The notes beneath the pieces were generated by a model, which saw nothing but the letters and a program-made list of their open reading frames with translations, was not told the DNA's origin and did no database searches. 64,000 nucleotides of DNA from NCBI GenBank assembly GCA_914767715.1, contig OU612069.1:28579387-28643386 (forward strand). Direction: 5' to 3'. The position numbers were made by a program, and so were the translations under genes. Of this stretch, positions 1-64,000 are shown piece by piece; the first letter of the stretch is position 1; each line of letters opens with the position of its first letter. The DNA comes from Membranipora membranacea. Lineage: Eukaryota > Bryozoa > Gymnolaemata > Cheilostomatida > Membraniporidae.

Positions 1-963
1 TGCATGAGTGGCAGCAGTAGTTTAATGTCTTTGATAAATATTGACTGTAAAATGGTATTATTGACGGGAAATTCTATCTTGTCAGGATAGCCAGCATGGC
101 CCTGGCCTATTTATTCTCGATCTCCAATTTGTTCTGATGAACGCGTAAGGCTTAACGGCAACCTGCCAGTCGAAAACTGTTATTTAAAACAAGGCTACCA
201 GCCAGGCATAAAATGGTATTTGATTAACTATGATATGATTTTATTTTGCACTGACTTACTATCTAAATACAACAGAAAAAACTGCATATAATTTGATAAA
301 CACGGTGAAGATAATTGTACACGTTTGGTTAAGTCTGCAAGCAAACATGAAGTGTCAAGTTGTAAGGGGAAGGGTGTAAGATAGCTAAAATTAGTTACAG
401 TCATAGCATTTATAAAGGATTATTAACAGACAAAACATACTGAGGGAATTTATCAAATTTATCATAGCACAAAGTTTTAAAAATACATTTAAAAAAAAAA
501 TTAGAATTGCTTATAATAATTACAATTGTTTTAGTTTATAAGTCCCGTCATAAATCATTTAAGATATCTGAGCTAATCCAATCAACTATAGCCTCCCCTA
601 ACCTTACACTAAGGGCGATGAGTAGATGAAGCTCAGAATACGTCATAGAGCTTATCATTATTATGGAAGGTGCAGCTGACAGACTATATATATATAATTA
701 TAAAAATATATATAATGCATATTTTCTAAGTAATGAAGTCTAAGTACACAAAGGATTTTGAACCTGGAAAGCTCAAGTTTACGAGGAATAATAGATCTAC
801 ACAATGGTTTAAGGAGGTTCAGAGAAACTAGCCGCAATAACATATGCTAAGCGAGCTTTGCAACTTATGACACACATAAAGTGTGACCTCTTTTCGACCA
901 TCCTTGGTTTGAGGTGATGGCAATTGAAAATAATAGCACTTGAAATGGTGATTGGTCACTGTC
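1..963. other. gene-free flank downstream of the PARP gene
   Basis: No convincing exon was seen. The stretch is AT-rich with simple TA runs near 686-715. It lies 3' of the minus-strand PARP stop codon and may include its 3' UTR, but no clear polyadenylation signal on the minus strand was found close to the stop. Confidence 0.5.
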
Positions 964-3900
964 TTACAGTTCAACTGTATACTTGATGACTGCTATCGTT
1001 AATATGCGATCTTGGATGAAAATGACCATATAAGAGCCATCATGGTTTCTAGCACCATCGTGACCATTCCATGGTTGACTCAGATGTGCAGCTCCGAGAT
1101 GGTTTCTCCCAGTGATAAGCTTACACAACAGCATAGTGTACTCTCTACCTCCAGTAGCGTTTACCGCATATGGATGGGATTCATCTGCAGTGGCGGCAAA
1201 GTATGCGCCTTTCCCATACACATGAGCTGCAACGAGTAAAAAGATTTGTCGAAGCCAGCAAATATATCAGATATGAGTTGGATTATAGCTTTCTATCCTA
1301 CATGCAAGCAAAGAAAAATTGTCGAATAACTCAAGATGGCTGGCTGAGCATAGCATACAACTCAGGCTTCAAATATCAGTCAAATACTAATTCAAAACAG
1401 AAAAATCATGGTCTCAAAGACCCTTTGAAGAGGAATAACTCAGGGAATGACTTTACTTTTGATTTTACTCAAATCAAATCCCTTCTTTGCTATCTTCTTA
1501 GCATAATCTTGTCGGGTTCCATGCCAGCCATAGGTTTCAACTGATCGCATTCCTCTTCTAAGTGATTTGACATGCTCTAATTCTCTCATATATCTAGAGT
1601 AACTTTCTCCCTTTCCTATCGGTAATTCCTGAAAATAAGCAAGATATATCAAGCCCTGGAACTGGTATATGTTTTTGTGTCAGCACATAGTATCCCATTC
1701 CTTTGATACATTATGACATAACTTTTTGCCCAAAACGATGCAATGCAACTTCAAGAGAGTCAGCATTGACCACACAGTAAGTAAGTTTCTGTTCGGTATG
1801 AAGTAATGGAACACCAACAAAAACTGCTTGGGTATTGTGTGTGATATATTATGATATTTTCAAAAGGATGAATGTATGACTGGAAGAATGTAGTGATTTT
1901 AAAATGTCACTATTGATGCTGCCATTCTGTTTATTCAAAAAGATTCTCATATGAATCAAACTTCACACAATCATACCTCTACAGTTTTTATCTTGATGCT
2001 TCTGTCTCGCCCCATAGATTGTCTAAATGCTTTTGCAGGATCTGAGTAATCTGAGGCAGGATTGATGATCTCATTATAACCGTAGGTCTGAACATACTGA
2101 GTTCAGTCAAACAGTCCCTCTCAATAATCTAATACAATAAAATATATGAGAATGATTTATAATGTATGGTTTGGATAGTTTGGATTGAAAATGTTTTGAT
2201 TGAAAAAGCAATATCATAAGGTTTTGAGTACAACTGCAAACCTGTTGGTTTTTATGGTCATCCTTCCACACAACTATGACAATCTTCTTCAGTGGACTGA
2301 CTTTCTGCCGGAAAAGAGAACAGGCATCGAGAATTGCTTTGATGACCTCTGTAGCTGGATAGTTATTGATTCCAGCGCCGATCAGTGGAAAAGCTATTGA
2401 CGAGAGACCCATATCGTGTGTGATGGCAAGTGATCTCTCGAGAAGTGACATGATTCTCTAAAACAATTGTAAGTATTAGACTTTTCAATACATTCCCCTC
2501 GACACTATGCAAAATAAGTGTTTGATTATAATGAGATCATTTTGTTTAGTTTTTTTACCTGCTTGAGAATCTATATATAATATTATTATTCATCAATCAG
2601 GCATGATAATTAATGTGATTGATTTAAAATACAAGCATGTCCTGGATCAATTACCGGGATTGTCTTCCCATATATGATCATAACGGCTCAATCCTATTAG
2701 TATACTTACAAGATATGTTCCATCTCCATCATAACTCGTTGGGACACAGAAATGGACAATCTTCTTGGGTGATCCTTCTCCCTTATACAACTCATGAGAG
2801 TCTGTAAATCTCAATTCTCCCCATGACCATGTTCCATGTTTTGCGTCAGCTAGATCGTCTACCAAAGCTTGCCCTCCACGTTTGCCAAACTGAGAAGCTA
2901 TGACACCTCCATTTAGCACATTTTCTGTGTCATACTCTTTTTCTCCTACTGAATTACCGACAACATCGCACTGCAAGAAGAAAACTTGTTCAGATATTTA
3001 CAAATACCAAAGTGTTTTTGGCAAGAAATAAGAAGGAAAGTTTGTTTGACATTTGCTTTGTAGCTGGCCAATCTAAGCTTGCAGTAGATTGCAGCAATAT
3101 AACACTTCATTATCTTACCTGGTAATCTAAGATGTCTGACTGTGTCACAATGTAGAGATAACCGTCTGAGTGAAATTTTGTTTTGAATCTAACTGAAAAT
3201 AAGACAAGCCTAGTTAACTTATCTTCTATATAAATGAATGCAATTGTTCGGCACTATTTTTAACGTTTGTCTTATCAATGCTGTTTGTCAGAACATGCTT
3301 ACGTCTATGCAACAAAGTTTCCAAAGATAATGTTCTCTGGGCCTGTTATCTGCCAATAATCTTATCACATTATAACTAGTCAAGGCCATTTAATAAGCCT
3401 ATATTAAACAGCTTTTACAAACATGTGTAGAGACTCAATTATTAAGGTCTAAGAGCGTGATGTGTCGCACATCTTATCAACAACTATTTTCGGGCTCGAC
3501 CTCAGAGATGATTTGTAAAAGTACACAAAGTATTCAGAGCCGAAGATGTGGTTGAAAGCAGTAAGGTTCTAGTACAGAAAATATCTGATAACCCATTACT
3601 TGGAAGTTTCCAGTGTGCAGTTTCAGTTTTCTATTCAGGCTCAGGTCATATTATCTATGTCAAAACTTATGTTCATTATTGTGAATAGTGAATATGCCTT
3701 TGACCGAAAGGCGTGATATTCTATCATAGCTACAGGATGTAACGTACAACAGCAAATATGTTAAGAATAAGAAAGGAAAGCGTTGCAGCATACATATTAG
3801 TTTTGTCATATCGCAACATCCATGACAAGATAGACTTGCATGCATAACAGTTAGGTCTGATTTATTGGGAAGCCAGATGTTGTTTAGCTAACTGGTTATC

Positions 3901-4473
3901 TACTGCAGATAATCGGTGCTGCAAAAGAGATTGGTTGGAGTACTTACTACTAACAAGCAGTTTTGATGAGGAGATTGCTAGCTCCAAGCAATTTTGGGCA
4001 CATCTATTCATCATGAAACAACAAGTGAAGCCATCGATGGTAACCTTTAATGTTCAAAATTTCACCCTTCATTGCTATAGCTTTTTGAATACAAGGGTGT
4101 TTGCATGTAATGATCTTTAACAATCAAATCGGTTTTTAAAAGGCTACTTGGGTAATATTGAACTATGTATTGAAGTGTGTTCAAGTTACCAGAACATGAC
4201 ATGTTGAGTAGAGACCTCTCCTAAGCAACTGGGATATAAATATAGCACTAGCTATAAGTAGGCCCTTAGTAAGCAAAGATACAGTAATAGTATATATCAC
4301 TGCTGTATATTATACTCACTCTCTCCTTGTATATCAGAGTCCGAGATTGCATCTGTCGGTAACGATTGAACTATAAGACCCTTACGCCGTGGTACCTTTG
4401 GAGATAGAGGTCTCTGTCGCCTTGTTTCAAATACCTTGTCAGCCTCAGATGGGCTGCTGAACAGATTTCCCAT
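964..4473 (-). CDS. macrodomain-PARP (PARP14/15-like ADP-ribosyltransferase)
   Basis: Seven exons in matching phase, read on the minus strand: 4473-4320, 3192-3119, 2970-2710, 2457-2242, 2096-1977, 1628-1457, 1226-964. The total is 1260 nt, giving 419 aa and a TAA stop. The start MGNLFSS fits the N-myristoylation pattern (Gly2, Ser6), so membrane attachment is inferred. Residues about 55-235 form a macrodomain (CDVVGNSVG, the NGGVIASQFGKRGG loop, FPLIGAGINNYP), which in this family binds ADP-ribose. Residues about 280-419 are a PARP catalytic domain with the His motif YGWHGT and the Tyr motif VYGKGAYFA. The position of the third catalytic residue lies near AVIKYTVEL and shows no clear Glu, so mono-ADP-ribosylation or inactivity is more likely than polymer synthesis. 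The PARP domain looks slightly short; an extra exon near 1734-1850 is possible but does not fit the phase. The domain calls are firm, the exact exon chain moderately so. Confidence 0.8.
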
Positions 4474-6776
4474 TGTGGATAGTGATAGTTTGTACGATAC
4501 GCCCTATCCTACCACCTCGATAATTATCCAACTTCATTCATTGGATTGTAAAACTGCTTTACTCTTGTCACTGTTTGCTGGTGATAACCATTCTTTAATC
4601 GTGGGAAACTTGATTTCCCACCTTTTTGTGAGTTATGATTTAAAGTTTCATAATAGACTGATAAACTGCGGGCTTTTGGGCAACAGGGATTTCCAAAATA
4701 AAAGGAATCCCTATGATCAAGCTTACAATGTACTTTTCTTGCTTGTCATTGAGTAAACAGTTTGAATTTGCTGATAAGACTGTATGTCTTATCATTGTAG
4801 ATAAAGTCCTATAAATATTTGTTTTGATGCACACTGAGGCCTAGTTCACATTGTCCCAGACAGTTAACACAGAGAGTCATCCGAGACAATGTGATCAGAA
4901 ATACAACACAATCAAAAAATGAGTTTGACTCTTACAAACATTCCTTTTACTGGCCAAGACTCATTTTACATCCGGGTTCTATGTGAGTACAACATTGGGA
5001 TGATCTGCGACAATCATAGACAATGTGAATACATATCGTAATGATCCCAGTACTATCCCAGACAAAAACCTAATTGGTTTTCTTTGATCAGTTTTGCAAT
5101 GTGAGAAGGAGAAATACTCTTTCTGGGATTATTTTAGATCGGCATCCCAGATGCCATCCCATCGTTACCTGGGACAACATTTATCTATAGCCAAAAGGTC
5201 AGTATGCAATGATAAGTGAACATGTAAAATTTAATGTAACCCATAGACTTAAAGTGCCTCGACCGGTATATAAGGGCCAGTCAATGTAAAGCGATCACCC
5301 AGCCATATCAAATTCAAATGGGGTGAGCAGCATTCAAATTCCTCCTGCTTTTTTGGAATTAAGAGAAGCAGTGAATTATTTTTAATGGGAATCAGACAAG
5401 CTGATGCGGAATTGTGTGATACACATGCCCAATAAATTTTCATTCCAATAATGGCATTGGAAAGTGGTGAAAATATGACTGATGTCATACGAAATTGCCC
5501 AGTTCCGATGTTTTCAAATCATCCGCTTCAAAATATACGAGCTCTTATTGGTCAATTTTGACGTTATGATTTATGGTTTTAGAGGTTGCCTAGATACCGT
5601 TGTCAAGATTGAAATTGACCGTTGTAATTAAACCCTATAATCCCAAGTGTGATGAGCCAACACAACAATAGCTATATCATAGCTTCTATTCAACTTTATT
5701 TATGGGTGTCTGTGAATCACAATTTCTTATATAACACACTTGACCACTTGAGAATGCAACGTGGACTGGCTGTTAGAGGCGGAGACCAAGGCCATTCTCC
5801 GCCTCTAATTACATTGATCAGCCAATGGTCTTGCCTGTCACTTCACATGATTAATCACCGTGCACCCCCTTCGATTCCTACCTCTTTAATAATAAACCTA
5901 GACAGGACACTGTATGGAGCATTAGCATTGAGGCAGTGAGGCACTTAATTATGGTGATGCGACGTCACTGGAGGGTGAAGAAACAGTGATTTTCACTCAT
6001 AGCTATCATTGATTTACCGGTCCGTGCCCTGGTTAAATGTTGATAACTCAACTGGCTTCAACCGGAATTTAAGTTAGAAAATTTCAATAAATTCAGCAGC
6101 TTCTGGCGATCATTTTGATAGTCTATTTAGCTTCGCAGCTCAAATATTATCAAAAAAGCAAGCTATTAAAAACGGTACATAGACTAAAAGCTATAACTTT
6201 TTTTACAATTTCAACCCTGATTTGAAGTTTACTTCCTAATCAATTTCGATGGGATTCCAATTTTGGAAATTGCAATAGATTGAGCAGCTTGTGGGGTTCA
6301 TTTTGAAAGTCTGTTCAGCTTTGTAGCTCAAGTATAACCAGGGAGTTAAGGACTTTCCGCCTTGGTATAACCGAAAAAGCAAGCAATTGAAAACAGCTGT
6401 ACTACTAAATAATGACACAATTATTAGCTGACTAGAAAGGGGTACTTTCATTTTATTTCAGATACTCCTGCTTTATTTTTATTAATATACAGGGCAGATA
6501 TAGCAAATGAGTTCAACAGATGTATAATTTTTGAAATCAAACATATCATTCCACAACTACTGATGCTTGAAGATCACAAGGCGGTTTAGTTTTGATCGTA
6601 CATTGTCGTTCTTCAGGGTAGCACTTTTCTCTGTTTCATAGTGAATGCGGATCAGTAAATATCTGTGCACAATAAGTTTTATCAGAGCAGTACTATGAAT
6701 GATGCATGACACAGATCTATGCATATTTTCGAAGTAAACATGGATAAGAACTTTACTGCGGCACACCCTGACAATA
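4474..6776. other. intergenic with MITE-like and dispersed repeats
   Basis: No gene was recognised. Around 4840-5230 the ends resemble an inverted pair (gttcacattgtccc near the left, gggacaacattt near the right), which suggests a decayed MITE. At 5773-5784 and 5797-5808 a perfect 12-bp hairpin has arms ttagaggcggag. The stretches 6078-6180 and 6262-6400 are two diverged copies of one repeat; part of it recurs inverted at 10398-10480. Confidence 0.4.
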
Positions 6777-6814
6777 TTGGAATCAACACCATGGATTTCA
6801 ATGTGGTTTCTTAG

Positions 6815-7083
6815 AATTTGTTCCGTCGCTACAATAGCTTCTTTACAAATCTTGAGCCGGTTGTTAGACCCCCTAGATCTTTGGATGATACGAGTGTTAC
6901 GTCATCTATTGAGGTTTCACCTGTGGACTCATCAGGGCTGGCGAGAAGTGACTCACAGCAGTCAGAACACTGTAGTTTTAGAGATCTGATGACATACCCA
7001 CCTGAAAATAAAATTAATATTCCAGAAAGTTACAGCTCATTACTGGTCTCCTGTTGTTTTATTAAAAAAGGGCATAATCCGTA
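6815..7083 (+). CDS. orphan open exon, Ser/Pro-rich, unknown
   Basis: An open frame follows a good acceptor (gtggtttcttag) and runs to a stop at about 7083. The residues read as a normal soluble protein rich in Ser, Pro and Asp (for example VVRPPRSLDDTSVTSS). A donor-like GT follows SYSSLL. No family was recognised and no partner exon could be joined. It could be an exon of an unseen gene, the 5' part of a neighbouring gene, or chance. Confidence 0.3.
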
Positions 7084-7228
7084 GACTTAATAATATTGTT
7101 ATGTCCATGTAGTAAAAATAGTTTCTGCGTCTGGATGTTTTGTAGGGGAGATGGTGATGTGGGTATAACCTAAGAAATGATTTTTGAGAATCCAGTTAAT
7201 GCGGAATTTACGTTTGATAAAGGAGTAG

Positions 7229-7504
7229 GAGGGGGCTCAGTTGGTTAGAACGCCGGACTAATACACGCAAGTGTTGAAGGTCGTGGGTTCGAATCCCACT
7301 GCAGTCCATCTTCTACTGGGGATTGGTTGGTCCCCCAGGTGTGCTCCGACCTGCCTGCAAACATAGAGCAAATTGGAGCAGATATTGCGGCCTCGCCAAT
7401 AAGGCAGTAATATTTCGCCGAGTGAGGCGAGCGATAAGACATCGGATTTTAATCAACTTTTTTTAATCAACCTTTTAATCAACCTAATATTTTTTAATAA
7501 TCAA
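7229..7504 (+). mobile_element. tRNA-derived SINE
   Basis: The head resembles a tRNA: a box A-like stretch (ggctcagttggttagaacgc) and a perfect box B (gggttcgaatccc) followed by the acceptor-stem-like ctgcagtcc. A non-tRNA body runs to about 7440, followed by a tail of imperfect ttttaatcaacc repeats (7445-7504). The 5' stem does not pair with the 3' stem, so this is a retroposon and not a working tRNA gene. It lies directly at the 3' end of the P-element transposase and may have interrupted it. Confidence 0.75.
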
Positions 7505-9930
7505 CAAACTTACCAATGTAATCTGATATGTCTACTATCGGCTTTGAGATGGTGATCTCTAGTTGTGTATCAGGCTCATCATCAAGAAAGTCATCCCCCC
7601 ACTCATCATCTCCATTAGAATCGCTTTTCCTTTTCTTCTCAGACATGAATAACAGCGAGCCGAGAGTGCCTTCTCTCTGAGTTGAATCTAATTCTATATA
7701 GATTGCAGAGCAGCTTGGAGTTATGTCACTTTTGACAAGCAGAGATCTTAGTGCATACTTGAAAGCAGAAACATCAGGGTTATTGTTAAACCCTGCCTTG
7801 GAACGGATCTTCGAAAACAATGTCTCAATATGGTCCTGTCCTAGTTGATACCCACGAGTATACTTTGGATCAGGATAGGTCTCAAATATAAACTTAGAGA
7901 GGGAAATAAATGATGTAGCAGCTGTACCAATCCCTAAAATAAATGTCTTGCGTGCACTCTCTGCTATTGGTTTGCCAGTTAGAAGCTTCAGAGTTTGGAG
8001 ATAGTCAAGAATTTTCGTTATTGACTGTTCCGTGTACTTAATATTGGCTCGTCTGAGATTGCTTTTAAATCCTCCTCCAAATGGGCTACTGCTATTTAGC
8101 ATATCAAACAGCCTGTCCATCTGAAATAAATTATAAAAAACAACATTGAATTTAAAATAAGTATTGTAACATAATATTACCAATTTGTGGTTGTGTATAA
8201 ACATCATTATATTCCATATAACAATGGCAAGAGATTTAAAAATCTGCTGCTCTATTAACTCGAGCAAAATGCAATAAACCTACAGCTTTCATACGGTCAA
8301 AAATTTGATTAAATTTTGATGGCCAGCACTAGCGTATTATTGAATGTCAATATTATCATGAAATAATAGTGAATTTCTTACATTACGGATATATGTGATA
8401 GTCGGACCAGCATCTTTGAAATTGGCATCAGTTTTGAACAAGTATTCCAATGCATCTGCGACTGATGAGGAGAGCAGCTGTGCTGCCAGTCGCACCTTCA
8501 TTTTCATTATTTGCCATTTCATATGAATTCATAGAGAGTTTATTGGCTAGCCTTACTCCCATCGACTCCTGAAGTTTGTCGAGACTTTCCACATATCCGA
8601 AATCTACTTCGCCATCTTCAGATTTGAATCTCTTTATCGTACCAAATGCATTACGAGCAAGCTTGAGCATATGAGCGGCATCAAGTGCGGTATAGACCTC
8701 ATGGTTCATTGTCGGATGCTTGAAATATGGCTTTGAGGGGATTTTAGCTCCAAGTTTTTCCAGTGGAAGCACATTGGAACGAGCTCCGTCGTATGTGATG
8801 TTCATGACTTTCATTCCGTTCTCAGCAGTCAGTGTCAGGCATTGAGTGATAAGCTGCTTCTGTACAGTGCTGTCTATCTTATCAACTAAGAAGTAGCCAA
8901 TAGGATGCCTCGGGCCTCCTAACAATGGGACAAGGAAAAACACAAGAGACTCACTAGCCATTTTCTGCATATCCTGACCAATGGTAACATAGCCTTCTAC
9001 CTTCTGCGTGTGTTTATTCATTATCAGTCTTTTCCGAATGAACATGCTGTCTAGTACCAAACTATATGGTTTATTATCTTGACTAATACTTTTGATGACA
9101 TCCACAAAGAATCCAGGCTCTCAATTTACTGTCTCAAACCATCGCCTTAAAGTCCTTGTTGATGGTAGGCTGAAATTCTTACATAAATACTTATATGCCT
9201 TGGGTGAGTAATAATGTATTGTTATGGCGAATCTTTTGATGTCATCGCTGAAGGAGCGAAAATTTTTCTTTCCCTTATTACACACCTCCTTTTCCACAAG
9301 CTGTCCAATCACTCCATCTATGACATCGAGCTTTGCACAATGAAGTTGATTGTCTTTTTTTAGTATACCGAGTAAGTTACGCTGGACTCTGGCCTTCTTT
9401 TCCAGTCGACTTGTGCGCTGCTTTACAGTTTTTATTCGTCTTAGAAGCTTAGGAATTCTTACATGTGGGCTGATCTTGGGCCGACCTGGTTTTGGAGTTG
9501 GTTTTTCAGGTGAATCTTCAATTGATGTATCCGCTTCTGGCTCCTCTCTAATCATGTCTCTTCTTTTTTTTGGTTCAGATGATTGCAAATGCAATGGATG
9601 CTCTGAGAATATTCTTGGCATAGCGTCTGGTCTTAGCAAAGTCCTTTTTCCAGGTGTATTTGGAAGAACTCTGTACGCGCTGACCTCAAAATGTTCACTA
9701 CATAGCCTCGTTGCTTTTGAGGGAGTCCAATCTTTACGCTTTACAGCTTTTATCCATAATCTTCGATGCTCAGGCTGTTTTTCTGAGGGGAACGGGTGAA
9801 AACTGAGCGAAGGATTGTAAGCTGGCGCATTGCTGCATCCAAAGAAACAACAGCATTTTCTGCTAAGCTTCGGGGTTTGAAAGATTAAAATGCTGGGTTG
9901 TGAATTGCAGTGAATAATTGATAAATTCAC
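7494..9930 (-). mobile_element. decayed P-element transposase with THAP domain (THAP9-like)
   Basis: The N-terminal frame 9930-9121 carries a THAP zinc-binding domain (CCFFGC, then a Trp, then CSEHF, then LRPDAMPRIF), a basic region and a coiled-coil-like stretch. After an in-frame TGA (9121-9123) the same frame continues with the P-element RNase H-like domain: Asp in LVLDSMFIRKRL, Asp in TYDGARSN, then LDAAHMLKLARNA. Near 8520 a one-base frameshift moves into the frame holding KVRLAAQLLSSSVADALEYL. An intron follows: donor after TYIRN at about 8378, acceptor before MDRLFDMLNS at about 8120. The C-terminal region ends in an acidic tail (DDEPD) and then a donor-like site at about 7510. One nonsense codon and one frameshift make it inactive. 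Terminal inverted repeats were not identified. Confidence 0.85.
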
Positions 9931-10157
9931 ATGGATGAGATAAACGGTTTGAAGAAAAGATCAAATATCAAAGATCAAATAAGGACAATACCTGGCAGCA
10001 AAGGAAGGTATAGTCATTGTATCACAGTTACATACCGGTTCGGAAGATCCGCTCTGGCCTGGCTTATCCATTGTGATCAAATAGTGCTTAGCTTGATGAG
10101 TGTTACATCTGCTGTGTACTCAGAATCTAGAAAACTGTTGCTATATTGATGACTCCA

Positions 10158-10240
10158 GCAGAGCACAATAAACCTATGTGTTTCATAAGGTCAAAAGTTC
10201 GAAAGATTGTGTTTCGTGGTCAGCATTGATGTATTATGAT
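10158..10240 (+). repeat. dispersed repeat shared with the P-element intron
   Basis: This stretch is similar to 8263-8340 inside the transposase intron; both contain caataaacct followed by ataaggtcaaa or atacggtcaaa and end near a similar gtattat sequence. It is probably a fragment of a short interspersed element. Family unknown. Confidence 0.4.
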
Positions 10241-10628
10241 TTCCTAATTACCAGATTTAGCTGTTGCTTGTTTAATCAGGCTGCTAATATAAGGTAAGAA
10301 CTAGGATTATGCTGCCTGCTCAGGAGGTCTGCCTTTACTTTTGACCCAACAGAGTGACCATTAGATTACCTACACAGAATATTGTCTACTATGAATTTCA
10401 ATTTTATTTGAAGCTTTGTGAGTTATTCCAAGGAAGAAAGTGCTGAACTCCCTGGTTATACTTGGAGCTACAAGGCAGAGCACTTGACATACAAAATTAA
10501 CGTCTGTTAGTTTGGCTAGAATGCCATCGGTAAAGGGCATCAAGCAAATTATGTTACAATTTTTTAAAAGGTTAAACCAATATTAAAATTTATCCTACAG
10601 GTAACCTGATCAGAGAACTCATATACAG

Positions 10629-13600
10629 CACTCAGTGATGTGGAATGTGAGTTTGGTTGTTTGTATGACGTGAGTGTGAGAGGAGATAAGATATTTGTGG
10701 GTGGAGTTAATGGAGCTGCTGTATTCAAATTCACTACAGTAAGACGATTCCCTGCTTTTGTAATTCATCAACACAAATGAGTATTTTATTTTATTATCGC
10801 AAAACACCAAATATCTTGTCAGGTCAAATTGTTACAGTGATACCTCATTAAATAGCTGTTGTAATGAACTACTTTCTTAGGTATTTTGGATTTTGGACAA
10901 CTTTTTGGTTGATGGTCCTCTGAAGCCTGCAAGTGAAGAAGAAAAATCCTTCAATAAGGGTTTGTATATATTAACTCAGTGATGTGGGAAGATGAAAGGT
11001 TGAGTAAACCACTTTCGTTGAATAACTTATCCTTGAACACTAAGAAAACGCTTTCTGTCCAAGTTGATGGCATTCCACTACCCTCAATAACCATTCCATT
11101 CACTACCTACTATATGGTGCAGAAGAGGTTGATTCTCATCAAACTGCCCCTAATTTTCCCACCTTGGTAATATTCTCCCTTGTATGACGTCAGATGATAT
11201 ATTATATAATATATGATTTATTAGCAAAGATTTTGATCAGGTTTTGGGAAGTGACAGGCCAGAATAAACTAGGGACCTACCGCTGGAGTTCTGACAATAT
11301 AACATATATAAATCTGTATTTAGGATTGGCTCGGATGAAGACGGTAGTTAACACTTTGCTGAAAGAAAGACAAGAAGCTGAAACCGCCCCTGAAGATAAA
11401 CTGTTTGTTGGTAGGTACTAAGGCTACTCAGTTGTGCCACTGGTTGCAAAATAACAGCTACACAAAAACTCGAGACATGTCTGCTCAATGTGTAAAACTG
11501 GTTCATCTGTTGCATAAAAATCTTCAAACTGCCTTTCACACAAAGAGAAGTATTAATGATCATGATAACACGTTTGTAGTTATCTTCTTTAATTACGACA
11601 GTAGAAAATTTCATCTTTCAGTTCATCTTTTTAAGATTTTTTCCATTGGCAGTTATAAACTTAGACAAAATAAATAGTACAAAAATCAGATCTAATAAAA
11701 AAACTGCCTGTGTACTGCATATTTGAAAGATGTTCCTTAGTAATTGAACAAATTGACACAGGTAAAGCATTAAAAGTCAGAGAGATGATTATATTGGTAT
11801 TATCTTCACGGGGATGCAGGATGTAGCAAACACATCTCGTGTATCTATGGGGAACAAATCAAATAATAACTTTACGTTGAGCTCTTGAAAACATCTTCGG
11901 AGACTCAGTTCATTCCCTCCATATGTGTTGTTCCTGGATTTATCAGTTTGGGACAAAAGCACATTATAACAATTCTTTATTCGCATAAGCTACCTGATAG
12001 CTGAATCTCATACCACAAGCTTCTGTAAGTACAAGAGTTATAGCTGCGTAGCGTGAGTTCAAAGGCTGATTGATAAATTTTAGTTCAATGGAACAGTAAA
12101 CATTCATAAATTTCGCTACATCATTATAGAGTTTGTTTGAATCTATTTCTGTGAAGATGTTGAAGTCTGTCATTTTCATATCGTTTTGTGGAAAAAACAC
12201 TGTTTAAAACAATAACACGATAATCTTGTTCTGTTAGATGTATTTTGGGCTTTGTATCACCTGGCCAATCACCCAGAGGTTCAGGAGAAATGTCATACTG
12301 AGATATGTGACCTATATAAGGGAAAACCAATCACATGGGAGACAATGAAAGAACTGAAGTAAGTTTATTTTATTTATTAGATGCAAATATCATTACTTGG
12401 AATGACCAAAACATTCTGTACTTAAAGGGCAACCAAGGTTTCGCAGCAATACATTAATGGGTAGGAAATAATGTGCTGGGCAGCATCAGCTTTGTGCATT
12501 ACGCGATGCAAAACTCAAAGTAATTGCTGACTCTAAGCTGGGTAACACTTCAGTTTAGGGGAGGTTCCAAGACTTTGCTGTAATAATTATAGAGCACAGG
12601 CTAAATAATAACAAGAACAGGAAACTGCTATGTGGTATTCTCTTTCAGCTGAGTTTGAGTGCCTGATGGAAGAAATGTTTCACAAGAATTCTGGCTGAAT
12701 AATCATCCAAATTATAGTTTGTCTTTTTCCCCATGCAGAAGGTGCAATCTGCTATTAATCAATGGCCATCAATGAGAAGTTGTTTGAAACCTTGGTTGCC
12801 CTTTAAGACTCAGCTTTGAGCCGTTGTTGAAAAACATTATACGGTCATACAATCTCTGGTAGATTGGAAGCATGGAGCTTTGATAAAGATCTTGTCCGAA
12901 CGGTGCTATCTTGCTCCTAGCAAATTTTCTGTAACATAGACTCTATTTTGGTCAAAAGTGATAGTCATGGCCATTGACACACTTGATATTATTTATACTG
13001 ATATGAATTATATGGTAAACGGCAAACTAACCGTTGACATGTATTTTCTCTCACAGGTACTTACTTGCTGTGTTTTCTCTGGCAGATAATTACCCTCTAT
13101 ATTGATCTTACAGCTACTTACCCTCTGTAATTTATCTTTCATGTACTTACACTCTTATTTTTCACCAACAGATACTTACTGGCTGCATTCTCTTTAACAG
13201 ACACAGAGACTTACTCCATTAGTGCCCTTTGCTGCTCGATATTCTGAGAAGAATCTGATACTTGAGGTTATACTATTAAAGCAAGTGTAAGACATGACAT
13301 GTCCCTTCAACATATGGACACAATGTCCTAATTAAGTTTGTAGTTGCCTGAAATATGTGAAAGGTGTTGTTATATATGCCATGCCTATGCCTTAACGATG
13401 ACAGTTAATTAGTCTGCTAACAGATATCACAGGACGTGATGTCAGATTCTATTGCTCATTTATGATCACCACAATGCAGTGGCTATTCCCTTTCTATGTA
13501 AACCATGCAACAAGTAAGATGCCTCTGCTAGATGCTCTCAATAAAATATCATAAAACATCACCAACACACAAACTCAATAGGTGTAATATATAAGTTCAA

Positions 13601-16046
13601 TGACTTGCTCGTTGTGTTGCCATGAGTACCATCATACCCCAAGACCAAAGCAGACAGCAACAATAATACTGATAAGATTTAATTATTGAAATCATCCCAC
13701 TCGTTACGGTGAGATACCTGCAACTTGCTCATTGACATATCGACACTGTTTTAGAATAATAATATACATTATAACATCATGCAATAATTACCTTCTCTTT
13801 TAGTAAGAGAGGACAACTCTGCGTTATTCTCATGAGTACCTTAACTAATATCACAGTTAAAAGAAAGAAATGCCCTTAGCCGTTCGCTGTGTCCAATTAG
13901 AGTACACAAATAGGAGTACATTATTGTACTTACTTATATCATAGGTAGACGGTGTCATATTATGCTCTCTTTGTTTTCAGACCCCGATATTTCTCGCCAG
14001 TCACACAATGCACTGGAATGAAATGATGTGGGATTCTCCCCAAAAGTGAGTTTGATAATACCTTGACACCATTTTGATGATTAAAACAATTATTCAGACT
14101 GAGTGAAAGTTTGTAGTTGCTTCTCCTACCATGTGATTTAAAGGCATGAACTACCGAGCAATCTGCGAATAATCATTGAAATCAAACAAGAATAAGTGGA
14201 GTTATCGAATTCCTTGGTTCCCTATACCTCTTAGAAAATCGTTTGCAAGACTTCTTGTTCAGTGATAATTAAACTAAAAATAAGTGGCATTTATGTCAAA
14301 AAGCTGGGAGGTTAGGAGCCTTCCAAAGTTTGGCTGATTGCCAGATCATTCAAGATGACCTAGAATATTTTTTGTTAAAGAATTACCTGTTCTGCAGCTG
14401 TCCTGATGCAGCTTGCTGGCTTGACCTGAATTGAAACAGACAGCAGCAGAAGTTGCCACAAACCGCAAGTCACTATATACATGAACAGACATGGTAGATG
14501 TGATCTAGAGGGAGAAACCATACAGAATTATATATTCAAATGATTTAAGGTTTAACCCCGACAGATTATTATATTATATTATATTATATTATAGATGCAC
14601 TTTATTTCACTGATCAATGTTCTGTCAAAACAAATGAGATCATGTGTAGACATCAAGATGAAGTTAATTACTAAGAAGAATGAATCTATAAAGTAATCTA
14701 AAAAATTGCTCTCTGGTCAGGAAATTACACGGAAAATAATTCAAAAATATCTAAAGAACAGATTCTTCCCCAAGTGTGCAGTTCTACTTTTTGGTGGAAT
14801 AGTTCTGCGACTGTGAGTGCTAGGCCGACCGGGTATGTAACAGTGAAGAATATGATGGTCATCAGCTAAGATCTTATTGGCATACCGGAGGCATACTATA
14901 TCTAGATACACATTGAGTTCCTCTAATTTGAGAAACGCCAACCTATCGGCGTAGTGTTCTAATCGGGGAAGAATAATGAACAAGCACAGCCTTTGGTATC
15001 CCTCGAGCTTGTCTTTGTCATATTTTGCTATATATGGGTACCAGCTCGGTGCTGCATACCAGATGATTGACAGTATGCCAGCCTGATAAAATAGCACAAG
15101 ACCTGATGTAGCGACACCTGCTTTCTTTAGATTAACAAGTGCATGGTAGGCTGATCGAGATTTGGAGATAACATTGTCAACATGGGTAGTGAACTTCATG
15201 TGAGAATCGTATGTTACTCCTAGCAGTTTGGTGTGATTGCCGATTTGCACATTGGCGCCGTTGATTGTTACTGGGTCAATGGAAATCGACTTCTGGAGTG
15301 TAAAGTACATAGCTGTGGACTTAGAAGCATTGAGTAGCATAAAGTTGTCATTACACCACTGTGATGCATAGTCGGCAGCTTTCTGTAGTATGTTACTATG
15401 TAGTGATACAGTGGCTTTGTGTGCTGTTGTGTTGCTGACGAGAGCATCTGCTGATGATTCGGCAGTGTATATGGTGGTGTCGTCAGCATACTTCACAAAG
15501 TCTGCATCTGGAGTCAGGTCATTTATGAAATTTCTGGATATGTTTATTATTGAGCCCTTCAAGTTTGAACCATTTGGTATCTGTAAAAGAAAATGTCCAG
15601 GATATCGCATGGCTAATATGGAGGCTCAAATATTTCTTATCCTTCTGCTCAAAAACTTCAAGGTAGCTCACAACCACAATCACCAATGACACGCCATGCT
15701 AGAGTACTGTGAGCATATAGTTAATTAATCAATAGTCAGCTCAGGGCAGCTTTCAAACATTAAATTATAAGTTCCTTTGTAAAATGCCAATTAGTCAACC
15801 CCGATTTGATTCTGCCCTTACGCCTTGTAAAAATGTTACGTTTTTACCAAACAAAGTGAGGTGCCCTGCTGACTGGCTGCAAGATGGTACTCGTAGCTTG
15901 TCATCCACTCAGTAAATGTGATTTATAACATTTTGTTGTTCTTTTATCTTTAGGTGACCTTGCTGCCAGATCAGCCACTCAAGTATAAGTTTGGTATCCT
16001 AGTGAAGCCAGATGTGGAGATTTATGCATCTGTGGAGAAAAGATAG
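10629..16046 (+). CDS. CYP20A1: cytochrome P450 20A1-like, partial or incomplete
   Basis: Exons found: 10629-10738, 10881-10959, 11324-11414, 11768-11838, 12238-12358, 13201-13266, 13981-14045, 15954-16046 (TAG). Phases agree across the first five exons and between 13266 and 13981. The reading follows CYP20A1 as I recall it: a block with DGPLK and LLKERQ, an I-helix-like FTGMQDVANTS, then VFWALYHLANHPEVQ, a K-helix-side block with RLTPLVPF, a block ending in MMWDSPQK and a C-terminus starting VTLLP. CYP20A1 is an orphan P450, normally anchored in the ER. The N-terminal anchor, the EXXR micro-exon (expected between 12358 and 13201) and the heme-cysteine exon (expected between 14045 and 15954) were not found. 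The gene is therefore either a pseudogene or has exons I could not recognise. An antisense non-LTR fragment fills part of the last intron. Confidence 0.7.
13043..13204 (+). repeat. degenerate ~29-bp tandem repeat of a splice acceptor
   Basis: AG dinucleotides ending at 13056, 13085, 13113, 13171 and 13200, plus a mutated one near 13143, are spaced 28-30 bp apart. Each is preceded by a T-rich tract and mostly followed by a variant of tacttactggctg. The last AG is the acceptor of the CYP20A1 exon at 13201. Confidence 0.65.
14567..15610 (-). mobile_element. 5'-truncated non-LTR retrotransposon (RT C-terminal part)
   Basis: The open frame 15610-14741 encodes the end of a reverse transcriptase with the catalytic FVKYADDTT motif, followed by the thumb and a typical C-terminal region (LLGVTYDSHMKFTTHV). 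The 3' end has a short UTR and a tail of ttata repeats at 14567-14593, as in CR1/Jockey-like elements. The fingers and the endonuclease are absent, as expected from 5' truncation at insertion. It lies antisense inside the last CYP20A1 intron. Confidence 0.85.
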
Positions 16047-16499
16047 ACTGGCAGGGCAGCTCAAGTTTGTCTCAACATCGGGGACACTCAACCACAATAT
16101 GAATGATTTGCTAAGGGAACATACACATTCCTATCAACCTGTAGCTCCTAGCCAGGCAACTATTAGTACACTCTGATGCAATTACTTTGATTTAAAAAAC
16201 TTGCATAAACAGCGCTGAACAGAAACTTATTGGACAGCATGTTTCTTGTTCTCATTCCACAGCGTTACTAGCATTTCCTGCTGTCTCATGGTATGACACA
16301 TCTACTTTATAAGCTACTAGGCATCCCTCTCGACATAAGAGACAACTGTATCTGTAATTCTCTACTCTTTATAAGCATCATACAAAGGCAGGAAGATTTA
16401 TTTGTATACAAAGGTATAAAGTAGGATTCAATTCGAGAAAAATTGTGGATGATACAATTATAACAAAAAATTGCCCTGCCTTTGTTGGTTTTATTCTAT

Positions 16500-16505
16500 A
16501 ATAAA
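16500..16505 (+). terminator. AATAAA polyadenylation signal candidate for the P450 gene
   Basis: AATAAA occurs 454 bp after the CYP20A1 stop codon, in an AT-rich 3' UTR-like stretch. No closer canonical signal was noticed. Confidence 0.4.
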
Positions 16506-17237
16506 TGTACATCGCATGATCATACATATACATATAACAAGATGTGACTCTGATGACAATTTTTATATTTGCTGCTAGCTGCTATAGTTTTCACCATTTA
16601 TGTTGGCGAAATCTATATATTTGTATATTTTGATTTTATGGAAAACAAAATTTAAGAGGATAAAAGAAGTACTCTTACAAAACATAAATCTACATTTTTT
16701 CTCACGGTAATACTTATCTCAGACTTTTCCGGGCTGGCAATTTCTCAGACGCTGATGTATGTAAAAAATTATCAGTAAGTTTTGCTTTACTCATAGAAAA
16801 CATTGCAACCGCCGCTAACAATTACTGATTTCGTAGCAGCTTGCTGAGATCCTACTATAGCAATAAGAGGAGCCTGGTTATAGAGAGGCGGGGGGGGGGA
16901 ACTCAGTTGACAGCATATCAGATCCGATATTCAATTACCTCTTGCTCTTTACCCCTAGAGGTGAAGTGTGAGGAATATCTGCCATTCAGTCAGAGGTTTT
17001 TCGCTTGACATATGATCATAAACTGAGAGCTGAACCTGGCTCTATATCAGAGGTCATTTTCTCTGACATGTCATACTGTCAGAGTAACATGCCCGCATAT
17101 TTTACTCTCAGCTTATTTAGTGTCACCTTATATATGGGATCCATATCATTGGCAACCTGTCCTGCAATAATGCCCTCAATAAATTATTTTTGTTGCAAAA
17201 TCGGGCTTTATGAATTATCGCCAATGTGCATTGCATT

Positions 17238-17719
17238 CAGTGGTGGAAATGGAAAAATATAAGTGCCTATACACCAAACATTGTGATCAATCCAACGCAT
17301 TGCGGTTGAGCAGCAAGCGCAGCCCGCTGCGGGGTGGGTCCGACAGTGCCCTCCCGGTGACGGGGGTGCAGGGGTTCTCCCCCGAGAATTTTTTTATATT
17401 TGTGTCCTAATTACAGTGTTTCTGGTGTATCTTTTTGACTTTTTGAGCCTAAATATAAAAAAGATACTGCAGTCAGCAATTCAATGATGCAATAGACTAG
17501 TAAATAGTGCTGCCTATGGCATTGAGACTTTGGGCTGAAGCAAGCAGTAAAGTAAAAGTAAACAAACCCCACAATGCAACATGAACAAACTTATCCAAGC
17601 ATACAAAGTGCACAGCAGTGATAGGTTCTAAGTGCCTATACACTTATTGAAGGTGTATAGGCATTGATGTGAACTTCCTATACACCGCATAGGCCCGTAT
17701 AGGCCCATTTCCATCACTG
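17238..17719. mobile_element. hAT-like MITE with near-perfect 8-bp target duplication
   Basis: The ends are cagtggtggaaatgg and, inverted, cagtgatggaaatgg. The flanks are attgcatt (17230-17237) and attacatt (17720-17727), an 8-bp duplication with one mismatch, typical of hAT transposons. The 482-bp interior is non-coding and includes a GC-rich block (about 17300-17390) and inverted copies of gcctataca. No transposase is present, so it is non-autonomous. Confidence 0.75.
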
Positions 17720-17949
17720 ATTACATTCCATATTATCTCATTCCAACCGAATCCATTACACAACCATTACAACTCCTACCTCTACCTAAGCTTCTTTGTT
17801 ATTTCACTTCACTTTTTGCGCATAAGATAAAAAATTTTTCGACACCTTCATTTATTTAGAGAGGATTTAAAACACTACCAAGTCCAATTTTCGTGATCAA
17901 CATTAGTTTACTTTTATATCATACTGACAATCTAAGATTTCTGCGCAGA

Positions 17950-19835
17950 CCTATGCATACCACCAAAGGAAGTTAAAAAATATGCCAACAAAAAGCCGTG
18001 GATTACAAAGCGCATTCTGGATATGATAGATGAGAAACATGACGCCCCCAAAAATGGAAATAAAAAACTCTACCATAAACTCAAAGAGCAAGTCTCAAAA
18101 GAAAACAAAAAAGCCAGAGAAGAATATTCCCTAAAAATCCAACAACATTTAGCCAGTAATCCTGCAAACGCTTGGAACGACATTAAAAAAATTAGCGGAC
18201 TTCCAACCAACAACTCCAAGTCACCACCAGATATTATCTTCCTACCTGAAGAACTCAACAACTTCTTTGCCAGATTTGGGAAACAAGACACTCAGCCACC
18301 ACAACCTGCTTACAAAAACCTAACTGCTCCTCCCTGCACAATAGATGAAAAATCAGTTCTGATACAACTCAAACGCCTCAACTCTAGAAAGGGTGCTGGA
18401 CCTGATGGTCTTATACCAAGAGCATTAAAACTCCGTGCTGACCAACTAGCGCCTGTAATTACGGATATATTCAACTTCTCTCTAGACTCTCAAACAACTC
18501 CTAATAAATTATATGGAAATCGGCCATCATCAAACCACTGCCAAAAACTGACAAGCCAAATCAATTTAAACACTTCCGACCAATAGCCCTGACAAGCTGC
18601 TTATGTAAAACAATGGAACGTCTGCTGAAAAGCTATATAGTTCAAAACACTCCTCTCGACAATCACCAATTTGCCTACCGAGCTAAAAGATCAACCCAGG
18701 ATGCAGTATTATGCCTTATTACCACAATAACTAGTTACATAGACCTTCAAGCTGCCAACTATGCAAGATGCCTATTTCTCCACTTCTCGTCTGCATTTAA
18801 CACCATCAGTGTCAGTAATCTCCTCACAGAACTGCAACATCTAGACTCCAGAGTTACAAACTGGGTGACAGGCAGAACACAAAGAACAATAGTAAACAAT
18901 ATTCTCTCAACATCAATCACCACCAACACAGGAACACCCCAGGGTTCCGTCCTCAGTCCTCTATTATTCTCAGTGTATACAAATAGGATTAGGTTAGAAC
19001 AGAGCAATATAACTATTTTAAAATATGCTGATGACACTTGTATTGCTGGTTGCACCGCTGATAATAATGACTTGTCTAATTATTTTAATTGAGATCAATA
19101 GAATCTCTGGTCTATGCAAAGAACTCGACTTATTACTTAATCCTTCTAAAACCCAAGAGATGCTTTTCTCCACTAAGCGAGATAAACCTGACAGAATTAA
19201 ATGGGGTAAAAAAAGATTTTTGTGACAATGTTAAATATTTGGGAGTTCTCTTTGATAACAAATTACGTTTTGAAGATCATGTCAATAATGTTGTATCCAA
19301 AGCAAATCAGAGAATGTTTGTCATCAGAACCTTCAATTATCAGAGTACAAATTTAGCCTGCATGTTATTTAATAGTTTTATTGTATCCATTCTAACCTAC
19401 TGCCTACATATTTTGTTCACTAGTATTTATTCACGAGACAAGAAAGCTCAGAGAAAGTTTTTTAAGCAAGGCGACAGACTCGGTCTTGATATTGGGGACC
19501 TAGATTCAGTCATATCAAAACGTACAAAGAACCTGGCCCTGCAGATAATACATGATGACGAAAATTTGTTTAACAATTTTCTTGAGAAACTCCCCTCAGG
19601 CAAATATCGCAGCCTTAAATACAGAACTGCCTGGGGTAAAGACTCATTCCTCAGACACTTGATTTTGATATTACAAGATATTTTTTAATCCACTAGAAGT
19701 CAGACTTTACTTTACTCATTTTGTTTATGTTTCTTTTTGGTATTCCCTACTCATGTAACAGTATAAACACTCAATCTCGCAGCATACCTAATGTTTGTGA
19801 CAAAATAAACCAACTAACCAACCAACCAACCAAGA
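17950..19835 (+). mobile_element. degenerate non-LTR retrotransposon (RT)
   Basis: The reverse transcriptase is spread over shifted frames: about 17970-18510 (connection region, RKGAGPDGLIPRALK), 18520-19092 (motif A region LFLHFSSAFNTI, TGTPQGSVLSPLLFSVY, LKYADDT) and 19100-19688 (thumb and C-terminus). Motif A has His where the catalytic Asp normally stands. At least two frameshifts and the His make it inactive. The 3' end terminates in an aacc-repeat tail (about 19805-19835). No endonuclease domain was seen. Confidence 0.85.
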
Positions 19836-20438
19836 TACAAAGTTTCTGTTACATACAATTCTAAAGAGAAGTACAGCTCCTCTTAAAACATTACTATTCA
19901 ACCATATATTATCAACTTGACAAACATCATTGATGATATTATTACCTTTCTGTTTCTGTTTTTGTTTCAATTTTTTTGTGCAAAACATTTCGAATCAGAT
20001 GACTTTGAATGCCAATAAATGTATATATAACGTAACAATGTGAATTAGAACAGTCATAATAAAATAACAAGTGCCTTGACTAACTTGGTTCTTCCATGGA
20101 AGCAAAAGAAGCTCAACTGAAAACCAATGAGGCTTCTATACATTCAATCTGTTTATTTACAAATGTTTCATTTTATCGCAATACTTCCAAAGATTGAGAA
20201 CCATTGAAGGAAAATTCCTCAATTTTTTTAACTCATACGAAGTCAGCACTACTGTTACAGGTCCTGGCCTCCTGCATGGTTGCCTGTGCCTCTTGTTGAA
20301 AAAAAACATGTAGCAAGAGATCACTCAGTCCATAATTAGTATAATAATATACAAGTCCAAAGCTTACACAGATATTGGTAACATTAATGTACATATTACA
20401 TAACATTTACCCAGCCACACTGCCATATAGATTTATTA

Positions 20439-20849
20439 TTAAAGACTTTGTTTGAGGCTGCTCTTTAGTATCACATCTTATTCTCCATATTTTATTCTAT
20501 CATGTGAGCAATTTTCAGCTTTAGAATCCAAATATTGAGGAAGTTATGGCCTCTCAAACTTCCAGGGTGATTGCCTTCAATCGGCATTGGGAATAAGCGG
20601 ATGTTTCCCCTGGGGTATGTCACAACCATAGACATGTGACATAGACATTATGAGTTATTAGTTAATACACTAATAATCACATAATAATTGATGATCAAAA
20701 TTCAGACCTGGGTCCCCATACCTTGGACGTTTGAGAGGCCATAACTTCCTCAATATTTGGATTCTAAAGCTGAAAATCGCTCACATGATAGAATAGAATA
20801 TGGAGAATAAGATGTGATACAAAAGAGCAGCCTAAAACAAAGTCTTTAA
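20439..20849. repeat. long inverted repeat (foldback element), arms ~130 bp
   Basis: The left arm (20439-20572) and right arm (about 20728-20849) are near-perfect reverse complements: ttaaagactttg on the left matches the inverted end on the right, and the inner ends contain gagaggccataacttcctc. The central ~155 bp is unrelated and non-coding. No target duplication could be assigned. Confidence 0.8.
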
Positions 20850-22839
20850 GTCTTCGGTTGAGTCTTATAACCCAGGGGTGCTTTTCTGTAAAAAAAGACC
20901 AAAATCACTATATTATTGTTTCTTGTCTAGCGTGCAGGACCTTCTTAAGGTCTTGTTCCCACATTGCTCACTCTTTAATGAAACCTGTTGTTAATAATGC
21001 CTCATTGCGAGCGTGATATCTGCTTGTTCGAGTTGTGCCATATACATTATAAATGAAAAAGTTGCGAGTGATTTTAGACAAAGTGATATTGACGGTTTGG
21101 TTTAAAAAACAGTGCTCAGTCTAGTTGAGAGACCCCCTGGCTCGAAACCAGATATTGATAGCTATATAAATGCGAATTTTATGATCTTATTTCGTCTATA
21201 GATATAAACTGAAGATGCTGCCTGTCATCATAAGTTAACTTAGTGCGATAATTTAGCAATGAGGTGTTTTTACTAGTATACTTTGAGATATATAAGTTTT
21301 TAGTATTATCAGAATCGTTTTCAGGTGAATACAATTTAGTTGAGTTTACAGTCTTCAGATGATTCTTTTTATTTCTAACAATCATAATGAACTATAAATT
21401 GTCTTTAACAATGATGAGACAGTATTCACTGCTCATCGCCCATTATCTGTTTTTGCACACACAACTCCATCCCTCACAATGTCCCTTCTGGTTACTCCAG
21501 CCACAATAGATGTGACAGCCATAGGCTGTACAGTCAGCAGATACTGCAAATAGTGAAATAAACAATATCTATAATTCACATGCAGCATTCAATATTTGTA
21601 AACAGAATTCAGTTCGGTTCAGGCAAGCTTGAGTAACTATATGCTGACAGTATGATTTCGGAATCAGTCGTTGAGACGCAATTCCAACTTCTACTGAGCT
21701 TTCCCTTTCCCAGGTTACTCATTTTGTCCCGCCTCGCTCCACAAACATGTCAGTCCCCCACTTGTGTCTGTTTGATACAGCTGTGGTCAGGTTGTTTTTC
21801 TCAACACTAGAAAAAATCACTCATGTAACGTTTAGTTACCATCAGAATAGTGTTACTTAAATTGTTGTGGTCAAGTGAATGCTCTCATTGGAAAAAATCA
21901 CTTTACCTGCTGAGAGCAGAGATAGTGCAGCAATCATAATCATCGTTAGAGTCAGCAGTGAAAATCCCCTCATTTTCTTTTCCAATTAGAGTTATTATCT
22001 AAATATGATAAGATTATGATTATTGTAACAGTCTGCAGAAAGATGCCAAAAATAATCTTGCAAATGGAGTTTTACCAATTTAAAGAATATTTATAAACGA
22101 GCTAAGGCATCTCTTATATGCAGGCTTTAAAACATTTCATTGCAAAAAAACATGAGGAATCTAAAACCTTTTATGATTGACTATATATATATATTACACA
22201 TTTATTCTGGTGAATTTATAAGTCCATGGGACTTTTGTCCAGAAAACAAAGATAAAAAGAATTTATTTTTAAGAAAAATGCAAATTGAGTAAATCATACA
22301 AGTGTGTGTGAGATAATAGTAACACACAAAGGTATATTAATGCAGAGAATACAGGTAAAGGAAATTATTGCAATTAAAAATTTACTATTTTATGGAGTAA
22401 ATGAAGAATAAAAGTTTGTAAAAAGTAGAAAGGTTTATACACTAAATATGTGGCTTTTGACAGTGACCGCTAACTTAAAAGATTTGAGATCATAATACAT
22501 GATCCTGACCAGCCAATAAAAGAAATGCTGAACCAACTTACAAACAAGCTTGCTGAGAATGCAGAGACAAGGTGTGTCAGTCATGTAGTTGTATCGCAGC
22601 GCCAATGACAGTTGAGCACCGTAAGCAAGTGATTTATAGGTAGGTTAACTTGACCTTTTCTATATCCTGATCATTTACTAACCACACAATATAGAGAGAA
22701 ACGAGCACCCTGCTGGGGATCATGTCATGAGTGCTGTGATAGTAACCCTCCTGCAGCCCACCCTGGATGATTAATTTATTGGTGCACTAATTGCTCTCTA
22801 TGGTATGCACATCCGATCAGGTATATAGGTATACAGAAC
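20850..22839. other. non-coding interval
   Basis: No exon or element was recognised. Short ORFs here lack codon bias, splice signals or known motifs. TA microsatellites occur near 22180-22195. Confidence 0.4.
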
Positions 22840-23335
22840 TTGTGAGTATCTCCATTCAGAACTCATCCAGGCAATCACCAAGTATCTACAACTAAGGTGA
22901 ATACGGCTGGTATACTGGGCTAAATTGTAACTGGCGATGTGAAGAATATGCGTATTCTTTACATCGCCTGTCACATCCTGACCTTGCAAGGTGTGCGTGA
23001 CATTGTCACTCAAGGTTATCTGATGTTGAAACGGATATTGTTCTGATATCCTTCAACTAAACTGAGTTGACATCACAAGAACTTTAGCTCAGTATACCAG
23101 CAGTATTCACCTTAGTTGTAGATAGTTGGTGATTGCTTTGCCTGGAGGAGTTCTGAATGGTGATACTCACATGGTGATGCTCACATCAGATAACCTTGAG
23201 TGACAATGTCACTCACACCGTGCAAGGTCAGAATGTGACTGGCGGTGTAAAGAATATGTATATTGACCTTGCAAGGTGTGCATGTCATTGTCAATCAAAA
23301 TTATCTGATGTTGAAACGGACATTGTTCTGATATA
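22840..23335. repeat. complex foldback element with nested inverted and direct repeats
   Basis: 22842-22924 is the inverted copy of 23093-23170. Inside is a hairpin at 22933-22968 (arm ggcgatgtgaagaata, one mismatch). A second inverted pair joins about 22965-23032 to 23177-23250, and a direct copy of the gaccttgcaaggtgtgc region reappears at about 23259-23330. The whole looks like a foldback transposon, partly duplicated. Confidence 0.75.
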
Positions 23336-25800
23336 ATATGGTGTTTGGATATCCAATTTGAATAAAAGCGATCCTTTCTACAGCTTGTTTTACTTTACTT
23401 TACTTACTTGAATTATGATATCAGGACACTTGTAAAAGGTGAGAGGTTGAAGTTAGAACAGCTACCCAATACAAACCTTATGTATCCCAAATAATTTGTC
23501 CTTTGGCAAAGCGTTGTATAGATTGAAATTTAGTTTCGTTTACCACATGTATACACAGTCAACCCATCATTGTCAGATAGCAGGCTGTCGCAAAGGGCAA
23601 AAAAATATACAGCAGTATAATACACCACCTTCCTTCTATAACTAGAATCGTTATAATTTCAGCCTCATAACTGAGTGGGAGGAGGTAGGTCAAATGTTTC
23701 CACTCATCAGTGGAACATAAGTATAAACATTAGCTGTACCCATTGCTACATTAAGAACAACTACAGCCCCTCATTAAATAACTGCAAGAAAATTTTGTGG
23801 TAAAAATTTGCTCGTACTGAGCTTCATTATATTGCCTGTCCCTATGAAATGGATTCCGGAACAAAATCTGTTATGAAAGCGGGTAATACGAGATGCTGAC
23901 ATCATGGAACTGTTTGAGTATTAATCATATGATTGGCAGTATGAAGAACAACACATGATTTTCAATATGTTTCAATTTGTTTTTCCTCGCCATCTGAGTC
24001 TACACATCCAATTTCTTTCACTTCTTTGCCCACTGGCCATTGTGATAAGTCACACGATGCGGCGCAAATGCCTTTCTGATAGTTCTGCATGCGTTGTGCG
24101 AATTGATGATAACACTATAATAATCTTTTCTCAGCGCACAGTATAAGGGCGGGCATAAATTGCAGGGGTGCCCAATTCAAATGTGGTCCACTAGCAAATT
24201 AAAAATGGTACACTTCCCCTTGTCAAAAGAATGCCTTTCTGAAAAACCATGTGTGGTATGTGTGTGCCCTTCTGATGATCTATGCGTATGTTGCAGTCGT
24301 GAATGCATAAACACAGCTTTACAAGCATAATTCAAAATAGAAAATTTCATCTATTTATTTATATATTGGACCCTCCGACAGAACAAATATTATATGATAC
24401 CTGCTATATTGCTCTCATTATAGGAGGCGGGGACTGGGAATCCCCCTTTTTGTTCTCTATTATTGGATATTTGTCACAATTGGTGGGGAATCCTTCTTTT
24501 CAAGCTGTCTTGCATCATGTTGTTGGTGGAAAAGACAGTTGTTAGCTGTGAGGTGTGTAATTGCCAATTGACAGGTTTCCGAGCTCAAACTTTAGCTTTC
24601 AAATTCAGCATTGGCATCATTCAAAAGGAGTTTAAAAGCTGTGATAGTGAAATAATCCATAAAAAATTCCAGGAAGCCTGTCAACAAAACACGCAGAATT
24701 TAATATTAATGAGTGGGTTACCATGGATTTCTATGATTCCAGTGCTTAATCAAAAATAAATTTTAACCCATTACAAGAGGTTTTAAAGATAAGCTCATTT
24801 CAGTTTTTTTGTTCACAACTTAGTGCTCAGTAACTGTCTATTAGGACAATATGGCTTCAACTTCTAATGAAAAAGTTGAAAGATATCAGTTAGAAATATG
24901 GAGCCGAACTGACAGAGTGTGTAAGTGACGAACGTAAAGATTGTTCAACATCTGGTGGGCCAGCCTCTAAGAAGAATAACAAAGAGGTGATATTTATATT
25001 CAGTGATGATTGAACAGAAGATCATGCTTTATCCTTCGTCATGGCAACCCACAGTGCCTGATATGAGAAGAGACAATGTCCATAATTAATAAGAATCACA
25101 TAAGGAGGCACTTTGACGCTAAGCATTGTGAACGTTTTTATTGAGGATTTCCAGCAAATTCTAATAGCAAGTAACTTCAGTTCACTGGTTCACAGGGGGC
25201 GTGTATGCAGGGTACTCACGTGACAAATAGGCAAGAGTAGTAGTGATCATCCCTCATTACAAGCTCCCTATCTTATTCAGTTATTTACAATTATTCCTAT
25301 CAATTATGCAAAAAACAGCAGTGCCTAGACATGAGATTGTTGTTGATTGGTCTATGAAGCCTACACATTTTGAAATTTCCAACACATTCAACTTGCCACT
25401 AAAATAAACCAAGGGTAATATTATTAGAGGTTTGTTGCAAACATTTTTTCAGGGATTTCTTGCGGCTCTCGATAATCACCAAGCCAAATTCCCATTTGTC
25501 CACTAAAGCTTTCTAAATTGCAAATATAGCCAACTGTTGAAAGAGTTTGGGCACCTCTTCAATAGACTATCAAATGATTGAAATACAGTTTTACAATTTC
25601 CTTGGTAAATAATTATTATCATTTCAAATCATTGTGGCCTCACACATTCCTCAATTAAATATGACTGTGCTGATGGATTTTTGGAAGCTTATTTGTTTTT
25701 CCTCGGATATGAACCTATAAATTAATTAATCCCAGCTCTATTCTGTACATAGACCTTGCACATATGTACCGATGTTGGATTGACTTCAGGCAATATCTAT
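23336..25800. other. gene-poor interval with fragmentary open frames
   Basis: The plus-strand frame at 24463-24759 has protein-like composition (two Cys pairs near its start) but no recognisable family. The stretch 24868-24930 is repeated at about 29598-29664, marking a dispersed repeat. Nothing else could be supported. Confidence 0.35.
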
Positions 25801-25807
25801 TTTTGGG

Positions 25808-26281
25808 ATGTCAAAGTTGTGGTCCCTTTGTTTTGTTTTTATCAATCCTGTCAGGGTGACAATTTTTGAGGCATGCGCCAGTGCTGTGGACGGATTGATG
25901 TGTTGTGTCAGGGTGACAGTTTTTGGAGCATGTACCAGTGCTGTAGACAAATTGGGGTATTATGTCAGGGTGACAATTTTTGGAGCATGCACCGGTGCTA
26001 TAGACAGATTGGTGTATTTCTTGAGATTCGTTATCAGACAGGATAAATACCAGACAGAATTACTGTACCGAAGGAATGGCAAAAAAAACCCAACAATAGC
26101 AACTTTCTGCGGTGATAGCTCAACCAGAGAGAATGTTTTCATCACCATCTCTGAGGGTAGTCGCTACCATGATAAACCGACAATAACAATTTTCTGCGGT
26201 GATAGCTTAACCAGAGAAAAGCATCAGCTTATTATTGCGTCTCTGCCTTCTGCTATATATGATGCGATGAACGAGAATTGA
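25808..26281 (+). pseudogene. ORF with 19-aa repeats and a gag-like motif
   Basis: A 157-residue open frame. Its first half is three tandem copies of a 56-58-bp unit starting near tcagggtgac (about 25849-26010). The second half contains two copies of a PTIxxFCGDS motif, which resembles the PxIxxFxGD motif of the N-terminal region of some retrotransposon Gag proteins. It is probably a rearranged gag fragment. The start is uncertain and no pol was seen nearby. Confidence 0.35.
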
Positions 26282-27369
26282 AATAATATCATACTACACA
26301 CTACACACACTACAAGAAGAAAGAGAATATAACTACAAGTCACCACTAGCTTCAATAATACTTGCACCAGCTACACCTTGCCTGCTACTTATATCATCAT
26401 AGTGAAACTACCTACTTGCACAACAATTATATCATCATCAAAGTGAAACTGCCTGACAAAGCTGCATCATGTATACACCATTGAACACACCAATAAAGAT
26501 ATGCAGCAGCCACAGCTTCAGGCAGTAGCAACAGGACCGTCGTCCTTTACGGTATCATTTAAAGCAGTTAGTATTAAGACAGGAACGCAACAGGACCGTT
26601 GTCCTATTTTAGCAGTGTTTTAGATTGTGAAGTAAAAGAATTGATTGTATCATATAATATATTGTATTGTTGTGTAATTCGAAGTTATACCAACTTATCT
26701 GTGCGATCAGTGACTAAATCAGAACTCATCTGGTCTTTGGAATATAACCAAGGATAAGAGTGCAAGGACAGTCAGGTTAGAATATTCAGAACGACTTTTA
26801 ATATTTTATATGTGTATTTTGTCTCAATTGAATTAAATGGTCAGGGTAGTTAAATAAATAGTCTTAGTCTAAACAGATTAGTTTTATGCCTGTCTGGTTG
26901 ACACCAATAATTGGTAATCAAAGCCGCTTGACTCTTTAGTAGTCGCAATTGTGTATTCAAAGGCAATCCAAACTTCACGCACTTGTAGACGGCCTTGTCG
27001 GCGCTTTCATGTAATAGATCATAAACAGATAATAGAAATTGCAATATATATCACTTGTGATGAATTAAATAGACTGTGTATTATAATAATCTTGAATTAA
27101 ATTTAAGTTAACACTCGTGACAACGTCTAGTGAATTAAGCTCATGAGTAGATAAACAGTGCGTGTATTACATTTTGTCAGGAAATTAATTGATATCGTTC
27201 ATTGATGACCATCAGAATTTATCGCAACAGTGTATTGTATATCAGCCTATAGTAGAACAGTGTATCGTGTATCAGCCTATCTTTGAGACCCTTCTGTGGG
27301 ATATATAATAATGATTCATAATTCGAGCGATGGCTTTCAGTGCTAAAATACATAGATCCCTAAACTAGA

Positions 27370-27377
27370 TATAAAAG
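27370..27377 (+). promoter_or_regulatory. TATA-box-like element, possible LTR promoter
   Basis: TATAAAAG is followed about 30 bp downstream by a GC-richer stretch resembling the start of an LTR transcript (agtagactcggagcaagc). It may be a solo LTR or an LTR remnant linked to the gag-like ORF upstream. No second LTR copy was found in the window. Confidence 0.25.
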
Positions 27378-27904
27378 CCCTCTCGCTCATCAGAGTAGAC
27401 TCGGAGCAAGCTAACTACACCCTGTTGTGTACACGGCCCAGTCCGTTTCTCACAATCCTTACAAGTTTGAATTAGGATTTAGATCTTGAAATTGACCCAC
27501 AACTACTTAAAAAACTAAAGTGTGCATTTTAGGCTGGACGCTGAATCAACAAGCCACAAATCCAATAAATACTACTGCACTTGACTGAATAGTTGCCGCC
27601 AACTCACAACATGGCAATGGTCAATTTTATTTTTAAATACCACTTCCATCTACTTAAAATAAAAATGTTTATGAATTAAGATATCTACTAATAAGTACAG
27701 AGTCCCTGACTCTGAAAAGATATTCATTTTCAACATATTTGGAAATTATCAATACTATAAAATATTTGGAAGTGTTAGCTGATTGGGCTGGTACAGAACT
27801 AAGCTTTATATCCTCATAGGTGACATGGGTGAAAAGGAGGGGAAACTTTTAACACTTCAGATATTTTTAACCTGAAGTGCCTGAAATCTTTCAGCCTAAA
27901 AATA

Positions 27905-28080
27905 TTGCATAGTTACTGCAGTTCTAGCTACCAGACTATAAGATAGTTACTGCAGTCATAGCTACCAGACTACAAGATAGTTACTGCAGTCCTAGCTACC
28001 AGACTATAAGATAGTTACTGCAGTCCTAGCTACCAGACTATAAGATAGTTACTGCAGTCCTAGCTACCAGACTATAATAT
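27905..28080 (+). repeat. 34-bp tandem repeat, about 5 copies
   Basis: Units start with agttactgcagtcctagcta and continue ccagactataagat. The copies differ by single bases. Confidence 0.9.
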
Positions 28081-28174
28081 ATTGTTTTGGTCCTTCTATA
28101 GTCTTAAAGTGCAGATTTACTCTTGTTGACTGTTTCTTTCTGTCTGACTGACAACATCAGAAGTACAGGAAGAA

Positions 28175-28470
28175 TCTGTCATTGACATTAGTACTATGTT
28201 GCGCTTGTTTGGTTACCAGTAGGGAGGTTAACTGAACTTTCAACTTAAACTCACCTGCGCCAAATTTTTATTAATTTTTAGAAAAATGTTAATGACCTTA
28301 GTACAATGTTGCGCTTGTTTGGTTATCAGTAGGGAGGTTAACTGAACTTTTAACTTAAACTCACCTGCGCCAAATTTTTATTTATTTTTTGAAAAATGTC
28401 AATGACCTTAGTACAGTGTAGCGCTTGTTTGGTTACCAGTAGGGAGGTTAACTGAACTTTTAACTTAAAA
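28175..28470 (+). repeat. 110-bp tandem repeat, about 2.7 copies
   Basis: The string gcgcttgtttggtta recurs at 28201, 28311 and 28421, exactly 110 bp apart, with flanking sequence also conserved. No coding potential seen. Confidence 0.9.
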
Positions 28471-28479
28471 TGTGGCTAG

Positions 28480-29700
28480 AAACGCAAATTCATTTACGAA
28501 ATTGGATGAATAAATTTTAATAGTGGATTCTAAGGTAGTTTTTTTAGGCGGTCGCAATGGTGATGATGTACCTTACACAAAGTTGCACAATGGGCAGCGA
28601 ATTGTCAAAAAAACGCTGCTAAAAATGGCCAAAAATGCTGTCCTTCTTAAATTTCAAAGGCCTGTCCTGTGCTCACCTTATGAGTTGAGCTACTCAAACT
28701 CTACACTATAATTTATACTTACCTTAGTCAGTCAGTATTATATCAGCATAATATCTCAAATATTGAGTGAATGACCAACCTTATAAAAGGTGATAATACC
28801 CGCAAAAATGACTATCATTGATGATTGATGGATGAGGGTCTCTGCAATGTCACCATAAATAAACAGATCAATACAAATATTCGAAGCCAGTTTTTAAGGC
28901 AGCAGCATAATTGAAAAAGTAGTTTTGATTTAATGATCGTTATATACAGGTGATATAGTGGGTATTGCAACTGTTGATGGCCGCATGTCGGCTATTTAAG
29001 ATAGCATAACCATGCAAAGTTGTAGATCCACTAATTATGACAGACTCTCAGATTTTTGATTTTTTGAAACCATATCATCATTTCTTATCACTTTCCCTTT
29101 TACCGGCAGCGTTTCTGGCAATTAGATGCCTATTGTACTTCTTAATGTAAGGTACAATATTACCATTGCGGTCAACGTGGGAAACTGTACCAGAATCAAC
29201 TGACAAACCTTATCCATTCAAAATTGCAAACGGGAGTGATAAGATAGGAGGGCGCTGTGACTGGCGCTGTGACTTTTGATTTACTATAAGTTTTATAATA
29301 GCTCAGATTAGATTGGTAAACATAATTTGATATCACATTTTGGTCAATATATCTGGTCGATTGTTGGATAATGTAAAGAACTTTTCCAAATAGCATAAAT
29401 AATACAGAACAATTCTGCAAGCAGTTAATTGATGTGTCTGCACAGTGGTTTCTCCCCCTTTTTTATCCCCGTACTTTTGCCGTATTAACTTTGTCACATT
29501 ATGTAAAACATATGATATTGTCTGCCAAATGAAAAGTGAATAAATGGTGCCAACGACCGCAAATGGAGCCAATTCGGTGGCTGATTTAAAAACAAAGTTA
29601 AAAGATATCAGTTAATTTAGATAATAAAATATGGAGCCAAACTGACTGAGTGAGTAAGTGAGTAAGGCATTGCCATGTTATAACTTTCTCTCACTGCTTC
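28480..29700. other. intergenic interval before the secreted-peptide gene
   Basis: No supported gene. About 29598-29664 is a second copy of the dispersed repeat at 24868-24930. The other short ORFs have no recognisable features. Confidence 0.35.
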
Positions 29701-29724
29701 CACGGTAACCAATTCTGAGGCAGG

Positions 29725-29732
29725 TATAAAAA
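29725..29732 (+). promoter_or_regulatory. TATA box of the secreted-peptide gene
   Basis: TATAAAAA lies 169 bp upstream of the ATG at 29894, leaving room for a start site near 29757 and a 5' UTR of roughly 140 nt that contains acagac repeats. Confidence 0.5.
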
Positions 29733-29893
29733 GAGCATGTGCACACAATCCAATCATAAGAACTTATCACACGCACACAAGCAGAACACACAAACAGAAC
29801 ACACAGACAGACACAGACAGACATACAGACAGGCACAGACAGACATACAGACAGACCCGTGTAATTAGTGCAGTAGTTGTAAACGCTCTAAAG

Positions 29894-30902
29894 ATGAAGG
29901 TCGTTAATATTGTGGTTGTGGTAAGTAATAGTGAATTAGTCACTTGTGTGGCTGTGAGAAAATCATTTTTTCTCTTTTAAGCTTTGTTAACTGACCAATC
30001 ACCAAATTTACTCCATGCGAAAGTGACTAACTTAATGAGACGATTTATTTTTTGTTATTGTATGTTAAAGGTTGTAATTCATTTTAATATGGCTGAATAA
30101 ATGGACAATTGAATTCAACTGACTATGATATGGCAAGTAGTTAAATTCAGAATATATATTATTAGATAACCTGGTCGGAAGTAAAGTTACTGTTTATTCA
30201 TTGTAGGCACTCTTAGTTATTGTTATTGTTATTGTAGGCACTATTGGTTATTGTTATTGTTATTGTAGGCACTATTGGTTATTGTTGTGGTCATCACCGG
30301 AAGTGAGGGGTAAGTGAAAAAAATATTTAAATCACAATCTTAACATAGCTATGATTAAATATAGACAGGCCGTTGTGTAAAAAATGTGGTAGTAAATCTT
30401 TTTGTTATATCTATAAAATAATAATCATATGTACACAATATGTATACTTGTGACTGTTGCACACTTTTTTTTGCTGCAGGCTCTGGTGTTTGTCCTATGT
30501 AATTTTATATGATAAAACTCATTTTACAAACACAGATAGCTCATAGCCTATGTATCCTAGCAAAAAATGACAATAATATGGTCTATAGCTTGATGGTTGG
30601 ACAGTCCAACAAATTTGGAAATCAGTCTTTAGGATAAATGCAGAATGAATTATAGCCCATCAAAGCTAGGGGTGTCAGCAAGAAAAATGCCATTATAGCA
30701 CATAGATATAATGAGTTTTTGGTATCCAGCTGTGCACAATTTTCCCCCAGTGAATCAAAAACCACAGGCACTATAACTATCATTGAAGTGTCCCCTCTGT
30801 ATATCCTTACTCTGTGGTCATATCTATCATTTATAATCATCATCAGGTTTGATGTTATTTACTTGCAGGAGAACTTTGAGATGTGCGCCGGACTGTGACT
30901 AG
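29894..30902 (+). CDS. candidate short secreted peptide (signal peptide gene)
   Basis: Exon 1 (29894-29920) and exon 2 (30269-30309) join in frame to give MKVVNIVVVALLVIVVVITG, a strong signal peptide (Lys2, then a hydrophobic core), followed by SEG. Two third exons are possible in the same phase. The one at 30869-30902 ends after a Cys-x3-Cys peptide (about 33 aa in total) and the one at 30480-30546 ends after a longer tail (about 44 aa). A TATA box lies upstream and AATAAA at 31117 downstream. The mature product would be very short, so a neuropeptide, antimicrobial or other secreted peptide cannot be told apart; no homologue is recognised. The exon 2 acceptor is the last of three 31-bp tandem copies. 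Confidence 0.5.
30201..30290 (+). repeat. 31-bp tandem repeat of the exon 2 acceptor, 3 copies
   Basis: The string attgtaggcactattgg (first copy slightly different) occurs with its AG ending at 30206, 30237 and 30268, exactly 31 bp apart. The third AG is the acceptor of exon 2 of the secreted-peptide gene. Confidence 0.85.
30602..30850 (-). repeat. dispersed repeat, copy A
   Basis: Read on the minus strand it starts near cacagagtaaggatata (30816-30800) and continues through atagtgcctgtggtttttga. Similar copies lie at about 60598-60720 and, split by the LTR element, at 60800-60847 plus 63269-63430. It sits in the last intron of the secreted-peptide gene. Confidence 0.7.
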
Positions 30903-31116
30903 AGGTGTGAGATCCTAAATGTAAGGCTAATGTCTGTCTGTCTGTCATCAGACACTGACCTCTATGGAAAAACTAACTCACAGTAAGCACATATTCTCAA
31001 ACAGTAGATTGTAAGTGTCAAAATAACAACTCCTTGATATAATACATTATTTTTCACTTATTTTTATTTCTTCAATTCTTATTATTTGCTATATGACATA
31101 ATAAAAAGTTACAAAC

Positions 31117-31122
31117 AAATAA
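31117..31122 (+). terminator. AATAAA signal candidate for the secreted-peptide gene
   Basis: The hexamer lies about 215 bp after the downstream stop codon option, in an AT-rich tract. Confidence 0.35.
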
Positions 31123-31299
31123 ACATTATTGATTGTGGCTTGTTTATTATTAGGTAATTGTCGAGGCTGTACATTTGTACATGTATTTTTGAAAGCTGTG
31201 GTGCTCTATATAGCAGGCAACTGAATCCAAAGATATTATATGTCTGGGGCAAAACTGTAGTTTTAGATTCACCTAAATCCTCTAAAGAAACCTCTGTTA

Positions 31300-32080
31300 G
31301 CACGGATTAGTCCGTTCTTATGCAGACACGGCCGGGGCTTAATTGCCTATCGGGCTGCTAGGGTAGTTTTCTGCCCTTATACCTGCCAAGGCGTGGTAAC
31401 AAAAAGTGTTAACACCTATACATGAGAATCCACTACGACAGTACAGACAATCTATTTTTAAATCAAAGTCACTTGAATCTCAGTCACACTAATGACAATA
31501 ACACAGAATATGTAAAATCCTAAATTTTTCCATCCAAATATGTAAGGCTAAATGACCGGTTCGAGCACAGTTACATATTCATTATTTATTCATATTCATT
31601 CAACCGCATTAATCCAAATTTGGAAATCCAAAATGACTACAGGCACTAAGGGTTTCATTCCCATCAGGACGGTAGGGCACCCCTAAAATAGTCACCCAAG
31701 GCGAGGGGCTAAGTACGTGGACATTCAATTGTCACTATGAGGCAGCCTGCCATCCATCTTAAGTTAGTCCTGTCAACATAAATATATTACACTATAATAC
31801 AAAGCCGTGCACTCGCAAGTACCCAACAACATGCTCATCACTACTCATAACTGTCCAATTGACCATCTGTAATATTCCACACCAGTCATTTAGCTAGATT
31901 TTTATTTTTATTTTTAATACCGCATGTTATTTAATGGTCATTCATATTATCACAGAGTAAGGATATATCCTTACTCTGTGATAATATGCCTGCAAACTGA
32001 CACTCTAACTTGTATTAAACATTATGACTGCAAATATATAGGCAATTTTATTCTCCAATAAAGATTTAACTAACAAACTA
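31300..32080 (+). other. possible non-LTR 3' end remnant
   Basis: A non-coding stretch of less AT-rich sequence ending in caataaagatttaactaaca followed by aactaac repeats, like the 3' tail of a non-LTR element (compare the aacc tail at 19805-19835). No RT is present; the perfect palindrome at 31943-31988 lies inside it. Confidence 0.3.
31943..31988. repeat. perfect 46-bp palindrome
   Basis: Each 23-nt half starts catattatcacagagtaagg and meets its exact reverse complement with no spacer. The arm includes cacagagtaaggatata, the terminal sequence of the dispersed repeat at 30602-30850. Confidence 0.9.
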
Positions 32081-32146
32081 ACTATATGTCTGGTATCCAG
32101 TCGAACCTTTTTGACGTCTCAGTTAAAATTATATAAATCCGTTTGA

Positions 32147-32206
32147 AAAGTTATAAAGTGCAAATTTTGAAGAGTTCACAAAAGTACATCAGCACTTTAT
32201 AACTTT
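32147..32206. repeat. hairpin with perfect 15-bp arms
   Basis: aaagttataaagtgc (32147-32161) and its exact reverse complement (32192-32206) flank a 30-bp loop. The nearby sequence resembles 28105-28165. Confidence 0.75.
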
Positions 32207-32640
32207 CCCTTGTTGTCTGACTGATGCAACATCAGAAGTAATTTAGAATTTAATTTTAATTTAATTTTTAATTAAAATTTTTATTTGATAGTTAGGCTTT
32301 GAAATAAATTTCATCCTAAAAATAGTTTATATAGAGATCAATTGCGCATTATAATATGTGGCTTTTATAGCCATATATGGCTCTGGCTCTGGTTGGTAAG
32401 TTCATCAATGAAATACTCTGGCCAAAACTCTATTCACAAATTACATAAGCTATTGAAGAGGATTTTATTTTTGAATTGGCATAGTTGGTGGCAGAGTAAT
32501 TGCTTAGCATACCTACAAAGTCTCAGGTTCAACCCTAGGTTTCAATCGCAATCAAATACCGAACAGGTCTGCAAACATATAAGGCTAGCATCTATACTTT
32601 ATCAAACTTGCAATCTCTTTTAGTGAGTGATCAATGCTAG

Positions 32641-33087
32641 GCTGGAAAAGCTAAGCTAAAACCTGACAGGCTAAAACTCGACAAGCTAAAACCTGACAAG
32701 CTAAAACCTGACAAGCTAAAACCTGACAGGCTAAAACACGACAAGCTAAAACCTGACAGGCTAAAACACGACAAGCTAAAACCTGACAGGCTAAAACCTG
32801 ACAAGCTAAAACCCGACAAACTAAAACCTGACAGGCTAAAACCTGACAGGCTAAAACCTGACAGGCTAAAACCTGACAAGCTAAAACCCGACAAGCTAAA
32901 ACCCGACAAGCTAAAACCTGACAGGCTAAAACCTGAAAAGTTAAAACCCGATAAGCTAAAACCTGACAAGCTAAAACCTGACAAGCTAAAACCTGACAAG
33001 CTAAAACCTGACAAACTAAAACCTGACAAGCTAAAACCCGACAAACTAAAACCTGACAGGCTAAAACCTGACAAGCTAAAACCTGAC
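32641..33087. repeat. 15-bp minisatellite, about 29 copies
   Basis: The unit is acctgacaagctaaa with variants. Because 15 is a multiple of 3 it stays open on the minus strand (33074-32637, 145 residues of an SGFSL repeat). Nothing supports translation: no splice context, no flanking coding sequence, and the ORF ends soon after the array. Confidence 0.9.
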
Positions 33088-33360
33088 TAGACCTCGGTAC
33101 TGACCGGAGGTGGCTAAACCCGCTGGATCAGGATCAGAACTAATCTTTGGTATCCCCCAGTTTAATTCATTAATTATCATAAGAAAAAACATCTCTTTTG
33201 GATCCATGATTTTCCTCACAAACAATGAGCTACCACCAAAAACACTCTCTGTTTACAACTAATTAAACATTCATTAAACAGCAAGAAAAATATCACAAGG
33301 CATCAGTCATATTTCATATGTTATTTAATGTTGGTGGAAGTAGTGCTATGGTAGTGGGAC

Positions 33361-34612
33361 CAGAGACTATAGATATAGAGACCTTTCACTTGCCATGATA
33401 ACGTATATAACCGATGCGAACACATTGAAAATTAGGCTCCGCCCCTTTCTGGTGGTAATTGCTTGGAGGTAAGCGTACCCAGTGCTATGAATTTACTATC
33501 AAAAATTGACAAGGTGAATGATTTAGCTGTTTATTTTATAAGTACATTCACACAAAACTCTCAATAATATCAACTGGGACAAATGAAATCTAAGATGTGC
33601 GACTTTTATATAAAATATAGGCATCAAGGAAACAAAATACTTGGTGGATGACCTTTTGGTAATGTAGCCCCCATATGTATAGAAAATTGAATATTCAATG
33701 TGAAAATAGTTAAATGTGAACAAGCACTGATGTTATATTCTCCAGTTCCGGTGACTGAATTGAATTCATCAGTTAGGTCAGCACAGAAACTTTCTATAGC
33801 ATAGGTCTGAGAAAAGTATCATCCTCAAAAAGTCTAAGTTTTCCCGTTTTAAGTCAGCATACTGCTGATTGTTGCCTGAAGATATGTGCTTTGAACTGCT
33901 CTGAATCTGTCTATGAAGCCCAAACAAGTTTTCAAGGCGATTTGTAAAAATAAGCTTTCCATAGCCCCAACCATCCCACAATAACTTTGAGGCAGAGAGG
34001 GAGGTCTTCTATCTCTCAATGCAGTAAATTCTATACATTTGTCAGCATTGAATTGTCAGTATGAATCTGCTGACGATGCACTTTACTCTGATGCCATTCT
34101 TACTTCAGTTTTGAATGTGTGTGTATGGTTGGTACTAGTCACCATGATTAAATTCTTTTATATTAATCTTAGAGCATATATTAACAAACAAAAAGAAGCC
34201 CTCTTCCTCTTGTCCTCACACATGAAAACTTTGTCCGTGAAACTCATTACAACAGCTAACCTATGGCAGGCCATCATTACATTGCAGTGGGCAACAATGA
34301 TGGATTATACTGCACAGCCCCCTTACTTTCTTACAAAAATACAGGCCTGTATAATATAAATCTCTGGCTAAGAATGCAACAACAAGTTGATAGTGACTTT
34401 GTTGCTGTCTGATCTGGTTTTGTCATCAAGATTGTGGTTATTTTGCCTCAAATAACTCAGGTGAAAAACCTGAAATTTTATTGAGAAAGCCATTGCTGTC
34501 TAAGGCAGCAGCGCTTACTATACAACCAGAAGTGGGCGTGACAGTTAAATAATGCTGATTGGCTATTCGCATTATATGCGCAAGTGGAAGGTCTCTATAT
34601 CTATAGTCTCTG
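33361..34612. mobile_element. 1.25-kb DNA transposon with ~33-bp inverted ends
   Basis: The left end cagagactatagatatagag continues to cacttgc; the right end is its reverse complement with one mismatch. gtgggac flanks both sides (33354-33360 and 34613-34619), giving a 7-bp target duplication. The interior has short unrelated ORFs and no recognisable transposase, so the element is non-autonomous; the CAGAG ends suggest a hAT-like origin. Confidence 0.7.
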
Positions 34613-34619
34613 GTGGGAC

Positions 34620-36700
34620 GCCGAATGATTGGCCCCCTGCTGGCAAGCCAATCACTTTTTATTATGTGAACCCAAAATGCCTTTCATTTTTTGCTTTGCA
34701 GGGAGGAAATATGCGATGAGCGTTAGCAGCGATTGTAGCACTTAGGGAGCTCTCAGATCTGTTTAGAGTGGAGAGGAACTTTAGATTCCAGTGTAGAGAG
34801 AAGCTAAGATTAGGGATCCAACACTTAAATTTCTCGAGTCCAGTTTGAAATTCTTCCTACTAAAACTCCCCCTTTACCAGATTTGATAAGTATTTTCTAG
34901 GCCCATGTGTAATTCGCATAATTGAGATACGGCATATTCATGACTTGTCTTCAATTTTCAAAATAATTGACTGAGATCTCGAGTAGCGTGATGATGACAC
35001 AACATTGTGTTAGTTTGATATTTTGGAGTTGTCTACACTTTCTCCTGATTACCTGGTTACAGTCAGTATTGTTGTAGCTTCCGATGTGTAAACATGCAGA
35101 GGCTCATACATACCTTTTGTATCATCTATTAACTAAAACTCCACTATACTTTAGACACATACATACAGTCTTTTATCACCGGAACAGACTTATACTATTA
35201 ATATATCATACCATTATACATAATACATAATATACCATTAATATATCATACCATTATACATAATACATAATATACCATTAATATATCATACCAATATACA
35301 TAATACATAATATACTATTAATATATCATACCAATATACATAATACAAAATATACTATTCGAAGATTTATAAAATCTATGGTGAATTTTATGACTTTCAT
35401 CGCTGTCGAGTATTAATCATTATCAACTTGCTGTTTAAATCTTGCATCATTCTGATACTTGACATTGAATTTAATTATTGATATTATGTATTTTGTATTA
35501 TGTATTATGTATTTAGAACATTGATATTATTATTATAGGAGCTATAAACGGGGCAGCACATTACTCTAACTATTTACGACTATCTATATCCATCAACAAA
35601 TTAATATCTTCACCCTATATATTTTGGTGGTTGGAATGACCAATAATTGTAAGTCTTGATTTTCACACATTGTAAATGTAATTATAAAATTGACAATAAT
35701 ATTTCATTCTCTGAGGGATCATTTTTAACATTGCCATATATTTAAACAGGCTACATTTCAACCTGAAAGTGACATTACAACATACAGCATTACTCATGCC
35801 ACCTTATTTATCCTTTATTTACCATTTTTCTGCACCGTTCACCGAACTAATTACCAACATTATTGTCATTTCAGGGTATAATAACACAGAAATAAAACTT
35901 GTAGCCATTATATTCCAACTCGAACCACCATTTTAATACAAATACATAAAATTCTTATATTTGATAGGCTAAGAAAATCCCACTTTTGCCCTGCCACACA
36001 GCCGCTTCTTTTGTTTTAATTTTGGTTCGTGACAAGGCTTAACCTCCTTAAATTAGCAGAAAACTATTCATTTGATTATGTGTGTAACTAAACATGGTGA
36101 AACCAGGGAGGGTGGGGTATATCCCACCCTTCCTGGTGAAACCTAATCTCAAAAAATGAGTTAAAGTTTTCGAGTTTACAGGAGTTGTCATTTCCTTCAA
36201 AGGATACCCCAGTTAAGACTACAGAAGGTCAAGGTTCAAAATTTGTAGCATTTAATCTATAACTGCACACATAAAAACCAGACATCTTCAGATTGAAGTT
36301 CTTTTTACCTAGCTATTGCAAAGTCACAGCTAAATTTAAATCTAGGCTTGAGATAAGAAGAAATTAGAGTACTAAGATAATTCTCTGCTGGGGATTCACA
36401 AACTCGTGGTAAGGTTTAGTCAGTGCAGCCTCGTTATACTGTTATCTGAGGAAGATGTATCCTCACTATAACTGTACAGTTCAGCTGGTCACTTCTATGT
36501 CAAGGGAAGGGCATGGGCTGGGGTGATTTGAAATAAAAGCTCAGAGCTGGTTTGTACGTGTAGCCTGCCCAGGCTAGGTTGTCTGCCTATATGGCCTGCA
36601 TTAAAAATGGTTAATTAAAATGCTGATGTCTGAAACTGTTAATGATCGTATATATATATATAAACAAAATATATACATATTATATGAATGGGGTGGATGT
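34620..36700. other. gene-free interval
   Basis: No exon was supported. It contains a 40-bp tandem array at 35196-35360 and AT-rich unique sequence. Confidence 0.4.
35196..35360 (+). repeat. 40-bp AT-rich tandem repeat, about 4 copies
   Basis: The string ttaatatatcataccattat recurs every 40 bp, followed by acataatacataatatacca. The last copies have a T-to-A change (accaatat). Confidence 0.85.
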
Positions 36701-36703
36701 GGA

Positions 36704-36801
36704 CATAGGCATCTGGAGTTACAAGCATGTCCAGTATCAACCCCTTTCCCTGGGTGGTTGATACTCAATACTGGACATGCTTGTAACTCCAGATGCCTAT
36801 G
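36704..36801. repeat. hairpin with perfect 34-bp arms
   Basis: The left arm begins cataggcatctggagttaca (36704-36737) and is mirrored exactly at 36768-36801. The 30-bp loop holds a second small inverted pair (tatcaacc and ggttgata). The element is short enough to be a miniature foldback. Confidence 0.85.
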
Positions 36802-36859
36802 GATGTGGAGGCCTACAGCAGCAATGTAAGTAATGTGTGCACACAGTAGTACAACTATA

Positions 36860-36898
36860 AACTATGATCATGCTACATGATGAAGCATGATCATAGTT
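36860..36898. repeat. hairpin with perfect 15-bp arms
   Basis: aactatgatcatgct is followed after 9 bp by its exact reverse complement. It lies only 60 bp from the hairpin at 36704-36801. Confidence 0.8.
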
Positions 36899-36899
36899 C

Positions 36900-38531
36900 T
36901 TTCGTCTCTCCTCAAACTTTGCTACTTTGCAGCTAGCATATCAGGTCTGCGAGAAGATGTAAAAAGAGTGTCTCTGATTTCATCATATCGTTGCACTTGC
37001 ATCATGCCTGAGTATTGCAAGATAAGCAGGGGATGTTTCAGTGTGTGAGCGATACCTGCTAGGCCCTCATTGTCAAATCGCTCAGTCATTTGATAGAACT
37101 GTATATATTTTGATTCGGGAGCAATTTTGTCAAATTGAAAGTTCTAGTGAGTGATAACTTTGAGCTTTGCTTCCTAATTACTATTCGTAAAATCAAACCT
37201 CATTCTGTGCATACTCAGCTCTGAGGTTTGAGCTTTTCTCTGCAATATTGTGTTTAAGAATCCCGTGGCAATCTGATTGGCTACCCACCTATGCTGGTTA
37301 CTCTTACCAAAGCGTGTTCGGAGTTGGCTGTAGACCTTGGATTAAAATCCTCTCAGTGAAACTATTAGCCAACGTTTATTATCGGTTCATACAGGGGATA
37401 GCTTCATTCCCCCTGATCAAACTGGTGCAGGAAAATTAATTTGCCTTACCACGTTGTCTTCGTGATAGTCGTAGCCAGTTTATCAGAGTTATACATGTAC
37501 AGTCAAGATACCAAGAGTCAGTATGATTCAACTCTTTTCAAACCTGCACATGGCGTGAAAGACTTCGAAAGGCCCTTAGCTGAGGGATATATTAGTGTGT
37601 CACTAAGGTACATGAGGACTAAATAGAGGGAGAAAGTGAAGGACATAATGTAGACTGAAATAAGGACTCTTACCACTCATTATCAATACGCCCTAGTAAC
37701 AGTCACATCATAGGCATTCTGGTTACTGTTAACTGCACAGGCCCCAGGCTTTTAGAGAATGTGTATATTTTGCAAATTACAAGTTGGTTCAGCTGATCAC
37801 AATCTTTTATATATTACACCTGAGTATAATATCACTTTGTGATTATATGCTCAGTTCAAGCTGAGTTTTATCGGGTTTTATTTTGCAGGTTGGTAGAGGG
37901 TGCTGATTTTAGTATATTTTACTTTGCTTTTACTTTGCTTTCAAATTTGAAACTGGATGTTAAAAAAAGGAATTCTTGTTACCTCCAGTTTATGAGATAA
38001 TAATGGGAAGAATGAGCCCTAATATGTATATGCATGTATAATGATTGAATACAATTATGAGAAAAGCCATTTGTGCTCATCCATTCATCATTCAGTTAAA
38101 ATTTTCATGCATTCCTTTCCCATCTCATTGTCACTGCGTTGTAGTTTAGACATAATGGTTGTGCAACAAATTACAAAATACATCATTCAGTTTCAGGTCA
38201 TTGCAATGTGACTGTTGAAATACACCATGTAAAGGATTTTTACCTCATATTTCCTGGTTTTCTTCTCTGGTGTGATGGATTGATTATTCCACAGCTCTCA
38301 ATTTTTATGTAAATGTTGTTCTATTGTTTTGGATCATAGAGGGAGCTAACTGTCCTACGTTAAAGTAATTTGTAAACTGTGCTGTTTTCCTTGTTTACAG
38401 AAACTGGTCGAATATATCTACAGAGACTCTCAGAGTAGTGAAGGCCTCTCATACTCAGCCCTGCAGGCTACAGAAGTTCCTGAGTTACTGAGTCACATAT
38501 ACAGGACAGTCTCTCACACCAGTTAACAGTC
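36900..38531. other. upstream region of SLC25A10
   Basis: No independent gene was seen. A good acceptor (ccttgtttacag) ends at 38400; the 131 bp from there to the ATG could be the last 5' UTR exon of SLC25A10. No TATA box is evident nearby. Confidence 0.4.
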
Positions 38532-41500
38532 ATGTCAGCTCCAGCAGCGGAGGGAGGCGGGACTAAGGGCGGGACTAAGAGAGTAGCTCGATGGTACCAT
38601 GGAGGGTTGGCCTCAGCTACAGCAGCTATGTGCACTCATCCCCTTGATCTACTCAAAGTACATCTACAGACCCAACAGAAAGTACAGTTAGGCCTAGTCG
38701 GTATGTCACCACCTTACTCTGTCCGTAGTCGGTATGTCACCACCTTACTCCTTTTCTTCGGGGTATTCTGGTTCGACTACAACACTAATGACACCTTCAC
38801 CGGACCATTTGTGTTGTAGTTGAGTGAGGCATGAAAAGTAATTTGTTGTCTAGCTTAGTTTGAAAAACTGACCAGGCTATCTGATAGCTTGATAGAATCT
38901 GATGCTACTGAACATGTTCAAATATTGGATTTTGCCACAGAACAGAGCAAGGATATTGCTGGTAGTTGGTTTGTCAGTATACTAACCCTCGCATTACTGT
39001 GTTAATAGTAAAAAGACACAGTTATTGTATTAGATGTGGTGAATATTTGATTGATAAGTTGACAGTTACTGTCACTGATTTTATTAATTATGAACTAAAG
39101 CCGTTCCTGTATATTATCTGGCGCTGGAGTACTAAACGGTAAAGGCTTCATGAATAGCGTGCAGAACAGAAAGTAGGAAAACGTTATCAATTTTTTGGTT
39201 CATTGGAACAACCAAAAACAGCACAGTGATGCCTTTTCAGCAGGCCACCAATGCCTTTATGAACTAACATAACTTTTTGAGCTCAGTTTTTACCCTCAGA
39301 TTAGGCCGGTAGTATCACAGAGTGGTAGTATGTTAGCTACATGCAGCTCACAGTCTTATCTCCTGCAGTAATGTTTACTTTTGTATCATGTTATCACAAT
39401 ATGTGGCCATGTGTGTTTTATCAGGACCCTGGGTATTACCTGAACTTTGACCTTGAGTCAGATGGATGCAGCCTGAGGTCACTCACTTAATTAATGGCTT
39501 AATCAGGACAACAGGTGACAATAAATTACAGGAATGGAGCATATTTCATTATAATGCAAAAAATATGCCTACGACAAATATACCTTACGTTACTAGAAAC
39601 TTGTATCTGCTAAACAACAAAACATAGTCTCTCATCAAAAGAGTCAAATGGGGAGTGCAAAAAATACAATTTCGGATTAGCATAAGTATCCAGCTAGCCC
39701 ATACAACAATTTACCGGAGCCATATTTGTGTTGTGAAGTTGCACTTGGATCCATTGCTTTCCCTCATATCAATAGAATTATTATAATCATAGCCTAATCC
39801 TTGAACCTGTTACAGCCGGTTTCATCTTGCCCTTATTATATGTGTATACAAGTGTATAGAAAGTTAATGTAAGCATTTTGTTGCCATGTCATATAGGCAT
39901 ACTTAAAATACAAGGGCAAAATGTTTGATCCCAATGATCATACTTTGACACTAATAGTCACAAACCTGTTAGTAAAATCCTACCTTGGTTGATGCATTTG
40001 ATTTTAACAGCCTCTATTCCTCAGTGCTACTTTGAAATAGTGAGACATGATTTAAACCACTGTGTTACCCAATGATCCGATCTTATCATAAATGTCCCAC
40101 AGGCCTATCTCTTTTTGACTCTCCGCTGACGGGGTCTTATTTTGACACTGTTGTTCGCTGGATGTTCCCAGTAAAAATGACCATGAAATATATGAGTTTA
40201 TTGTCTCGACCAAACATAAAAAATCACTTTGTTTTGTATGTGGCCGGATGAGTGTCACTTTTAGAACTGTTGGTCCTTATTGGTAAGAGCATACAAGGAC
40301 CTGTAGTTTGGCATGTTCATGGTTGGGCCCACATATTGTTATCTTGTTGTGTTATTTTACAGGTATGGGTAAACAGGTAGTAAAGAATGAAGGTATACTA
40401 GGATTATATAATGGTATATCAGCTTCTATAGGCAGACAGATGACTTACTCATTAACTAGATTCGCTGTATATGAACAGATCAAGGTTAGTTACTGTGTAG
40501 TTATGATAGCTAACCCTTGCTGATTATAATATGGTCTTGTTTGATGATCATTCCATTCAATGGGAGCAACACTTGAGTTGTTGGTAATCACATAATCCAA
40601 GTGAGGCCCATGTGGGGTGGAGGGACATGCTGTGTGATTGAGTGTGATTGAGCTAAACCTCTTCGAATTTTAATTATGGTAATATGTAGTCGGACATGCC
40701 GTGCCGACTGAAGGAGGTGTCCTCCCCTTTTCGCGCTGTGGCCTGATCCAAGATGTCCACATTTTCTACCAAGTCATCTTATTAAAATAACTCACGTCAT
40801 AAGTCAAGTATAAATCAGTAGGCTATATTCGGAACACACATTTGGTATAAATTTGATTATCATTGTCAATTTTCGTTCATTTACTTTATTATTTTTGCTT
40901 GACATAACTTTCATATTTTTACATGTCATGTGAGTTATCGGCAACACACAAAGCAACTTTATTCTGATGGCCAACAGAGTTTTTAAGGAGAACATTTGTC
41001 CTAATATAACTGATCCTTCTACTCCCTCACAGTTCCTAAATGAATTAATAGTTACATGAGATGATATGTTCTGAAATATTACTACAGGGTATCCGGACTC
41101 AGGGAGGTAAAGATCTCCCATTTTATGAGAAGGTGCTCATAGCTGCTGGTGCTGGGGGACTCGGTGGATTCGTAGGTAACATATTATCTATCTATATACA
41201 TGTATCTATATATCTCTCTAGTATCAGTTATCTCCCTGTGTCTATTGGCTTTGGAGATTGGCATATTGACTTTCTTGGGCCTTGCCGATTCACATGTCAC
41301 ATTGTTACATATGTAATACAGAAGAATTTTTTGCCGATCACATGACACTCCTGGTTGCTAGTGCTTCAACTCTTACTGCTCTCGGTGCCTGGTATTCCTG
41401 ATTGTGCCCAAGATTGGGTAGAGAAAATAAGTTTTCCTCTGGCTCTGACACAGTTTAATCGTAGATGAAGCTTTATCCGATTTGCCAGCATTTGTAGGGC

Positions 41501-44500
41501 GCTCGCATTCTACTAGTAAGCCACTGGCAAATGTCTTTTGCATGCGGCTTACTAGTAGTTTGGGAGTAACCTTTTCGGGCAGTTCAAGAGGGAGCAACTT
41601 CAAAGTCGAGCAGATCATATTTGATTTAGTTTACTCCTGTGCCTCACTCATATAGCAGACTTTCTCTTATACAGGTACACCATGTGATCTGTCTCTTATA
41701 CAGGTACACCATGTGATCTGTCTCTTATACAGGTACACCATGTGATCTGTCTCTTATACAGGTACACCATGTGATCTGTCTCTTATACAGGTACACCATG
41801 TGATCTGTCTCTTAAACAGGTACACCATGTGATCTGTCTCTTATACAGGTACACCATGTGATCTGTCTCTTATACAGGTACACCATGTGATCTGTCTCTT
41901 AAACAGGTACACCATGTGATCTGTCTCTTATACAGGTACACCATGTGATCTGTCTCTTATACAGGTACACCATGTGATCTGTCTCTTATACAGGTACACC
42001 ATGTGATCTGTCTCTTATACAGGTACACCATGTGATCTGTCTCTTATACAGGTACACCATGTGATCTGTCTCTTAAACAGGTACACCATGTGATCTGTCT
42101 CTTAAACAGGTACACCATGTGATCTGTCTCTTATACAGGTACACCATGTGATCTGTCTCTTATACAGGTACACCATGTGATCTGTCTCTTAAACAGGTAA
42201 ACCATGTGATCTGTCTCTTATACAGGTACACCATGTGATCTGTCTCTTATACAGGTACATCATGTGATCTGTCTCTTATACAGGTACACCATGTGATCTG
42301 TCTCTTATACAGGTACATCATGTGATCTGTCTCTTATACAGGTACACCATGTGATCTGTCTCTTATACAGGTACACCATGTGATCTGTCTCTTATACAGG
42401 TACACCATGTGATCTGTCTCTTATACAGGTACACCATGTGATCTGTCTCTTATACAGGTACACCATGTGATCTGTCTCTTATACAGGTACACCATGTGAT
42501 CTGTCTCTTATACAGGTACACCATGTGATCTGTCTCTTATACAGGTACACCATGTGATCTGTCTCTTATACAGGTACACCATGTGATCTGTCTCTTATAC
42601 AGGTACACCATGTGATCTGGTCAATGTTAGATTACAGAATGATATGAAGATACCAGTAGACCAGAGAAGGAATTATAAACATGTGTTTGATGGATTATAC
42701 AGGATAGGTAGATTCGAAGGTGAGAGTTTGTTACACCTGTGTCCCATCTCTGCCTTCTTGGGTAATCGCAAGTCTGTCTCTGTCCAAAGAAAGTGTGACT
42801 GAAACCCCATTAATTTGGTCTCAGTGAAACTATGATGAATAATCTCTTGTAGTTCTTCAAAAAATTGCATCACCTCCATAGACAGTCTTCAATTCAGTAA
42901 CTTAAAAAGTCAGTCAACTTCAATGCTTGTAGTTTTGTACAGGTAGCTGTCAACGTCAATTATGTGTAAGCTAGTTTGTTCTTACTTAATGATCACATTA
43001 AAACACACCTGTCAGTAGTGGATAATGATCAGTCAAATAACCAGATAACCAGACTGTTTGCCTTCTGATTAGGAAATGAGGTAATGTGTGTCAAAGTTAG
43101 TACAGTGTACAGTGAGTGTATTACATATAATCTGATCTTTGCTTGTAGGCCCCACATCATTATTCGGTGGAGCTGTGATGGCCAGTTCTCGAGCTGTACT
43201 TGTTACTATAGGACAAGTAGCTATGTATGATCAGCTCAAACAGATGCTGCTAACTACAGCCTACTTTGAGTATGTATCCCTCCCAATGCCTACCCTAGAG
43301 GAGTGAATATTATCTTGTGTTTAGATTAGTTAGATCGGGAGTGACCATCTCTTGTGTTTAGATTAGTTAGATCGGGAGTGACCATCTCTTGTGTTTAGAT
43401 TAGTTAGATCAGGAGTGACCATATCTTGTGTTTAGATTAGTTAGATCGGGAGTGACCATCTCTTGTGTTTAGATTAGTTAGATCGGGAGTGACCATCTCT
43501 TGTGTTTAGATTAGTTAGATCGGGAGTGACCATCTCTTGTGTTTAGATTAGTTAGATCAGGAGTGACCATCTCTTGTGTTTAGATTAGTTAGATCGGGAG
43601 TGACCATCTCTTGTGTTTAGATTAGTTAGATCGGGAGTGACCATCTCTTGTGTTTAGATTAGTTAGATCGGGAGTGACCATCTCTTGTGTTTAGATTAGT
43701 TAGATCGGGAGTGACCATCTCTTGTGTTTAGATTAGTTAGATCGGGAGTGACCATCTCTTGTGTTTAGATTAGTTAGATCGGGAGTGACCTTCTCTTGTG
43801 TTTAGATTAGTTAGATCGGGAGTGACCTTCTCTTGTGTTTAGATTAGTTAGATCGGGAGTGACCTTCTCTTGTGTTTAGATTAGTTAGATCGGGAGTGAC
43901 CATCTCTTGTGTTTAGATTAGTTAGATCGGGAGTGACCATCTCTTGTGTTTAGATTAGTTAGATCGGGAGTGACCTTCTCTTGTGCTTAGATTAGTTAGA
44001 TCGGGAGTGACCTTCTCTTGTGTTTAGATTAGTTAGATCGGGAGTGACCTTCTCTTGTGTTTAGATTAGTTAGATCGGGAGTGACCATCTCTTGTGTTTA
44101 GATTAGTTAGATCGGGAGTGACCATCTCTTGTGTTTAGATTAGTTAGATCGGGAGTGACCATCTCTTGTGTTTAGATTAGTTAGATCGGGAGTGACCATA
44201 TCTTGTGTTTAGATTAGTTAGATCGGGAGTGACCATCTCTTGTGTTTAGATTAGTTAGATCGGGAGTGACCATCTCTTGTGTTTAGATTAGTTAGATCGG
44301 GAGTGACCATCTCTTGTGTTTAGGTTAGTTAGATCGGGAGTGACCATCTCTTGTGTTTAGGTTAGTTAGATCGGGAGTGACCATCTCTTGTGTTTAGATT
44401 AGTTAGATCAGGAGTGACCATCTCTTGTGTTTAGATTAGTTAGATCGGGAGTGACCATCTCTTGTGTTTAGATTAGTTAGATCAGGAGTGACCATCTCTT

Positions 44501-47500
44501 GTGTTTAGATTAGTTAGATCAGGAGTGACCATCTCTTGTGTTTAGATTAGTTAGATCGGGAGTGACCATCTCTTGTGTTTAGATTAGTTAGATCGGGAGT
44601 GACCATCTCTTGTGTTTAGATTAGTTAGATCGGGAGTGACCATCTCTTGTGTTTAGATTAGTTAGATCAGGAGTGACCATCTCTTGTGTTTAGATTAGTT
44701 AGATCGGGAGTGACCATCTCTTGTGTTTAGATTAGTTAGATCGGGAGTGACCATCTCTTGTGTTTAGATTAGTTAGATCGGGAGTGACCATCTCTTGTGT
44801 TTAGATTAGTTAGATCGGGAGTGACCATCTCTTGTGTTTAGATTAGTTAGATCGGGAGTGACCATCTCTTGTGTTTAGATTAGTTAGATCGGGAGTGACC
44901 TTCTCTTGTGTTTAGATTAGTTAGATCGGGAGTGACCTTCTCTTGTGTTTAGATTAGTTAGATCGGGAGTGACCTTCTCTTGTGTTTAGATTAGTTAGAT
45001 CGGGAGTGACCATCTCTTGTGTTTAGATTAGTTAGATCGGGAGTGACCATCTCTTGTGTTTAGATTAGTTAGATCGGGAGTGACCTTCTCTTGTGTTTAG
45101 ATTAGTTAGATCGGGAGTGACCTTCTCTTGTGTTTAGATTAGTTAGATCGGGAGTGACCTTCTCTTGTGTTTAGATTAGTTAGATCGGGAGTGACCATCT
45201 CTTGTGTTTAGATTAGTTAGATCGGGAGTGACCATCTCTTGTGTTTAGATTAGTTAGATCGGGAGTGACCATCTCTTGTGTTTAGATTAGTTAGATCGGG
45301 AGTGACCATATCTTGTGTTTAGATTAGTTAGATCGGGAGTGACCATCTCTTGTGTTTAGATTAGTTAGATCGGGAGTGACCATCTCTTGTGTTTAGATTA
45401 GTTAGATCGGGAGTGACCATCTCTTGTGTTTAGGTTAGTTAGATCGGGAGTGACCATCTCTTGTGTTTAGGTTAGTTAGATCGGGAGTGACCATCTCTTG
45501 TGTTTAGATTAGTTAGATCAGGAGTGACCATCTCTTGTGTTTAGATTAGTTAGATCGGGAGTGACCATCTCTTGTGTTTAGATTAGTTAGATCGGGAGTG
45601 ACCATCTCTTGTGTTTAGATTAGTTAGATCGGGAGTGACCATCTCTTGTGTTTAGATTAGTTAGATCGGGAGTGACCATCTCTTGTGTTTAGATTAGTTA
45701 GATCAGGAGTGACCATCTCTTGTGTTTAGATTAGTTAGATCAGGAGTGACCATCTCTTGTGTTTAGATTAGTTAGATCAGGAGTGACCATCTCTTGTGTT
45801 TAGATTAGTTAGATCAGGAGTGACCATATCTTGTGTTTAGATTAGTTAGATCGGGAGTGACCATATCTTGTGTTTAGATTAGTTAGATCGGGAGTGACCA
45901 TCTCTTGTGTTTAGATTAGTTAGATCGGGAGTGACCATCTCTTGTGTTTAGATTAGTTAGATCGGGAGTGACCATCTCTTGTGTTTAGATTAGTTAGATC
46001 GGGAGTGACCATCTCTTGTGTTTAGATTAGTTAGATCAGGAGTGACCATCTCTTGTGTTTAGATTAGTTAGATCAGGAGTGACCATCTCTTGTGTTTAGA
46101 TTAGTTAGATCAGGAGTGACCATCTCTTGTGTTTAGATTAGTTAGATCAGGAGTGACCATATCTTGTGTTTAGATTAGTTAGATCGGGAGTGACCATATC
46201 TTGTGTTTAGATTAGTTAGATCGGGAGTGACCATCTCTTGTGTTTAGATTAGTTAGATCGGGAGTGACCATCTCTTGTGTTTAGATTAGTTAGATCGGGA
46301 GTGACCATCTCTTGTGTTTAGATTAGTTAGATCGGGAGTGACCATCTCTTGCTTACTAAGGTAAAGAAATGAGGTGAAGTAAAATACAGCTGCCAATTAA
46401 TTATTTCATTTCAAAACCTCCTGCACATAATTCATGCTATAAGGGCATTTAATTTAGTTCTGAAATTTTAGTTAGGAAGTTATAAATGAATTTTTGTTTT
46501 CGCGAGTTGTCTTCTCCTTGATGTTGAAAAGATAACTTCTCTTTACCAGTTCCATATTCTTCAAGACCTTTGAATCAGAAAGGGGAACACTATCACATCT
46601 TGGACTTTTTACAAAATTGATCTGCCTATATATCCTATGATTGAGTTGCTGTAACCAATTCATTACTCTATCTGTTCAGCTTCTGAGAGATTTGATTTGA
46701 CCTGTCTGTCTTAATTTAAGAACATGCTACATATTCTCACATGCTGTAGAGGAGCTTGTCTTGACACCCCCCCCCCCCCTCCCCCACAATAAAGCTTGAA
46801 GACAGGCCAGATTGATAGTAAAAAAATATGAGAACTCACACCATGTTAATAGTACCCTGTGACGGAGCTCAAAAGTCACCCCTAATCTGTCCAGTTACTG
46901 AAGCCTCAGTAATTTGTGCATGGCTACCTATCTAGATGACTTCTTATATTGTTACGATAGATTTATTTTATCCTAACAATCTTTCGTTGTTGTTTTTCAG
47001 CGATAACATGACGACACATTTCACAGCCAGTATTACTGCAGCTAGTATAGCCACAGCTCTTACACAACCTGTGGATGTCATGAAGACGAGGATGATGAAC
47101 GCCCCGCCCGGTACTTACTCAGGTTAGTCATGGGCTATTTATACACAATGGTTTGATTTTCTGGTGGACATGATAAGTCATAGCGTAGATTCCGCAACAT
47201 GTCCTCATTTGTTTGTCCAGTTACATTGGTCGGTGCCAATCATAGACTTAAAAATAATAATATTAAGTCTATGGTGCCAATACAGTCCCATCTCCCGACA
47301 GAGCACAACCTTATGGTAGCTAACATCTCATCAGCTGTCCCATCTTCCGACAGAGCACAACCTTATGGTAGCTAACGTCTCATCAGCTGTCTCATCTCCC
47401 GACAGAGCACAACCTTATGGTAGCTAACGTCTCATCAGCTGTCTCATCTCCCGACAGAGCACAACCTTATGGTAGCTAACATCTCATCAGCTGTCCCATA

Positions 47501-48161
47501 TCTAGATATGAGGTCACACACTACCAGACACAACAGTACACATTTAATCCTCTCCTCCACCCATTGATAAAAAGCCAGATATACACAATCATGGCTAGTC
47601 ACATTGAGACTGTAGCACATGTCGACAGAACTAATACAAACTATTCACTGAATAAATTTTGAAAAAAAATTGTCTTTTCAAAGTTGTCCACTCTCGTATC
47701 AAAATTGCATATAAAGATAGCTCGTAAGTGTGATCTTCTTGCCTTGAGGAGCAAATCAATTAGCTAGATTTTTATCCAACTGATTTGGGGACACCTTGGT
47801 GTCAACAAATCCAGATTGCACTGGCTGAGGTGGTAGCCAATGTAAAGTATTGAGATGGAGACAGTTTTACTTTTATTCAAGCCTACGCAAAATTATGAAT
47901 TTTTAGCTCCGCAAATTATCTATTTATTGTAATGTTATTTGAGGCTATAATTGAGGATTATTAGTGACACACATTTAGGTATCACCCTCTCCCTCTGTTA
48001 CAGGAGTCGCAGCCTGTGCCAAAGATATAGCCTCCAACGGAATGGCCTCATTCTATAAAGGATTCATACCTGCGTTCACACGACTCGGGCCGCAGACCGT
48101 GCTAACTTTTCTCTTCTTTGAGCAATTTAGGATCAGATTCGGCAAGAATGTAGCGCTGTAA
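38532..48161 (+). CDS. SLC25A10: mitochondrial dicarboxylate carrier
   Basis: Seven exons in perfect phase: 38532-38700, 40363-40484, 41088-41175, 42603-42719, 43149-43269, 47001-47122, 48004-48161. The total is 897 nt, giving 298 aa against 287 in human. The family exchanges malate or succinate for phosphate, sulfate or thiosulfate across the inner mitochondrial membrane. The three carrier repeats are visible: THPLDLLKVHLQTQQ (PxD motif in helix 1), GTPCDLVNVRLQND (helix 3) and TQPVDVMKTRMMN (helix 5). RQMTYSLTRFAVYE and GQVAMYDQ also fit this carrier. A Gly-rich N-terminal extension of about 10 residues precedes RVARWYHGG. The protein sequence looks intact, so the gene should be functional despite about 4 kb of intronic minisatellites. 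Confidence 0.95.
38697..38753 (+). repeat. duplicated 5' splice site at SLC25A10 exon 1
   Basis: The string gtcggtatgtcaccacctta occurs twice, 31 bp apart (GT at 38701 and 38732). The first GT is the donor that keeps the frame. Confidence 0.8.
41510..41558. repeat. hairpin with perfect 13-bp arms
   Basis: ctactagtaagcc (41510-41522) and its reverse complement (41546-41558), in SLC25A10 intron 3. Confidence 0.7.
41663..42619 (+). repeat. 29-bp minisatellite, 33 copies, each with a splice acceptor
   Basis: The unit is tctcttatacag followed by gtacaccatgtgatctg. The start positions of the first (41663) and last (42591) copies are exactly 32 x 29 bp apart. The last copy is the real acceptor plus the first 17 nt of SLC25A10 exon 4. 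Variants are mainly tatacag or taaacag, and gtacatc or gtaaacc. Confidence 0.95.
43310..46352 (+). repeat. 37-bp minisatellite, about 82 copies, with higher-order structure
   Basis: The unit is gattagttagatcgggagtg followed by accatctcttgtgttta. Variant positions (cggg or cagg, catctc, cttctc or catatc, gatt or ggtt) form patterns that repeat: the block beginning at 43791 recurs at 44901, exactly 30 units later, and the cagg/catatc block near 45825 recurs 9 units later. The array fills most of SLC25A10 intron 5. Confidence 0.95.
47289..47500 (+). repeat. 52-bp tandem repeat, 4 copies
   Basis: gagcacaaccttatggtagc recurs at 47301, 47353, 47405 and 47457. Each copy is preceded by an acceptor-like tctcccgacag. 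It lies in SLC25A10 intron 6. Confidence 0.9.
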
Positions 48162-48325
48162 CTTACACCGTGATTAAAAGGTAAGTTCTACTGTAGCGCT
48201 GCAATTTATGTTTGAATTGTAGGGTAAGTTCTACTGTAACTTACATCGTTATTATAAGGTAAATTCTATAGTAGTGCTGTAACTGACATTGTTTTTATTA
48301 TAAGGTAAGTAATACTGTAGTGTTG
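48150..48325 (+). repeat. tandem repeats of the SLC25A10 stop codon region with a donor site
   Basis: Starting at 48150, units of 36-46 bp (starts 48150, 48193, 48235, 48271, 48317) each carry a version of gtagcgctgtaacttac, covering the last codons and the stop, followed by an aaggtaag-type donor. The first copy is the real end of the CDS. Confidence 0.75.
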
Positions 48326-49044
48326 GATCAATTTGTCGACAAGAGAAGAGGTGACTAAACTAATCTAGTCATCGATGTATTTAATCTGAGTAGGAGATGT
48401 TTCGATGTCCAAATATTATAGTGTCAGGGGCTGACTCATGTTTTGTCAGCGCAGTAGTTCACTAACTTTAGGAGATGGGGGCGTTTGAGGCCCCTACATG
48501 TGTTCTGTGTATATTTCAGCCTGAACTTCAAGTGATCCACCGTATAAATCTGCACGGTACAGCCAACAATACTTAAGGGGGAACTTAACTTAGAGTAGTG
48601 AAAATATTTCATTTTTATTTATATAATTTGCGATCCTGATAAATGCCTAGACATGTCAAGTAGTAATAGTTCCCTTTATCTTTGTAGCTCTCAGTGTTGG
48701 TGTATTTTGACACAGAGACTCCTCGAGGACTAACTACTACACATCGTCCTCACACGTAACCTCTACCGCTCATACATGTAAGAAACACCAACAACTGTAC
48801 CAATCATTGTCAGTAATCATGATTCCAATCGTACTTCCTATTATGTCTTCAAAGCTTTCAATGTAATTTTTATGGATGACATATATATGTTGCCTAGGGA
48901 ACAGCTGCCATGTTTAACCAAAGTAGTAAGGGGGCGAAATGAAGAATGTTCAGTCCTCCATCGCCAAATTAATTTAGGATATTTTTGTGGTAATTTTTAT
49001 AGGTATTCCGCATCCCTTCTTACTGACATTTTCTGTAGAGTATG

Positions 49045-49110
49045 TACAACGTCATGTATAACGTCATGTATAACGTCATGTATAACGTCATGTATAACAT
49101 TATGTATACC
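49045..49110 (+). repeat. 12-bp tandem repeat, about 5 copies
   Basis: The unit is aacgtcatgtat. It contains acgtca, a half CRE-like motif, but nothing indicates a regulatory role. Confidence 0.8.
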
Positions 49111-49326
49111 ATGATATATAGACAGGTTTATAGCTTAGAGAGGCTTAGCTGTGCACAACAAATACCTACTAACTTGTTCTTTGTATGTTCATGTTTTTGA
49201 ATTTTTTACTCCATTTAAATAATAGGAGGTCAGTCAGGTCACATCTTTTTATTCAACGCACTGATTAATAAATTATATACCTGAAATTGTTAATATTTTT
49301 CAACTTTTTCTAATCTTTGAAGATTG

Positions 49327-49332
49327 AATAAA
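49327..49332 (+). terminator. AATAAA signal candidate for SLC25A10
   Basis: AATAAA lies about 1.17 kb after the stop codon. A long, possibly spliced 3' UTR would be needed to reach it, so it is only one candidate. Confidence 0.3.
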
Positions 49333-50270
49333 GGAATATCTAAATTATTGGCAGCTTAATACACATTGATATCGTTATCGGTCGCCGTTACAGACAATTT
49401 ATCAATTAAAAAATCTGATGGTTTTCGGGCCCAATTCATCCTGTCATTGGAATGGTGCTAGATCTCTATCTAGCCATTAGGATAAGGTGGTTGCGGTTGT
49501 AGTCTGCCACATACGATGGCGATCACCAGAGGGTTGGCTGTAGGTATTTAGAATGTGCTGCTTACTTTATTGTAACATATTCGATGCTGACTCAGTTCAC
49601 ACACAGGGCTATTATCAATGATTATTTGACAGGGCTATTAGTATTTATAACCTTGGCTACTACTGTCTTTTATCTTCTTCTTTGTAATCACCACGCTTGA
49701 GTCAATTCTTTATTGTTATTGGCTAACAGGATGTTGTTTCTCTTTCATTCAAAGTTCATTGAACCTCCATTCATCCTGATTCATAGCTATCATTTAATAG
49801 ATAAAGCTTGTCTCAGCAGTTTCACTTTCATATTTAATTGTGACATAGATAGAATGAAACTGCTTTGCTCTCAGATTTGATTCTACTGTCACCTGTGTGC
49901 TGTGTGGAGGAAGTTTTGTAGAAGGTCTTCAGTGACACTAAAGAGTAAATACTAATAGTCCAACAGATGATAGAACAGGTCACAGGAGGGGAGTTCTAGT
50001 CTTAGAGGATCACTTGTAAGTATATCTTATTAGTCTTATACCTGTTAGGCATACCTACAATGTACAATACTCTTGAGTTTGATGCATGCTATGGTATGCA
50101 TTGTACAATGCATGGATGGATTGGTTAGAGGTAAAGAAAGGTTTGGTTAGGGTACCCAGATCAACAAACCTATGACTGGTAATTAATTAGCCCAGTGAAG
50201 TGAAGTGAGGAATATTAAATAAATTATCAGTGATTTGTGGTGCTCTGCGTTGACCTCACGCCTTTTTCCT
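49333..50270. other. intergenic interval between SLC25A10 and the RING gene
   Basis: No exon was recognised. An acceptor-like cctttttcctgccag ends at 50275, suggesting that an upstream 5' UTR exon of the RING gene lies somewhere in this interval. Confidence 0.35.
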
Positions 50271-50287
50271 GCCAGATAAACCAAACA

Positions 50288-53200
50288 ATGGCGGATGCTG
50301 CTGTAGATCAGGCAGCTCAACCAGCTGACCAGCAGACTGATGGCGAATTGCCAGCAGCTGCTGAGCCACGAGCACCTGAACCAGAACCTCTACCTCCTGT
50401 AGAAGTTCCTCTAGACAAAGAGTATGAGTGTGGTTACTGCTTCACTAAATGCCCTTATATGGAAGATCCGAGGAAGTTACCAGACTGTGATCACGTGTTC
50501 TGTGCAGTCTGCTTAGATGGTAATCTGAACCCAGCCGAGGATTTTGTGTGCCCATTTTGCAAGTAAGTCGTAAACTGTTTTTGTTACTCCATTTTATAGC
50601 AACCTCAAATGCATTCAATAGCAATATTTTTTAATTCGCTTTGAAAGGCGGCATGGGGGCGTGGGCCTGGTGTAAGTGATGTCATTATACTCGATTCTTT
50701 ACTTTCCTAATAACTGGTTGAAACGAGGAATACACGCTAGCTTTGAGTTATCATATGTCACGTCTCTACAGCCTTAAGCAGGTATGGAGAACTCTGGACG
50801 ATCTCCCAAGAGCTCTGGTGACGGCTCCAGTCAATGAGGTGGAAGAGGAAAGAGCTCAGAATCCCTCATCGTGTCAGGACAGTACTAAAGACTGCAGCAA
50901 GCCGGCTGCCCACTACTGTGTTAAATGTGACAAGAGATTGTGCAAACAGCTCTATACTCAGGTAGATAAGACTGGTTAAACTCTTTGTCAGCCTTCATTT
51001 CATTGTCTTAAAGCCAAGTGCCTAAGTGCTCAAACGCTGGCGGGGTTGATATTAGTAGGATTTCATAATCAACCACATACCACATGTTGGTGGGTTTGGT
51101 TGATAATAAATAGCCAATACTAGCAACCTCTCCAACGACTGAGCACTCAGTCGATTCTGGTTGTAAAGAGTTCATTACTACTATTGACTATTATTGACTT
51201 TAGGTTCACAAACAGTACATAGAGAACGGTTTATATGGTGGTGGCGGAGCTCATCGCGTTATAGAGATCCGTGTATATAATCGAGCACCTGACAGGTACC
51301 ATGATATGAGATATCGCTGTGACAAAGAAGGCCATGATAATAAGGTCATCATCAAGGGCTGTCACAAGTGCTGTGTAGTGTATTGTAAGAGGTGTAAGCC
51401 TGAAACTTTAAACTGCAAAGGTAAGTTCTATCGAGGTAATATGGGACCTGTTACTCCATGGCACTATATCATATGCGCCGTAAACGGTTGACTAGAGTCT
51501 CATGACTAAGTTTCAGATCAATTTGAAGAAGCCACACCAATTTTTTACCAGTTAGATATTTAATAAGCCTGTTGAAGTTTTGATTTGAGACAACATGTGA
51601 TAAGATAAAAGCCGAGTTAAATCATCAGAAAATTTCCCAATCCCAATATTGTTGAGATCATAGGCTATATGGATTTAAGATTGAAGCCCACAATGCTTTG
51701 ATGTGGCCAACAACCCCTGAGCATGATGGCAATAAATCTGATCAACTTTGGAATCATCTTCTCGGTGAAGTTGTGAAGTCGTATACATATTTCTGTGGTT
51801 TTTCTGTCATATGTCCTGGTAATTACAGATGGAACAAAAAACCATGACCTGAAAGCTCTGACTGAGACAGCCGAGACTCTCAGACAGAACTACGAGGAAC
51901 TTCTGAAGAAGTTAAACGAGAAGAGCTCAGAGATAAGTAAGATGAAGAAGTCGACTTGGAGAGAACTTTACTGGCTCAACGATAAACAAGTCGAGATGTG
52001 TGGGGAGGTGGATAGAATCACACAGGAACAGGTGAGCTGGCTCATCTAGTATAAGTACAGGGTAATCAGACAAGAGTCTAATGTTAGAGTTATGTCAGTG
52101 AGCTGCTCAAACTCTGCCTTGGTTCTGGTAGTGGCGTTACATTATCAACAGCATCCCAACCATGTTGAGTTCTGAAAATGGAATGCCAAATACCAGCAAT
52201 TAGGCAGACCTTGAGCAGTTAGGTGGAGTTGTGGTCGGTTATTTTGGTTGGGAATTTTTGTAAGCTAACATTAATTTGAGCCAGCTGAGATGAGAGTCTT
52301 TATGTAGTTAGATATTTCAAGCATGCGCAAAATGGCAAACTCCTCGGCCCCCCCCCCCTCCGCAAATATTTTACTCCTCTAGGGTAGGTTCTCACATATA
52401 AGTCTACCACAACTTAAGAAACTCAGCACAGAGTATCAACACTGCATACATGATTGTATTACGATTATGATTGTGATCAATTTTCCATTTTACCCAAATC
52501 TAACTAATTGAAGTTATACCATGATGATAATATTGAATAATACTGATAACACAAATTATTGGTGGTGGAAAGAGTTCCTAAGGGAAGGTAACTCTCATTC
52601 CCTGCATCATGATGTCACTCTGTACAAGTATTTTAGGCTGGCGAGAGAATATCCTAAAAGTATTAAATGTAATACTTCTATGATGTGGAAGGTTAGTGTT
52701 ATCAGCCAGCCTTGACAATGTGTTTGTGTATATACTTAGCCATGTGATAAAATACTACATGTTAATGCTCTCATTTTTATCCAGGTTGGTACTAACCTGC
52801 TTTATCTCACCAATGAACTTAACCTCAGGTTTAGTTCATTGATCTCACTGAGGCATTGGCGTAGTATCCTTTGGGTCTTCTTAGCAAATTCCTTCATCTG
52901 TTGTTTCAAAATTTAAATTGACACATTTAACAGATTGAGGAGATAAAGAGAAAGGCTGAGGCAGTGAAGACGGAGATAGTTGAGTTCTTTAGGGAGTGTG
53001 AGTCCAAGGTAGAACAGCATCAGACAGACCTGGACATGAGACGTACAGAGGTGGATGAGCTGTGGAGAGAGACTCACATACATCTCCAGCAGGACCATGA
53101 TACTGTCAGAGTACAGCAGTACTTTGAGAGAACCGCTAAAATAACGGAGCTCTCAAATCAAGTAGTAAACCCATGTGATCTAAAGACTCTGGAGCTTCAA

Positions 53201-53561
53201 AATAAAGGTGCGTTTGTACCATGTACTTTCCTTTTTCATCTGAATTAATTTATTTTATCAACTGACTTGAAACCTTTGGTATGAGTAAAGTTTCTGAATC
53301 TCAATGTTATTTGAGTTGATTTGAGTTGTTATGGACGGGGAGCAACTCTGAATGTGTAATTTTACTCCACCCTCTATGGGAACAAACTGGACATCACAAA
53401 AGAGTCGACAAGAATTTCTCAGTTTGTTTGTGTTTTATCATATATTCCTATGCTTCATTGTGTAATGTTTATGGATGTTTTGTGTTCTTGTAGATCAATG
53501 CAGAGAGGTTGAAAGGCGCACAAACTTACTGGATCAGAGACCCCAGCTCATAGCAGCGTAG
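50288..53561 (+). CDS. RING / B-box / coiled-coil protein (TRIM-type)
   Basis: Six exons in matching phase: 50288-50562, 50772-50961, 51204-51420, 51829-52031, 52934-53207, 53494-53561. The total is 1227 nt, giving 408 aa. An Ala/Pro/Glu-rich leader of about 45 residues is followed by a RING finger (CGYC, CDHVFCAVC, CPFC; residues about 52-92). Two B-box-like Cys/His clusters follow (CQDS to CVKCDKRLC; RCDKEGH to CHKCCVVYCKRC). From about residue 228 onward the protein is coiled coil. RING proteins of this layout are usually E3 ubiquitin ligases that dimerise through the coiled coil. There is no SPRY, NHL or other C-terminal domain: it stops after RPQLIAA. AATAAA follows at 53993. The start at 50288 is preferred over an upstream frame because it follows an acceptor (ag ending 50275). 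Confidence 0.88.
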
Positions 53562-53992
53562 AAGGTACCTGCAATGGTACAATCAGGATATATGTTCGAA
53601 AAATATCTTAGCTCAGGCATATTTTTTTAATTGTTATGAACATCATATTGTAGAGTGTTCTACAAAGTGAGACAAAAAGACGCTAGTAAAATATCAGATT
53701 GTGTCGCTGTCTTTAGTATACATCAAATCTGCCTCATTTTCAAAATCTATTTTTACATAATTACTTTGAGGTTTTTATTATCCATATTCATTTTCATTTT
53801 AATCTTACCTAGGCCTGCAGGGAGTTTTATGTCAGCAGCACATTATACCCACTGATTAGATTTTTAACCTTTTACAATACAAAAAAAACCTCCTCATTAT
53901 CTGTATGTCAAGGTCAGATACCGATATGATCACTAGAGTTATATATATCTTTAACTTTGTGTTCATAAGACCAGACACTTAAGATTAAATAG

Positions 53993-53998
53993 AATAAA
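53993..53998 (+). terminator. AATAAA signal candidate for the RING gene
   Basis: The hexamer lies about 430 bp after the stop codon, in AT-rich sequence. Confidence 0.4.
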
Positions 53999-53999
53999 G

Positions 54000-55091
54000 C
54001 CGGCCTCAATCTCTGATGATTCTACTTGGCGAAAGCAGAATAAATTGTCCACTTGATTGTTTTGCCATAAATGTTTGTTACATCGTCTCATATATCTTAG
54101 TGACTTACTCGGTGAATAAAGTTGATATGTATTTATCATTGCATACCTACTGTCAAGAGTCGTAGTCATCTGTACATATTTGGAGGAGACATCCTTGGGT
54201 AGTCAACCGCTAAAAGGAAAGCGATTTAACATGATATCCCCCAAATGACAAAGATATGCAAAAGCCATCTATTCCGATAGACTTAATCAGTGTTCTGAGT
54301 GAGCGGGAACTGGTGGGAACTGAGTTCCCGCAGAAAAATATAAAAAGGGAACCTTTAGAACACAGTTCCCATTGGATTCTGCACTAAAAAACAGTTTATA
54401 GTTGCCCCTTTTGACCAGATATCAATCATACTATTACAGATCCATATTTCTGCACAATTTGATCTAGAAATTGCCAAACATTCTCAAAACAACTTTTAAC
54501 CCAGAAAGTTAAAGTACCCACAATAATCATTTAGTCTAGGCCTATTTCTAATTTTCTTTATAATTGAGAGTTATCCTCTTCATTTCAAAGGTAAAATAAC
54601 TCTCAGCAAAAGTGTGTGACTGCCATGGATTCATGGCCACGTGTTCCATTTAAGGGGAGAATCAGTAACTGACAAACATTCTGAGACACATCTTTGTAGG
54701 ATAACACCAGATATTTGGACTGATTGCCCTATGAGATCAGATAACCCTATAACCACCTGACTTATATAACTAAGAGCTTAGTGAAATTCTATTTGCTTGG
54801 TCAACTGTCATATGGTCTAGTTTTTAACCTATTAGTTTAAACTTTTTTACCTAATAACACCTATGTAAAACTTGCTAGAATTGAACAAAATATAATATCC
54901 CATAATAGAACAACAAAATAATCAATGATTTTAAGAGCTCCAGCGGCTTAGGTGCTGCCGTGTGCAGCCAGCGGGAGGCTTTCAAGATCCCCAGATCAAG
55001 CCAGCCCAATAGGTGATGCCCCACCAGATATAGAGCCCAGCCAACTTGTCATGTATGCTGGGAACACACCCCAGCCTCCATAGCTCTTCAT

Positions 55092-55129
<38 letters not shown>

Positions 55130-55186
55130 GTGAATGAATAGCCCCAAATAAGCTGACTCTGACACGGAATACAAAAAATAATAATG
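54000..55186. other. intergenic interval
   Basis: No gene was seen. About 54289-54370 contains gggaac and gttccc inverted copies between cagtgttct and agaacacag and could be a very short MITE relic. A TA microsatellite lies at about 55092-55126. Confidence 0.35.
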
Positions 55187-55194
55187 GTTAAGGC

Positions 55195-55598
55195 CAGGGG
55201 CGTATATTCTAAAAAATTTCACTCACTGACTTTTTAGAGATGAGCATAATGATCGGGCGCAGCCCGATCCACACGCCGTAGGCGTGGCGGGGAGGGGCGC
55301 TTAAGCGCCCTCCCACCACGGAAATTTTTGCATATCGGTAGCAAAATAGTGCAAGCAGAGAGGTATTTCAATAGCTCACTGAGCTGTTGGGTACTTTCAG
55401 AAAACAACTCAATAGCAGTAGAAGATTACGGTAAAATTGTTCCAGTTATAAAGCACCCATTTGAAAAAAACTGACATTGATGGAAGTCGAACCCACTACA
55501 ATCTTATTACCAATGATTAGTGGGCAGATGCTCTCCACACTGAGCTATTCAGCCATTCACAGATATCCGTGGGCCGTGATTGCTAATATACGCCACTG
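55195..55598. mobile_element. hAT-like MITE with 8-bp TSD and an internal tRNA-like region
   Basis: The ends are caggggcgtatatt and, inverted, cagtggcgtatatt. gttaaggc flanks both sides exactly (55187-55194 and 55599-55606). The left part holds three short hairpins in a row (atcgggc/gcccgat, cacgcc/ggcgtg, gggcgc/gcgccc; about 55253-55316). The right part (about 55480-55553), read on the minus strand, has a box A-like tagctcagtgtggagagc and a degenerate box B, as in tRNA-derived SINEs. Confidence 0.8.
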
Positions 55599-55599
55599 G

Positions 55600-55848
55600 T
55601 TAAGGCCACTTTATTAAGCTTTCGAGATAACTAAGTGCACAAACTCTGCCTGAGTGATGGATGTAGAATTGAATTCTATACACTCCAAGCAAAATTGTAA
55701 TCGAAATAATACTACCATCAACCTGGGCAACATTTGAGCACTTAAAGGACTTACAGGACAGATCATCCTCGCCATCATGTCCATCCTCCCGATCCAATCC
55801 AGCCTCCCTTACATTGAAGCGCCAACCTTCATGTTCATCACATAGTAA
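55600..55848 (-). other. possible orphan exon, acidic and Cys-containing
   Basis: After an acceptor-like gagctttttag (minus strand) an open frame reads with protein-like composition (CDEHEGW, then LDREDGHDGEDD, then SCKSFKCSNV), with a possible donor after SNVAQ. No family was recognised. It could be a further exon of the minus-strand coiled-coil gene or chance. Confidence 0.25.
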
Positions 55849-56130
55849 CTAAAAAGCTCAAACCGTCTATATATTGGTCTCATGTGAACGGCTTAGATTA
55901 GATGTATAGAAGTTTTTGATTTTGACAACAATGTTGATGATAGTTTTTTAATTTGATTTTACTACCTGCATTGTTACTGTAGTAACAGCCAATTAAGTAA
56001 GTCAATACAATGTTGTCATTGAAATAAACATAATTTAATTCTTATATCGCTCGATAGAGAGTGAGCCACTGACTACCAAGAAGATGTCTCACACCTAGCT
56101 AGTCAGCACTGAGCCTTACAAAACATTGGC

Positions 56131-56250
56131 AATCTGATGTTAGACCCTCAGTATGAGTGCCATGCGTTATATGGATTGTTGGGACAACTCAATCTGATGT
56201 TAGACCCTCAGTATGAGTGCCATGCGTTATATGGATTGTTGGGACAACTC
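56131..56250 (+). repeat. exact 60-bp tandem duplication
   Basis: The string aatctgatgttagaccctca starts two identical 60-bp units. The duplication is in frame and keeps a short ORF open (unit YECHALYGLLGQLN), but no exon boundaries support coding. Confidence 0.85.
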
Positions 56251-56785
56251 AATAGTAAGTCAGTCAGTAAGTCAAGACTCAGGAATAAATGTGACAGAGA
56301 TTTGGTAATAATTGGTTGGCCGTAAGTTCTTTTTATAGAACGCAATTTAGTATTTGATTTCGGAGTGTGCAAACAAAATTTTAACTTTTGAATGACCATC
56401 ACCACTAGGAGCAGTTAGACTTAAAATTGTGAAATATAATATCAAGTAAAAAAGAAACCAATACATGCTGAAATAGCCAGCTGACATTACTGTTCGGTTG
56501 AATCTCCAAGCAAACTGCATAATTATGGATGAAACTGCTACGGCATATTTACCAAAAAACTCTCAAAATCGAAGTTATTCAGATTAAAACTTGGTATGAA
56601 AAAAAGCTGAGGCCTAAGGCAAGATCAGATAAGGATTCAAAATCAGTCCACAACCTGGCCAAATATTACTGTTAAAGCCTTACAAAACATGCTCTAAAAT
56701 TCAGACTAAGCCAAAGTTGGAACGGCGGAAATGAGAATATTGATGAAGTTTTTGCCTACCCTCCATATTAAATTTTCAACCTCTT

Positions 56786-59700
56786 TTATCGAGTACCATC
56801 ATCAACATTAATGATAACAGCACCATCAGCGCCATCACTGTCGCCGCCATCATCATTGCCACTGGCATTATTGTTGTCACCATCATTATCATCAGGATGG
56901 ACCACCATTGTGTCTGCTGGGACAAAATTCAGAGAGTTATGATGAACATTGAAGTTGCAAAAGACATGACATTGAGACCATGAAGGCAGCTAGCACCAGG
57001 GAAATAAGGTTGATATAGGAATAGTCATTTACTTATATTTTATAAACTTCTGCCTGCTTTGTTGACAAATTTCCTGAAATCCTTTTATGGATTTCAGGAA
57101 ATTTTCCTGAATGGATTTCATTACTAAAGAACTGAGATTAAACAGCTTTCAAACCCCTAATGATGCTAAAAACCTTGTCCTCTTCGGTTTTGAACCATGC
57201 CGATGTTGATACTGAAATAGATTTTTCCTATCACAATCGGTTTTTAAGGTCGGCCAATTTCAGCTCTTTTTGTAAACTAGAAAAGGGACAGCTCTGAACA
57301 AAGGTTTAGAATATGATATTAATATTGGAGCTAATGCTTTTGCTGATGCTAGGCTAAACCATATTGGTGAAGAGACTTTGCTGATTCAACTTACTATCTT
57401 CCATTGGCAAACTCTGAGCTCCACATAGTCCTGCAAGCAAGGAAGTCAAGTGATCAATTTATTCTGATCTCATGCTTACTTGGGGAAATTAAGCGCCAAT
57501 GATGCGCCTTACACAAAATGTGGATAGAACACCATTGTAAACATTGATAGCATGGTCTACTCTGAAGTAATAAACCAGCACCAACCCTGACCACATTGTC
57601 CAAGTGTTTGTTTGAGTGCTTAGCTTAAAGTGTGCCGGGATAGCTGGTAGTAGAATTTCATTATCAACCACTTTCTCAACAAGTGAGGAAAGATGGGGAA
57701 AGTGGTTTATTATGAAAACCTATTCCAGCTATCCCGGCGCAGTTTAAAATTATCCCAGTGTATGTATGAGACATCGCAAGGATCTTCACAACAAGAAATT
57801 ATAAATAAAATTCTGGATTTAAGATTTTCATCATCAGTACTGTTGCCTGAAGGACCTTTTGAACATTGCACTACTCTTTCACTTTGCACATTTTGATTAC
57901 AGTTGTGGAGGTTTAGGTTCCAATATGCAATTGATTTTACTGTGCGCTTATATTTTGAATTTTACACCCCCATAGTTACTCACCAACATGGTTTGCCACT
58001 CTGTTCATATCATTTTCTTGTCTGTGACTTCTCCTCGACAAGTGGCCAACCTCGTGGTAGAGGTTGTTGCTGGTGACATCTGACCTTTTAACATCTGTTC
58101 CGAGATCAGTACATGTTTTGTCGAGTTGCATCAAGGCCAAGTTTTTAACAGCGTAGTCAGCATTTGATTGCCTCACCTGCCTTTCGAGGGCTTTAATCTT
58201 CCCATCCTTCGCTGAAGAATGATTGTGAACATTTTTGCATCTTACCAGTGGAGACAAATTCAACCTAACTTATTGAAAAACCTTTAGAATAAATGTACAC
58301 AAAGTTTTCTTGTATTTGTTAATATCTAATATTCAGTTTGCAATTTTTATTTCACCAAACCTTGTAAGTTCTTTTGCTGCCTCACACTTTTGGCCTTAAG
58401 AGCCTTAACATCTGCTGTCAGTTTCCCCAACCTCTCATTCCCCTCTTCTAATGCCGACTTCAATTCCTGCTCTATGGCCTCTCTCTTCACCTTCTCATCT
58501 GCAGAATTGAAATTGAAAAGAATAGCGCAAAAAATAGAAACTGACTCTTGAAATACATTTTGATTCAGACAATGATGGCTTTGGCTTTGATTGTTTTGTT
58601 TTACTCATCTAATTCATCTAGGATGATTATGTCATAACTGCTGCTCTAGCACAAAATTCTACATATCATTTACATGTTTGTTGATATGTGTTGGTAAGTT
58701 TGTCATTAACAAGTTTAAACAAGTTTTATATTTCATAACAATAAACTCAATGGCACCCATATAAGTTACTTTGCTGAGTTTCTATCAGCTGTCTCTCTCT
58801 CTTCTGTGATACTTCTTCAAATGCCAGTATCCATTCCTTGATATCACTTCCTTGCTTTTCTATTTTTTCTTGGCTTTCTGCTTGTTTCTGTACCAAAGCC
58901 TGAACAGTATTTTCGAACTTCTCATCTGCCAGCTCTGACCATAAAGTCCTATAATCTTCTTTCTGCTTACGATACTCATCTAACGCGCAAGAATGACAGT
59001 GGTGATGTCAGTTAACCCAGCTAATCAAACACTACTGAAATGAAATCTGACTGGGATGGATATGGAGGCATACCAGCGGTTAAACCAAGGAGCTACAGTT
59101 TACATTAAAGTTTATTGGTGTGACATTGACAACATAGCTTCTTAATTTTTGATTGGAAAGCTTGCCGACATTCACCCATATTTTTTGGTCATTTCATTAA
59201 TGATGGCTTTGACTCAGGTATTTGTTATTGACTCATTCCATTCAGCTAATAAGCTATTGTAGTCAGAACTGCCAAAGCGCAAACAAGAATGCAATCCATA
59301 GTTTTGGTCATTCAAACTAGTAATTATGAACATAAAATATTATTGGATAAGTAAACGACCATGTCACATGGGGGTCAAATTGCACCAAAAACACTTTGAA
59401 GCGACAATAACTTAATGATAACTACCTTCAATATTCAAACTAAGACCCGTACTGTCTGCAAAATGCGCCCCACCTCTTTTGTTGTTGTCGTCGTCAATAA
59501 TCCCATACTCTGTGCACCTATAATAGAGAATATGATATATTTGGTGATGTGCTTTTTCAGTTTAATCAGGTAACTCAGGGGTTACAAGGAGAATGATTTT
59601 ATCAAACGGTTTGGAGTATTGACTATTTTAAATTGAGGATTGCAATGATTGTGCTTATTGTCTTCCAATATTTGTGTGAAATCATGTCTGAGTCATTTAG

Positions 59701-59838
59701 TAAAATTCTCGATAATACCAATTTCAATATTGATTCATACCTTTCTGTTTCCTGTATGTTATCACCTGTCCTTTGCTGCATCGTCCCATTGCTTGAAAAT
59801 GTTGATACCAATAATCGTGGTCTAACATCGGCTGCCAT
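56786..59838 (-). CDS. coiled-coil protein of unknown family
   Basis: Six exons in perfect phase on the minus strand: 59838-59741, 59517-59426, 58979-58770, 58498-58361, 58211-57984, 56913-56786. The total is 894 nt, giving 297 aa. It starts MAADVRPRLLVSTFSSNG with a disordered leader to about residue 60. From about residue 64 to 250 it is mostly heptad-like coiled coil rich in Lys, Glu and Gln (for example ALVQKQAESQEKIEKQGSD and EQELKSALEEGNERLGKL). It ends in a very acidic Asp/Asn/Gly tail (HPDDNDGDNNNASGNDDGG). No enzyme or zinc motif was seen. A scaffold or structural role is an inference from composition only. The splice-site and phase agreement makes the model credible, although an extra exon between 57984 and 56913 cannot be excluded. 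Confidence 0.75.
57067..57104. repeat. hairpin with perfect 16-bp arms
   Basis: aaatttcctgaaatcc and its reverse complement are separated by 6 bp, in the last intron of the coiled-coil gene. Confidence 0.75.
57624..57748. repeat. inverted repeat, arms about 50 bp
   Basis: The left arm carries gccgggatagctgg and aaccactttc; the right arm carries the inverted copies. It is probably a miniature foldback element in the last intron of the coiled-coil gene. Confidence 0.7.
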
Positions 59839-60228
59839 GTTTTGATTGCTTAAAATAAATATGATATTGTTACATATCAGCAGTTATGTGCATTCATTTA
59901 TGACATAAGAGGGTATACAAAATGTGAGTCAAGGAAATATGCCATCAAAAATATACATGGACTATGTCCATAATCGTGTTAATTTGACATGAAGCTACTG
60001 CAGTGTGGACAATGCAAATGCAAACTTTGATGATCATGGATGTAACATTAACTATCTGTTTGCAAGGGTCCATTCTAATTTATTTAATCAGACCAAACAT
60101 TACGAATTATTTCCACCTTAATCTCTTCAACGATAAATAATCATATCACTGAGTAGTACGAGCAACATTGGAGCATCTGAATCACGCAGGTTAGCTTAGT
60201 ACACTGGTCACAGAGAAATTATATACAG

Positions 60229-60597
60229 CAGGGGCGTATATTCTAAAAAATTTCACTCACTGACTTTTCAGAGATGAGCATAATAATCGGGCGCAGCTCG
60301 ATCCACACGCCGTAGGCGTGGCGGGGAGGGTGTGGGAGGGGTGCTTAAGCGCCCTCCCACCACGGAAATTTTTGCATATCGGTAGCAAAATAGTGCAAGC
60401 AGAGAGGTATTTCAATAGCTCACTGAGCTGTTGGGTACTTTCTGAAAACAACTCAATAGCAGTAGAAGATTACGGTAAAAATGCTCCAGTTATAAAGCAC
60501 CCATTTGAAAAAAATACTGACCGAGACGGGATTCGAACCCACAACAATCTTATTAACAATGATTAATAGGCGGACGCTCTACACACTGAGCTATTCA
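60229..60597. mobile_element. second copy of the tRNA-containing MITE, right end missing
   Basis: It is about 90% identical to 55195-55570, with the same caggggcgtatatt end. The tRNA-like part (60519-60597, minus strand) is better preserved here, with a perfect box B (gggttcgaatccc) and box A-like tagctcagtgtgtagagc. The copy stops where another dispersed repeat begins, so the right TIR and the TSD are lost. Confidence 0.8.
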
Positions 60598-60847
60598 CGA
60601 ATACAGAGTAGACACATGATTGTCATAGTGCCTGCAGTTTTTGACTCACTATTGGAAAATCCACAATCTACCTACCTGCCAATTTCACCACTGATATAAA
60701 TGGCAGTTTTTCTTGCAAAACAGCTACCGCAATATATTCTGTACTTAACTCACAAACAGAATTATAACTTTTCTGAACTGTGCAAGCTCTAAGTTATATG
60801 ATAGGTACGCACCAACAAGTAAGGATACACAAAAGAGAGATTGTTAT
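60598..60847 (+). repeat. dispersed repeat copies next to the LTR element
   Basis: 60598-60720 resembles the minus-strand repeat at 30602-30850 (catagtgcctgcagtttttg). The sequence just before the LTR (about 60800-60847, gtaaggatacac) resembles its first part, and 63269-63430 resembles the rest, so the LTR element inserted into a second copy. Confidence 0.6.
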
Positions 60848-61094
60848 TGTGGAGTAGTCCTATCATAAGGTTTGTTGTCATGTTGTCATACATGTACTTT
60901 GTACATGTATCTTAGAGTTGTCCTCTCTGTACATACTAAGGAGTTATCATCAGCTGCCCTGACCTATATATGACAGAGACTGACTTGACCGTGACCTTGA
61001 TTGAAGAGACACACATGAGCACTTGTCTACTGACTTTCATGGTGAGTGGACTGCTTTATATCTTGCCATCCTGATAGAACCCAACTTCGCAACA
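60848..61094 (+). repeat. 5' LTR
   Basis: 247 bp, starting tgtggagtagtcctatcat and ending cttcgcaaca. It differs from the 3' LTR at a handful of positions, which indicates a fairly recent insertion. Confidence 0.9.
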
Positions 61095-61491
61095 TGGTGT
61101 CAGTTGTGAGATATACTTAGGAGAGGTGAAGGTGAAGTGCTAGGAGAGGTGTAGAGGAGAAAGAGAGGTGTATAGGAGAGGTGAATGAGTAGGAGATAAG
61201 GTGTTATTGAGGAGAGGAGTAAGGAGAAAAAGGTGTGTAGAAAAGGTGTTTAGGTGAGTTACTAACTAGGAGTGGAAAGCCCTAGTTTAGGTGAGGAGGA
61301 AGTGCTGCCAAGGTGTATGAGAAGTGAAACATCCAAAAATCAAACAACAAAAGATATTTTCCTCCATCTTTGTTCACAAATTTTGGCTGGAAATTTGAGT
61401 AAAAGTTTTCTTTGTGTTCTTGAATACAATTTGAACTTGTGTCGCTTGAGTATACCCTAGGTTACTATTGTATAGGTTGTACACTGGTGCC

Positions 61492-62751
61492 ATGGCTAGT
61501 GTCTTTGCTAGTCTACCTGTGTTTGTTGTAGACTCATCCAATGTCCATGGGTCATTTAAGCGGTGGTCTGTTGAGTTTAATCTGGCTTTAAGAATGAAGT
61601 CGATTGAACTTGGCTATGACATCGAAGAAGTGACTACTGGCACTTGTGGTTCTAGAGTTACCTAAAAAGTGAGGGTGCCTCGCTTCGGTGAAGATGCAAA
61701 GCTGGCGTCTTTGCTCTGGTGTATGGGCAGTGATGCTCGTGAAGTAGTGTCATCGCTTGGTGTTGACTTGTTTTCCACATCTTTGGAGTTTATAGATGTG
61801 TGGAACTTGTTGAGAGAACACTTTGAGCATGACGAGTCTGAGTATGTTAAGTTGGACAAGTTTGTTACCTGTCAACAACTTGACAATGAAGATGAACGCG
61901 CTTATCTTCTGCGTGTTGAAGGACTGAGTAGGCAATGTGATTTCTCCGGTGGCAATGTCAGAGAGAGATTTGCATTGTTGATCGCAGTAAGAGGTTTGCG
62001 TAACTCAAAATTGAAGTTTGAGATGATGGCTGATGATGAGTTGAACTGGGTCAAGATCAACAAAGTTTTAAGGGCAAGACTAGCTGCGCAAGAGTCTTTG
62101 AATGCCTTAAATAGATCAGACCCGACTTATGCGCTGTCAGAGAGTAAACAGGTCCCTGCTAAGATACCTGTTAAAATTGAAGTACACGCTGAGTCTAGTG
62201 TAGTTTGTGATCCAATCAATGTTGTACCAAATGTTACTGTTATACAGGCGCATGTTGGTGAAGTGAAGTGTCGTCCTCACCGAGAGAGAAGTGATGAGAG
62301 TAGTGTAAGTAATACTTATCATGATGCTTATAACCATTCTAATCGAGGTTCTGACAACAAGAGATTTTGTAGTGACAACCATCGTTATAATGGTGATGGT
62401 GGGAGTGATCATGATGACCCTTCACTTGACCGTGAAAGGAGGTATGTAAGTCATAGTAGTAGTCAGCATTCTGGCTGTTATGTATGTCATGAAAATGATC
62501 ATATTGCGCGTTACTGTCCTGAAGGCGGGTGTTTCAGATGTCAAAGGATGTCACATCACCAGCAGGATTGTACTGATGTTTATAGATGTAGGTTTTGTTT
62601 GCGTGAAGGCCTCTCAGCAAGAGATTGCAGTTGTAGAGTAAATGGGAGCTCAGACCAGAGGTACAAAGAGCGAACTAAAAGAAAGTCATGTGATGATCGC
62701 TCTCCACCTAGGCAGAGCTCAGGTAGTAGTGATAGTAATTGGCGGAGATAA
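61492..62751 (+). pseudogene. retrotransposon Gag with zinc knuckles, one in-frame stop
   Basis: The frame starts MASVFASLPVF and continues in the same frame to 62751, interrupted only by TAA at 61663-61665. The N-terminal half resembles the Ty3-type Gag core (WNLLREHFE, then a VTCQQL region). The C-terminal part has two CX2CX4HX4C zinc knuckles (CYVCHENDHIARYC and CFRCQRMSHHQQDC). A third lacks its His (CRFCLREGLSARDC). Zinc knuckles bind packaged RNA. About 420 residues in total with the stop ignored. Confidence 0.85.
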
Positions 62752-63021
62752 CTTCCCTCTGTAAATTCTACCCTAGTGAAGAGCTGTTGTCACCTTGTAA
62801 GTAAAAATACTTGTTTTAAGTTGACATCCTATCCGCTTTTCGTTATTGCTTGTGTGGTTGCTGACATTTGTCGGTAGTCCCCGTAGTTGTGTGCTAACCC
62901 TGATCGTGGGCCACAGACTATGAGTAAACATCCCTTTCTCAAAGAAAGGGCATGTGAAGTCTCTCAACCCTGTTAGGGTTATTGAGTATGTGTCAAAAAA
63001 ACCCTTATAATAGTAAGGGCA

Positions 63022-63268
63022 TGTGGAGTAGTCCTATCATAAGGTTTGTTGTCATGTTGTCACACATGTACTTTGTACATGTATCTTGGAGTTGTCCTCT
63101 CTGTACATACCAAAGAGTTATCATCAGCTGCCCTGACCTATATATGACAGAGACTGACTTGACCGTGACCTTGATTGAAGAGACACACATGAGCACTTGT
63201 CTACTGACTTTCATGGTGAATGGACTGCTTTATATCTTGCCATCCTGATAGAACCCAACTTCGCAACA
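63022..63268 (+). repeat. 3' LTR
   Basis: 247 bp, the same length as the 5' LTR and nearly identical to it, followed directly by the gttat target duplication. Confidence 0.9.
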
Positions 63269-63806
63269 GTTATAGTGCCTGTAGTTTTTGAGCCACAAAA
63301 ACCATTATGCACCGTTGGGCACCAAAAACTCATTAGCTCTATACCATAGCGTGGCAATTTACTCGCAGTCATACCTTCCTATGATGGGCCATAGTTCTCT
63401 CTGTATGAAACCTGAATACTGATTTCCATATTTTTAAAAATGTCCACCCAATTGAGTAGCCTTGTCGCGCAGCCGTTTTATTGAGAAGAGTGACAAGGGG
63501 ATCGATAATCAATGTAGGTGCTTTTTCTAAGAAAAACAGATAATGTCAAGGCTATTATACTGATTGACACTTTAAGCCAACTAAATAAGGAAATGTCCAG
63601 TGAAGTGTACTGACTGAAGATTTATCGACCATCACACATTACTCAATATGAAACAACCCAATAAGACACAGCCTAAAATTTTTGCGCTCTTACCTAATAG
63701 CTTATGCAGGATTCAATCCTCAAACTATTGAGAAGACCAAATAGGTAATAATCCCTATAATCTAATATACAAGATATCTTTACATCAACGATGACTATCA
63801 CTTTAC
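63269..63806. other. dispersed repeat remainder and non-coding sequence
   Basis: 63269-63430 continues the dispersed repeat interrupted by the LTR element. The rest holds nothing recognisable except AT-rich unique sequence that is probably an intron of the gene at the right edge. Confidence 0.45.
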
Positions 63807-64000
63807 CTTTTAACTGACTCCTCTTCTTGGTTATTGCAGGTCTTGACATCCTTTGCCTCAGGCAGTAAAGTCTGAGAAACCTCACCACTTTCTTGATCAA
63901 TCTGAGAATCAAGCTGGTTCTGGAAACCTGAGTCTGCGCTAGCTGTACTTTCTTTGCGTTTCAACTGGCTGATTTCACTTCTCTCTAGTTTACTTCTCTC
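63807..64000 (-). CDS. exon of a coiled-coil-like gene, cut by the window edge
   Basis: On the minus strand an open frame enters from the right edge and ends at a donor (aaag|gtaaag) at 63807. The residues are charged and Ser/Gln-rich (KLERSEISQLKRKESTASAD, then QLDSQIDQESGEVSQ). No family was recognised. It could belong to a separate gene or be an upstream alternative exon of the minus-strand coiled-coil gene, although that gene already has a good ATG at 59838. Confidence 0.4.

Follow-up and report, generated by a model that had tools for sequence, protein, structure and literature searches.

The closest described counterparts of the locus analyzed here come from human genes and from fission yeast. 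Human CBS has a 31-bp VNTR, c.1444_1467+7(16_21), in which 16-21 copies lie over a coding exon/intron boundary (PMC2630376). In its 844ins68 variant the intron 7/exon 8 junction is duplicated, the distal copy is strongly favored and a normal mRNA is made; the source terms the sites concerned 'donor' (PMC2630376). Our locus is a 33-copy array of 29-bp units in a stretch of DNA of 64,000 nucleotides, which we call the window. Like the VNTR, it is a multi-copy minisatellite of similar length (31 bp in CBS), and the name of the VNTR indicates that each of its units also has exon sequence and a junction. However, by its coordinates the VNTR multiplies the donor side (24 nt of exon plus 7 nt of intron), whereas the array multiplies the acceptor side, in 33 copies that each have AG|GT. 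With 844ins68 it shares a duplicated junction and, according to the database record P0001, a normal mRNA, although 844ins68 has two copies and a 68-bp insert and the array has 33 copies of 29 bp. The study cited for the VNTR is reportedly that of Lievers in 2001, and a 2002 study by Romano is said, by its title, to treat the 844ins68 site as a 3′ splice site.

Three further systems share the AG|GT arrangement. In UBC, processing runs through tandemly arrayed AGGT sites that are dual-specific, each able to serve as acceptor or donor, and the authors of that study consider such expansions less harmful since they can be removed by splicing (PMC10809524). Tandem AG|GT sites are common to UBC and the array, where dual use is predicted from the sequence, but the UBC units are 228-nt coding monomers that keep the frame, whereas the 29-nt units lie at an intron end and break the frame if retained. 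In the fission-yeast genes SPOG_01682 and SOCG_00815, tandem 24 bp AGGT segments have introns across four or two copies (PMC4974935). The bryozoan array likewise has several tandem copies of a short AGGT segment, yet the fission-yeast cases are new introns in an exon, with few copies, whereas here the acceptor of an existing intron has been multiplied. Lastly, at recursive-splicing ratchet points a donor regenerated at the 5′ end of an exon competes with the exon's own donor, and those described lie mainly in long introns and have strong regenerated donors (PMC8605326). The array units resemble these points in joining an acceptor to a possible donor, but differ from those described in that 33 copies, each with a weak donor, are clustered in an intron of 1.4 kb.

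The first-pass annotation of this DNA knew of no named system like it. In view of the human CBS VNTR and duplicated junction, UBC and the fission-yeast AGGT arrays, that statement is too strong. An acceptor array of such size was not found in the open-access literature, which was the scope of our search, and the 33-copy array, sited at an old intron in a conserved gene, is a novel variant for which the CBS, UBC and fission-yeast cases are precedents. The locus offers a natural experiment on how the spliceosome chooses a 3′ splice site, whether the first AG, the one nearest to the downstream donor, one at random or one corrected by re-splicing; since the units differ so little in sequence, these models are told apart by position alone. 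The locus further suggests how a minisatellite with an AG|GT unit can grow over a coding exon boundary while the conserved gene is not destroyed.

Results

The host of the array looks like an SLC25A10-type mitochondrial carrier gene. Our gene model has seven coding exons on the plus strand between 38532 and 48161, that is, over 9.6 kb of genomic DNA, with six introns that are all GT-AG and a coding frame of 897 nt including the stop, which gives 298 aa without an internal stop (Table 1). The product has three Mito_carr stretches (Pfam, E 1.2e-55). Among the best 120 of 1466 matches, the best named ones, at 83% identity in Watersipora subatra and 81% in Bugula neritina (both bryozoans), are mitochondrial dicarboxylate carriers; relatives with solved structures include uncoupling proteins and an oxoglutarate/malate carrier. 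On the strength of the named matches, the DNA most likely belongs to a cheilostome bryozoan.

Table 1. Coordinates of the acceptor array and of the gene model that contains it
Feature	Position in window	Strand	Details
Splice-acceptor array	41663..42619	+	33.0 x 29 bp; unit = 12 nt of intron-3 end + 17 nt of exon-4 start; core CAG|GTACAC
SLC25A10-type coding exon 1	38532..38700	+	gene model
SLC25A10-type coding exon 2	40363..40484	+	gene model
SLC25A10-type coding exon 3	41088..41175	+	gene model; donor TAG|GTAACA
Intron 3	41176..42602	+	1427 nt, of which 487 nt ahead of array
Unit-33 intron end	42591..42602	+	sole acceptor giving the carrier frame on direct join to exon 3; supported by P0001
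SLC25A10-type coding exon 4	42603..42719	+	117 nt; first 17 nt common to unit; donor AAG|GTGAGA
SLC25A10-type coding exon 5	43149..43269	+	gene model
SLC25A10-type coding exon 6	47001..47122	+	gene model
SLC25A10-type coding exon 7	48004..48161	+	gene model; carries stop codon

Tandem Repeats Finder reported the array with a period of 29, 33.0 copies, 98% matches and 0% indels, and an in-register comparison gave the consensus unit TCTCTTATACAGGTACACCATGTGATCTG, with 26 of the 33 units identical and the others differing by T8A (four units), C18T (two) or T8A together with C16A (one). When the whole window was scanned with up to three mismatches allowed, 33 unit matches were found, all of them inside the array, whereas 100 shuffled sequences averaged 0.00. 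The junction of the real gene is contained in each of the 33 tandem units, CAGGTA is present in all of them, and the 32 AGGT tetramers that lie entirely within intron 3 are those of units 1-32; unit 33 continues directly into the remainder of exon 4. The first-pass annotation had described 33 tandem, nearly identical acceptors with a 29-bp unit at these positions, each comprising an acceptor and the first 17 nt of exon 4, and both statements are borne out, the former by the repeat finder, the register and the mismatch scan, the latter by the gene model. The array acceptor has a short pyrimidine tract of moderate quality, with 67% pyrimidine between -18 and -4, the same as for exon 2. The window as a whole has a G+C content of 37.8%, close to the 38% published for Membranipora membranacea (PMC10290214), a likeness that is no more than a hint at the source.

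The seven variant units are confined to units 6 to 23, and each of the final ten is consensus, an arrangement for which random placement gave P = 0.05 and 0.06, so no conclusion on selection acting on decoy units was drawn from unit variation. Masking of the decoys by RNA structure was also considered and set aside, as the 332 nt made up of the last eight units and exon 4 fold no better than shuffled sequence (-85 kcal/mol, z 1.25, with 90 of 100 shuffles equal or better). The exact 29-bp unit had zero matches in the viral IMG/VR and prokaryotic GTDB genomes, and the array together with exon 4 had zero among phage records; we did not retain a foreign origin or contamination, giving these results little weight since such collections possibly omit the window's own genome.

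Two further arrays lie in the same gene. The first (43313-46351) has 82 copies of a 37-bp unit with 98% matches, begins 44 nt past the end of exon 5 in intron 5, and includes 81 acceptor-like TTTAG motifs, 4 of them followed by GT; intron 5 has 279 YAG trinucleotides in all. The second (47285-47499) lies in intron 6 and has four copies of a 52-bp unit, each of which includes an acceptor-like CGACAG. We considered both as acceptor arrays and rejected them, because in the gene model each lies within an intron and touches no coding exon.

We then joined exon 3 in silico to every unit of the gene model. The join to unit 33 gave the full carrier protein, that to unit 32 a frameshift with a stop beginning 71 nt past the junction, and those to units 1-31 a stop at 68 nt in 30 of the 31 and at 59 nt in unit 17. 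All 32 upstream acceptors are therefore predicted to be non-productive if used directly, and to yield putative decay substrates. The first-pass claim that the last AG alone gives the carrier frame holds, and it extends to the whole set of 32 upstream units, each with a stop starting within 71 nt. Skipping of exon 4, which is 117 nt long, would preserve the frame.

One database record, P0001, indicates that a normal mRNA joined at the last acceptor is still made. This record, the best match among the best 120 of 1466, is a protein of 298 residues encoded on a 1554-nt JGI contig; it is identical to the gene model at 297 of 298 positions, with one change at residue 2, and it includes exon 4 and the exon-3/exon-4 join made from unit 33. 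Because the gene spans so much more genomic DNA than the contig, the contig of this single record is expected to represent a spliced transcript, a processed retrocopy being less likely. The next match reaches only 83% identity, so no form of the same protein lacking exon 4 is present among the 120 matches listed. When the predicted 149-residue read-through isoform was used as the query, no read-through product appeared among the best 90 of 174 candidates, and the six-residue words of the array, except the exon's own GTPCDL, were absent from 215 proteins (the best 120 of 1466, the best 90 of 174, plus 5). Since such products are rare and 120 of the 1466 matches were listed, this absence is a weak negative.

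In each unit the acceptor runs directly into a possible donor (CAG|GTA), a property that the first-pass annotation had overlooked. The duplex energy of the U1 5′ end with the unit GT in place was -7.1 kcal/mol, which 3.0% of the sampled window GTs (every fifth of 3826) equaled or bettered, and after exon 3 joins the unit it was -5.5 kcal/mol. Values for the real donors were -5.5, -6.7, -6.4, -9.6, -5.1 and -8.2 kcal/mol for exons 1 to 6, so the gene model has its strongest donor at exon 4. A donor matrix scored the unit at 0.20 in place and -1.42 when joined to exon 3, the donors of exons 3 and 5 scoring 1.32 and -1.41. With a donor regenerated at each unit, any splice chain that starts at exon 3 and ends at unit 33 would yield the same mRNA, and since each unit has AG|GT, a transcript joined early could re-splice to a later unit, and the mRNA would not show it. 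Such re-splicing could repair early joins, and the earlier argument that the gene must choose one of 33 acceptors or lose the transcript is not supported, as the AG|GT units allow possible re-splicing from early joins.

A toy model was used to illustrate what re-splicing does to this argument, and its percentages are not measurements. With uniform choice among the 33 acceptors, the productive share was 3% without re-splicing; it was 20% or 17% at a re-splicing probability of 0.5 per step, and 73% or 49% at 0.9 per step, for a minimum intron of 29 nt or 58 nt, respectively. When the first available acceptor was always taken, the share at 0.9 was 3% (29 nt) or 19% (58 nt, odd copy numbers only). 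Hops of 29 nt are probably under any minimal intron.

Five exon-4 frames of relatives were compared, of which P0211, P0213 and P0214 are informative and P0212 (4 codons) and P0215 (none) are not. In the window, the frame upstream of the exon-4 residues is open for 6 codons, with the G counted, up to a TGA at 42584 in unit 32. The corresponding frame of P0211 is open for 17 codons before GTPCDL, that of P0213, whose exon part is identical to the Bugula neritina protein P0003, is open for 22 codons before the exon-4 residues, and in P0214 exon 3 reads through a short intron into exon 4 without the repeat. The repeat is absent at the corresponding place in these three informative relatives of the five, suggesting that the array most likely arose within this animal's own lineage. 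In P0211, P0212, P0213 and P0214 the conserved residues start with GTPCDL or GAPCDL and are immediately preceded by unrelated residues, which fits an intron at the same place and identifies the exon part of the unit as the genuine start of exon 4.

Discussion

We consider it likely that the array is a lineage-specific minisatellite, grown from a 29-bp segment lying on the 3′ splice site of intron 3 and tolerated there, and that its last copy is reached by direct use together with recursive clean-up. The gene would tolerate it because exon 3 is still spliced to exon 4 at the last copy. In the history we infer, a tandem duplication would have landed on the splice site, been tolerated and then expanded. 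If units of 29, 37 and 52 bp were seeded at random in the gene, at least one coding boundary would be straddled with a probability of 0.14, and this value and the two further arrays in the gene mean that no special cause is needed for the straddling.

This reading starts from direct observations, namely the array, the gene model, the frame consequences, three relatives that lack the repeat, and a transcript-sized record with the correct join; the way in which the last copy is reached we infer as follows. Exon 4 would be defined from its strong donor, AAG|GTGAGA, which would favor the nearest acceptor, and the same donor would also compete with the one regenerated at the 5′ end of exon 4. Joining of exon 3 to an earlier unit would recreate TAG|GTACAC, from which the remainder could be removed stepwise by recursive splicing at dual-specific sites. 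Transcripts stalled at an early unit, with a stop starting at 71 nt or less, may become substrates for decay. On the sequence, it seems plausible both that the last acceptor is used directly and that earlier joins are cleaned up recursively, and the two are probably mixed.

Direct choice might also act by itself, with exon definition from the exon-4 donor picking the last acceptor and the upstream units remaining silent, so that no re-splicing takes place; we give this a chance slightly below even. The strength of the exon-4 donor (-9.6 kcal/mol) and the weakness of the regenerated one by the donor matrix (-1.42) both argue for it, as does the absence of a read-through peptide from the 215 proteins drawn from the matches listed. 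Human CBS 844ins68 provides a precedent in which the distal of two copies is strongly favored (PMC2630376). However, the 33 units here are near identical, so position alone would need to exclude 32 sites, and units 31 and 32 are merely 58 and 29 nt farther from the exon-4 donor.

At the other end of the mixture that we prefer, most pre-mRNAs would join an upstream unit first and repeated AG|GT splicing would walk to unit 33, with copy number modestly setting the share lost to decay. We regard this as doubtful. If it is true, the correct mRNA would come from error-correcting re-splicing and not from the right choice of acceptor.

The first-pass annotation also suggested that copy number could tune expression, and the corresponding explanation, in which the proportion of transcripts that decay depends on copy number and copy number has been selected for this effect, seems to us very unlikely. 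A means for such loss exists, given the early stop in all 32 upstream joins. However, nothing found here is evidence for tuning: the repeat is missing from the three informative relatives, the gene also has two purely intronic arrays, and straddling of a boundary has the chance given above under random seeding; no stop-bearing product occurs among the matches listed either, which weighs little because such products are rare.

That the array is an assembly or library artefact and absent from the animal is hardly credible, for although 14 nt of the Tn5 mosaic-end (Nextera) adapter recur at the unit boundaries in 27 places, the match ends at 14 of 19 nt, the unit holds a real exon start that the gene requires, and variant units are scattered inside the array. 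The same 14-nt likeness at the unit boundaries means that reads could be shortened by the trimming of adapters, so that retained units go unseen.

Other features of the window

Outside the carrier gene, a further repeat at 32653-33087 consists of 29 copies of a 15-bp unit and is open in one plus and two minus frames, with KLKPD repeats on the plus strand; it may be coding. A frame at 1443-1679 (minus) is PARP-like by eye and had zero Pfam matches, and a Macro-domain frame lies at 2110-2457 (minus; Pfam Macro, E 2.2e-7). At 50234-50563 (plus), a RING-finger-like frame opens a probable TRIM-like gene, with zf-C3HC4 barely over its cut-off and two other RING models under theirs. Reverse-transcriptase fragments are found at 14744-15625 (minus) and 18508-19089 (plus), the latter alone reaching the curated RVT_1 cut-off, and fragments of a THAP-domain, P-element-like transposase occupy 8431-9960 (minus; Pfam THAP, Tnp_P_element, and TNP-like RNase H and GTP-binding domains).
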